Origin: Phorcus lineatus
Taxonomy: Eukaryota > Mollusca > Gastropoda > Trochida > Trochidae
Direction of reading: 5' to 3'
NCBI GenBank assembly: GCA_921293015.1
Contig: OV121082.1
Location: 52,596,971 to 52,660,970 of the forward strand
Length of the DNA stretch: 64,000 nucleotides
This document shows positions 1-64,000 of the stretch, piece by piece. A program made the translations under genes and the position numbers. Below the pieces are notes generated by a model. That model ran no database searches and was not told where the DNA came from. It was given only the letters and a program-made list of their open reading frames with translations. Numbering within the stretch: the stretch's first letter is position 1; each line of letters begins with the position of its first letter.

Positions 1-161
1 GAAGGATAAACCCCTTGACAACTTTTTGTTACGGCGTAGAAAATCTTCATAGCATATACCCTGTCCATTACACCTTGTAGGGTAAATAAGCATTTGGTTG
101 AGCTTTAGCTTGTTCATCTATTTATTTAACATGCTTTGAATACTTTTCATTTGTTAAACAG

Positions 162-3100
162 TGGGACTGAGAAGCAGGCAGTGGCTGATGATTACACGGA
201 CAGACTTTCAAGAGGAAACATCGCCGTGGCTGTGAGAATATTTACAAAACACCTGTATAACGATTCTTTTCAATAATGAAATGGAGGCTAGGTTTATTAC
301 TAAGATTTATTCCTTGCAATTATGTCCGTTTAAACATTGGAAGTATGTTATGATCACAAGTGACAATCAACCATTTGGATTGTTTGATTCTGATTCTGAT
401 CGTGTTTGTTATGGCGGACCCTACAAAATCAATGTGCCTAGACAGTTGTGCTTGCATTATTTATGATATGTTGAGAATTGACAGGTGTAAGGCCATTCAG
501 TATTGATTTTGAACCTTTTTGGCATAATGGTTGAGAAATGAAAACATTACAATAGGTGAACTCTTTGTGATAAAGTCCTTAATGTTATAGGTACTATCTC
601 CAAAAGAAGCCGATTTGGTTAATAAAAAAGGGCAAACGCTTTGATAGTCGGACGTAGTTTTAATCGCGTGTCTTTGTTCATCATTGTCCATAATGCATTC
701 AATCAATTTCTACCTATCACTGGCACTAAACTACTAACTTTAACATATTTTTTTCGAAACATATGGAACAACCTTGTGTATGAATGCATGTCGAATTTGT
801 CAACGCTATTCATCCATTTCTTTACAGAGTTTATATGAAAGAACAATATCAGTGAGCACCTTTTGTTTTGCATTGATGAAATTATTCATATTAACTTACA
901 AACCAATGAAAATGCCACGCGGTTACACACGTATTGTTAGAAATTTCTTCCAGGATGTGATTAATGAGGGTCTGATGCGTCTAACCAATCAAACCTTGAA
1001 CAACAATTACCGCATGTCCACGTCTCGTCGTCCCTGTTCAGTCGATAAGCTTCAACAGCGTGTAAGTGAAGACAAAAGAGATGAAGATTTATATGTGCAA
1101 TATTTCTAGTTTGTTTCACTCATAATATTCTTTCTCTATTACATGAACATTCTTCTTTAGATTTCTACTTATCTGTGAAAACATCCTTGAAAATGAAATC
1201 ATATATCTTAACTATTCGAAATAAATATTTAAGAAGATTTCTGACACTTCTTAGACTCTGTGAAATGAAAATAATAAAAAATATTCAATCTGATGCGATA
1301 AATATTGCAAATGTTTCAAGTTCAAAGAAATGTAAATCATAGCAATTTTGAATATAGATACTATATCATATTCATTGTAAGTTATTCATAGCTTCAGGTG
1401 ACTGCATGGAACCCACTAACCAGGCCAGTGAAGACGTATTTGCGCATGGTTGTATTCGGCAGTAATTGGTCGGTGTACGGATCAGGTGGTGCACTTCTAG
1501 CTCATGATGTAAGAATGTTGATAATGTTTTATGCAAACCTTACGTTCCATTAAAATGTATGCATAAAAATTACATACAAAGGTAAACAAGCCTTCAGTTT
1601 ATAATTATATGTTCCTGTTATAAATTGATGATTGTGTTGTTCCTTGAAATCGTATAGAAAATACACAAACTGCAACTTCATCTATTTTACCGGCAAAAAT
1701 TATGAGTATATTATTTGTTTTATTGATTATTCTAGGAGATGCCATCCCAAACCACAGAGGGTATTGAAGTATTCATACCTGCCGAATTGCCCCCACTGGG
1801 TTTGAATGTCTTCTTGGTGGGCAAGAACACAGGTACCGTAATTGTCAAAAACGTACACTAATTTTGAATTGTTTCATACTAACTTATAGCCCTCACGACA
1901 CAAACAACACCACTTTCTTGCAAGATGAGCGAAAATGTTATGAGATAACGTGTTTGTAAAAGGTGAGCTATTACGTATGGATAGACGTAGCCCAGAAGCA
2001 GCGGGAGAATGCTTTATTGTTATGTTTAAATGTAATAATATACAAGATAGGTATACATATATGTATTGATCAAAACACGGCAATCTTTTCAGAACGACGA
2101 AGGGAAGGTGATATCAAGTCTTTGTCAATTGGACAAGAAGACAAAGTTATTGGCAACGCGGTAACAGCTACTGTCTGTACTGCACCAGGTGGTATTCACT
2201 GCTTGGTGTTAACGATGATGTAAAGAACGAACATATATCACTTATATTTTGCATACAAATGTTCCTCTATTGCATGTGAATCCGATCTTAAAGAGCCACT
2301 CCGTGAGTTCTTGGAGTCCTATATGCTAAACGTAATCAATGGTGTCATTTGATCACGAAGTATCGACTGTTACCAGAAAGACACATTTTAAAGCTTGTTG
2401 GTTTTTTACAGTGACAATATGAAGGCAGAACGTCGAAAACATGATCGAAAACCGGACAGTGGCGCGCGTCAAATAGTCAAACGTAATTTTGGAGACTTAT
2501 CTAAAACAGCCAGGAGGACAGTGAGGAGTTGATAGTGTTTGTTAGGTTATATAACTAGTATCCATGTATATTGGACGTGATATCTACACCTCTGTGCATT
2601 TATAAGGTTGTTTTTAGATTTTCATGGAAAACCAGTATTTGTCATATATATGTCTTTTGGACATGAAAAATTAAGATGTTTTGATTTTATATCCCCACAT
2701 ATGACATTTAGGTTCGTATCAAAGGAAAAGAATATGTTATGAAAATCACGGAGTGGCTCTTTAATGGAACACACTTTTGGTCTTTCCTCGGATTAGGCAG
2801 GGGAACAAAAATTGCTGAACCTTTTCTATAAGAACTTCGAGATGGTTATTCAAAAGATATCACTCATTTTGCGTTACTTATACTGCCTCATATTGAAACT
2901 TTCAAAAACCAAAATGATACATATGATATTATATTTAAAAAAAGATTAATTTTGAAAGGTAGAGATTGTTCCAGTGTTGATATATATAGATGAAACATGA
3001 TGCAGTGTAAAAACTTGACAATACCTTTTTGTGAGCAGGTCCTAACCGCTGTCTATAGAAGTGACAAACAAACATTATAAGTGAATAAAGAATGAAATAA

Positions 3101-6100
3101 GAAAAAATGAATTCTTTTGAAAAGAGATGAAGTGATCATACTTAAAATAAAACTATTCCTACCATGTCTCACCTGAACTAACATATCTCATCTGACCTTT
3201 CATGTCTCATCTGACCTAGCATATCTCATCTGACCTATCATGTCTTATCTAACCTAGCATGTATCATCTGAGTACCCAAAGTACTGAGTACTTACATCGT
3301 TAACAAATGCCAATATTTGTCATAAAATTGGTACACGTAACTGATTTAAGTGATACAATAATGAGGTAGCCGCGATAATTTTGTATAAAAATAAAAGTAC
3401 CGAAATCTCAATCGGTTTAACTGACAGTTTTGTGTTTATTGTTCACATATTTCTTATGTACAATCGGACAAGAACAATTAGAACAAACCTTAGGAATATC
3501 CTTTTTCATGATTCAGTTTGTATCAATCGTGTTTGACGGAACTACCGGTCGACTAAAGCAGATGAACAACATGAAGAAGAAGATTAGTATCTCCCTACAG
3601 CAAGAGTTCCAATACTACCTCTCCTATCAGGGAGGAGATCGAGACCAGTCTTCCGGTGCATACATCTTCAGACCTAACTCCAGTACCCCTGACGTCTTCC
3701 CTCCTCAGTTCTTTAATACCACCTACATACAGGTAATACATGATGTTTTCCCCCTCAGTTCTTTAAAACCACCTACATACAGGTAAATGCATGATGTCTT
3801 CCCCCCTAAGTTCTTTAATTCCACCTACATACAGGTAATACATGATGTCTTCCCTCCTCAATTATTTAATACCTACATACAGGTAAATGCACGATGTCTT
3901 CCCTCCTCAGTTCTTTAATACCACCTACATACAGGTAAATGCATGATGTCTTCCCTCCTCAGTTCTTTAATACCACCTACATACAAGTAAATGCATGATG
4001 TCTTCCCTCCTCAGTTCTTTAATACCACCTATCTACAGGTAAATGCATGATGTCTTCCCTCCTTAATTATTTAATACCTACATACAGGTAAATGCATGAT
4101 GTCTTCCCTCCTCAGTTCTTTAATACCACCTACATACAGTTAATACATGATGTCGTTCCCCCTCAGTTCATTAATACCACCTACATACAGGTAAATACAT
4201 GATGTCTTCCCCCTCAGTTCTTTAATACCACCTACATACAGGTAAATGCATATGCATGATATCTTCCCTCCTCAGTTCTCTAATACCACCTACATACAGG
4301 TAAATGCATGATGTCTTCCCTCCTCAATTATTTAATACCTACATACAGGTAAATGCACGATGTCTTCCCTCCTCAGTTCTTTAATACCACCTACATACAG
4401 GTAATACATGATGTCTTCCCCCCTCAGTTCTTTAATACCACCTACATACAGGTAAATGCATGATGTCTTCCCCCTAAGTTCTTTAATTCCACCTACATAC
4501 AGGTAATACATGATGTCTTCCCTCCTCAATTATTTAATACCTACATACAGGTAAATGCACGATGTCTTCCCTCCTCAGTTCTTTAATACCACCTACATAC
4601 AGGTAATACATGATGTCTTCCCCCCTCAGTTCTTTAATACCACCTACATACAGGTAAATGCATGATGTCTTCCCCCTAAGTTCTTTAATTCCACCTACAT
4701 ACAGGTAATACATGATGTCTTCCCTCCTCAATTATTTAATACCTACATACAGGTAAATGCACGATGTCTTCCCTCCTCAGTTCTTTAATTCCACCTACAT
4801 ACAGGTAAATGCATGATGTCTTCCCTCCTCAGTTCTTTAATACCACCTACATACAGGTAAATGCATGATGTCTTCCCTCCTTAGCTATTTAATACCTACA
4901 TAAAGGTAAATGCATGATGTCTTCCCTCCTCAATTATTTAATACCTACATACAGGTAAATGAATGATGTCTTCCCTCCTCAGTTCTTTAATACCACCTAC
5001 ATACAGGTAAATGCATGATGTCTTCCCTCCTCAGTTCTTTAATACCACCTACATACAGGTAAATGCATGATGTCTTCCCTCCTTAATTATTTAATACCTA
5101 CATAAAGGTAAATGCATGATGTCTTCCCTCCTCAGTTCTTTAATACCACCTACATACAGGTAATACATGATGTCTTCCCCCCTCAGTTCTTTAATACCAC
5201 CTACATGCAGGTAAATGCATGATGTCGTCCCCCCTCAGTTCTTTAATACCACCTACATACAGGTAAATGCATGATGTCTTCCCCCTTCAGTTCTTTAATA
5301 CCACCTACATACAGGTAAATGCATGATGTCTTCCCCCTTCAGTTCTTTAATACCACCTACATACAGGTGAATGCATGATGTCCTCCCTCCTCAGTTCTTT
5401 AATACCACCTACATACAGGTAAATGCATGATGTCTTCCCCCCTCAGTTCTTTAATACCACCTACATACAGGTAAATGCATGATGTCTTCCCCCCTCAGTT
5501 CTTTAATACCACCTACATACAGGTAAATGCATGATGTCTTCCCTCCTCAATTATTTAATACCTACATACAGGTAAATGCATGATGTCTTCCCTCCTCAGT
5601 TCTTTAATACCACCTACATACAGGTAAATGCATGATGTCTTCCCCCCTAAGTTCTTTAATACCACCTACATACAGGTAAATGCATGATGTCTTCCCTCCT
5701 CAGTTCTTTAATACCACCTACATACAGGTAAATGCATGATGTCTTCCCCCCTCAGTTCTTTAATACCACCTACATACAGGTAAATGCATGAAGTCTTCCC
5801 TCCTCAGTTCTTTAATACCACCTACATACAGGTAAAGCTACAGGATCTAACAGGATCTGCTACATTGTGATAAGCTAAAGGGAAATGTTCATAATCGGTT
5901 TTATATACCGTATTCTGTTGTTTACATTCTTTGAGAATCATCTTTTATTTATGAATGTCAACAATAGTGCCATAAACACATTGTCCGGCTTCTTTGGATA
6001 TCAAATCTTCATTTACAAATGATCTAAAAACAAACAGTTTTAGAAAGGATACTAAAGGGGTAAGGTTTGTCGCCTCAAACTAGCAACATTTTTAATCTAA

Positions 6101-7150
6101 TGTATTTTTATATGGTTTCCATATAGGGTAAGTTTGTACAGGAAGTCCGGCAGTTCTTCAGCCCCTGGGTGTCCCAGACTATCAGGATATATGATGACAA
6201 ACCATATGTGGAAATAGCATGGAACGTTGGACCAATACCTATCGAGTAATGCCTCCTTGACTTACATGTTAAACTGAAATCTTATTCAATACCAAATAAA
6301 CACAATATTTTAACTGTATATAACTCACACCTCCTACAGCAGCCATACACGAATAACCAACGGTATACTATAACCTTTAAAGCGTGTCAGTGTTTTGTAA
6401 TGTATTATTGTTTGCAATTTGACTTTCATTTCGAATTTAAGTATCACGTTTTCTTTAAAATCTTCATGAACTTGATTGTATAAATGTATTTAACCGCTTT
6501 GCAAATAGTCAATTAGTCTATTTTGAACGTTTGTTCTCTATACAAAGATGTACACTTTGCTTTGTTTTTTAAACATTATTTAGTGACAAACAAGGCAAGG
6601 AGGTGATCAACCTTTTCAAAACAGATCTGAAAAACGATGGAACTTTTTATACAGATGCCAATGGAAGAGAGATGATGAAAAGAAGGTTTGTCAATAGACA
6701 TGTCGACCGAAGTATCTATTAACTTATTAACTTATTTATATTTATATATATATATATACATCTTTGATGCGAGTTATCTACAATATCACTACCCGCTGTT
6801 TTAGAGGTTTAATAATCTTGAAAGAAGCATGTAACATCATCTCATTTCATCATTTCCTATGTACAATTTTTAACTGGAAAAAATAAATGATATATATATA
6901 TGTTAAGTGTAAGCTCTCACACCATTAATTTGACCTTATTGAGCACTATAACATGGTACACTCATTTGCTACGGCCTTGCGCTAGCCCACCGTAGAAATA
7001 CGGTTTGAGCACTCTATGTATATGAGTGGGACTTTCTTAAATTGTTTTGCTACGTTGATGACGTTGCATTGCGGAGAGTCCAACCATGTTCCACACGCAC
7101 GATGCTGATGAGGTCCTAAAGACCGAAACAGCTGGCTGCCCATGGTTAAG

Positions 7151-7189
<39 letters not shown>

Positions 7190-10100
7190 TTAACGTAACA
7201 ACAAATAAAACGAATATTACGAATAAAGCATAAAACAAACGTTAGTGTAGTGTTTATCATTTAGACTGAACCACCGGGACACATGGAAGTTCAACAACAC
7301 AGAACCGGTAGCAGGCAACTACTTCCCTGTCAATTCAAGGATTTACATACAGGTTAGTCTTAGAAATTATGATTCTTCATCAAAATATATCAGCTTTTCC
7401 TTATTTTCATATTTTACATTGATAACGTTGAAACGCGATCGATTTTGAGAAGAGGAATACAGAAATCATTCTTATTTCATTAAGAATAAAAAGGCGATAT
7501 AACTTGCATGCCTATGTCTTACTATGCCTGAAACATGCATCAAACAAGAGCACCAGAGAGGAATAAAACAATATTTTCCGACATTATCTTTATATCATAA
7601 GGCCTGTAGATAATGTACTGTTTATTATCACGTTGTTGATTTTCACATATATCTGCATTCAAAACGCATGTAAGTATTTAGAGAACGGCCTGCTTCCCTT
7701 GCGACGGCCTGCAAAAGTGACGTCAAAAACAATGTTTTTATGACATCACAGACGACGGCATAGAGTACCTCGCTCTGAAGCAATCGTTGTTAAGCAAAAG
7801 CGATATGTGCACATGTACCCATATTCAAAATATGTCACCACTTATGTATAACTACACGGGTAATAAATCGCGCTAGGTCGTCATATGATAATCTAAATCG
7901 AGATTATCTTTGTCCTTTTAAAAAGTATCTTCCTGCAGGACAAGGAAAAGAACACACAGTTGACAGTGTTGACAGACAGGTCACAAGGCGGTAGTAGCTT
8001 ACACGAAGGAGAGATGGAGCTGATGGTGAGATTTTACGACGCTTAACACACCTCAGTTTGCTTGATAGAATGTCTATGGTCCTCCATGAATGTTCTCAAA
8101 AGATCTATTTTGAACAAGGGTAAACACTGTGTCTTGTCTTTTTATCTGTTTATCTGTAGCTAAAGATGGTTTAAGATACAACTGACTATATGCCGGTTTT
8201 CACTTGAAATATATGAGTGCAAGTTAAACGTGAAGCGCAATGCCATATCAATTTTAAAACCGTAATAATATCGATTGTAAATAATGGTTGTACTGACAAA
8301 TATTTACTAAATTATAATTATGTATTGTAAACGAACCCCAAGAAAGTAAACACTGTGCATATAATGGTTCTTCCACCATGACATTGCTTGATTCTCAAGT
8401 ATAATTGCTTGATTTGTAAATCTCTGCGAATCCATTCACAAGTTTTCAGTGCTATCAGTTGCTGTATGCAGGTACACAGACGCCTGTTGGTTGATGACCG
8501 CCTAGGTGTGGGGGAACCTCTCAATGAAACCGGAGCTGACGGGAAGGGTTTGATCGCTCATGGTACGTAATGGGATTCGTATTGAAAAAGTCCACAGATG
8601 CAGTGAAGCGCTTCGATAATATCATTTAAGCAGTCCTGTTTACGTGACGGGTTTTCAGAATTCATGTCAAGCAGTCATAAACAGAATATCGTTCGTATTC
8701 AAATTGTACCAAGTTTTAGTTTCGTAGTTAACTAAAAGACTAATTCAAATCAGTCATCATAAAAACTGTATAAAGGAGTAAACATGTATATTCTGTTACA
8801 AGGTGCCCACTACCTGTTGCTGGATGCTATAGAAGAAGCATCAACTCCACACCGTCTGCTTGGCGAGGAACTGTTCATGGGCCCCTCTATGTATATCAGC
8901 GAGACAACACACACCCTGGAGTCATGGCTCCGGGAATCTCCTCAAAATGTAAATGCATTTTATCATAAACCGTAATGAATAATAATTAGGAGCACAATTT
9001 CATACTTCACACTTTCGAAACTTTACATAAAACAATGAGTCTTGTCAATTTGGTCTTTAAAAACATTCTGTGCATCACACGTGTATAAGGGTGTTCGAAT
9101 AAAACTATTTCGCTTCATAACAGATCGTCTCGTGTGAAACAAATATAAAAATGTTTATGTTTATGTTTATATTTTAAACATGTTTAGGTGTAGTCTATGA
9201 CAAAATTTTAAACATGTTTTAATTATATTTATGATTTTAATATATTATGTTTGAAATACCCGTAAATACAATTGAGTGAACAAACTATTTAAATGCAGTT
9301 GTAGTTTAAGGCAAATACAGAACTCACCGAACTGGAAATAGAATCTATTAGGCGGGGTTTTTTTGCATTTTGGTACATAAAGCATAATGCTTATACTTCA
9401 TTGATTGTCTATGTCCGCATTAATGTTTCTAACAGTGCTCTGTCAAAAACAAAAATGTTATCGTTTTTAAATCATTCAACCGCAAACACAGTTGGGATAA
9501 GCAGCATTGTTATTTATCAACTATTACAAAAACATCTCTTGGTCGGTAAAGATACAAATAAGCGCTAACAAATTTTCATTCTCTCAGAATGTTTTTTGGG
9601 GGACTACACCGGCCGATATATGGCGTATAATTGTAACCAAGTAAACTTGCAAGTTGAAATATTCCTTAATAGATTTTGGTTAACATGATTTATCCGATTT
9701 CAAATCCAGAAATCCTTCATACAACACCAACTCCCTGAAAACGTCCATCTGCTGACATTACAACAGATCCCTAATCAACGAACCCAGGACACATCGTTCC
9801 TGATATTGAGATTGGAGCATCAATTTGAAGTTAACGAAGACCCTGTTCTTTCCCAGCCTGTTACAGTCAACCTAACAGTTAGTATATGATTGTGTGAAGT
9901 TGATTAGAAATGTAAATGCGCTAACATGTTGATTACATTATGATGTCATTTAGACATCCTTTTGATATGCCTACTTTTAGTACTTTAAAATATCGATAAT
10001 AGCACCTTTAGATACTGTAAAACAGGAATTCAATGGGAATGGGTGATAAATGTGGTGCCCGATGAGTTGAATCTGCGTTTACACTAGGCAGGAATAAACT

Positions 10101-13100
10101 GACCAAATCTCTATGCTCGATCTCCACACTGACCTACTAGTATCGATCTCCACACTGACCTACTAGTATCGATCTCCACACTGACCTACTAGTATCGATC
10201 TCCACACTTACCTACTAGTATCGATCTCCACACTGACCTACTAGTATCGATCTCCACACTTACCTACTAGTATCGATCTCCACACTGACCTACTAGTATC
10301 GATCTCCACACTGACCTACTAGTATCGATCTCCACACTGACCTACTAGTATCGATCTCCACACTGACCTACTAGTATCGATCTCCACACTTACCTACTAG
10401 TATCGATCTCCACACTGACCTACTAGTATCGATCTCCACACTGACCTACTAGTATCGATCTCCACACTGACCTACTAGTATCGATCTCCACACTGACCTA
10501 CTAGTATCGATCTCCACACTGACCTACTAGTATCGATCTCCACACTGACCTACTAGTATCGATCTCCACACTGACCTACTAGTATCGATCTCCACACTGA
10601 CCTACTAGTATCGATCTCCACACTGACCTACTAGTATCGATCTCCACACTTACCTACTAGTATCGATCTCCACACTGACCTACTAGTATCGATCTCCACA
10701 CTGACCTACTAGTATCGATCTCCACACTGACCTACTAGTATCGATCTCCACACTGACCTACTAGTATCGATCTCCACACTGACCTACTAGTATCGATCTC
10801 CACACTGACCTACTAGTATCGATCTCCACACTGACCTACTAGTATCGATCTCCACACTGACCTACTAGTATCGATCTCCACACTGACCTACTAGTATCGA
10901 TCTCCACACTGACCTACTAGTATCGATCTCCACACTGACCTACTAGTATCGATCTCCACACTGACCTACTAGTATCGATCTCCACACTGACCTACTAGTA
11001 TCGATCTCCACACTGACCTACTAGTATCGATCTCCACACTGACCTACTAGTATCGATCTCCACACTGACCTACTAGTATCGATCTCCACACTGACCTACT
11101 AGTATCGATCTCCACACTGACCTACTAGTATCGATCTCCACACTGACCTACTAGTATCGATCTCCACACTGACCTACTAGTATCGATCTCCACACTGACC
11201 TACTAGTATCGATCTCCACACTGACCTACTAGTATCGATCTCCACACTGACCTACTAGTATCGATCTCCACACTGACCTACTAGTATCGATCTCCACACT
11301 GACCTACTAGTATCGATCTCCACACTGACCTACTAGTATCGATCTCCACACTGACCTACTAGTATCGATCTCCACACTGACCTACTAGTATCGATCTCCA
11401 CACTGACCTACTAGTATCGATCTCCACACTGACCTACTAGTATCGATCTCCACACTGACCTACTAGTATCGATCTCCACACTGACCTACTAGTATCGATC
11501 TCCACACTGACCTACTAGTATCGATCTCCACACTGACCTACTAGTATCGATCTCCACACTGACCTACTAGTATCGATCTCCACACTGACCTACTAGTATC
11601 GATCTCCACACTGACCTACTAGTATCGATCTCCACACTGACCTACTAGTATCGATCTCCACACTGACCTACTAGTATCGATCTCCACACTGACCTACTAG
11701 TATCGATCTCCACACTGACCTACTAGTATCGATCTCCACACTGACCTACTAGTATCGATCTCGTTCTAACGAATAACCTCAAGATTGGCTGCTCATCAAA
11801 TGGCGAGAAGTTCATCTGAGAGTAGCACGGTCATGATAGTTTAAACATATTGTGTTCATGAAGAAAAGGCTGAGGAACAAGTTCTCCAACTTAGAATACC
11901 TTCTTCTTGGAATGTACATGGATGATTTACAATTTTTACAGATATGACAGAGCATGAACGGTCATGATACCTATTGTAGTAAAATCATTTAGAATGTCAT
12001 TTGTCCAGAAGGCGAGATCACACGCCCGATTGATATCATTATATTCATATAACATATCAAACACTATCGCCTCGTAATTGTCTTCATGTTTTTTTTTTTG
12101 GTTTTTTTTTCAGTTTCTAAAATTACGTTTGACTTATCAATTCACATCTTTGTCCAGTTTTCAACCCAACTCCCACCTGTAGACCATCACATTGCCAGTG
12201 TCCAACCTAATCAGTATTTAAATGATACTTTCTTTAACCCTTCAGAACTTCATGATAAAATAACACTATTCCAATAGTTTGCTACATGCGACGTTAACAA
12301 TTCACAGAGTATCTTTAAACACGAACTATAAATTCACATTCACTTTGCTTTATGTTTACCATTTAGAGTTTGTTTACTCAATTTGACGTCATCAACATTG
12401 AGGAGTTGACTCTGGCTGCCAACATGCCCCTGCAAGACTTGAACAGATTGCAGTGGCGGACAAAAGTGGACAACAAACCCCCTAGAACAGGTACGGAAAA
12501 TGTTCGTGCTTTGCTTAGTTATCATGGTGAAGTTAGAATGAAATTCCGTCAAAGCACAAAAAGTTCATGCTAGTAAATGGATGTACGATTTATGATATAA
12601 ATAGAGGATACTTAATTAAATTTAAGGAAGTTTAGTATTCTGATTATTACTAGATCTCAGCAGTCAAGCATGATTGCCGAAAGTGTACAGAACGAAACAT
12701 TTCCGCGACTTGGCCGCCATTGTGACGGCGGTGCCAACATTGTGACGTCATAACCACACAATATTATGACGTCATACGTGCAGCGGTATTACACTAGTTT
12801 AATATCGCCGTATAAATATTACACTGCAGTATCTTACACGGGCGGGTAATAATCATTTATATGATTAAACACAAAATGTATTATTTTCATTAACATTCAC
12901 TTGATAAAAGACACAAGTCAATGCATTTTGGAGCTTATTTTACTACGGTTTCAACGAATGATGTTACTGCAGTTCCAAATCACACCACGCTTCGACATTG
13001 GTTTTGTAGGGATTAATTAACTCTTTTTAGAATGTTCACATTGTTTGATATCTTATATAAAAGACAGCTCATGAACACCTATTTCGTAAAGTGTGTTGTT

Positions 13101-13373
13101 TGTCGGTATGACATCAGTAGTGTTTCGGGATCATCACGTGTCAAATCTATCAACCTTTTGCTGTAATACATGTACTTCAAACTTATTTTCAATTTAGTTT
13201 AAACCTAATTTCGGAGAGTATATTTCTTAACATTTGACTCTATATCTCTTTCGTTCTTTCTTTTAGAACACCACAAAGCAAACACGCCGACAGGACCTGT
13301 CGATCCATTTTGTATCACTTTGGGGCCAATGGATATCAGAACCTTTAAATTGGAGATTTTCTACAAACAATAA
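162..13373 (+). CDS. MAN2B1: Lysosomal alpha-mannosidase (GH38), C-terminal part, 15 exons
   Basis: Lysosomal exoglycosidase that removes alpha-mannose from N-glycans. The catalytic N-terminal half lies before the window; about 566 residues remain of roughly 1000. Exons read in phase: 162-231, 954-1061, 1398-1508, 1736-1832, 2093-2160, 3517-3732, 6127-6245, 6584-6685, 7265-7352, 7939-8025, 8472-8562, 8803-8948, 9710-9877, 12367-12490, 13267-13373 (TAA). All have AG acceptors and GT donors, and phases join without a stop. Family motifs in order include [96 protein letters not shown] and [12 protein letters not shown], which match lysosomal rather than Golgi mannosidases. The sixth exon is followed by a minisatellite copied from its own 3' end, and the intron after 9877 contains a 26-bp array. 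The orthology call is by motif memory; the exon chain is seen directly. Confidence 0.93.
2288..2764 (+). mobile_element. MITE-like DNA transposon, copy 1
   Basis: A 477-bp non-coding unit with terminal inverted repeats: left TTAAAGAGCCACTCCGTGA, right the reverse complement (TCACGGAGTGGCTCTTTAA). Both ends carry TTAA, consistent with a TTAA target-site preference, although the palindromic ends hide the exact duplication. It lies in a mannosidase intron. A second copy in opposite orientation is at 59121-59595, similar along its whole length. No transposase is encoded, so it is non-autonomous. The superfamily is not certain; piggyBac-like is a guess from TTAA. Confidence 0.82.
3163..3272 (+). 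repeat. Short tandem repeat, about 21-22 bp
   Basis: About five imperfect units built around 'catctgacct' and 'catgtctcatctgacct', inside the mannosidase intron before the exon at 3517. No coding potential is seen. Confidence 0.7.
3733..5835 (+). repeat. 52-bp minisatellite derived from the mannosidase exon/intron boundary
   Basis: About 40 head-to-tail units of about 52 bp start at the donor of the exon ending at 3732. Each unit repeats the last 24 nt of that exon (peptide FFNTTYIQ), the donor GTAAATGCATGATG or GTAATACATGATG, and a pyrimidine-rich segment ending in AG (cttccctcctcag) that is also copied from the exon. A variant unit has 'aattatttaatacctac' and is 3 nt shorter. Units at 4332-4533 and 4534-4735 form a near-identical 202-bp higher-order repeat. 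The seed unit lies in the coding exon at about 3690-3732. The long minus-strand ORFs here are repeat artefacts. Confidence 0.95.
7147..7189. repeat. (TA)n/(CA)n microsatellite
   Basis: A run of TA dinucleotides passes directly into CA dinucleotides, in the mannosidase intron between exons 6584-6685 and 7265-7352. Confidence 0.9.
10117..11762 (+). repeat. 26-bp tandem satellite array, about 63 copies
   Basis: The unit begins tatcgatctccacactgacc and ends tactag. It repeats head to tail for about 1,646 bp in the mannosidase intron between exons 9710-9877 and 12367-12490. Nearly all units are identical; the one recurrent variant has 'cttacc' for 'ctgacc', in four units before 10670. After that I see no substitution until the last unit. 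This homogeneity suggests recent expansion or continued homogenisation. Stops occur in the reading frames and there is no coding signal. Confidence 0.97.
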
Positions 13374-14189
13374 GGCATGAGGACAATCCTTACTTATAGG
13401 AGATAAGACTTATGAAAAAATATCCTTTTGCTTTTTGTTAACTATATAAGATAACAATTGGTGAATAATTTTGTATACATTTATCTATACACATTTTATT
13501 GTAAAAATATGGACTTGGCACAATGAAATTCTGAGAAACGTTGACTTGGCGCACATTAAACGTACGTGATATAGTGGATCTACCGCTACATGTCTGTATA
13601 TGATAAACATGATAAAAAAAATCTGAAGAATTCGAAAATTAAGTCAAAGAAGAACGGTTCATATTCCATATTCCTGTCGTCAATCCTGAGATAACTGCAT
13701 TTCATTGATAATGTCTTATCGAGCTTTAAAAGTCTTATTTGCAGGAAAATTAGTTAACACGATTATAAGCTACGATAAGCTCACAATCGGGACAAAGACA
13801 CGACATGGGTTATGGGAGTACTGTAAGGAATGAGAGAATGGAAGTGTTCATGTATTTAACGACACGAATTCAGATTACAACTGTCAATATACCTGTTAAA
13901 AGCAATCGGATGTTACTTAGATAGCTGAAATGAAAGTTTATGATAAATATATTTACGTCTTGTGTTGGCGTAACTCTTATACAAAATATTTCGAGATAAA
14001 AGAATTGACTTTACCCACCAATAGCCCAGATAGTACAATTTTGTTCCTGATATATGCTATAAATTATATGAAAATACGCCTGCTTGATATTATAATAATA
14101 GCATGCTTATATTGCGCTGTTTTCCATTTCGACAATGCTCAAAGCGTACGAAACACATATGTATGAAAGCAGGAGGATATAGAGAAAGA
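13374..14189. other. Mannosidase 3' flank
   Basis: AT-rich sequence after the mannosidase stop, presumably containing its 3' UTR. I see no convincing AATAAA close to the stop, and nothing coding. The 78-codon ORF at 13930 has no recognisable features. Confidence 0.5.
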
Positions 14190-14402
14190 TCAGTCGTCAA
14201 ATGCTAGTTTGAAGAAGTGTGTCTTTAAAGAGGATTTAAAAGCAGAGAGTTCTGTACAGTCCCGCAGATGTTGGGGTAGCTGGTTCCAGGCTGTGGTTGC
14301 TGCATACTTGAATGATCTTTGTCCGTATGTCGTGGTGTTTACGGAGGGGACGACGAGAAGACGTTTGTCCTGAGAGCGGAGACAACGGGGTTCAATATTC
14401 TA
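14190..14402 (-). mobile_element. LINE fragment: C-terminal tail of a non-LTR reverse transcriptase
   Basis: On the minus strand one frame reads about 70 codons containing LLVVPSVNTTTYGQRSFKYA, AATTAWNQLPQHLRD and FKSSLKTHFFKLAF, then a TGA at 14192-14190. This is the typical end of the reverse transcriptase ORF in CR1/L2/RTE-type LINEs of invertebrates (pattern: Y-G-x-R-S-F, W-N-x-L-P, F-K-x-x-L-K-T-x-F-F). No catalytic domain is present upstream, so this is a 5'-truncated dead copy. The LINE clade cannot be decided from this tail. Confidence 0.75.
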
Positions 14403-14693
14403 CTAATCATAAGGCTGTGAAACAACTAATCATTACTTACATTGTGTCTATTGTATCCTGTAATCTAATAGATTTACAGTATATTTGATGTATTAATGCT
14501 GTACAATGAAGATTTTCATTTACATTGTGTCTTTTTAAAATTAAAGTAATTGTAGTTGTGTCATTTTGTCATCTTAAATATTGCTCAAATGTACACACGT
14601 AAATTTCATAAAACGATCACATTAGAACTGATCCAAGTGAAAACTCCTGAAAGAAAACATAATAAATCGGGATTGTAAAAAACATCAAAATGT

Positions 14694-14699
14694 TTTATT
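14694..14699 (-). terminator. Polyadenylation signal AATAAA for receptor gene 1
   Basis: AATAAA on the minus strand, about 40 nt past the TGA at 14740-14738, gives a very short 3' UTR. Confidence 0.6.
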
Positions 14700-14737
14700 G
14701 ACCCGATCGTACATGAGCTAAGGAGTGTAGCAACCCA

Positions 14738-17700
14738 TCACGCTTCTTGTTCAGAAATAATATTTTTAAAAGTTCTGCGATGTGTGTGAGTTTGATATCT
14801 GAATCTATGTCTAAAAGAATATTCACAAAACAGGACAATTGAGCTAACAAACAGGCCAGCAGCCAAAGCAACGAATGCACTAAACAGATCGCTCAATTGA
14901 AGTTGGAACTTGTCCCTGTCCGAATAACATTGTTTCTCCTGGGGTATCCAGTCATTGTACCACATTGATACCATACCGCCCTCAGTTAAAGCCATCAACC
15001 TGTCAAAAAAATATAAGCATATTTCTCATCACGTGTACACACTGTTGTCACCTAACCAGAGCTCACTATTACTCACCCATTGACTTTCCTAAACTCCAAT
15101 CTTCCCATGCGCAGTTGGTTACAAGTTGACTAATTTTTGAGTGAGATAGAAATCCTGATTGATTGCCATTAAGGTCAGGCGATTATGTTTAAAAGTGAAT
15201 ATTCGATTTGTTTCCTTAACTGTGAAGGAGACTAGAGAGAGGGCATATAGGCCAAAGGGCATAATTGATTGTTTGGCTTACATAATCATAGACGGGTAAG
15301 TTGAGTACTTACTTTTTAAATGAAATGTTTAAATGTCAAAACAGGCCCACTAGTGATACATTTAAGAGTATTGGAGGGTATAAAAATGTTGTTTTTTTAC
15401 TTACTCGCTAGCAAACAGCTTGGCTAAGGGTGAGAACTTTGGAAACGGCATGGCTGCATAAACTGGCATGAAACTTTTAGGAAGTTTTGTCAGACCACAA
15501 GTCTTGGACATAAGTACGTCAATAGACGGTTCATCCATTATGAGCACGGTATGTTCTTGTAATAATATTCTTCTAAGATACTCGAATTCCTCACTTCCTG
15601 TAAATGACCCTTGGTCTGATATTTTTCTAGTTTTCTCCCAAACTTTCTTTAATTCAGGGGCTTGTGTTGTCTGTAGAAAGAAAAACAAATATTTAGAACC
15701 AAAATATAACATAAAGTATCATCATTTGGTATGTTTTTATATATCGTTTTAGTGCGGATGGATTTCTCCAACGTTTTACTCGTTGGTAAATTTACTTTTA
15801 GGTAATACACAATTGTTAAATCACTTTGTAAGAAATTATTTACTATAATCACCTTGTATTCATAACCAATTATATAGTATTTTCTGTTCATATATGTACT
15901 TATTACTATAACTCAGCCAAAAAAACATCTCTGGGCCTTCTTTCACAAAGCCCTAAGGTGATCGTAAGTCCTTAAGGTAACCTTAGTGCAATGTTAAAGA
16001 ATGGGAGATAAGGTTAACCTTAGTTAAAGTTGCTTTGTGAAAGGAGGCCTCTGGTCAGGCAACCGAGTTTCTAAGCTATAAATGAAATGTAGCCGTTTTA
16101 ACATGCAACAAACCTATTTAAAGAATCGACAGGAGTTGATAAACTGTTTTCAAATCTCTGTCTATCTTAAACCCTCATCTATCTGACACTACACTTCATG
16201 ATTTCTTTGGATGAAGAAAAAACAAATTACCTTTAAAAGCTGTTCCATATAGCCTCCAGATGAAAAAGAAACTTCAAATCTGTTTTGCTCTCCAATTTCC
16301 TCCAGGGTTCGGAAGGGGACATATTCTCTTGATACTGTCAGCATTGCTATGAGGTTTCCTGTGTAGACTGATGTCATGATTATGCAATAAAGCCACCAGA
16401 AACTCAGCAGGATTCTGTATGAGTATAGAGATGATTCCCGAGACAGCCCTCCTCAAAATAAACATAATCGACATTATAGAACTCTCTCATGGCAATGTCA
16501 TATCAGTATCAATAGATATATGCAATAAAATGAACGTCATTTGCGTTGTTATTGTCTTATTTCCAATGAAATATTTTCATTCTTACCCTTTTAAATCCAT
16601 AACTGTTAAGACTCTGAATACACATTTATTAGTAATTAGAAATTAATAGATTAATTTTGTAGTAATCCTATAATATTATCTATACCAGTCGTATGAATAT
16701 TTGTAAAAATCTGTCCTTGACAAAACGTTGAAGACGTTAACTGCAATGCAGAAAAAAGCATATCCATTTAACACGTATATAATATGTTCTCACGTTTGTT
16801 TTACCTTGTCGAAGAGGGATCGCAACTCCATGTCCGATTGCATCAAACACTGTGAACGTCTCATATTCTTTGATCATCCTTTGCGATAATATCATCACTG
16901 CAACAACAACACCTACAACCACAAATCCACACAGATACACCTCCCACCGGAAACAGGTAACAAGAACCTTCCAATGTCTGCTTGCATCTTCTGATTTCCG
17001 GTAAACAGCGGAGTGATACATGTAGGCAGTAGGGAAGGTGAAGGTCATCACTTTGCTTCTTTCTATGTTCATTGCATAGGGCACTGAGCATAAATCTGCT
17101 TCCTAAAAAATGAGGATTCTATGTGTGATTGTGATCTAATTGTTTATGATTTTGTCTTCATGAGAACAACAAAAATATGTTATAAAAAGATTATCCACAT
17201 TTTAAATTTTCACATGACATGTTCATTTATCATCTTCAGTGATCACAGTTGCTGTGCGTCTGAATAAAAAAATTGGTATGTGGAGTATTTTTACAATTGA
17301 TCTCTTGAATATACATCAAACTTCGTACTCCTCTTTGCAGCATCCCAACGATCCCATCCCAGGAACTGTTCCTAATCTGTCCCCACTGCTTGTCGTCCGG
17401 CTCAACATAACGTATGCTGAAATAGATGTACATAAAATTCGCTACAAATTGTGAAATCATACGTGAAGTTGCTGTATGATTTTTGCAATTGTGAAGCAAA
17501 ATAAGTAATATAAACGAATAAAACATACTAGTCTATACAGATCTAGCTGATTGTAAAATTTGCTTCCCAAACCGACCAGGCAGTGTTGAAAAGAAGGGTT
17601 TGTAAAAACAGTACTAAGGTCAGTGACGACGACACTAGTGCTACAATTCAAAATCCAAACTGTTTATTTTTTATAAACAGGAAAGACATGCATGCACCCT

Positions 17701-19433
17701 GTATTCCGTTTCATGTACTTATGTGCACTCATTCTTGTTGGAACACATGGCAGATATGCCATTGGTCACACCATCATTTCTCAAGGCTCTACATCTATCA
17801 GATGCACTATTTAGAAATGGAAAACGTAATTAATATTTAAGGCATTGACGCACACCAATATATCTTAAATATAAATAATGTACAGATAATGAATATCATC
17901 GATATAACTAACGACGCACATTTAGGTAATTTGGAAAAGTGCATTCAAAACTTGGCTAAAGTGATAAATTCGTCCCCTAGTTCCTATATTACATTTGTGA
18001 TGCAGATGTAAGTAACTAATTCATGATACTTAGACAACAGTCTTATCTAAATGAGATTCACTATAGGAAGAAACACAAACCTGAAATTTAACGTATTGCT
18101 GATTTGTGACACTATCTCGTGAGACGATCCTCTATATACAATTTCTCCATCAATCACATTTCTCTTGCTGTGGGGAATGAACTGAAAGCATCAAGCAGAT
18201 ATTCTCGTCATCTTTGTACATATGTTAATTATTTTTTCTTTCCCTCCATTTGAATTTATGAGAAGATGATTTTGATTCCTCACAAACCATTTAAAAAGAT
18301 GAGGAAAAAAAGAACTCCCTAAAAATAAATAACGCGCAGGTTAAAACTGGGGAAGAATGTTAAAGCCGATTATTCTTTTACAAAACTAGACAACGAGATA
18401 TACATGCCATTCTGATAGTGAACAAATGTAACATAAACATTTTCATATTATGCATCACTCTTTATGTATTTGCAACAATAAATACATATTCTTGTTCTGT
18501 TCGGATTCGAATCCACACCCAACACTGCAAGAGTTGACCGTACCAGCTCTATTCGACTCATCAAAACTCGATGTCCTAAAAGAGGTAGTTAATATTTTGT
18601 TACATTCAGAACTCCTTTGACAGATGTAAGTTGGCACAGCTCCCAAGAATTTGCAGTTTTGCAGATTGTGTGATCCTAAATACAACAATGTTAAGCCGTG
18701 TTAGATCATTACCTCAAGACTTGCAACTGTCAGTGTTCTCCCATTGAGTCCACGTTTGTTGTTTGGAAATATATCTGAGCTCTCTATTGACCTTATGGGA
18801 CATGAGCTCCATTTCCGACCATTTGGCGTCCACAGCAGTGTGTCAATGACGAAAGAGCCATTGTTTTCCTAATGCACAGAATACCCAGCTCTCACAATTT
18901 TACAAGGATTTAATCAATTAGAAATGTCAGAATTAAGCTCAATCAAATAGGAAACAAACAAGGTCTATTTGAAGCAAATGTTGGTAGTCTACAATTCGTT
19001 TCTATGCAGATACATTTTCAGTGAACTCATATTCAGAAAAACTACTTATATGAATGTTAAATTTATATAAGACCATATCTATGAAAGATTGAACAGAAAA
19101 GCGTAATTTCTATCTATTGTTATCGTGTGTCGTTAGCGCCCTAAATGTTTCGATCAGCAATGCTCAACTCACCGTCTGGATTACTGCAACATTATCGAAG
19201 GTCGTGGTCACGTTTGGTAGCATCAACAACTTTTCATTTGTAGGAAACCAGATCCACTTTGAAAAATGTCTCAACGCAGACTTTACTCCAAATGTTGTGT
19301 CTAATAGTTCTGCCTTTTAATGCATGATATTATATATATATATATATATAGATGTAAAAGTTAAATGTTCATGGTTTATGTATCAAATATTCTTTAAAAA
19401 TAACAAACTGAAGATTGGTCTTCATATAAGTTC

Positions 19434-19486
<53 letters not shown>

Positions 19487-20476
19487 GTCATACATGAATC
19501 AAGTGTGCTACCACCAACATAGATTAAAAGTATTACCATCTTTCGCAGTACTTCAGATTTTTTTTTTATTTAAACAAATATATGAAAGCAAACTTTATTT
19601 ATATAGCTCGCTTCTAAAGACCCGAAATAAGACTTAGGTAACGATAAATTCAAAACATACCTTTTTAATAATAGAACTGAAAGATTCTGAATTCCCAATC
19701 ACGACAAAATTTAGTTGTTTCTTTAACTCCTCTATTGACTCTCTCGGTAATAGGTTTTCTATTAAAGATGTTAATGTAGGTATCAGTTCATCTTCCCGTA
19801 TACTTGTTGTTGGTCTGTCTACAACTCTTGATATCGAGGACATGATCGTTTCAGTGTCTGAAAGGACATTGCAAAATCTTTCACACGATATTGTCATAAT
19901 ATTGGAAATTATCACTTTCTTCAAAGTCACATACATGTAAGAATTGCAAATAATTTTTGAAATAGTTTTTTAAAATCAACTTGCAACCTAAAAGACATTT
20001 TTCTTAGTTGAATGCGTAATTTCAAGCACTGTAAATATTTTTAATAGCGCTGGGTTTTTTACCTGTTGTGTTGTCTGATATAACAATTAATGATTCCATA
20101 GCCGACTTAATTGTTCCTGCTAACTGCATGAACAGCGAACTGCTTGATACAGCTACATTGTCAACTGAAAATATAACCACAAATTGCTGTAATGCAATAC
20201 GCGTTACAATTCGCATAGAATACTTTTTCTACATAAAAGTCATCAGAGATGACATCATTCTCCGGTCCTAAATTAAAAGTACACATCTTAAATTACTGTT
20301 AGTATATTGAACAAAATATTGATAAAAGTTAGGATACTTGTAGGCAGAATTCATGAACTCATCTTTAACTGTATAATATCCTCATCCTAATCTTTTTCAT
20401 TAACAGATTGAAATAGAATATATTATCGGTATAAAATGCACCAGCTTAGTATGTAGAATATATGATATATATATAC

Positions 20477-20518
<42 letters not shown>

Positions 20519-20797
20519 GTATATATATATCATGTATGTATATGTATGTATGTATGCGATATTCAGTGAGAACATTTTGCAGTGAGTCCATATCGCAATT
20601 GCTTTAAATGAAACAACTTTTGCTACGGTAACGAAGTAAAGAATTCTAGATAGACAAACACGGCGATGACGATGACTGTACCCCACGGTATAAAATATCG
20701 GTGGTATAAAAAGTTACAAATCACACTTACCATGCCTGATATGAAATCCTTTGGATTTGATGATGATTAGTAACAAAAATATGGCAGTATTCTTCAT
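14738..20797 (-). CDS. Ionotropic glutamate receptor-like subunit 1, complete, 11 exons, 632 aa
   Basis: Ligand-gated cation channel subunit of the plasma membrane. Exons (minus): 20797-20731, 20164-20063, 19857-19661, 19313-19173, 18868-18713, 18181-18081, 17416-17329, 17102-16805, 16451-16231, 15670-15405, 14999-14738; every phase joins. Residues 1-20 are a signal peptide. The next ~190 residues are short for an amino-terminal domain. S1 starts near LNGRTLTVASLE (about 210-221). PYAMNIERSK contains Arg299, at the position of the glutamate-binding arginine; the Thr of the usual PLTI motif is Ala. TM1 is about 340-357, the pore loop ends PLRQG (Arg382 at the Q/R site), and M3 with SVYTGNLIAMLTV (about 400-423) matches SYTANLAAFLTV. 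Asp503 takes the place of the S2 acidic ligand residue, and TM4 is about 584-604. The start is the ATG at 20797, which opens the signal peptide. The ligand is unknown; it could be an amino acid or a chemosensory stimulus. Its paralogue is at 42515-48687. Confidence 0.92.
15934..16049. mobile_element. Small palindromic MITE-like element
   Basis: A 116-bp element whose ends are inverted repeats: GGCCTTCTTTCACAAAGC on the left, and the reverse complement of GGCCTCCTTTCACAAAGC on the right (17 of 18 match). The inner part is also partly palindromic (ccctaaggt / accttag). It lies in the intron between receptor exons 9 and 10. No ORF. Confidence 0.65.
19329..19483. repeat. Two AT microsatellites
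   Basis: Runs of alternating AT at about 19329-19350 and 19436-19482, in the intron between receptor-1 exons 3 and 4. Confidence 0.9.
20463..20532. repeat. AT-rich perfect hairpin
   Basis: An alternating AT tract is flanked by inverted arms (atgatatatatatacataat ... attatgtatatatatatcat), giving a palindrome of about 70 bp in the first intron of receptor gene 1. The matching place in copy B (about 26390-26405) lacks it, so it expanded after the duplication or was lost from copy B. Confidence 0.8.
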
Positions 20798-23700
20798 AGC
20801 AATACAAATACTTTAATATAAACCTGTATTTCTCAGAAGAAAAGCAGATCTCCCCATGCCAGTTATCATATTGCGGAAATCGAAAAAAAGTCAATTATGT
20901 TGCTTGGCAGCACACCACCGCTCATAAACTAAACAGTCGTATTTATTTGACTTGCAGTTGAACAATAAGAAAGACCCATTTTGTCATGCAAAATAATTAG
21001 AATTGGTATATTACATTTTCAACAATTATCAACAAAATAAGTGCATAATGTTGTTGAAAGCAAGTCTCTAACCTTTGACTACTTATGAGAGAATCTTTCA
21101 ATAGACTTTGATGTGTAATGATACTTCAGAGAGAATCGTACTTTATTGCAAAACACATGATGGTGCAGGCTACTCCCTTTTTTTCTAACATGAAGTTTTG
21201 ATACGTGTAGGTTATATTTCAAACTTAATAAACGCAATTAAAATTACTCGAATTTGGCCGTCAGTTGAAAATTCTCGACCAGAACAAATTCAAGTGATGT
21301 AATAACGCTACTTTGTTTACGTCATGGACCATTTTTGTATTTCGGAATAAAGGATGGGCAAAGTCTTTGATTTTTATCGAGGTGATGCTATAAGTCAGAA
21401 TTAACAAGGCAAAAGCAGCACATCTCTCATCCTTCCGCCTGTAATTTTGATAGTCTTTACATATATATGTCCACAACCTTGTAACACATTTATCGGATTT
21501 ATGATTTTAGTTCCTTTACAAAAAATGTGACAATCGGAAAATGTTACGGATGTTTGAAACGGAAGATATGTTCGGAATTTTTAAAATGCATTATTTAAAT
21601 GTAAGCCTTGCATGGAAGGCCAGAACATACAAGACTGTTAATGCCCTAAAACCATGGAATAGCCACATAATGTTTGAATTGAATTAATTGAATACAAGTG
21701 TTAAGAAATGTAAGTTCTTATAGATTTTGTATGGATGAATATGAATAAGATAAATACAACTCTATGTTATATTGTAACATTTACCCGTCTTAAATAAGTT
21801 TTTTCTCGAACATTTTTGGAATTGTTTACATATCCTAGAACTACTTTACTTTTAAGTTGTCGTAAGGTAGATATTCTAAGTAAATTGAATTTAATATGTG
21901 GTTCAAGTTTTTATCAAATGTGTTTGCCACAATCATTAATTTGCTTATTTACGTTCTTGTCTAATGATATTTATACTGAAGTAACAATGAACTGAATTGA
22001 AAAATATTACTCTCATGAAAGACACTTACACAATCGATGTGGTTCATTAAGTACGATAAAACAATTCATATTCGGGATAATGACATTTAGGACCCGAAGT
22101 TTGTTGTTTGATATGCAGGTATGTATATTTGTACAGAAGTCGATATTCCGTTTTTCATCATTTAGGAGATCTTTATTACTGGTGTGTAAGAAAAGGGACA
22201 GATGTTATGTCCTTGTTTAAAGAAAAGAAAACGTTATTAACTATGCAAAAACATGTTTGAAACAATACCGACACATCATCTACCAGCACAAATCGATTCT
22301 ATACCCATTCAATATTACCCATTAACAGTAGTCGTACAAGTAAATAAGGATTTCAATGATCAAGCATAAAACACCATAATGCAATTAACGAAAAATCACG
22401 TATTTTACACAAAGGAACTGAACATACGATCTGTAAATAATGTGCATTTCATTTATTTCAGTGTTATAGAAAACTTGAAAAATCGTTGAAAAAAATAGAA
22501 AGTGACGTTCCAATGAAATTCAACATGGGGTTTTCAAAATACCGTCTTGTGAGAAAATGTTCGTCGACCTATCATAATCCAGGCGTATGTGATCTTTTGC
22601 TTAACGATTACAAAATGAAATAATTTCGATTTTGAATTCAATTGTGGCTGGTGACAAGGTTAAAGCGTTTTCTTAAATGCCATCAGAGAGAATATGAAAA
22701 TGTCAGCTTTCGTTTTATGAGAAGAGATCGTAAATGAGGTCATTTACCCCCATCTATTACATAATCCATTTGATTTATATTCCTTGTTTATAACCTCCTT
22801 TAAAACGTACTTGAAGATTCAGACAATATAAATGTACTCCCCGAGGCATCATGTAGTACCATGAACAATGCAGCAATTTAGGTATTTTGTGATGACATTT
22901 ACATCAAACGAGTCATGAATTTCATAATGATAATAAATAATATTAGAAATTATAAATCTTCTCAATAAAAAACCCTGTACAAAAAACTAAAACGGTCATT
23001 AATATAAACCTCTGAAAGATTCTCCAAGTCCGATTATCCCAGACATTGATTCACAACACAATTCCAGCCGAAGCTAAGCATCAAAGATATATCTTCACAA
23101 TTATGATCAGGAAGGTAATATCTTCTTACTGAAAGTACTTAAGTTATGAATCATTATATCAATAAATTAAATCATTATTGACAAAACCAAGATGTAAATA
23201 CTTCCTTGTTCTCAGTTTATAAATCGGTCCGCCCCAAAAAAACAATTGCTGGGAAAAGTAAACAGAAGCACTCGTGGCATCTATTATCGGAATATCAGTT
23301 GTGTGTAACTTTCGTAAACACTGCCTCTGGAATTAAAACATTGGTATTGATCACTACATCCAAACGCATATATTACTTGCTACGCTGCTATCAGTTTGAT
23401 TCAACATTACAAACAAGTACATTGCAACCAATATTAATTTTTAAAAAGTCGTTGTGTACTTTTACATTCGCTTTAATAATCTTTTTTAGAGAATATTAAT
23501 AGGTAACAACTAATTCGTATATATGCATTGGAAAATCCATTTTACCACTCGCCTTTTGAAGATATAGCGTTTTGATAAATCTACAATGTTTGCTGTACAT
23601 GTTCGTATCATAACATCGCCTGATGTCCTATTGTAGTGATGTCATAACCGTTAAGTTTTACGTCACAATGTTTGCGGGGTGGACACAATTATCATGGCAG

Positions 23701-24146
23701 CGACTTTCTTGCAGTTTGTTATTCCGCGAGTCAAAAATGATATTAAAGTCAGTCCTGTTTTATTACAATTTATCAGTTTCGTGAATGGTTATGGTCTCTT
23801 AACCGCTTTCACTCGTACAGCTCCAAGAGTAGACACCTGAAAAATTATCCTCCAAGACAGTTTGTAAGATCCACAGCAAACATCGTGTGCGCATCAAGGG
23901 TCTCAATTGATATTTATCTTAACCTATAACCTAGCTTATCGAATAGGGCTGAAATACCATTATAGCTTTAGGTAAAATGGCCATGTAATGGTGCCTTTGT
24001 GGCCACTTGCAATTTTAACAGACTCCTTTGACTATAGGGATAATCCTTTATAGATTATTTGATGATGTGGCCCTGACAATATGCAACAGGATATTTTGTT
24101 TCAATTGACAACAATATGATCTAGATTTTTTTATATTTCATTTTAT
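20798..24146. other. Intergenic region between receptor gene 1 and VWC gene A
   Basis: AT-rich. The stretch just before the receptor start (20798-20945) is strongly conserved in copy B at 26634-26780 and is the likely promoter region, although I see no clear TATA box. 20945-22450 is unique to this copy. I see no convincing exons; the 97-codon ORF at 23206 has no matching intact frame in copy B. Confidence 0.5.
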
Positions 24147-25069
24147 TCAATTATTTACGGAAGGCAAAATTATTGGTTTGACAGTTTTCATCGTTGCTTT
24201 CATAGTGCACATAGCCTGGTGGTTAGACCCAAAGGTGTTCATCTGACACCTGCAGGTGGTGTGCTCATCGATCTGTACGTCTAGACCTGCAGGGATTATC
24301 CTCTTGCCGTACCAGCAGTTGGAACCTTGAAAACATCACTAGAATAGTTTGATATTGGTTAACATTGTACACACGATTCCAATTTGATATGTATTCTGGA
24401 CATAGAGATTATCTTGCGAGTGTAATTTGGGATGGTTATAACCTGCAGTATGGTTATAGTATACTATATAGGCTTGCTGATTCTAACATTTTCAAAAGAG
24501 GCAGTTTGAATGTATTGGTAAATAACGAATTATTTGATTGTTTTATCTTGGTATGTATACGAAGACGTCATGACTTTCACGCTAATCCAAGACAAGCAGA
24601 TCCTATTTGTCTACTAAATCAAGCGCTTTTTTTGTCCTAATCGAGAATCAGATACCCCAGCCATATTGTTTTATTTATTTTGCTTTATTCTTTCAATGAT
24701 ACTACGGAAATGATGTAAGAGTATACTGATATCAGATAATTGCTCCAACATTGTCTTAGTAGATATAAGTGTAGTGTATTACATTAGTATATGATATGTG
24801 GAAACCAACTCACCGTTTGGGCAAACTGGGCAGCACACTCCAGGTTTATGAACAGGATCCACACATTGTGTGAAGAAACAGTCTGCTACAGCACAGATCT
24901 CCCGACCTCCTTGACAGAAGCATGACTTGCATGCGGAGGGTTTGTACGAGGCACCCTCAGGGTAGTGATGGCCGTTGTTGTTACATCCCGTGCGTGGTGT
25001 CGTCATTGTAATTACCATACCATGGAGGTGCAAGGCAAGTACGACACAAAACGCAAAGGAAATCGCCAT
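24147..25069 (-). CDS. Secreted VWC-domain protein A, two exons, 144 aa
   Basis: Exon 1 is 25069-24814 and exon 2 is 24325-24147, joined in phase 1 through a Gly codon (donor GTGAGT, acceptor ending TTTTCAAG). A signal peptide of about 21 residues is followed by a complete von Willebrand factor C domain with ten cysteines (29, 47, 50, 52, 59, 64, 69, 79, 80, 83), including CKSCFC and CCPVCPNG. Exon 2 begins a second, partial VWC-like unit (SNCWYGKRIIPAG, then CRC near 110-112 and a Cys at 125). Single-VWC proteins of this size are extracellular; in other animals some act in immunity or bind growth factors, but the sequence does not decide the role here. The last A of the TGA stop is also the first A of AATAAA (24147-24142). 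The paralogue is at 29071-37094. Confidence 0.85.
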
Positions 25070-25084
25070 GGTAAGTTTGTAAAC

Positions 25085-25160
25085 GGTTCGTTATCAGCTG
25101 TCCTGTCCTAACTTATAGATAAGGTCAGTAATATATATGTATATACATATCAAATAACAC
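25085..25160 (-). promoter_or_regulatory. Probable core promoter of VWC gene A
   Basis: Directly upstream of the ATG, a block containing CTTATCTATAAGTTAGGACA is conserved before the second VWC gene (about 37100-37180). It holds a TATA-like CTATAAG and two GATA-type words (CTTATC, TGATAA) close to the start. Both copies come from one duplication, so shared ancestry may explain the conservation. Confidence 0.35.
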
Positions 25161-26005
25161 GAGTGTGTTTCTATATCGATAAAACATTAAAGGAAAATAG
25201 AAAGTAAATTACAAAAGGGATTTTTTATACAAATTGTATTCTAAAATTACTTCTAAAAATAAATGGATAGATGTGAACTGTTTCAAATAATTCCCAAATA
25301 AAGAAACGCGATAAAGGACGCGTTACCTATGACATTCTAACAACTTTAGAATATGATAAGAGAAGAAAATGTCAACTATGTCAGGGTTAGTACTTTGTCA
25401 GGTTTTATCGCCATATGATCTTGAATCAGGTCCGGTAAGGGATTGCAAATTTAAAGGGTTTCCCGAGTTGAAAACCAAAATCATGTGACACCTGCTTTCG
25501 CATCCAGGGACAACAAAGATGAATGGTTTCAGATTGTTTTGTTAATGATGACCCTTTCAGAATTTAGACTTTTTAAATTATTCTATCATAATGAAACTAC
25601 CTTTTCAGAGAAGCAATTTTTACGATGAGAAAGGAACATTATTCTTTGTTTTATTTGTGTACATGTATTTTCGAACATATCTCTTGAAAAAACAGAGTGT
25701 CAGAATTTTATAAATCAGGGTTTAATTACAAAACTTCTTAATGGATTAACAAAATGGTTTTGCCAGAGAAATATCAATTAACAGAATCGTAAACATATCT
25801 GGCAATAAATGTAATAATCAATATATCATTAAGTCCTTTTGTTTTTTTAACACAATTGGTTATGATGTTTCTTATAATTATATCTGTTGACTCCTCATGC
25901 TATCGTTAGAAATGTAATTACATAGCTGGTACGTCCTGTTTTAAAGCCGTACTTTGGACAATAGTTGTCTCATGTGTCCACCGTATTATTTCATTTCATC
26001 ATTTC
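25161..26005. other. VWC-A upstream flank and duplication junction
   Basis: No gene seen. 25200-25530 matches 37210-37570. The right end of copy A (to 25994) abuts the left end of copy B (from about 26006) with about 11 bp between them (ttcatcatttc). Confidence 0.7.
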
Positions 26006-26022
26006 TAATAGCGCTGTTTTTA

Positions 26023-26633
26023 TTTAACTGTTGTGTTGTCTGATATAACAATTAATGATATCATAGCTGACTTAACTGCTCGATACAGCTACAATGTCAA
26101 CTGAAAATATAACCACAAATTAATGTATTGTACTTTGCCATACAATTCGCAAAGGAATCTTTTTCTAGATAAAAGTCATCAGAGAGGAAATCCTTCTCCG
26201 GTCCTAAATTTAAAGTATACATCTTAAATTGCTGTTAGTATATGGACAAATATTGATTAAAGTTGGATACTTTTAGGCAGAATTCATGAATATATCTTAC
26301 ACTGTATAAAATCCCCATCCTTATCATTTTCATTGAAAAGATTACAAAAGAACATATTCACGGTATGAAATGCACCAGCTTAGTATGTAGATTATATACA
26401 CGCGAATTTTCAGTGAGAAAATTTTGCAGTGAGTCCATGTCGCAATTGCTTTAAATGAAACAAATTTCCGGTAACAAAGTAAAGAAGGCTGGACGAACGG
26501 ACAGGGTGGTGCCTATACCCCACGGTATAATATATCAGTGGTATAAAAAGGTACAAATCACACTTACCTTACTTATATGAAATCCTTTGGATTTGATGAT
26601 GATCAGTAACAAAAAAATTACAGTGTTCTTCAT
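26023..26633 (-). pseudogene. Truncated fragment of receptor gene 1 (exons 1 and 2)
   Basis: Duplicate of the first two exons of receptor gene 1. Exon 1 (26633-26568) still opens with ATG and a signal-peptide-like frame but is one base shorter, which changes the splice phase. The exon 2 remnant (about 26098-26023) has lost roughly 30 bases from its middle, and its donor GT has become TT (ACAACAG|TTAAA). No later exons follow because the duplication starts in the next intron. It cannot make a receptor. Confidence 0.8.
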
Positions 26634-29070
26634 AGCAATATAATAACTTTGACATAAACCTGTATTTCTCAGAAGAAAAGCAGATCTCCCCATGCCAGTT
26701 ATCATATTGCGGAAATCGAAAAAAAGTCAATTATGTTGCTTGGCAGCACACCACCGCTCATAAACTAAACAGTCGTATTTAATAGTTATCTATTATTTCA
26801 GTGTTATAGAAAACCTAACGAAATACGTTGACAAAAAATTAGAAAGTGACGTTACAATGATATTTAATTTGGGGTCTGTGTATTCTTACTACTGAGATAT
26901 TGTTCATGGACCTATGATAAACCAGCCGTTTGTGAACTGAAGCTTTCAATCTGAAGAACATTACAAAATAAATTATCATTTCGATGTTAAATCGACGGTA
27001 GCTGGGGACAAGGTTAAAGCGTTTTTGAATGCCATCAGTGAGAATATGAAAATGTCATGTTTAGTTTTATGAGAAGAGATCGTAAATGAGGTCTTTTACC
27101 CCATCTATTAAATATCATTTATCCATGCCACTTGCATAGTGGATGAGTGCTTCTAAGAACATATTAGTTTTTTCTTTTGAAATGCAATAATTGTAACCTC
27201 CTTTAAGACGTAGTTGAAGAACGTCATCTTCAACGTCCACAACGTCAATCTTCCATATAGATTTAGTCAAGAGAGAATGATAACTTTTACAAGGAAGAGA
27301 ACTAGAACGACTACTTGTACATTTACACCATTGTGATAAAAAAAATATGGAAAGGAATTTATTTATTTTACAATTCTTGGCAACAGAATTAGAACGACTA
27401 CTTATAAATATATTCATTTGTGATACTAAAAATAAATGTATGAATTATTTTATAATTCGAAAAACACTACCTTGGCAACAGAGGCTTGGTTTGTTATACC
27501 TGCTTGTGAATCGTAGTGAAAATGTCAGCTTTGTCGACAAAAATTATAAATATATATAACCTCGTTTCTTTGTTTTTAAAACAAGAACTATTAATAACAG
27601 TTATATGAACAATAACATCAATTTATAAGGAGAAGACTTACTTCCTGATTGTTTCGTTCTTTCTTTGAAACTTATGGATTCCACAAAGATTTTACTTTCA
27701 CTTATTATAGATTTCTTTGTAATTACAGACGACATAAATGTACTCCGCGAGGCATGGCGATTCATTAGTTACATAAACGATGCAGAAGATTATTTTTTGT
27801 GATGACATTAACATCCAAAGAGTCATGCACATCATGATGATAATAAATCGTATTAAAATTAATCAATCTACTTAATAAAAAATACTGTAAAGCAAACTAA
27901 AAAGGTCATTGGTAAAAAAACACATTCGAGGTATGTTTTGAATCTGGTTATCCCAGGCATAGATTCACAACACAATTACGCCCGAACTAAGCATCAACAA
28001 AGACATATGTTCACAATTAAGATCAGGAATGCAATGTATTTTGATGAGGGAAAGTACGTTAGTTATGCATCATTATATCAATAAGTTACATCATTATTGA
28101 CAAAACCGGGGGTAAATACTTCCTTGTTCTCAATTTAAATAATCGGTCCGCTCAAAAAATAATTGCTGGGAAAAAGTAAACAGCTTCACTCGTAGAATCT
28201 CTTTTCGGAATATCAGTTGTGTGTAACTTTTGTAAACACTGCCTCTGGAATTAAAACATTGGTATTGATTACTACATCCCAACGCATATATAACTTGCTA
28301 CGCTAGTATCAATCTTGGTTTAAAATGACAAATTCGTACATTACACCCAATACTAACACTTAATTCGCCGACCAACTTTATATTTGCTTTAATAAATTTT
28401 AGTTGTTTTTTTCCCAGAGAATATTAACAGGTTACAACTAAACCGAATATATGCATTTGGCAAAAATTCAACATGATTAATAAAGGCATGTTATCACTCG
28501 CCCTTTGATGATGTCTACAATGTTTGCTATTCGTTTCATAACATCTCCTGATGACTGATTGAAACGATGTCATAATCGTTAAGTTTAAAGTCACAATGTT
28601 TGCGGGGTGGCCCCAATTGTCATATCAGCTACTTTTTTGCAGTTTGTTATACAGCTAGTCAAAAATAAACAACATTCAGTCCTATTTTACTAACATTTTT
28701 GAATTCTTGAATGATTAAGGTATCTAAATCGCTTTCGCTCGAAAACCTCCGAGAGCAGACACCTGAAAAAATATCCTTCAAAACAGTTATGAAATCCGCA
28801 GCAGAAAGTCGTAAGTGCATCCAGGGTCTCAATTGAGATTTATCTGAACTTATAGCCTGACTGATATGCAATTGTAGCTTTAGGTAAAAGGGCTATGCCC
28901 TTGTGGCCTTTTGCATTGCAGTTTTAACAGTCTTCTTTGACGATAGGGATTTTCCAAAATAGATTTATTAAACATGTGGCCCCGAAAATGTACAACAGGA
29001 TATTTTGGTTTAATTAACAACAATATGATCTGGACTTTTAGTATATATTTCACTTTATTTAATTATTTTC
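26634..29070. other. Intergenic region in copy B
   Basis: Collinear with 20798-24146. It includes about 500 bp (27220-27730) missing from copy A. A minus-strand ORF at 27417-27115 ends in a frame rich in charged residues (VDVEDDVLQLRLKGGY then CISKEKTNMFLEAL). I do not recognise it, and copy A keeps only about 13 similar codons, so I do not call it a gene. Confidence 0.4.
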
Positions 29071-32000
29071 TTAAGGCAAAATTGGTTTGACAGTTGGCAG
29101 TGGTCCTGTCCTAGTGCACACAGCCTGGTAGTTGGACAACACGGTTTTCATCCGACACCTGCAGATGGTGTGCTCATCGATATGGACGTCTCGTCCTGCA
29201 GGGATTTTCCTCTTTCCATACCAGCAGTTGGAACCTTGAAAACATTACAAGAATACTTTACCATTGGTTAACATTGTACACACGATTGCACAGGTCATAT
29301 TTGATATATATACTGAGCTGAAGAGCTGTTCCCGGACTGAAGCATGCGACAAAAACGCAGCATGTAACCATGTTCATTTCAGCTCGTGCATCACCGTGCA
29401 CGTGCGATGTGTCTGACTTTGAGACCAGACCAGAGTCACCTTCTTAGCCGTTGAGGCAACATGTGTGAGATGATATTTTGATAAATTATTATTTAAACAA
29501 ATTTGGTTTTTTGTCAATGAAAGACTTTAATTCACAGTTGGTGAATGGTAATGTAAACATTCCTACCACAAAATATGTAGGAAATTGAATGTTATTGTAA
29601 ATATTGTAAATATTGAAATTGGGGGAAAATTAAATGGTTGTTATTTAATTTTCTATTTTGTTATCTTTTGAATTATCGGAGTGGGTTGCATTCCATGTTA
29701 TGGTAGCAGAGCGTGGTTAGTTTAGTTATAAAGGTTTATTTGCTTATTGAAAGGTGAGTTAAAATGAATTTGTAAAGATAAACAAAAACATTGTCAATAT
29801 ACTACTATGGCCGACCTTGAACCCAAAGAAGGTGGCGAGCCAGTAGATAAGCAATCCGCTGTCAACAGCGAGTTTGAAGGACAGATTCGTAAGTTAAAAC
29901 AGCAGAAAACTAAGGCAAAATGTGCTTTTACCAAAGCGAAAAATCGGTTGACCTCATTAGTTGAGGACGGTGGGGATACCACAAAAAAGGTCATGAGAGA
30001 TGGAATAGACCACGTGATGTCGTTGCAGGTCAACGCAACTGATATTATGATTGAATTAGTTGAAACTTACCAGAAAGCTAATGATGAAGTCAATTTGAAA
30101 AAAGTTGATGTAGAAATAGCAACATTAGACAATCAAACTAGTGAAGTGGTTGAATTAGCACAGGAATGTTTGAATAATTGTTCAAGTAGTTTGTCCAGTT
30201 ATAGGCTGTCCCGAATCTTTAAAGTTGAGACACATTCCAATAATGCGGGTCAGGTAGTTGATGATCACATGGTCTCACAAAATAGGAGTGATACAAAAGC
30301 ACATGAACACAGCAGGTTACAATCAAAACATAATCAACCTATCAAAACACCTATGAAAGATCAGACTGCAGTGAAGTTTAAGGTAGGTCCGCAACAGCCT
30401 CAACTTGTAAATAACTTTGAAAATCCAAGTAATCAACAAAGGGCTGTTGAACATGACATGTGGAAACACTTGAAACCAGTTTCTATTCCAGTGTTTGCGG
30501 GTGATGTTAAGACATATCAGACATGGAAATCTGCTTTCATGACTTGCATAGATCAATCATCATCTACTCCTGTATACAAACTGTTGCAGTTGAGGCAATA
30601 TCTTGCAGGCGAAGCTTTGAAGGTTGTTGATAGTCTTGGGCACAGTGCTGTTGCTTATGATGTTGCTCTAGAGCGTTTAGAACGGAAATACGGGGGTAGA
30701 CGTCGGTTGATAGCTATTCAAATGGAGCAGTTGCAAAATTTCAAACCAATTAGAGAAGGTCATGCTCAGGATGTAGAGAGGTTTGCAGATCTTTTAGATG
30801 TGACAGTCGTCCATTTGATAGATACTGGCAGGGTTGAAGAGTTAGGGAATGGCTTATTCTATACAACACTTCTCAAAAAGATGACAGTCAGTGGTGGTTA
30901 ATTTCCAGAGATGGGTTTTTGAGAATTGTAGACAAGAATCTGTAGAAGTGTTACGAGAGTGGATATTGCAAGAAGCAGAATTCTTGACGGTTGCTTCTGA
31001 GACTGTTCATGGGAATGTTAAATATGAACACAAAGTCCATTTTGACTCAAAGAAAAAGATGTCATTCTTTGTAAGTTCAAAATTTGAAGCAGACACAACA
31101 CAAATGAACAAGGTCAATCAATGTCGCATTTGTAGTGCACATCATGAGATTTGGCGCTGTAGAACCTTTCGTGGCATGAACATTCCTGATAGGTGGAAAA
31201 CAATTACAAAACAGAATCTTTGCTATCTTTGTTTAGGCAAAGGGCATAATTCAAAGACATGTTCACGTCTATTTGAGTGTGGCATAAATGGTTGTACCAA
31301 AAAGCATAACAGAATGCTTCATTCTGAAACAGGCAGTAAAAATGTTACCAATGAACCTGTCAGTGATAGTACTCAAAAAGCAAATCATGATCGTGATGAA
31401 CAACATTCTGATGTTAAAGTTGTTGAGGGTGAAAGGTCACATACAACAATGCCTTGTTTATTTCCAAGACCACTGACAGCTCTTAGAACTGTACCAGTAG
31501 TTCTTAAGAATGGCAAGAAAAGTATCAAAGTAAATGCATTGCTTGACGATGCTAGTACTCGTTCGTACATTAATGAAGATGTAGCCTCTGAGTTAGGTTT
31601 GCAGGGAGAATTACAGAAAATTTCTGTGAACGTTTTGAATGGGAAAACAGAAACCTTTGAAACACAACCAGTTGAGTTCATGCTTCAGAGTATTGATGGT
31701 ACAGTGAAAACAAAAATGAGTGCTTTGACAACAACTAAGGTTACTGGTAACATGGGTGTTATTGATTGGCAAAAACACAAAAATAAATGGAATCATTTGA
31801 ATACAATTGATTTTCCACATGTTGCCTCATGTCAAAAAGTTGACATTTTGATTGGCATAGACTACCTTGATCTTCATTGCTCATATGAAGAAGTTCGTGG
31901 TAATCCAGGGGAACCATTTGCAAGGAGAACTCCGTTGGGATGGACTTGCATTGGGAACGTTGGTTCAAAAAGTTCTCATACTGGATTTTCGGATGTATTC

Positions 32001-35000
32001 TTCACAAATGAAGCTGATGTTGAGTTGAATGCTTTGATGCATAGGTTTTGGGATATTGATGACTTCAAAACGGATAACTCAATTACATTGTCTCCTGATG
32101 ATAAAGTAGCCATGGCAAAGGTAAAAGATACTCTTGTGTATGAAAATGGGTCATATGAAGTTGGTGTTCCATGGAAAATTGATCCAAAAACCCTTCCAGA
32201 TAACTATGACATGGCTTTCAGTCGTCTGACAAACATATAAAACAATGTAAAACTGAAAGTGTTGCAAATGCTTATGAGGATATGATTCAGCAATATCTTC
32301 ATAAAGGTTACATTCGCAAAGTACCGGCTGATGAAGAACAGAAACAAAATCAATGGTTTCTACCTCATTTTCCTATTGTCAAACCAGATAGATCAACAAC
32401 AAAAGTCAGGTTGGTTTATGATGCTTCAGCAAAATATGATGGTTTGTCATTAAATGATGCAATCTACCCTGGTCCCAAACTCCAACGTGAATTGTTGGAT
32501 GTGCTTCTACGTTTCAGGAATCATCCAGTTGCGTTGGTGTGTGACATTGAAGCTATGTACTTGCAAATCAAAATCCCACTTTCTGATAGACCGTATCACA
32601 GATTTCTTTCGCGATCGTTGGATAGAAATGTTTCCACAGATGTATATGAATTCAATAGGGTTGTTTTTGGAGTGACATCTTCTCCTTTCTTAGCACAGTA
32701 TGTGACGCAAGAACATGCTAAGAATCACGCTGATGAGTTTCCCTTAGCGGCTGAAATGTCATTAAATCAACTTACATGGATGATGGAATGGATTCTGTTG
32801 AGAATGAGGATAAAGGTGTTGAGTTGTATAGACAGTTGTCTGAGTTGTGGTCCAATGCTGGTATGCATGCACGGAAGTGGCTTTCAAATTCAGTTCATGT
32901 ACTAGAGCATCTGAGGTTGACCTTGGAAAAGGTCATTTGCCTGCAACAAAAACCCTTGGGTTATTGTGGAAGGCTGAAAAAGATATCTTCACATTCAAAT
33001 CAGACTTACCTTCAAAACCTGAAAAAGTGACAAAAAGAGGTTTTTTAAGTGATGTTGCAAAACTATTTGATCCTTTGGGTTTTGTAGCTCCTTTTGCTGT
33101 TGCAGCAAAGATCCTCTTGCAGCAGGCATGGATGGCTGGTGTAAGTTGAGATGATGACATCACAGGAGAACTGAAAGAAAAAATGACAAAATGGTTACAG
33201 GAAGTTATGGAGTTGAAAGATCTAGAAATACCCAGATGTCTAGGCATTGAGCATACTTACCTAGTGTCTTACCATGTTTTTGTTGACGCATCAAATGATG
33301 CTTTTGGAGCTGTTATCTATGCAGTTCATACGTATGCAAATGGGACAAAGTCAAGTAGATTGGTAGTGGCTAAAATTCGTGTGGCTCCATTGAAAGCAGT
33401 CAGCATACCGAGATTAGAATTGATGGCTGCAATGGTTGGTTTGCGGTTAGCTATGTCAGTTTCAAAGGCTTTGAAGTTTGAAATCCAAACTGTTACATTT
33501 TGGTCAGACAGTCTGAATGTCCTTTGCTGGATCAAGAGTAACAGTAGATCATTCAAGCCGTTTGTGGCCAACAGAATTGGTGAAATACAATCCATTACGA
33601 ATCCTTCCCAATGGCTTCATGTTCCAACTGATCTAAATCCTGCTGATATGATATCACGAGGTGTTTCAGCTTCACAGTTGATTGGCAATACGTTCTGGTG
33701 GTCTGGATCATCTTTCCTTAAAAAAGATGAATCTGAATGCCCTCCTCAAAGAAGTGTAGGTAAACATGTGGAAGTTAAGGATTCTTCTTTGGTGGCCATG
33801 TCTTTAGATGTTGAGTTCAAGTTGACACCTACAAGGTCTTCTAGCTGGCAAAGACTTTTGAGAGTTACAGCTTGGGTTTACAGGTTTTTGAACAACTGTT
33901 TGTCAGTTCCTGAAACAAAAAAGACTGGTGAATTGACATTAGATGAAATCAAAGATGCTGAAATAAAAATACTTACCAAAGTTCAAAAAGATGAATTCAC
34001 TGATAAGTATCAAGCTTTATCAAAAGGGAAGACGATATCTTCAAATTCAAAGCTCATCAGCTTGCAACCTGTTCTAGATGATGATGGTATCATGAGACTT
34101 CATGGCAGGTTAGAACATGCAGAGTGTTTATCATTCTGCCTCGTCACAATTGGGTGACCAAGTTAATTGTTAAACATTACCATGAGACGGGTCATCATGT
34201 AATTGGAACAAATCAAACTTTGGCTTTGATCTCGGCTAGATTCTGGATAATATCTGGCAGAGAAGCAATCAGAGCATGGGAATATGAATGTTCCAAGTGT
34301 AGGAAATCCAAGGCTAAACCAATGCATCCAGTTATGGCACCTTTACCAAAGTTGCGAGTTCAGCCATCTCTGAGAGCCTTCACTGAAACAGGGGTCGATT
34401 TTGCTGGACCTTTCTTCACGATACAGGGAAGAGGTAAAAAGAGACAAAAAAGATACCTTTGCCTCTTTACATGTCTCAAAACTCGTGCAGTTCACTTGGA
34501 AATAGCCTTTGGGCTCGATACAGATTCCTTTTTTAATGCCTTTTATAGAATGGTCAATAGGAGGGGACTTCCAAAAGTCATGCTATCTGATAATGGCACT
34601 AATTTTGTAGGGGCTGTGAAAGAACTCAAGGAACTTGCTCAGCAATTGGACAAAGAGGTTATCAGTAGGTCGTTGACAAACAAAGGGGTTAGATGGCTTT
34701 TTAACCCTCCACATGTTCCTCATTTTGGAGGAGTATTTGAAACCATGATCAAAGCAGCTAAACGGGCTATTTATGCCATTTTGGGTAAGTGTGATGTCAC
34801 TGATGAACATCTCATGACAGCTATGACAGGTGCAGAAGCTTTGATTAATTCAAGACCTCTAACTTATAAATCTGCACATCCTTATGATGTTGCCCCCCTC
34901 ACACCAAACCATTTTCTTCATGGTCAAGTTGGAGGTATGTTTGCACCAGAAACTGTTGACAACACAAATTTTCATCCTCAGAAACACTGGCGAAGACTCC

Positions 35001-37094
35001 AAGAGCTTGTTCGTCACTTCTGGCGCAGATGGATGCGAGAATGGTTGCTAAGTTTGAATTCTCGAAAAAAGTGGCATAGACCATGTCCTGATCCTAGAAT
35101 TGATGATGTTGTTTTCGTCATTTCACCAAACACACCTAGAGGACAATGGCAACTAGGTACAGTGTTAAGAACGTATCCCGGACTTGATGGTACTGTAAGA
35201 GTGGTCAATGTACAAGTTGGAAAGTCGATACTTACCAGGGCAGTCAGCCGGATCTGTCCTTTGGAATGGAATCCCTTGGATGATGAGCCCCCGGACGTCA
35301 AGGCCTCTGGAGTGGAATCCCTTGGATGCTGAGCCCCCGGACGTTACAACGAGGACCCTGGATGAAGAGGAATCTGGAGACATGGATCCTGGAGACATGG
35401 ATCAAGAACCCTGGAGAAAGGATCAAGACCTTGGAAACAAGAATCAGGACCCTCGGATCAAGACCCTCGTTTGAAGAATCTTGGATGGAGCTTCCTGGAA
35501 GGATGATTCATGGAGGATGATTCATGGAGAGTGATTTAGTGATGGTGATTCAAGGAGAGTGATTCGTGGATGATTCGATGATGAAATTTCGAGGAGGAGG
35601 ATTCATGGATGGAATCAAGGATACTGATTCCAAAAATTGTGAGTGAAGTGTAAATATGAAATATTTGTTTATAATGAAATGTTTTAATTCAAAGGAAATT
35701 TTGCAATTTATTGAAATGAAATTATTTGAATCGTTATAATGCAAAGTGAATTTCAAGGGAAAATATTGAAATGAAAGGGTGTTGTGATTCAAATTGGGAT
35801 GTGATGGTGAATTCTTCAATGTTGTTGCAATGATGCAAGTATGAAATATATTGTGTGTTATTTTGTGTCAGAATTTGACATTGTTTTGATGATTTGTAAT
35901 GATGTAAATGATAATAATTGATAGACTGTACTCTATCAAGGAGGGGGGAATGAGCTGAAGAGCTGTTCCCGGACTGAAACATGCGACAAAAACGCAGCAT
36001 GTAACCATGTTCATTTCAGCTCGTGCATCACCGTGCACGTGCGATGTGTCTGACTTTGAGACCAGACCAGAGTCACCTTCTTAGCCGTTTAGGCAACATG
36101 TGTGAGATGATATTTTAATAAATTATTATTTAAACAAATTTGGTTTTTTGTCAATGAAAGACTTTAATTCACAGTTGGTGAATGGTAATGTAAACATTCC
36201 TACCACAAAATATGTAGGAAATTGAATGTTATTGTAAATATTGTAAATATTGAAATTGGGGGGAAATTAAATGGTTGTTATTTAATTTTCTATTTTGTTA
36301 TCTTTTGAATTATCGGAGTGGGCTGCATTCCATATACTCTGGACATAAGGATTATCTTGCGAGTTTAATTTGGGATGGTTATATCCTGCATAATGGTTAT
36401 ACTTTATCATTTAGGCTTGCTGATTCTGACATTTGCAAGTGAGGCAGTTTAAATGTAAAGGTAAATAAGGAGTTATAAGATTGTGTTATTTTGATCTGCA
36501 AATGATGACGTAATGATTTCCACGCTAATCAGAGACAATCGTATCCTATTTGTCTACTAAAATTAGCGCCTTATGGTCCAACTGGCGAATCAGATTCCCA
36601 AGACATATATATATATATGCTGTCTGCACAGAAAGTCAAGAACTGTTGTATGTACTGTAAAGATTTATTACAATTTCGAAATCAAGTTTTTATTGTTTTA
36701 TTTTTTTTCTTAATTCTTTCAATGATACTACGAAAATATGTAAAATATACTGATATCGGATCATTTCTCCAACATTGTCTTAGTAAATATTAGTATAGTG
36801 TATGGCCTTAGTATATGCTCTGTACAAAACCACCTCACCGTTTGGGCATACAGGGCAGCACGCTCCTGGTTTATGTATAGGATCCACACATGGTGTGAAG
36901 AAACAGTTTGATACAGTACAGAGCTCCCGTCCTCCATGACAGAAGCATGTCTTGCAGGTAGAGGGTTTGTACGAGGCACCCTCAGGGTAGTGATGGCCGT
37001 TGTTGTTACATCCTGGGCGTGGTGTCGTCATTGTAATTACCATACCATGGAGGTGCAAGGCAAACACGACAATAAACGTAAAGGAAATTGTCAT
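29071..37094 (-). CDS. Secreted VWC-domain protein B, two exons, 139 aa
   Basis: Paralogue of the gene at 24147-25069. Exon 1 is 37094-36839 (256 nt, the same length as in copy A) and exon 2 is 29234-29071, ending in TAA; AATAAA lies at 29059-29054. The signal peptide and all ten VWC cysteines are kept, with changes such as TVSNCFFTPC for AVADCFFTQC. Exon 2 diverges more and ends five residues earlier. The intron is about 7.6 kb because it holds a whole BEL/Pao element, against about 0.5 kb in copy A. Both splice sites (donor GTGAGG, acceptor ending TTTTCAAG) are intact, so expression is possible if the long intron is removed. The role is unknown, as for copy A. Confidence 0.78.
29309..29313. 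repeat. Target-site duplication, left
   Basis: The 5-bp word 'tatac' precedes the left LTR and is repeated at 36333-36337 after the right LTR. Five bases is the usual length for BEL/Pao. Copy A shows the empty site (gatatgtattctggaca, at about 24386). Confidence 0.85.
29314..29695 (+). repeat. 5' LTR (382 bp)
   Basis: Starts TGAGCTGAAG and ends TTGCATTCCA. It differs from the 3' LTR at five positions by direct comparison (1.3%), all substitutions. Confidence 0.95.
29701..29711 (+). other. Primer-binding site
   Basis: TGGTAGCAGAG, five bases after the LTR, complements the 3' end of eukaryotic initiator methionine tRNA (ending CTCTGCTACCA). The match ends after 11 bases. The tRNA sequence is from memory. 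Confidence 0.55.
29807..30901 (+). CDS. gag: BEL/Pao Gag-like protein
   Basis: A 364-codon frame. Residues about 1-120 are charged and helical (coiled-coil-like), and the C-terminal third (IPVFAGDVKTYQTWKSAF, LRQYLAGEALKVVDSLGH, LERKYGGRRRLI) matches the Gag region of BEL elements (DUF1759 type). It stops just where the frame shifts into the next segment. It encodes the structural protein of intracellular particles. In relatives Gag and Pol form one continuous frame, so the break here looks like decay. Confidence 0.85.
   Translation: MADLEPKEGGEPVDKQSAVNSEFEGQIRKLKQQKTKAKCAFTKAKNRLTSLVEDGGDTTKKVMRDGIDHVMSLQVNATDIMIELVETYQKANDEVNLKKVDVEIATLDNQTSEVVELAQECLNNCSSSLSSYRLSRIFKVETHSNNAGQVVDDHMVSQNRSDTKAHEHSRLQSKHNQPIKTPMKDQTAVKFKVGPQQPQLVNNFENPSNQQRAVEHDMWKHLKPVSIPVFAGDVKTYQTWKSAFMTCIDQSSSTPVYKLLQLRQYLAGEALKVVDSLGHSAVAYDVALERLERKYGGRRRLIAIQMEQLQNFKPIREGHAQDVERFADLLDVTVVHLIDTGRVEELGNGLFYTTLLKKMTVSGG
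30891..32240 (+). CDS. pol: BEL/Pao Gag C-terminus, zinc knuckle and aspartic protease
   Basis: This frame continues the Gag domain (RWVFENCRQESVEVLREW) and then has the CCHC knuckle CYLCLGKGHNSKTC. The retropepsin-like domain follows: LLDDASTRSYI in place of the usual D-[ST]-G, with the distal VDILIGIDYLDL. It ends at a TAA after AFSRLTNI, where the next frame takes over. Shown as a separate segment because of the frameshifts. Confidence 0.82.
   Translation: MVVNFQRWVFENCRQESVEVLREWILQEAEFLTVASETVHGNVKYEHKVHFDSKKKMSFFVSSKFEADTTQMNKVNQCRICSAHHEIWRCRTFRGMNIPDRWKTITKQNLCYLCLGKGHNSKTCSRLFECGINGCTKKHNRMLHSETGSKNVTNEPVSDSTQKANHDRDEQHSDVKVVEGERSHTTMPCLFPRPLTALRTVPVVLKNGKKSIKVNALLDDASTRSYINEDVASELGLQGELQKISVNVLNGKTETFETQPVEFMLQSIDGTVKTKMSALTTTKVTGNMGVIDWQKHKNKWNHLNTIDFPHVASCQKVDILIGIDYLDLHCSYEEVRGNPGEPFARRTPLGWTCIGNVGSKSSHTGFSDVFFTNEADVELNALMHRFWDIDDFKTDNSITLSPDDKVAMAKVKDTLVYENGSYEVGVPWKIDPKTLPDNYDMAFSRLTNI
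32282..32905 (+). CDS. pol: BEL/Pao reverse transcriptase, N-terminal and palm segment
   Basis: Residues include FPIVKPDRSTTKVRLVYDAS, CDIEAMYLQIKI (first catalytic Asp) and VVFGVTSSPFLAQY. The catalytic YMDD box follows at about 32774-32785 but in another frame (ORF 32776-33030), so the enzyme is interrupted just before its active-site loop. Frames after that: 32776-33030, then 32847-33149. Confidence 0.85.
   Translation: MIQQYLHKGYIRKVPADEEQKQNQWFLPHFPIVKPDRSTTKVRLVYDASAKYDGLSLNDAIYPGPKLQRELLDVLLRFRNHPVALVCDIEAMYLQIKIPLSDRPYHRFLSRSLDRNVSTDVYEFNRVVFGVTSSPFLAQYVTQEHAKNHADEFPLAAEMSLNQLTWMMEWILLRMRIKVLSCIDSCLSCGPMLVCMHGSGFQIQFMY
32847..34157 (+). CDS. pol: BEL/Pao RT thumb and RNase H segment, with in-frame stop
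   Basis: One frame runs from 32847 to 34157 with a single TGA at 33147-33149. It includes KLFDPLGFVAPF, the RNase H entry VFVDASNDAFGAV, the acidic SIPRLELMAA and the typical end VPTDLNPADMISRG. The conserved D, E and D positions of RNase H are visible. It ends near 34128, where the integrase frame begins. Confidence 0.82.
34124..35332 (+). CDS. pol: BEL/Pao integrase and DUF5641-like tail
   Basis: A 402-codon frame. The zinc-binding H-H-C-C region (HYHETGHH ... CSKCRKSK) is followed by the DDE core: Asp in TGVDFAGPF, Asp in LSDNGTNFVG, and Glu in HFGGVFETMIKAAKRA. The C-terminus (WRRLQELVRHFWRRW ... PRGQWQLGTVL) matches the DUF5641 tail of BEL elements. This segment is open and has all three catalytic residues. 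Confidence 0.88.
   Translation: MFIILPRHNWVTKLIVKHYHETGHHVIGTNQTLALISARFWIISGREAIRAWEYECSKCRKSKAKPMHPVMAPLPKLRVQPSLRAFTETGVDFAGPFFTIQGRGKKRQKRYLCLFTCLKTRAVHLEIAFGLDTDSFFNAFYRMVNRRGLPKVMLSDNGTNFVGAVKELKELAQQLDKEVISRSLTNKGVRWLFNPPHVPHFGGVFETMIKAAKRAIYAILGKCDVTDEHLMTAMTGAEALINSRPLTYKSAHPYDVAPLTPNHFLHGQVGGMFAPETVDNTNFHPQKHWRRLQELVRHFWRRWMREWLLSLNSRKKWHRPCPDPRIDDVVFVISPNTPRGQWQLGTVLRTYPGLDGTVRVVNVQVGKSILTRAVSRICPLEWNPLDDEPPDVKASGVESLGC
35262..35620 (+). repeat. Short direct repeats at the 3' end of the element
   Basis: A roughly 50-bp unit (ggaatcccttggatg ... cccccggacgt) is present twice at 35268-35345. Further short repeats of 'ggatgattcatgga' and 'catggatcctggagacatgg' follow to about 35620. 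No coding role is evident. Confidence 0.6.
35939..35950 (+). other. Polypurine tract
   Basis: The purine run AGGAGGGGGGAA lies directly against the 3' LTR and is the expected primer for plus-strand synthesis. Confidence 0.8.
35951..36332 (+). repeat. 3' LTR (382 bp)
   Basis: Same length and ends as the 5' LTR (TG...CA). It is followed by the target duplication 'tatac' and the continuation of the interrupted host intron (tctggacataaggatt). Confidence 0.95.
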
Positions 37095-40000
37095 GGTGTA
37101 ATGTAAATGGTTCCTTATCAGATGTCCTGTCCTAGCCTATAGATAAGGTCAGTAATATATATGTATACAAATCAAATAACACGACTGTGTTGTTGTCTAT
37201 ATCTATAGAATATAAAAGCTTACTGAAAATAGAAATAAATTATTAAAAGGGATTTTTTTAACAAATTGTATTCTAAAATTACTTCTATACCTAAATGGAT
37301 AGATGTGAACTGTTTCAAATAATTCCCAAATAAAGAAACGCGACAAGGTACTTGTTACCTACTGCATTCTAACAACTTTAGAATATGATAAGAGAAGAAA
37401 ATGTCAACCATTTCAGGTTTTTACTTTGTCAGGTTTTCTCGCCAAATGTTCTTGAATCAGGCCCCGTAAGGAATTGCAATTTAAAAGGGATTTCCAACTG
37501 AAGGATCGAGTTGAAAACCAAAACCATGTGAAACCTGCTTTCGCATCCAGGGACAACAAAGCTGTATGTTTACATATTGTTTTCGTTAGAAAGTAATTAC
37601 ATAGATGGTAGTCATGTTTTCATTGTAATGCCATATTCTGAAAAATAGTTGTCTCATGTGTCCAAATATCGGAACCGTATTATTTCATGCACGCTAATAG
37701 TTCATTAACAATTTAATTCACAATGTAGTAGATTTTCGGCAACTACTTGATAATACATTGGACATTGGCTAGATATAGTAAACGTTCGGTAAGAGATAGG
37801 CTTTTACACTGTAACAGTGAACCGAATAAATTTCAATAGCAACCTTTAAAACAAACATATGCGTTGAAAAAACGTTTCCTTTTGTTGAAAGATAAGACCA
37901 TCATTAACAAAGAAAAGCGATGAAATCTAACAAAACAACTGATTACCATTATCTTGTTGAGTTTATATTAGAAAGAGTGTCGTTCCCTCAAAGACTGAAT
38001 TATGATATTCAACATTAATTTGGTCATCCGCGAAGGGATATCTGCAAAATATTTGAACTTGCTGTTAAGCTTGCAGGGTTGTAAGAATACAAAGCGCAGG
38101 TACACCAGGATTTGAAGTAAAGTGTCGAAGTGAACCTGCCGGCTTGAGCGGCGGGATCTGAGATATATGATCTGCGTAACAGCTCGAGTATAGGGGTCTG
38201 AGATGTATGATCTGCGTAACGGCTCGAGTATACGGGTCTGAGATGTATGATCTGCGTAACGGATCGTGTATAGGGGTCTGAGATGTATGATCTGCGTAAC
38301 GGATCGAGTAAAGGTGTCTGAGATGTATGATCTGTGTAACGGCTCGAGTAAAGGTGTCTGAGATGTATGATCTGTGTAAGGGTTCGAGTAAAGGCGTCTG
38401 AGATGTATGATCTGTGTAAGGGTTCGAGTAAAGGTGAATGAGATGTATGATCTGTGTAAGGGCTCGAGTAAAGGTGTCTGAGATTTATGATCTGTGTAAG
38501 GGCTCGAGTGAAGGTGTCTGAGATGTATGATCTGTGTAAGGGCTCTAGTATAGGGGTCTGAGATGTAAAGAACTGCAAAATGATTATGAACTTATGTCAA
38601 TTAGATCGAGGAAATTGCGAATCTAATGATTACTTAACATGCGTTCTGAGACAGAGTAGATATCACATTACGGAAATGTTGGGTTGTTTTGAAAGATCAA
38701 CAATTCTATAACGAACTTCGATGCTTATCTATTTCTATTAATTATCAACATAGAGTTTCTGATCAGCTAATTGGATTCTATTGATATTTTTCAATCAAAT
38801 GTTTTCTGCTAGAGGCCATACATGGACTTGGTTTTAATGTGCTATTTGAAGTGAATTCTAAAAATGATAAAAGAAATTTTTACGTTTAATGATGATTGTG
38901 GAACTTGATAAACAACTCTCATTGTTCTTACTTGATATTTCAAATATGATTTATCATTGGTTTATTGTATTATTGATTTAACGATAAAACGTGCAAAAGA
39001 AACTATTCTTTTCTGTTTATCATTATAGGAACTGTCTGAGTGAAAGAGATTAAAGATAGTGAAATCTTACCCGAACTCATCAGGAAATATTAAGGTAAAG
39101 ACACTCCCTCGAACGATGTCATAAAAAGCGTTAAATATTTACATGTTTAAAGGGACAGTAGATCCTACAAAACAAATTCACTTGGAATAAAAACGCTGTT
39201 TATTTCATCAAACACCAGAGTCAAATTTTCACTTGAATATGATTACGTATTTCAACATGGAAAGCAGAGTAACCGTTTTCACTTTGATATCCGTTTTGGG
39301 TTTCGATTTGTACCATTACCTGTACCGGTCACATTCAATAACTTGATAACAATGATATAACAATAAGGGTACTTTTACCCCGCAGACATCCAGATGCAAA
39401 GCACATGCTCAATGCGGCAGGGTTTGAGTTATAAACTTTTAGAGTATAGATAAGTCAATACAATATGTTTTTGATCAAAATGGCCGACACACAAGATGAT
39501 TTGTAAATAGACACAGCATGATGTGAAAAGCATAAATGAACGAATTTATTATATAAAAATATCAAACATCACATCGACGTAAAATATCTGTCACTTAACA
39601 TAATCGCTCTGAAATCCTGATCCATCTAGGTTGAAATACATTTAAACCTGAGTCTCCAGGATCATAGTTAGCGTGCACCAGACAAAATTATGAGATGACA
39701 ACCATCACGGCATGATGTGTTCCTCACACGATTGCAAACATTTCTACAAAGTTACGATTTTATGTTCTCTTGTACTTACTGAGCAAGTGAGAGGGTATGG
39801 AACTCACGACTTCGTCAAACAGCTGTGTTGATGATAAGCAGGTAGCACGAATAAGAGACAAAATATGCAACTCCATACAAAGCCACAAATGGGTAAAGGC
39901 TATACACTTGTTACATATTAGCAATAATTTTAGGTGATTACAAGCACCCGTCTCTTGCCGGTTATCATATGCCGAAACTTTAGCTTCGTAAAATACATTG

Positions 40001-41591
40001 GTCACCAGGCAGAGTTTGAACGACTAGGCTGTGGGCGCTGTATGAATTTATATAAGTTATTTGTCAAATGAAACTGACAGGATGCAGTTAAATGATATGT
40101 GTAATGGTTTACCGTGATACGTTATGTACGTTAGGAAAACAAGAACATAGTTTGATTTTAAACTAATCTCAAAAGCCAAAGACAAAGTTAACATATTTAA
40201 CATATCCAGCCTTTCATTCTTCAGGATTGCAATAATGGTAAATATATAACAACAGCAAAGGAAACTCATCAACAAAATGTTAATAACTATGATCTTTGCA
40301 AGATTTATTTAATTGTTCAGATTTACACCTGGGGAAAGCTGCTGCTGTTTTTAAATGGAATTTAGTCAAACAAAAGGGACTTATTTGCCTGCCAGAGCAT
40401 ATCTGCTACAAAGCTTTTCGTAATAACGTATATGTTCGTGTTAAGATAAGGTGCGTTATGGTAAAACGTTCTGAGAGGAAGGAATATGATTAACATTGAA
40501 TTTGTTAAATACGCACATATCGTAACTTCTTAGCAGACGGTCTGCCGGTTTCAATCTAATAATAAACAACATTGATAAAATTTACCTTTTAAAGATGTAT
40601 CAAGCTAAAGGCATGACTGAAGGCAAAACTGAATAATAATACAAAGCTTAGCGGTTTTTTCTATTTCAAATACACCGCACATTGAAATGACATTTTATCC
40701 AGAAATCTTTTCCATTTCATCAAACATAAGTTAAACTATATATTAAACAAACAATAAAAGAAATGATAATACAATTACATGCAAAACAGTATTACTCCGC
40801 CATCAAAACTGCAGGACACTTTAACTAGTAAAGTACAAAACATTCGATTAACCAATATCATTTATCTGTTGAGAACTATAACATGCATTGTCGATTACTT
40901 TATCAAAAGCTTTTTATGATTTTCAAACACATCATCTAACTGTCTAACTGTACAAACAGAAACATAATGACCAAGTTTTTTCCTTACATATGGGAACGCT
41001 TTATAGATCAAGAATTGATTCCATTTGATGTGACGACAATCGTTTATGACATGCATTGATTTTAATTGTCTCAAATATTGTGTAAAGATCTAAAATTGAA
41101 TTTGTGAGCGTGATACGAACTTTTAGTAACTTCATCTTTAAGATATAAACTTAAAGAGTTTAATAGGCTGAAAAAGAGTTTCGGTTTAGGCATTGTTGGA
41201 AGTTAGTTGATGAATTTGAATAGATGCAATAACATTTGATCTATGCAGGTGCATTCATAATTGAACAGGTCTTTTGTGTTTCCATTTATGATTTTGATTA
41301 CATTGAAAATTAAATGTGAAGATTGGTGAAAATGTCCACAAAGTAAATCATCGTAGCATTGTGATCTTTTTCCAAAACTGGATCTTTGTTTTGGAACACT
41401 CTTCCTCAAAATAAAAAACAACACTAGTTCACTTCTTTCCATGATCGCTCTCTGCAAACATGAACTTCAATTATTATTCATTTGTGATGAAGTGGTTAAG
41501 TAGATAACATTTCTTGGGCAATCGGTACATCCGTTTGGTTCGGACATGCACTCGACCTGAACATGTATTCATGTACAACCTTTCTAATAGA
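37095..41591. other. Intergenic region between VWC-B and receptor gene 2
   Basis: Duplicated sequence to 37688, then unique AT-rich DNA. A 40-bp minisatellite at 38152-38575 is listed separately. Short ORFs at 39760-40493, 41203 and 41675 show no motif, signal or splice context that I can support. Confidence 0.5.
38152..38575. repeat. 40-bp minisatellite, about 10.5 units
   Basis: Units of the form tctgagatgtatgatctg (c/t)gtaa(c/g)gg(c/a/t)tcgagta(t/a)a are repeated about ten times. Because 40 is not a multiple of 3, an ORF of 184 codons on the minus strand cycles through all three frames with a 40-residue period. This is expected from a stop-free repeat and is not evidence of a gene. Confidence 0.9.
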
Positions 41592-41631
41592 ATGGTCATC
41601 GTTTTATTGTTACTACCGACTGATTTCCAAT
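41592..41631 (+). other. Candidate alternative first exon for receptor gene 2
   Basis: ATG, then codons for a short hydrophobic peptide (MVIVLLLLPTDFQ), then T|GTAAGT. The phase-1 donor after ...caaT equals that of the main first exon at 42515-42581 (aacT|GTAAGT), so it could splice to the exon at 44106. It could also be an old remnant or chance. Confidence 0.3.
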
Positions 41632-42514
41632 GTAAGTTATTAACCTGAAGATAGATATATTATTATCTGTTGACATGCCGTTAAACATATTTAGATATCC
41701 TTTATACAATCTGTCCTCAGGTAACTCTATGTTAGTTTGTGATTTACTCATTAGAAGCTATCCTTCACATCATTTTAAGTCCAATAATTTGAAAAATGTA
41801 AAAGTTGGATTTTCTCTATATTATCGACAGCATTGTATTCCTTTGATGATTACATTTATAAAAATCTGTTCTTCAATGATATAAAGCAGTAACATGACAT
41901 CCAATTATTTATTCTATTTTTTATTTTCAATTCTCGAACCATGTATCATACTTTAATTAACCGTCTAGAAGTTCACGATATTATACCAAATTTATTGAAC
42001 GTCTCATGTGAGGTTCTGTCAACATTTTTGCTTTGAATGTCCCAAGGGGTTTTCAAGAACATGGGCAATAATGGAGTTAACGAAGTAGAACTAGGCAGTA
42101 AAGCAACTGATGAAAATTGATTGCCAGGCACAACAAGGGTGATACACAGGGTTCAATAGTTTCTTTATACATCAACTTCTATTATGTATTCTTCAAAAAC
42201 ATGTTTACGTCAAAGAACGTTCCAAAATTCCGCAGTTTTTTTCAAGTATCTTATCACAAAAACGCAAATTTCAGAATGGCATGATGGATCTAAAATCAAC
42301 CAAAGGATCATAAAGTACATCCAGAGTTCCAGTTTAAACAGACGTAATTACAAACGGGAAAGGATTTATATGCTGATCAATTACCCACGTGATCACTTTG
42401 CCCTCCTTCATGCATCAGACATGTCCTATCGATCCGATACTTTGTGTAATGTACTGTACAGCCTTTCTTGTTGTGGACAAACTTATTTCTGAATAGTATA
42501 CTCAAGTCTTTCAG

Positions 42515-45500
42515 ATGGAGAAGTTGTTTCTTGTTTCATTATTATTCATTGGTTTTGGAACAGGATTTTTATTTCAAAACTGTAAGTATATGTTTGAAAT
42601 CAGTGAACGATAAACAACAACATTATCGACACGTTTTCAAATTGTATGTGATATGAAGCGTCATGATTATTAGTGGTTGTAACATTTTATGTTAGTATTT
42701 GTAAGCTATATATCACTCTCGAGAGAAAGTTATTTCTGAATGTGTAGCATTGTCTGAATCTAATACTTTGTTTACTTTCCACAGCTATCACAATAGATTT
42801 ACTGTTTCTGTATATATTTATAGCTTCTGTATATATTGACAAACGTAGATGGAAAACATACCATGTATTTTCAGATTTTTTATCACCTTTTTTAATCTTC
42901 TTTATTGATCACTTTTTAACGTGCTTAATATTTGAAATGAAACAGAGTCAGAGAAAAACTTGACATACACAAATACATGTTGTATTTCAGCACTCGAATG
43001 TTTAAATCATGTTTACGATTTACCTGAATAATGTCATAATATATTCTCCAAAGATAATCAATGTGATTAGACCACAATTCCCTCAACAATCGCTTGACAT
43101 TCAGCTTTACATGAAATTGACATTCAAGGCATACAAACGTGCTTATGAGAAAAAATGGGAATTAAATCACCCTGGATGATAAAAATTTTAAAAAGATATA
43201 TGGAAGACAAAGAATACTTAAAATCAATTTTATTATTGAAACCTCATATTTGAATACTTCAACATCTTTTATACCTATTTGGTATCAAATCATTACCATT
43301 ATATAGAGATTTTAATTACTATTTTTTTAAGGAAGCAGCACCCTGAATATAATGGTTTGGATACAAATTAAGATTTTCTCCAGTATGACAATGAGTATCG
43401 ACACTGATAACACCTTTATTAAATTGATATTTTTAGTTGAATATTTGCTAAAAAGGAGGTCATAAGATGGAATCCGAAGCAAATTATTATTTAGATATTA
43501 AGATTAATAATGTTAATTTCAAAATTAAATCCTCACAACTTCATCCGCCTATTTCTAACATATCAAACATAGTTTCAATGTAAAACGGTCTATTACATAG
43601 ACCTATTCATGGTCTTAATTGTAGTTTCCTCTGTGTATTTACATGCGTACGTGCATCCATCTCTCCCTGCCCCACCCCATGTGTTGGACGACCTCGTGTC
43701 CCCTCATTGTCTGTTTACATTACTTTACCGTGGTTAAATGTGTACTTAGCCTATCATTGATTATCAGATGAAACATGTCTGTTTGTAAAGAGACGTGATT
43801 TATCATGCCTAGATCCAAACTAATGAAGAAATAGAATTGATTTATTCCATTATCATCCCGCCCCGTCATGTCTGTAATTTGGACAATTAGAATACGAGAT
43901 CAGGCGTAAATGGTCGTTATTTTTTCTAGTGAATATCATATACTTTGTTAATATCTGTAAATACATTATAACATAAAAATATAAGACGACATTGCGACGG
44001 TTTTAATTTGCATAAAATGTATGCAACCTCATTACTGAAAACGGTAATGATTCATGCAATAGGGTGGAAGTTAAAGAGAAGGTTGATGTATGAATTGTTT
44101 TACAGATACGTATGAAAGCGCAAGACGAGAATGGCAACTGTACCTGAAATCCTCTCCCTTGGTAAAGCAGTTGGTGACGAGTTCTTCAATGGAACATATA
44201 GTAGTTATTGCATCAAAGCAATGTAAGGACATTTTAGTCGCTTAGTTTTATGTCGTTTTTTTCTGACATAGTTGTGGGTGCAAATGAAGATAAAAATCAA
44301 GATAGTTAAAATATTCAAAGGGTTCGACCGGCAGTGCTACTTGTAACTTGCTTCTAGTTACTGTTCCTTTGATTACATTACATTCAGTGTGATAACTATT
44401 ATGCGCACACCAATATAAACAAATATCAAAATATGGAACACAAGATAATCATATCAGTAAATTTGACTTGTGATGACGTTCCAGATAAATTTGCGTCCGC
44501 CGAGAATGTTTTAAACCCCATGAGCTTGGCGGTCGTATTTGGAATATATAATTTGAATAAATCGTTTGAATTTAATCGTCAAGAAAAATTACATTGCCCC
44601 CCCCCCCCCCCCCCCCTTTTCTTGTCAGTGTTGTATCTTAACAAGTTAGCATTCTTAAAGCATGATGTGTTGATGTTAATTCACCAACTGAGGCCACTCA
44701 AGTCATGTATTCCCATTTCAACCCCAAGTGGCAAAACGCGTATTGGCCATATGTGTTTCAAACAACATTTCGTGTTCCAACTCCGACTGACTTTTTGAAA
44801 GTGGAAGGTATACCTCGAATAATATATGAGTGAAAAGAATCTGAGAATCAACACTCTTACCTATAGAAACGAGCTACTGAAGCAGTGATCACTTCAAATA
44901 TTAAAGTGTTGCTCAGTTTCAGATGACGTTCCTCTTGGAGAAATCGCCACCGATTACCCAGTTACTCTACGGTTCGAAACGATTGATTCCTTCCGACAAA
45001 CGATTAGAGACATTATGAAAGACGTCCTGGTTGAACAAACTGTGACTTCATATTGGAAAAGGTTGAACTTTATTGTTGTCACTACCAGAGACGAAATTGA
45101 GTTTATTTTAGAAAAAGTAAGTATGATTAGTGAATTTAAATACAAATAACAACGAATTTTCAACAAAAAAATTGAAAATGTGCTTATTGTTTCGCAAACT
45201 TTATTAATATCAATTTTGATATATCATAATGTTACATATATATTATAACATTTCCTCGATAAAAGAAGATTTCCTGAAAATACTTTTCGCAATAGTTTTA
45301 CCTTTATAGTGATGATAGCTGATCTAGAATCGCTAAGTCTGATGGTAATGATAGTAAAACGGTGCAATTATTTACGCTTCTAAAAACTTTCAGGTTCAAC
45401 AACTTGATGTTGAAGTCGGGAAGAAATGTTTACTGCGTCATTTCTCAAGGTGGATTCTTATATCAACTGACGAACGGGTGCCAATTTCTTCGTTTAAGGA

Positions 45501-48500
45501 TAATCTGTTTGACAACGTCAATGTTATATCTGAGGTCAGTTTATATCATTTTGATTTGGTTTGGAACTTTTTAATCGCTTTCTAGATATATTAGGTGTGT
45601 GTATACTTATAAGCAAACAATAAATGACCCTATCATCGTCAACTGTCCAGCAAAAAGTGACCACGTACTGCAGACCTTTACTGAACCTTACACTAAACCT
45701 ATAATTCGAAGTCATCATGATCCAAAGCATTGGCATTCAAACTTAAAATTTTCTTAAGTGAATAAAGTTCATGACATTTTAGCATGAATCATCCCTCAAC
45801 AACACCCTCAGTGAAACAGAAATCACCCTACAGACATTGATGTGGGAACATGATGAAAGAGCTCTGAGAGATCATATGGAATTTACCAGAACTGGAAAAT
45901 CACCATTTCCTAATGTGAATTATGGTCTCAACGGAAGACGAATTACAGCCGCAATGCTTGAAGTAAGATATTTTCATCACATTTATGACATTATTAAAGC
46001 ATGTTTTCATGAACTAACTTAAATGTTTATATAAATTAAGTTTAACAATTTCATAACGTGTAGAGTCTCTTTCAGTGGTTGCCATTTTCCAAAAAAGAGA
46101 CAGGAGAAGCTGTCAATGGAACTCTGATGTATACTGGAATCACTGGAGAAATAATGAACAGACTGGCCATTATCTTTAATTTCAGGTAAATGACGTGAGC
46201 ATAAAGGTGCATCATCTAAAAGTATTTTTTCAACTTGTTTACATACTTCTATCCTTATCTTTTCCCTGAATTCATTATGGTTTGTTATGTCTACTCGCAA
46301 GTACCTAACTAACATTGATTTGTTTAACATGTCAATTGCAGTATTCAGTATGTGGAACCAGCAGACCAACAATGGGGCGAAGATATTAATTCCTCTTGGA
46401 CTGGAATCGTCGGCATGTTGCAACGAGAGGTCAGTTTCAAACTTCCATAATCTTTTAATAGTTTTAAATTTTGAAACAAACAAATTAATTGATAATTGAA
46501 TATGAAAAGCAATGTTTATTTGTGTGTGATCTATACATTCATTTTGGTTTGATGTGAAAATGACTACTTTGTTATCGGGAGATTATAAATATTTTCGGTC
46601 ATACTCAACTGTTTTGTGGTTCATGGGCTTGTCTTATTTCAGGAAGTCGATATGTGTGGTGTTCCTTATGCAGTGAATATAGATAGACAGAGAGTCATGA
46701 CCTATTCTTACCCGTTCCTTTACAAACATCAATCAGCTGTGTACAGGAAATCTGTCGACAATGGTCATTCGTGGACTGTACTGATTTCATGTTTCAAGTG
46801 GGAAGTTTACATGTGGGGATTGGTAACATTGTTCCTTGTTTGGATCCTGTTTAATGTGTTTGAGATTTTGAATCGTTTCTGGTTTGAAACGACATCCAGT
46901 TTGACATACACAGAAGTTGCAATGTTGACCTTTTCTGTTCCTCTTCATCAAGGTAAGTTAATGAGAAAGAAACTTAATCAAATCAATAGTAACGTTAATG
47001 AATTTTTCCAAAATGCACTTATAGTGAACGCCTGCAATTAGGTGGTGAGCCTTCGAAAGTATTTCACTATTATCACGGCTGGAAGCATTATGCAGAGCGC
47101 GACAATTTTTATGGCTATACAATCCTGCAGTTTGAAATAAAACCATGACCTTAGGAAATAGCTTTAAAAGAGGGATGATGAATCAAAGAAAACTGTACCA
47201 CTTTTGTGTAGTTGTAACAGTAAACATATGTCGACATGAGTGTTTAATCAATAAATCATTGTCAGATATAAACGTTACGAAGGAAATATTTTCAGGTGCT
47301 CATTCCATCCCATCGTCTGCTTCTTCCAAGATTCTACTGAGCTTCTGGTGGATCTTCTGTATTGTCCTCACGGGTGTGTACACTGGAAATCTTATTGCTC
47401 TACTCACAGTGTCCAGAGAATCTATTCCCTTCCGCACAATTGAGGAGCTAGCTGAGCAAAACACTCATCAAATTGGAACCACTTCAGGAGAATTCATTGA
47501 ACTGATTATTAAGGTAAATAGCCAAGTTTGAACCTCTGTTTATAGATCTGTATTTGTCGATATTTGAATGAATTCATTGGTAGTTACTAGCCTTTGTTCC
47601 AAAAAGTGTTGTCCCATAAACCCAAGTAAATTAAAATCAAATTAAGATCATGAATATTAGGAAGGTTACTTATTAGAAACAAATCCAAAAGGCTCTGGAA
47701 TAGTTTTTGTTTCAATTTCAATTGAATTGATTTGGTTAATAATAAGAAACATGTTCTATAGTTAATGAAGAAATGTTGTAATTTCCTTGTGATCTATATC
47801 ATGAATAGATTAACATGTACACATACAAGTAACAGTCAAAAATTTGACGATATACTTATATAAGCACACAAATGTTTTTGTTTATAGACCTCCAACACAT
47901 CAGTGTTTCAAAGTCTCTGGGATAAAGCTAAGTTAAGCAAAGTTCCAAGTTCGGTGACCACAGAAGAAGAGTGGCAGATACATATGGATCGGCTGAACAG
48001 TGGGCAATACATCTTACTCTTGGATGAAACTAAATCAGATATGATAATGAGGGAGAGCTGCGATATAGCCAAAATACCCGATGACTTTATGCCCATATAC
48101 TCAAGTTTCACATTTCCAAAAGATTCTCCTTTGGCATATCTTTTTGCAGATGAGTAAGTATGCTCTCAGTTACAATACTAGTGCTGATATTATTCGTGAT
48201 TTGGAAGATTAAACTTGTCATCGTCATCGATACAATCAGGATAGTCAATGACAAGGATTCATTCATTGATAAATTTAGTTTAGACTTAACTTGCTGGTAT
48301 AATTTTTCTCCTTTTCTATGGAGAACACTTTTTTAATTTCATGACTGAGGACGTATTGATAATATTCTTTTAAGGTTTTCAAACATTAGCAGTATCAAAG
48401 TTATCACTGTCTTCTCACTTCTGTACAACTTCTATATGACTTTGACATCCCCTTGCAGATTGATGTACATGACTGAGAATGGACTTATGTCAACCTGGTT

Positions 48501-48687
48501 CAAAATGTGGTCCCCTAAAGCAAAGATTTGTGTCGAAAAGAGTCAACTTCAAAACATGCAGCTGACTGCAGGAGATCTTATAAGTGGCTTTCTTGCATCC
48601 GCTGTTGGTATTTGTCTTGCAACAATTAGTTTAATTGCAGAGGTTATCGTCTATGCCTTATATCACAACAAGAAACAGTCTCGTTAA
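42515..48687 (+). CDS. Ionotropic glutamate receptor-like subunit 2, complete, 11 exons, 639 aa
   Basis: Paralogue of the gene at 14738-20797. Exons: 42515-42581, 44106-44222, 44923-45116, 45394-45534, 45783-45962, 46076-46185, 46342-46429, 46643-46952, 47296-47513, 47888-48153, 48459-48687. Every intron has the same phase as in gene 1, and four exons have identical length (67, 141, 88 and 266 nt). A signal peptide (MEKLFLVSLLFIGFG) is followed by a short N-terminal region; S1 starts at LNGRRITAAMLE. PYAVNIDRQR includes Arg314 at the ligand-arginine position, TM1 is about 355-375, the pore loop ends VPLHQG (His401 at the Q/R site), M3 has GVYTGNLIALLTV (about 418-441), Asp521 is the S2 acidic residue, and TM4 is about 604-626 with a short cytoplasmic tail. 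Same membrane channel role; ligand unknown. NSSW and NNTL sequons fit an extracellular domain. Confidence 0.93.
44597..44616 (+). repeat. Poly-C tract
   Basis: A run of 20 cytosines in the second intron of receptor gene 2; its length is probably polymorphic and prone to sequencing error. Confidence 0.95.
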
Positions 48688-49094
48688 CTCAATTGATATT
48701 CATAGTGATTGGAGAAAATACGAAAACTATGTTGCCAAAACTTGCCCTACATGCGAGAAGTGATAACGGAAAAAAACAAAATTACCCACATGTTTGTCGG
48801 AAGATGTCACAAAAGCAAATGTTTTCCTAAACCAGCCACTCAACGCTTTCAATCTGGTCATGAATTTGCTGCATTACTGTAAAATCTAACAAGGGAAGAT
48901 CTTCAACTACTGTCCCAATGAGATCATATCGCCATTAACTACGATATATACATCTATCAAATATATTACAATGTTTCGTTAGACGTAACTGCTTATGTTC
49001 TTTATAGTCAACCCCCTTCAGAATCTGAATCAAGCAATCAAAATGTTTCATATAAACTTACAATACACATTATAAATTCATGAAGTAAAACTCA
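48688..49094. other. 3' flank of receptor gene 2
   Basis: Presumed 3' UTR and flank. The first plain AATAAA is at about 49200, inside the duplicated block that follows, so the end of the transcript is not clear. Confidence 0.4.
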
Positions 49095-49677
49095 TAAGCG
49101 TTGAGAAACTCGGATATATGCAGGATTCAACGGATGTGGTTTTATACATATGGTGTGCTCGTTTACAATACTGAAAACGTTGTATATCGACCAAATAGGA
49201 AATAAATGAATGGAAAAATGTCATTATCTGGTCTACTTTGAGTAAGTAACAACTAATATAAGTCATGCGCTTGCTTTTCTTGAAAAATTGTTGGTCAAAA
49301 TGTTTTGCATTTTATGGATGTTTCATTTTCAAAGTAGCGAAAATCATATAACAAAATTTCATCTACACAAGTTATCTCCCTTTAGAGTGTTAATACACAG
49401 AAAAATATTCTTTTAGCAAAAAAGTGTTGAAAAACTGAGATCTGCAGGATTCATTGGATGTATTTTTTTATATATTGGTGTCTTTGTATACAAACCTGTA
49501 GACCTTTGTGAATCGGCCAATTAGGAAATAAACATTACCACAATTGTCATAATCATGTCTACTTGAATAAAGTGATTGCTAATTAATGCACTTTCTTTTC
49601 TTGAAACAATATGTTGGTAAAAATGTTAAGCATGTTTTTGACGTTTCATTTTCTTAGTAGCTAGAATCATATTGACA
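49095..49677. repeat. Diverged direct duplication, about 325 bp apart
   Basis: 49097-49352 and 49422-49677 align with moderate divergence. Shared words include tgcaggattca, taggaaataaa, cttttcttgaaa and gtttcattttc. Non-coding. Confidence 0.65.
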
Positions 49678-52600
49678 TTGGTAGGTAGGTGGATATAAGG
49701 GCGACGTTGATCCAAACATGACCAATAAGCGCCCAATATTGTCATTGATCATTTGGACAAGATCCCTCCCTTTCACAATTAGAATAGCAAGAAAAAATTA
49801 TCAAGCAATATCTTTAAAAGATAATGAAATAATTAATGAGACGCTAATTCTTGTCAACAAACTCAGAACAGATATTCGAAAAACTATCCCAAAACTATTT
49901 CGCTTTTGACACACAATAGCAATAATTGTAGATACATATAATAGTGTCAATAATGAACGCTCTTTCAACACGCCGTTTCTTGCTGGTTTGTTTTGTAAGG
50001 GTTATAAGGCCTGTCAACCAGATTGTGTCGGGCGACCTACTATTACATTCAATGAGGGCGAGAACACGGGAAAGTAGGCGGAGTCAGGCCAGGTGAGCTG
50101 TCAAACTGTCAAATGTCCTAGAGGGGAATCTCGTGCAGGGCGTGCAGACGTCTGGAGAGAAAGGAAGGTTGGGTATTTCTTCTTTTAGTCCTCCTTTATA
50201 ATTTTGCATCCTCATATGTATTGTGATAACTGATATAGACAGTTATAACATTTAAGTACTGCTCTTTTCTGCTTGTCAAAACTTATTGAAAACTTCTTAT
50301 TATATGTTTGGATATGTCATATAACGGTTGAATGTGTATCAAACTTATAATCTGTTTGCAACTTAAAATGTTTAGCTTATGCACAATTTTACGATAAGGA
50401 AACTTCCATATGTTTCATTTGATTTCAATACGAGTCTACTTCAAGACAACAGTACATAATATTTATGAATACTAGAGAGACTTGCAGCTTACACATCATC
50501 CCCAAAATAAAAATTATAGCACAAACTTAAATGTCTATCAAATAGTGCAGTGTCTTAGTCGTGTTGGTTTGTTGATTTAATTTCAATAAAACCACTTCAC
50601 TCCTCCTTCAAGATAACAATACGCACTGTAGTTACACGGACACGACAAAGAGTTAGTCATGATTATTTGATAGTGAAGAATTTGTAGTTAGGATACTGGC
50701 AATGATAGATGGTCTCTCACTTTGAAGTCAAGATAAGGAGAGGAAATCAAATCATTCAAAATATGCAATAGGATGTCCTTTCTAGTGATTTATCTATTGC
50801 GATATTCATACATATATATAATTTTAGATAAAAGTATCGATAATCGTGTATGTACATAAAACAATAATGTCACTATGAACATGAACCATTTAAAAAACAC
50901 GTTTACACTGTCTTATATTTAGAGGTATTGACATAAGAACATATTGTTTATTCATAAAATTAATAATTTGGGCCAATAATATGAAATAAAATAAGTGAAA
51001 TAAAATATTCATGTGAAAATATGATCATATTTTGCTCAAGCACTTTTATTGAATATAATTGTTTTGTTAGACGGGTTACATTGCGATTACATGTACTCCA
51101 CACATTCTTTCCAAAAGATTACTTGTCTGAAAAGAATGCTTTTCTTATCACGGATATAAGATTACACAAATATGATTGTCTGATCCCATGATAATTCTGA
51201 AGATCCACAATCGATATGTTTATTTGCAGTTATATATCCCTTTATAACGACAGGGGTATTTGGCCCGAGTCCTTTCTAAAAGCAGGTGTAATATTGGAGA
51301 CGCTAGCTAAGAAAAAATCATTTCTGTTCTCTAAACACACATTTCTAGTCGACTCTTTATTTCATTAGTACATTTATATCATATCTAAAACATGTTTTCC
51401 TCCAAATTTCACTTTCATTTCGAAAAGTTTATTTCACTCCTTTCATCCACTTAGGAACCACTCTCGACTCTTATCAGGCTGACGCCTCATACATTTCAAC
51501 AATGGCTATCATCTTAAGGGATCTTGAATAGTTTTCTCGTGTCAGGCTCGTATATCATAGATATGCGAGTTAGAAAGGCTCAATGAAAGCTACTCGAACG
51601 ACACCAGGCAATATGACACTCTGCATTGTTGATCTTAATATTTATTGACAAGCCTATTATACTGTTGTGTGTGCCAGTTCAATGAACACACGCGATATAG
51701 GAAACGCAGTCCCATGCTTGGTGATCAAACATATTGGAAGTTTAAAAGTCAAGCAACGGTTCATTCTGCTTGCTCGTACAACACTGATCATGAATCCATA
51801 TCGAAGGAAACTATTGATGTATAGGAATTTTGATTTCCACTTCAAAAGAATGGTAGACGGGTACGTCCGTTTATTTGTATTTACATTTTCAGTTTATTTC
51901 CATATAATGCATATGTCATCTAAATGGACATTGAATTATTCAATGATATTCAGATTTAGTCATGGGGTTTTAGATCTTATTCTAGTAAGAAAATTTGTTT
52001 TGAACTGTTTCAGGAATATTGTTTTGAGTCATACAATGTAGGATATATTTAACATTCAGACAGTCATTACTATGCATGAGGTAGTTATATTTTAGAATGG
52101 ATTGGACTTGGTAGCTAAGTATTGTAATAATACAGCACAATTACTGAATAAATAACTTCTATGTCCGAAAATTACAATTGAGATATGGTTACCCTTGCTG
52201 TTAATTATTCAATGAACACTTCATATACCCGCACGTGAACATCATTGTATACAATGGACCATAGGACAGCGTGGTACAAACACAGCTTATCATGTGCAAC
52301 AAATTAGACTATTTTGTTTTCTTTCTTTTGAATGACCAGTCGATTATTTACTGTTATCGGCGAGAAATATAACCTTTCTTTGATATCCGACCTGTGCTAT
52401 CAATCTTCTTTTGTGCTGTTGGTAATTAAGCTTTTAGATCAATACACATCAGCCTTGAACCTTAAATAATGACTTTTGGTTGATAACAATAACACTTTCA
52501 AAGTAAACACACAGTACAATGAGCGTAACGGTAATAAATAGAGTAACAATTAATATTGTTGATTTGATCATTTTGCACATTTATATAAAACGTTTGCATA

Positions 52601-53052
52601 ATAAGATTCACAACTAAACTTAAATTTAAAAGACTCTTACAATTGTTTGCTATAAAGTTTGTACTTTATCAATGATAACTTTTTCTTAAGTCCGTTTTTT
52701 ACATTTAATTCATTCAAAAGAAAGCAATGTTTGCAACTGTTGTGCTGGAAGGAATAATTTCATCGTAGCGTTTGACAATATCACCTCAATTAAAATTTCA
52801 AATATGTAGCATTCAAAGCAGAATTATATCTTTTTTAAGGTAGATACAAAAGGCTGCAAGTAACATTCCAATATATTATCTATATTTTCAAACGGAATAT
52901 TTGTATTTCGACAGTCCATTATGATGATAATAACAAGGCTTTTAATTTAATTCTGTATTCCATGGAATAAACACTAATATTCTATCAATATCAACACAAA
53001 TATGCGACAAATGAAAATTATATGTATCATAACGTTCTAGTTTCTTTGACAG
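49678..53052. other. Region upstream of the RING-finger gene
   Basis: Mostly AT-rich. A locally GC-richer patch at about 50025-50170, ending in a purine-rich stretch before gttggg, may be the promoter and an untranslated first exon of the gene at 53076, because that gene's coding exon seems to start at a splice acceptor (tttctttgacag, to 53052). The 124-codon ORF at 51667 has no recognisable motif. Confidence 0.3.
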
Positions 53053-53075
53053 AACATCTGACCAGGATCTATAAG

Positions 53076-56000
53076 ATGGGTCTAGAGCTGAACCTCTTCG
53101 AGAGTGAAATAGATCCCAGTTTGATATGCAGGATCTGCAAGAAGGTCTTCGTGAATCCTGTGTCGACGTCCTGTCATCATGTCTTTTGCCAAAGCTGTAT
53201 CAAAACGAGGCTGATATCCTCGAGCCCCAAGTTCTGTCCTGAGTGCTCAACACGACTTCAGAGCGAAACCTCCCAAGTGTCTGTTGAATTGAAGCTGAAG
53301 CTGCTCGAATTGCCCATCAAATGTAGTCATCAGTGTGGAGCTGTGTGTCCCTTGGCTGATTTACCTGATCACGTAGCTGATGTCTGTCCGTATGCTCCTG
53401 TTCCATGCCCTAACAAGGATATAGGCTGTAGAAAAACCGTGAAAAGACAGGATGTAGGCCTTCATGAAGAGGAATGTTACTTCCGGTATTTGCATTCCAT
53501 GAACGTTTGCTAGTTGCAGACATTCCGACCTTAATTGCATACATGTGTAACCTGATTATTCTTCCTCAATTGACAGGTATTCTATCGCTTGAAAACTGAA
53601 TCATTTCTAACTCGATAATGCACAAACTACTTCAAAGTAGAAGAAAATTATTTCTCTTAATATGAAATTTTCTTTCGAATGTTTATTAACGCATTTTCAT
53701 TCTTTGCAGTTATGTGAATTGTGAAGCCTGTGATTTCCATGTACAATATTGCGATCTCTTTACACATCAACACAAAACTCGGTGCCTGGAAAGGAAACTG
53801 CGTCAACAGGTTGCGCGAGCAGCTAAATCCATCAACATTGAAGTGCGACGTCACCACAGCAACGTCAAACGTCAACACATGCAAATTGAGAGATATCAAC
53901 GCGAAACACTTATGAAACAGCTGAGAAGTAAAGAGTCTAACAGAAAATACGAAAAAAGGGTCTCAGTTGGTTCCAAAGAGGATTTGAGCGATGACGTTTT
54001 TCCAGAGAATAGTTCCTTTATTGATTGCCAAATTTCCTCAGCTGAGGTCGACATACCGTCAGTTCAAACAAAAGCTCCTCATCCCTCTCACAGTGGTCAG
54101 ACTGTGGTGACGTGCAAGAACTGCAAGAAGGCATTCAGAGAAGCATCCAATCATGCCAAGGCTTGTGTTTACCATGTTGGGGTGAGTCGACGTTTGCTTT
54201 GAAATAGAATAAATCTTTTGATGGTTTTGAAGGATTTCACAAACATATGTTATAAAGAAATATATGCTTGTTTAAATTCTAATTTTATTCATATGATTCC
54301 AAATGAAGATAATGTTTTCCCTTGATTATCCTTACCTTGTTTTGATCATATATTTGAGATTACTCTTAAAAGTATTCATTTTCGTTTCATGCTTCGTTAC
54401 AGCCAGTAAGTATACAAACGTTTACAATACTTGTTGATATAACAAGTAATTCTATGTGCTAGCATAAAGTAAAAATAGCTTTGAAAATCTTTCTTTTTAT
54501 TGTCAAATTCTTAAGAACGAGTTAAAAATTAATGCTTTTAGTGCTTGAATATAAACTGTCTTTTAACATTTACATATTTATTCTTTCATTTTCTGCAGAT
54601 CGTAAGTATATGTCTGCACTGTGTGTTGTGTGTTAACTTGTTACCTCGATTTTTCAAGGAAAGATGTTTTCTTGTTTATGTGTAAAACAGTCTTAAAATC
54701 TTATTGTTTAGGTTGGCTTGAAAACCTTAATTCAGGTAATGGCATCCGGTTACGTACAAGAGTAATGCTATCAAATAACATATATGCAGCTATACATATT
54801 TCCTAGCATCACCTCAAATGAAAACATTGTCTCCATTATTCATTCGTGCCTATTTGATTTCCTTATTTTATTCAACATGATAAGAATCATGTGACAAGTA
54901 AAACCCTTTTTTCTTACTTGAAAGGTCGAGTTTGATGTGGACTTGCACATTGTAATCGTCGAAGGTTTTCTTGCACAATACTATATTCAAAGACTTCAGA
55001 CAATAGCAAGGTTAACAATATGATAAGTAGTTTGTAATTTACCAATTATTTTCTTACGTTTATCCTAATGTTTTGAGCGAAATATTTACTCAGGTTACCC
55101 AAATTTTATGAAAGATTTTTTTCTAAAATATGATTTTTCGATCACTTTCTAATGATATTATCACTCATGTGACCAAAATGTTATGAAAGAATTTTTTTTT
55201 AATATGAATTTTCGAAAAAAATTTCAAGATGATATGTTTTGTGCTAAGTTCATTAAATGGCAATATAATTATCAATATTACGATTTTGAAGTGTAATATG
55301 TTTCTTTTCTCTGCATAGATGAGAAAATTTTCGCACATTGCCCTTTAAGTATTTAATCTGAAAACGAGAAGTGGTCTAAAAACGCTTGATAAGAATGTGT
55401 GCTTTTATGGCTTTTAATGATGCGAACTTCACTTGCTAATATATGATACGTTTTTAACTTCTTAACACATATTTATGAGGTATCTCACAACATTAGAATT
55501 ATCATACATTATCAAATAAAGACAAAACGAGTTACTCTTGAATTATTGTTAATCTAAAAGAAGTTCCTTTCAACAATAATTCTCATGGTGAATATTGAAA
55601 AATGTCAAGTTTTGAGTGATGTATTATTAGAATTAAAAAACTAATATTTTTAGTATATTTATATATTTTTTGTTTCATGTTGATGGGACAGATTGATGTA
55701 AGTATTTGAATGAACTTGTTACTCAACTAGAGTCGACTAAAACTCTATGATGGTTGACCTGTAAAAAATCTTTACTTAAAATACATACTGTCACAGCTGA
55801 TGAATTATTCTAATGCGTAACAAGTACTTAAACAAATCTTCGTTACCCTCCTAAAAGACATTATAACTGTAAAGTCTTCTCCAAATAGTATTAAAGTATG
55901 TGACTTTGATAATAATAAGTTTGCGAACCTACACCTATGATGATGTTGTCTTATTTATCAAGTGTATTCTTTCTCTTTTTCATCTTCACATGGACAAACA

Positions 56001-57139
56001 GCTTTTTGTAAGTTACACGTTTTGTCATTTTTAGATATCTTAAGACCTTGCTTACTGTAAGTTGTAGAAGTCCATTTCGTATCTTTACAAATCAAGTGTT
56101 TTCGTGCTGTTATTAGTTCACAATAACCAGGATACAGTAAATAAATATCTAATATATAGTCAAAGAAGATCCTTTTAAATGGAATGTTATTCATGACAAA
56201 TATTTTTCAATCATTTGAAATGAGAGGAAGATTTAGTCGTTTAGAGTATGTTGCTGCCACTATAAAGAAAAATGTAGTCTAATCTATGAATATTCAGCTT
56301 CTTCTGCTCTCCATAGGTTTGACAATGAGTCTGTGTAGAAACGTTTTCATCACTTTAACGTCTAGAATGTTAATCGAAAAGTCCATTGAAGAATGTAAAT
56401 ATGAAAATCGTTACCTATCATTTTAACTGATGTTTTATTCTCTTTCATGCTGTCACCTTGGCATGCCAACAGGGGGTGAGTATTTTTTACATTTTCAAAA
56501 TATCACATCATGGAACGTATTTCGACATCTGATGTTTCAGTGGTTGAAATTATCTGTACTGTTTATATCATACATCTACATTAAATGAAGAAAATTAAGT
56601 AAGAAATTATCTACTGCAATAAAATACATTATAATCATGTGAGAGTTGTTTAATGAACATTAATCAATTTGAGAAAAGAGAAATGTCATAACTTTTTTTT
56701 CTTGTTTCATTTCCTGCGATTCATCATGCAGGGGGTAAGTGTTTTCCTTTACTTTATCACATACGTACGCCGTGATAACAATTATAATTACAGATACATA
56801 CAGAAGATAAAACAAATAACTTTCATCTCAAATTCATAATTAATTTGAAAATTAGAGAACAGATAATGTATTTGTATAGAAAAAACTGTGAGCGAATGGC
56901 ATGATCTTATTTAAATGAGGTTGTCATGATGTCCAAGTGTAATACACTACTGCTATCCAACATAACCATCTGCATATACATAGATACAAGACAGTAAGTA
57001 TTCATCTGACTTTGGTCTGTTGCAGACATGTTACGGTTGTGGACGGATGGACTACCAGCATGGGTGCCGCACTTCTCGTCACACACCAGGCGTGTCAGGA
57101 TCAACACGTAATGACAACGCAAAGTTGAAGACGAAGTAG
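53076..57139 (+). CDS. RING and TRAF-type zinc-finger protein (PDZRN3-like N-terminus), probable E3 ubiquitin ligase
   Basis: Long exons: 53076-53485 (coding part; acceptor at 53052), 53710-54181 and 57026-57139 (TAG), joining in phases 2 and 0. The N-terminus MGLELNLFESEIDPSLICRI resembles PDZRN3/LNX proteins. The RING (C3HC4) runs CRIC ... CHHVFCQSC ... CPEC over about residues 20-60, followed by TRAF-type zinc fingers (KCSHQCGAVC, CPYAPVPCPN, then YVNCEACDF) to about 165, and a basic coiled coil (about 175-220). The C-terminus has a metal-binding pattern split by introns: CKNC ... CVYHVG at the end of the second exon and CYGCG ... GCRTSRH in the last, like the C...YHxG...CC...GC...H order of CHORD-type domains. 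No PDZ domain is present. Between 54182 and 57025 lie several candidate 3- and 6-nt exons (listed separately); with five of them the protein would be 337 aa. Targets unknown. Confidence 0.82.
54403..56734 (+). other. Microexon ladder inside the RING-finger gene
   Basis: Five candidate exons, each between an AG acceptor and a strong GTRAGT donor, all multiples of three and all between phase-0 exons: 54403-54405 (cca), 54599-54601 (atc), 55692-55697 (attgat), 56473-56475 (ggg) and 56732-56734 (ggg). Four have a clear pyrimidine-rich lead with a 'tttcat' word upstream, and donors are gtaagtat, gtgagtat or gtaagtgt. Together they would insert P-I-I-D-G-G between CVYHVG and TCYGCG, a length that suits the metal-binding loop. 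A 24-nt candidate (54712-54735, VGLKTLIQ) is weaker. Alternatively these could be recursive-splice sites or chance. Confidence 0.45.
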
Positions 57140-57161
57140 TGTGCAAGTCATTGAGAGCGAT

Positions 57162-57167
57162 AATAAA
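57162..57167 (+). terminator. Polyadenylation signal AATAAA for the RING-finger gene
   Basis: AATAAA, 22 nt after the TAG at 57137-57139, in the same short-UTR arrangement as receptor gene 1 and the VWC genes. Confidence 0.6.
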
Positions 57168-59120
57168 TATTTGGAAATACATTCCAGGAATGTCCTCTAT
57201 GATTTGATAGTTGAAGAAAAGATATGCTAAGATTATGGATAAATACAGATTTTACTTGTTTGCAGTTGCAGTCATTACGAGCCGATTACTTGTGTTAATG
57301 ATAGACATAGAGAATGTTGGCAGAAGGAAGGTTTGTTTTAATCATAAGATGCTAAGATGTAAAGAGCACTGCAGATCTATACCATTTCATGAGAGTCTTG
57401 CACTAAAGTTTAGTATGAGCACCATTTAGCATTGTCCTTTAGCATTTAGAGTGAGTGAGTGAGTTGTTGTTTAACGCCGCTTGGGCAATATTACAGCCAT
57501 TAGCGGCGTGCAGCATTTAGATATACATCTGCTTCCAGTGTGAACAAAAGCAAGAGTTCATATTTGTATATTTTATAGACAAAGGCTTATCTACTTATTC
57601 ATAAGAACCTATAACATACATGTAAATCTATTTAAATACCTTGAAAAAACCCATCTTACCTTATGCATATTCTTGTGTTGTTTATGAATTTATTTTAACA
57701 TTTATGCAATCATTAGAAATGATTTTTTTACATCTATGTTGCTCATCTTAAAGATGAAAGACTGTGATAAAATCTGATAAGATACTACATCTCAAAAAAT
57801 CTATTCATTCCCAAATGGCAAATACAGGACTTCAAGGGAACACCATTTATAACTCCTGCAATGGGCGCCCACTTTTTTCTGTCATTAGAACTTTTAGGCA
57901 CTATCAACTCCAAACATGTGCTTATTTATTTTGTTGAAATTGTGTTTTAGTTATTGACCAATACCGAGGGCGATGAATTGACGTTTACTTTTTTTTCACA
58001 GAATTAAACTGATTAGCATTCAAATGAATATTTTCAAAACAGTCTGTACTATTTAGTGAGATAACTTAATGCAATGTAGCACATGTTCTTTTAGATAGAA
58101 AGGTACATCATGAAATGTAAAACAAATTTACCAATTGCAAGGCAATCTTGTTGAATGTATAAAGGGAGTCTTTAAACGAACGTACCAAGTTATGCCTAAC
58201 TCAAATTAGACTGAAGGGTGTTCATACTTAAATGGTCGTATGCAGTTTTCGCTTGATAAGTGGTTATTTCATCTATGATTACCGATACTCGGTTTGAGAA
58301 ATAAGATGTTGACCTTCATTTGGGAAAATTTTAAGGATTCTTTTTATGTGCTGCAGCGCCTTTTACAAAACAAGGAGTGTCACTGTTGTCAATGACAATG
58401 AAACCAGATCATAGAAGAATGTGCTTTCTTCATTCTTTGAGTTTTCACTATGTGCATGTTTGTGCTATGCAAATGGATATTTTGACCTGAATAAAATATA
58501 TACAACAATTTTCACCAGACCTTGAAATAAGAGTAATTCTCAGTCCATATAGCTGCACTTTAAAACGATGAACGTAATATATTGATAATAGTAGATCTAT
58601 ATGTTCTTTATCAAAACAACAAATCAATATTGCGACAACACTTTCCCCTTCAACTGCTTTTATGTCGATAAAGGTCATCATTGCACAATTCGGTGAAATA
58701 AACAGTGGCTTTATTTTTAAACTCTATATTAACGCATAGTGCATGCTCGTCTCCATAATCACGTGTTTCCATTATCGTGGGACGCTCTGGAGATAATGGG
58801 CTCCCCCACGGACAAATAGCAACAATTAAGACTGTCATATTACCCGGTGTCACTTGAGTGGCTTTATTATTTACATTCTATTTAACATGTCTGTGATATA
58901 CCAGTACAACGCTGGAGCTGGGTATCAAAGATTTTTTTACATTGTGACGACTGACAATGGTTGTACCTTCTAATGAGGACAATTTTACATATTTATCGAT
59001 TTCTTGATTTGAATATTGAATATATGATTTGAATATAACGTTTCTTCTAGATGAATTAACTCGTCAGAGTATTTCTCGTATGTGTAATCTACATTCTGGA
59101 TTGTCAGTGTGAAGTAGGAC
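57168..59120. other. Intergenic, AT-rich
   Basis: Apart from the short repeat at 57450-57511, I see no gene. ORFs at 57211, 58448 and 58650 lack motifs and splice context. Confidence 0.5.
57450..57511 (+). repeat. Gastropod-type dispersed repeat fragment
   Basis: 'gagtgagtgagttgttgttt' leads into 'aacgccgcttgggcaatatt' and 'agccattagcggcg'. I recall close relatives of this GTGAGTGAGT...ACGCCGC...GCAATATT...GGCG block as very frequent in abalone and other gastropod DNA. It carries inverted GCCGC/GCGGC words. The family name is not known to me. Confidence 0.55.
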
Positions 59121-59595
59121 TTAAAGAGCCGATCCGTGATTTTCATAACATATTATTTACCTTTGATACGAACCTAAATGTAATATGTGGTGATATAAAA
59201 TCAAAACATCTTAACTTTTTGTGTCCAAAAGACATATATGACAAAAACTGGTTTTCCATGAAAATCTAAAAACAGCCTCATAAATGCACAGAGGTGTAGA
59301 TATCACGTCCAATAAACATGGATACTTGTTATATAACATAACAAACGCTATTAACTTCTAACTGCCCTCCTGGCTGTTTTAGAGAAGTCTACAAAATTAC
59401 GTTTGACTATTTGACGCGCGCCACTGTCCGGTTTTCGATCATAATTGCGACGTTCTACCTTCATATTGTCACTGTAAAAAAACAACAAGCTTAAAAATGT
59501 GTCTTTTTGGTAACAGTCGATACTTCGCGATCAAATGACACCATTGATTAAGTTTGGCATATATGACTCCAACAACTCACGGAGTGGCTCTTTAA
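59121..59595 (-). mobile_element. MITE-like DNA transposon, copy 2
   Basis: A 475-bp inverted copy of the element at 2288-2764: TTAAAGAGCCGATCCGTGA at the left and CTCACGGAGTGGCTCTTTAA at the right. The interior matches the reverse complement of copy 1 along its length with scattered changes. TTAA stands at both ends. Confidence 0.82.
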
Positions 59596-62500
59596 GTGCT
59601 GTAATGGTAAACGAATTCACTTAGACTGCTTCATGTGATGCATAGACAAATGCATTTGACAATGTTCTTCCTTGTATTAACTTATTGAGGCAAATCACAC
59701 ACAAAAAATAGTAAGCACTTTGATTAAAATCAATAATTAATCCATCCACTTGTGCCTTGGAATCCGCATCAAGCAAGGTTGTTCTCCAGCACTTGGATGT
59801 GTCTTTTACAAATATGATAAAGTTGGCCAAACAAATTATTATCGCAAATCAACTGTACCAGATGTTGTGCGCCACGCACCTCAGTCGGTCGCTAAATTAA
59901 TTGCAAATAGCAAAACGCGGTTATAAGTTCTGAATCAACATATGTAATATATTCGGATGTTGAGAATCATTAGTGGCATAAACTCAACATAAACATATGT
60001 CACAAAATTCCGTTAATTATTACGAGATCAGCAATTGAAACTGTTGGTTAAGAGGAATGGATTTTTTCACAAGTATGTGAACAGACCTTGATTTCACATC
60101 ATTACCTGCAAAATTATAAATCCAGATTTCTTTCAAATTTTGACAAACAACCTTGTTAAGAGAAGAAAAACGTTTTTACGACTATGTCAACATATGGAAA
60201 TTCTAAAAATCATTTTTGGAAAATACGTTTACAATATCACCATATGATTTGCATTATGCATTATTTCAACGTGCATTTCCAAATATAGCCAAAAATTCAA
60301 ACTTTCATAATAGAGAGTTCCAGTCTTATTAACTTAAACCTTAATGGTGTTTGGTACAATCGCATGTTTCATTTTCAGGCTTTTTAATAACCCTTTTGCA
60401 TCATACTGACAACTGATAAAATTTTATCTCGAGTGCTTTATCAGGGGCCATATGATGTAAATGTAGGTATAATGCATTTTATGCATTCTTGTTGTGTAAG
60501 TACAAGCTATTCACAATCTGTTAGCATTAAAACATCTAAATATAAATTGTGTAGAAAATTATTAAACATTTTACAGGTGTTACTTAATCTATTTCCATTT
60601 CTGTAGTTAAATATCTCCACATCATAACACAATGACAAAGATATATATCATTCCTACACTGTAAACATAAATGCATTATCACCATTTATATTGTTGTCCT
60701 AAATCCCAGCTGACTAATGGTCAGGAGTAAGGTAAATAAATAGTATAAATGGCTTGATCAATTCCTTGTTGTTCCTACAATCATTTCAGGTAATTCGTTA
60801 TAGTTATATTCAAGCTGACCCTAACAAGTAACATTTCCAACAGATATCAGGTTGTCTGTTGGACAAAACTAAATGTTTGAGCTTCCCCCATTGATAGTTC
60901 AGAACTGTTCGACGGAAAGAGAGTAACCATCGATAAATCAAAGTGTTTCCATATAAATAAGTGCCATCGGTAATACATCTTAACGTTTTATAGGACATGT
61001 ACCAGGGTGCCTTCAGGGTTAAATCTAACTTTCCACACGGCTAGAATGTTTAATTGATATATCGTCCTAGCTTGTTCTATGAATCAAGAGCTTCTCCGGT
61101 AATTCATCTAACTGTTCAATAAGACAGAAACGCCTTTTTCAGTGACAACTCTTCCAGGTCTGTCAGGCAGTCCAATTTATTTCTTAACAATCCATTGAAG
61201 AATAGTCATCCAGAAAACTTCTAATAAGAAGGAACCTTCGACTCGTGAAGATGTTAGCACTTTATGGGATCCATTTATGTGTTTGTTATCAACATTTATC
61301 AATATGCATATTGTCTACGCAGACTATTATCCACTACATGCTGTTTCGCTGTCAGACTTGTTTCTTGATATGTGTTTGTACCTATAGTTCAACTGGACAA
61401 ACAGTAAAATGTTTATACATACGCGTACCACGTATGATTTTGTAGATGTAGTAAATAATTTCGTATAAAAACAGTGAGATAAGTATGATGTTATACCTCA
61501 GTCAATTGTTGTTAAATAAATGCTTCACAGTTTTGGCAAAATTTCGACACAAAGATTTTGATAATGATTAACATTATGGCAAATATCATGTTAATTATTA
61601 TTTTTTAACGGTTTGGACCCTATGGCCAGTGTTTCACAAATCCACGCCCCTCGGCTCCTCAAAACAACATTTGTTTTAGCCAAAGGATGGTTTAGTAAGT
61701 CGAACACCTAATTACATGATATTTGCACTAAATATGTAACTTAAATTTATTTTAACTTTTGTTCAGCAGCTGTATATCTAAAACGAGGAAAACTGTTTTC
61801 ACGATCTTTGTGCAGTTTATCCAGCAAAACATATGTGATATGAGATAAATCGTTTCAGCAATATTCGTGGCATCATTTTATTAATCATTTTACTAGATAT
61901 CGCAATGGCACCTGACCACGCACTGGATATCGACATAATCCATTATTGAACTATTAACGGTACTTTTGTACAATGACATCGCCAAATGTCTGTTATGTTT
62001 GCTGACTGACCATATGTCCCTCCCATATTTGTGTTATTTGTCTTTGTTTGTGTAGTCAATAGAACTTACGTATCTTCGTCTGTCTATGATCGAAACAATT
62101 ACGTCTAACAGTAATTTCGTAGGAATGACGGGTTCATTGGCGAGGTGTTTTCGTCATGGGGGCCGGTTTGTAGAAGCATATTTCATTGAAGCGTTATTAC
62201 ATTCTTGATAATTAGGTAACGTTATTTAATATTTTATTGCCATATTTTGGGAGGATCGTTAGGTCACTTTGTAAAAAATTTAGTTTTTCGTTATTACAGT
62301 GACACGAAATTGATGACAGCTTCAAACATTGATATTTATGTACACATGACGTTCATTATTCATTAGTAGCCCAGAAAAGTCGTGTGAGAAAAAGGGAAGT
62401 GTTCATTTATAACATTGTCATGTATCACTGCACCAACTTCCAAATGCCTATGAAGAATTCCATTTGACGTTTATTGCTTTTCTTTTATGAATGATGCACG

Positions 62501-64000
62501 AGTACGGGCAATCAAACGAGAAAATGCGATTTCGATTGACAGATCGTGATTAGCCCATTTTTGTTTTGTTTTTTTTTGTTTTCTGAAGCAGTTTGTGACC
62601 GTTTTATTTTGACAAAGAAAGATTTGCTCTTATTTATCTACGTTTATATTCATTTCTGCTTTGTGAACCCTTAAGGGATTACTTGTTTTTATATACTATA
62701 CGCCTCTTTTAGTTATCACTTAAACAATGGGAATATGTCACAAATGATTATCGCCTTTACCTTTCCAAAAAAAAGCCATAATATATTTTGAATAATTCTT
62801 GTGATGTTAATAGTTTTATTGAAGATGAAAGAGAAGCACCAAGAACAATACATCACATTCAAGTACGCGGTCGGCTGAAAATATATAAATATCCTTTAGA
62901 AAATGAAGATCAAAGAACACGAAAACACACCTAACTTCCGAGCAACCAACGGATGCTTATATATATATAACCTTACAAACCCAACGCTCATTCCATGTTC
63001 TAACACAACAATCTCCGAGAGCGAGCCTATGAGACATCGACCGCCAAGCGCAAGACTTAACCACGCCCCACGGGTGGTCATATGATCATTTCTCATTACA
63101 CGGCTACGATGAATCTGAAGGACATTGAAATTCGGGTATTTCATTCATTGCTATCCAATTAACAAAACGTTATGTAATATTAATCTTTCCTGCAAATTTC
63201 ATGGTACGTTAATATATTTTGAGTTCAAAAGATAAACTAAAAATAAAACCGCCTACATGTGAGAATTTATGATCATATCATTATAGAGTTTATTTTTCTA
63301 TACTCAACTTATTTTGGTCTGCTTCAACAAAAGACAATGAACTCAATCACTTTGATGCATTTAACCTTTGCAACATAGAATTTAAGTTCATTGTACTGTT
63401 TAATCCCGCCCATATCGTCACTTATTGATTGAACAAGTTATCATTACAATGCGGTAATGATTGTATTTCAAAACGTCATATATAATGTCCATCTCCATAT
63501 CCTCTCTGTCTACTATATACGTGTCCCAATGAGAGCATCAGACATGTCTTTTTCAGCAAGTCTATTTGCAGATTCAAGGACATAACTCTTTGAAAAATGA
63601 TATTTTAGAAGAAAACAGCACTTCAATTTTAATCACTGTTATAGTTTTCCAGAACAATTGTACCAAAAGGATCATCAGACGTCAAGCGTATTCCATACCC
63701 GCAGCCCATGTTGTAAAAAAACCATTTCACATCCCTGCTTTCATAAACTTAATCCGATGTTAACTACCTTTCCTAAAATTGCGTTTGCTTTTTGTCCACC
63801 AACATTTGTGTTTCTGCTTGATGATAACAAAATAATTTGTGTCGAAACGCGCTTTATTATCATGAATAAAGAAGTTAACATCTATAAAAAATTTCTTCAT
63901 TATCGCCAGATGCGTGCATTTGCACCGTGTTTAAGGTTAACAATCAAATCAGGCTTTAAAAAAGTAAAAATAATATTTCGATCGTGAGTATCACCAGTTG
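59596..64000. other. Intergenic, AT-rich, no gene recognised
   Basis: Short ORFs only (for example 59621, 61245, 62896, 63566, 63658), none with a motif, homology or splice signals I can support. Exons of a gene with long introns could be missed here. Confidence 0.45.

Follow-up and report, generated by a model that had tools for sequence, protein, structure and literature searches.

Six candidate microexons of 3 and 6 nt very probably encode a conserved loop in the CHORD-like domain of a molluscan RING/TRAF-type zinc-finger protein

Exons of only a few nucleotides are hard for the splicing machinery to handle; exon definition should fail for an exon of 3 nt, and even one such exon alone is already a curiosity. 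According to PMC7653826, micro-exon genes (MEGs) are defined structurally by at least seven exons, of which at least half are micro-exons of <70 nt, and by a run of at least four of these. Adjacent microexons have also been described in rice, where one transcript carries two, of 5 and 12 nt (PMC4674806, PMC8831610). A literature search, conducted largely outside the subscription journals, returned no run of 3-6 nt exons comparable to the one described here. This run lies within a 64,000-nucleotide stretch of Phorcus lineatus DNA (the window), in a gene modelled with nine coding exons, three ordinary and six micro, in which the six microexons (6/9) follow each other without interruption.

The first coding exon (53076..53485, + strand) starts with ATG and encodes a RING finger followed by a TRAF-type zinc finger, both above the Pfam cut-off (zf-C3HC4, E=2.4e-8; zf-TRAF, E=2e-10), and on this basis the product was classified as a RING/TRAF-type zinc-finger protein. 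Its donor, GTATTT, follows the cg of a split Arg codon, which is completed by t at the joint (frame checked), and its product aligns with homologues. The second coding exon (53710..54181, + strand) encodes a helical stretch and the first half of a CHORD-like domain, and ends with ..CKNCKKAFREASNHAKACVYHVG at a GTGAGT donor. The last coding exon (57026..57139, + strand) starts with TCYGCGRMDYQHGCRTSRH.., encodes the second half of the domain up to the stop codon, and is homologous to the TC..CG..DY..GC....H stretch of P0006, P0007, P0010, P0011, P0013 and P0017. The end of the former at 54181 and the start of the latter at 57026 are both in phase 0, in agreement with an earlier sequence-only reading of this DNA. 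When the genome was searched with the window protein (E <= 0.001), this locus was the only one found.

The intron between 54181 and 57026 was scanned for the pattern AG-(3 or 6 nt)-GTRAGT before homologues were collected. Seven sites were found, five of 3 nt and two of 6 nt, and six of them form a ladder on the + strand: microexon 1 (54403-54405, AG-CCA-GTAAGT, P), microexon 2 (54599-54601, AG-ATC-GTAAGT, I), microexon 3 (55692-55697, AG-ATTGAT-GTAAGT, I D), microexon 4 (56002-56007, AG-CTTTTT-GTAAGT, L F), microexon 5 (56473-56475, AG-GGG-GTGAGT, G) and microexon 6 (56732-56734, AG-GGG-GTAAGT, G). With sizes of 3, 3, 6, 6, 3 and 3 nt, the microexons add up to 24 nt reading CCAATCATTGATCTTTTTGGGGGG, which would encode the eight residues P-I-ID-LF-G-G (PIIDLFGG), and the seven introns that separate them from each other and from their neighbours range from 193 to 1,090 nt. 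All six are symmetrical, in phase 0 and multiples of three, and any subset of them preserves the frame. The sequence-only reading had listed five microexons, CCA, ATC, ATTGAT, GGG and GGG, all of which were recovered on the + strand; these five stand, but CTTTTT had been overlooked, which raises the count to six and corrects the combined peptide from PIIDGG to PIIDLFGG.

The acceptors of the six microexons scored 0.86-1.28, and each is preceded on the + strand by a shared TTTCAT element, located at 54385..54390 (with its A 14 nt upstream of the exon), 54584..54589, 55673..55678, 55978..55983, 56443..56448 and 56705..56710, respectively. The uniform GTRAGT donors give no independent support, since the pattern itself was the search criterion. 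The seventh site, ACA at 56991-56993, is probably not a member of the ladder. Its acceptor scored only 0.07 and it is separated by only 32 nt from the last acceptor; at this position, the five complete homologues described below have a single T and no second T.

A protein search gave 22 matches, which are cluster representatives at 90% identity, so that minor isoforms could be hidden behind them. Five of these contain the complete domain, with PIVPLFGG, PMIEVFGG or PIVKVFGG as the loop, and all five fit P-[IM]-[IV]-x-[LV]-F-G-G, preceded by G and followed by TC. The P of microexon 1 is P in each of them, the ID of microexon 3 aligns with VP, IE or VK, the LF of microexon 4 aligns with LF or VF, and the G of both microexon 5 and microexon 6 is invariant, as are P and F. 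The extra residues to be sought in homologous proteins were present at the exact position in 5/5 complete homologues, and the finding that the ladder spells their residues strengthens the microexon reading. The five complete sequences come from contigs no longer than about 1.6 kb; two share 98.5% identity, and we infer that all five are mRNA. A protein search restricted to the domain gave no match, and no relatives were found in the viral_contigs and genome_contigs scans.

Further molluscan sequences seem to continue into the corresponding introns. Apparent read-through was observed after G in nine matches, after GP in two and after GPI in one, and seven of the nine that leave the frame after G show V-S, as expected of a GTNAGT donor. 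The models of H. rufescens and Saccostrea continue as G-P-V-S-I and that of H. rubra as G-P-I-V-S-I-C, which is how the window's ATC GTAAGTATATGT would read; in Haliotis and Saccostrea, the P might be part of the exon before it. In the Nucella lapillus model, G is joined directly to TCYSCGR and all eight loop residues are absent, which would be skipping if the model rests on RNA.

The PIIDLFGG loop sits between a His that is presumed to be a metal ligand and the Cys pair that follows it in the C-terminal CHORD-like domain. CHORD domains, as in RAR1, CHORDC1 and REXO1/Rex3 (PMC12129344), have eight zinc ligands in the order C,C,C,H,C,C,C,H (PMC2935968), and these occur in the same order in the window and in the five complete homologues. 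The ligand spacing, 2-13-2-11-2-8-4, is identical in the window ladder and in all five, and three of its seven intervals (13, 2 and 4) equal those of RAR1 CHORDII (4-13-2-14-0-15-4, computed from the residue numbers in PMC2935968), which falls short of CHORDII spacing. In contrast to the CHORD domains in these descriptions, the window domain has C-x2-C instead of C-C and its other spacings are shorter; moreover, RAR1 has an invariant His at the loop tip (His188; PMC2935968), which is absent from PIIDLFGG and from the homologous loops. Against Pfam PF04968, the window domain (E=0.039) and that of P0007 (E=0.04) both scored 15.0 bits, below the gathering score of 24.6 bits, and neither the P0010 domain nor the window domain without the loop was listed. 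PDB matches included RAR1 (2xcm, E=0.0034) and CHORDC1 (2yrt, E=0.25), with C2H2 zinc fingers ranking higher. AlphaFold2 gave block pLDDT values of 34-56 for P0010 (21 sequences) and 33-43 for P0007 (5 sequences) over the C-terminal domain. In the species' own genome, Pfam CHORD had five matches, three over the cut-off and all on C9; it had none at this locus, where an exon-by-exon search is blind to the split domain. The domain is predicted to bind metal.

The site counts alone are suggestive. The forward strand of the assembly (957,807,699 bases) contains 34,594 AGN3GTRAGT and 26,900 AGN6GTRAGT, which gives an expectation of 0.10 + 0.08 sites in 2,844 nt, against the seven observed (5 + 2). 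The Poisson probability is ~1.1e-9 for exactly seven sites and ~4.3e-8 for exactly six; over ~670,000 windows of 2,844 nt on both strands, six such sites are expected ~0.03 times anywhere. Counting both strands of the whole window, AGNNNGTRAG was found 19 times compared to 9.9 expected, a count reached by 2/100 shuffles, and this excess comes partly from a tandem repeat. A tandem-repeat origin of the ladder sites themselves was rejected: just four weak two-copy repeats were found, and one of them, D4, has its copies at the CCA and ACA sites (88% over 16 nt).

What decides for true exons is not these counts, but the match to the homologous peptide. The intron offers 12 candidate exons, and they can be chained into the conserved loop in exactly one way. 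Because PMC10166558 warns that an aligner may propose spurious microexon runs where a simple exon exists, we searched for a contiguous source of the loop; none, and no single ordinary exon supplying it, was found on either strand of the window. The loop was fully parsed in 0/1000 dinucleotide shuffles (best 3/24 nt) and in 0/166 other window pieces (best 5 nt), and with laxer splice sites in 0/300 shuffles and 0/84 window pieces. We therefore consider it very likely that the six sites are true exons encoding this loop, and they would then form part of the full-length mRNA for this molluscan RING/TRAF-type zinc-finger protein. Since the loop length is constant in the complete homologues, at 11 residues from the ligand His to the Cys, routine inclusion is favoured over the length variation that had been suggested earlier.

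Two splice sites separated by only 3-6 nt leave hardly any room for simultaneous binding, so the rungs are probably joined in succession. We predict, with somewhat more confidence than doubt, a stepwise 5'-to-3' order. In the simplest scheme, exon 2, ending at 54181, would first be joined to CCA, and the GTAAGT now attached to CCA would serve as the donor to reach ATC; this use of carried donors would continue rung by rung until 57026. Failure at any rung would lead to reading into the intron (V-S-..) and an early stop, leaving a protein with the RING and TRAF fingers and without the C-terminal domain. For a 1-nt Arabidopsis exon, stepwise removal of both introns has likewise been proposed (PMC4674806). 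Speaking against the 5'-to-3' order, the same source cites a 9-nt exon of a potato gene whose second flanking intron is spliced out before the first, and the mammalian exon junction complex is reported to repress donors near a fresh junction (PMC6224609). A more far-reaching and tentative proposal, which we regard as possible though doubtful, is an ancient obligatory chain of six exons of one or two codons predating the bivalve/gastropod split, spliced strictly 5'-to-3' with TTTCAT as a shared acceptor element, the whole serving as a checkpoint; if true, each incomplete step would yield a short RING/TRAF protein lacking the C-terminal zinc domain.

Compatible with inclusion of the loop, the ladder might double as a switch, with incomplete splicing or polyadenylation inside it producing the short protein deliberately. 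Consistent with this, 12/22 matches end where the reading apparently enters a ladder intron behind G, GP or GPI; two of the twelve are Haliotis models (isoform X1 and X2). However, six of the twelve ends are from NCBI-named annotation and six from contigs, and they may stem from faulty gene models or from contigs that are genomic and not transcribed sequence; we consider such a switch unlikely, though not negligible. Still less likely is that the microexons are optional cassettes whose combinations vary the loop length, in the way that flatworm micro-exon genes make variants by exon skipping (PMC4350168, PMC7653826). Six phase-0 multiples of three that leave the frame intact in any subset would suit this, as would the Nucella lapillus model, but the five complete homologues share one loop length and the invariant P, F, G and G, and 0/22 of the 90%-identity representatives have a loop that lacks some of its residues yet goes on into TC. 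Moreover, without all microexons only 3 instead of 11 residues would remain between His and Cys.

Recursive splicing had also been raised earlier. In one form of it, the sites would be ratchet points that help in removing a single long intron and contribute no residues to the mRNA. Acceptors and donors that are nearly adjacent and repeated along the intron resemble this; ratchet points as described in PMC8605326, however, join acceptor and donor directly, whereas here 3 or 6 in-frame coding nucleotides between AG and GT spell a conserved loop, and the entire stretch measures merely 2,844 nt, which makes the classical zero-nucleotide form highly improbable. Finally, chance pseudo-splice sites within an AT-rich intron can practically be dismissed: lone sites of the 3-nt form are common (~36 per Mb and strand), but the sites were chosen without homologues and yet match them, and neither the shuffles nor the other window pieces spelled the loop.

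As true exons, the six sites would provide a natural test of a spliceosome walking splice sites codon by codon, of its order and its fidelity. They also expose a failure of gene models, as 0/8 NCBI-named homologue models among the 22 matches contain the complete domain. Furthermore, they raise the evolutionary question of how seven introns arose in or beside 24 coding bases and persisted.

Compared to known systems, the ladder gene fits the structural definition of MEGs, although its microexons are smaller and their residues conserved. The MEGs of schistosomes and tapeworms have, like the ladder gene, consecutive runs of symmetrical microexons, and they are tied in these accounts to the host-parasite interface (PMC4350168, PMC7653826), whereas the exons of the ladder, of 3 or 6 nt, would code for a conserved, fixed-length loop of a RING/TRAF protein. 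The single-nucleotide exons of plant APC11 and VPS55, as described in PMC4674806 and PMC8831610, are likewise conserved, below exon-definition size and missed by annotation; stepwise splicing has been proposed there as well, and the VPS55 donor is GTRAGT. In those descriptions each gene has one such exon, whereas the ladder has six in a row. In human RPS24, three neighbouring microexons of 3, 18 and 22 bp are reported between constitutive exons and are alternatively spliced by tissue (PMC11162997), whereas the six of the ladder would jointly complete one conserved loop. With the RS-exons and ratchet points of recursive splicing, in the description of PMC6224609, the ladder shares a donor usable beside the junction of the first splice; in contrast to these, the nucleotides between AG and GT would stay in the mRNA as codons.

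The scan for AG-N3/6/9-GTRAG on both strands of the window, together with a reading of 53500-57700, placed the microexons in a RING/TRAF gene. According to Pfam, its exon at 53076-53485 encodes both a RING finger and a zinc finger of the TRAF type; a second exon follows at 53710-54181, and the last exon is at 57026-57139. In the 2,844-nt intron between the latter two, all five sites named by the sequence-only reading were present, CCA at 54403, ATC at 54599, ATTGAT at 55692 and GGG at 56473 and 56732. Two more sites emerged from the scan, AG-CTTTTT-GTAAGT (56002) and AG-ACA-GTAAGT (56991), the latter being weak. The background rate was taken from the Phorcus lineatus assembly itself (957.8 Mb, 74 contigs), of which the forward strand harbours 34,594 AGN3GTRAGT and 26,900 AGN6GTRAGT sites; at this rate 0.18 sites are expected in the intron, whereas seven were observed.

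The ACA site is located near the last acceptor, in a stretch (56989-57004, AGACAGTAAGTATTCA) that is 88% identical over 16 nt to the site of the first microexon (54401-54416, AGCCAGTAAGTATACA). Its ACA is the same codon as the first of the last exon, and it is possibly a dead rung of the ladder. Microexon-like AG-N3-GTRAGT sites can also have a repeat origin: a 26-bp tandem unit at 10117-11000 (34 copies, 99% matches, running to the end of the scanned stretch) gives repeated AG-TAG-GTAAGT on the minus strand. An ORF at 47136-47528 has a domain of ligand-gated ion channels (PF00060, E=4e-13); four ORFs tested nearby had no Pfam match. At 57450-57463, GTGAGTGAGT precedes a sequence resembling a repeat that is dispersed in abalone and related snails.

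With the weak ACA omitted, the six microexons translate as P, I, ID, LF, G and G, forming the loop PIIDLFGG. Using a profile built from the window protein and three matches from the first protein search, we retrieved 22 proteins. The whole C-terminal domain is present in five of these, P0006, P0007, P0010, P0011 and P0013, each encoded on an 'lgn' contig no longer than about 1.6 kb. They represent at most four independent sequences, since P0010 and P0011 share 98.5% identity. The loops that separate the G of WHxG from the TC of TCxxCG read PIVPLFGG (P0006), PMIEVFGG (P0007 and P0013) and PIVKVFGG (P0010 and P0011). The peptide proposed earlier, PIIDGG, is too short, lacking the LF encoded by CTTTTT. 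PIIDGG was present in one of the four query sequences; as the complete homologues have two residues beyond it, it is not the origin of their LF. The CTTTTT site was listed ahead of the first homologue retrieval and therefore was not picked to fit them. With the ladder, the eight Cys/His residues are spaced 2-13-2-11-2-8-4, as in all five complete homologues. Without LF the fourth spacing would be 9 instead of 11, and with every microexon skipped it would be 3, equal to that of the Nucella lapillus model P0017, in which the loop is skipped.

No contiguous source of the loop was found on either strand of the window. The homologues give the loop profile P-[IM]-[IV]-x-[LVIM]-F-G-G, and we searched the intron for chains of exons of 1-24 nt, with acceptor and donor over a modest score and introns of at least 50 nt, that would encode it. 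Exactly one chain was found among 12 candidate exons, namely the six-microexon ladder. Under these rules, no full parse was obtained from 1000 dinucleotide-shuffled versions of the intron, the best reaching 3 of 24 nt, or from 166 further window pieces of 2,844 nt, the best reaching 5 nt. When laxer splice sites were allowed, the real intron still had one parse, compared to 0/300 shuffles and 0/84 other pieces.

In nine of the 22 matches (P0003, P0004, P0005, P0008, P0012 from Pinctada, P0014, P0015 from Littorina, P0016 from Mactra and P0018), the conserved sequence is lost directly after G and the next residue is V; in seven of them V-S follows, as from a read-through GTNAGT donor. It ends after GP in H. 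rufescens isoform X1 (P0001) and Saccostrea (P0009), and after GPI in H. rubra isoform X2 (P0002), whose ending P-I-V-S-I-C is the expected reading of CCA and ATC followed by GTAAGTATATGT of the window. The domain is absent from P0019, P0020 and P0021, and P0022 is a different protein. From these sequences we infer that the ends after G, GP or GPI are introns read through. None of the eight NCBI-named models among the matches (P0001, P0002, P0009, P0012, P0015, P0016, P0017 and P0021) has the complete loop or C-terminal domain, and their annotation therefore seems incomplete. Bivalves and gastropods alike show what appear to be introns following G and following P, which suggests that the ladder predates their split; had Haliotis and Saccostrea lost the G-P intron, the P of these genera would not be encoded by a 3-nt exon.

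All six microexon acceptors are preceded by TTTCAT (starting at 54385, 54584, 55673, 55978, 56443 and 56705), with its A 11-26 nt upstream of the exon; the intron contains eight copies in total. The motif is also present at the acceptor of the ordinary exon 2 and absent from that of the last exon. Controls came from the same genome, where a script identified 29 distinct acceptor candidates scoring >0.85 in 60 myosin and kinesin loci, some of the candidates belonging to tandem paralogues. TTTCAT was found within 50 nt in 4/29 and at 10-30 nt in 1/29 (Fisher p = 4e-6 versus the microexons), although the motif was chosen post hoc among all 5- and 6-mers and the corrected p is nearer 0.02. The microexon acceptors score 0.86-1.28, on the same scale as the controls, which, given their preselection at >0.85, shows no more than that none of the six is weak. 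The TTTCAT motif fits the branch-point pattern yUnAy and could be a branch-point sequence, or a binding or regulatory site; the element is a lead only.

The machineries of the 3′ and 5′ splice sites can hardly occupy two sites 3-6 nt apart together, a problem argued for a 1-nt exon in the available text of PMC4674806. The simplest course would be stepwise joining of the microexons, 5′ to 3′. Each failed step would lead to reading of V-S-.. and an early stop, and hence to a protein without the C-terminal domain. The models stopping after GP and GPI resemble the expected intermediates, or may only mark where annotation gave up. Against a strict 5′-to-3′ order, the second intron is removed first around a 9-nt exon of a potato gene (cited in the part available of PMC4674806), and in mammals the exon junction complex represses donors near a fresh junction (PMC6224609, from an excerpt).

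The C-terminal domain appears CHORD-like, with a similar ligand order (in RAR1 C159, C164, C178, H181, C196, C197, C213 and H218, according to the accessible part of PMC2935968). The ladder-encoded stretch would correspond to RAR1 182-195, which includes residues contacting Hsp90 in RAR1. We do not class the domain as CHORD, because the Pfam score is low (15.0 bits for both the window and P0007, cut-off 24.6), C2H2 zinc fingers outscore RAR1 and CHORDC1 in PDB sequence searches, four of seven ligand spacings deviate, and the loop lacks the invariant His. CHORD was not listed for the P0010 piece, and structure prediction gave no usable model of this part.

In the literature searched, mostly as listings and with most subscription journals outside its coverage, no similar series of 3-6 nt exons was found. 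Neighbours already described, from the portions available, are APC11 and VPS55 with their 1-nt exons (PMC4674806, PMC8831610) and RPS24 with its 3/18/22-bp microexons (PMC11162997). The gene model falls within the structural definition of a micro-exon gene (MEG) set for tapeworms, as worded in the available text of PMC7653826. In contrast to the flatworm MEGs, however, the residues are conserved here, the loop length is constant and all microexons measure either 3 or 6 nt.
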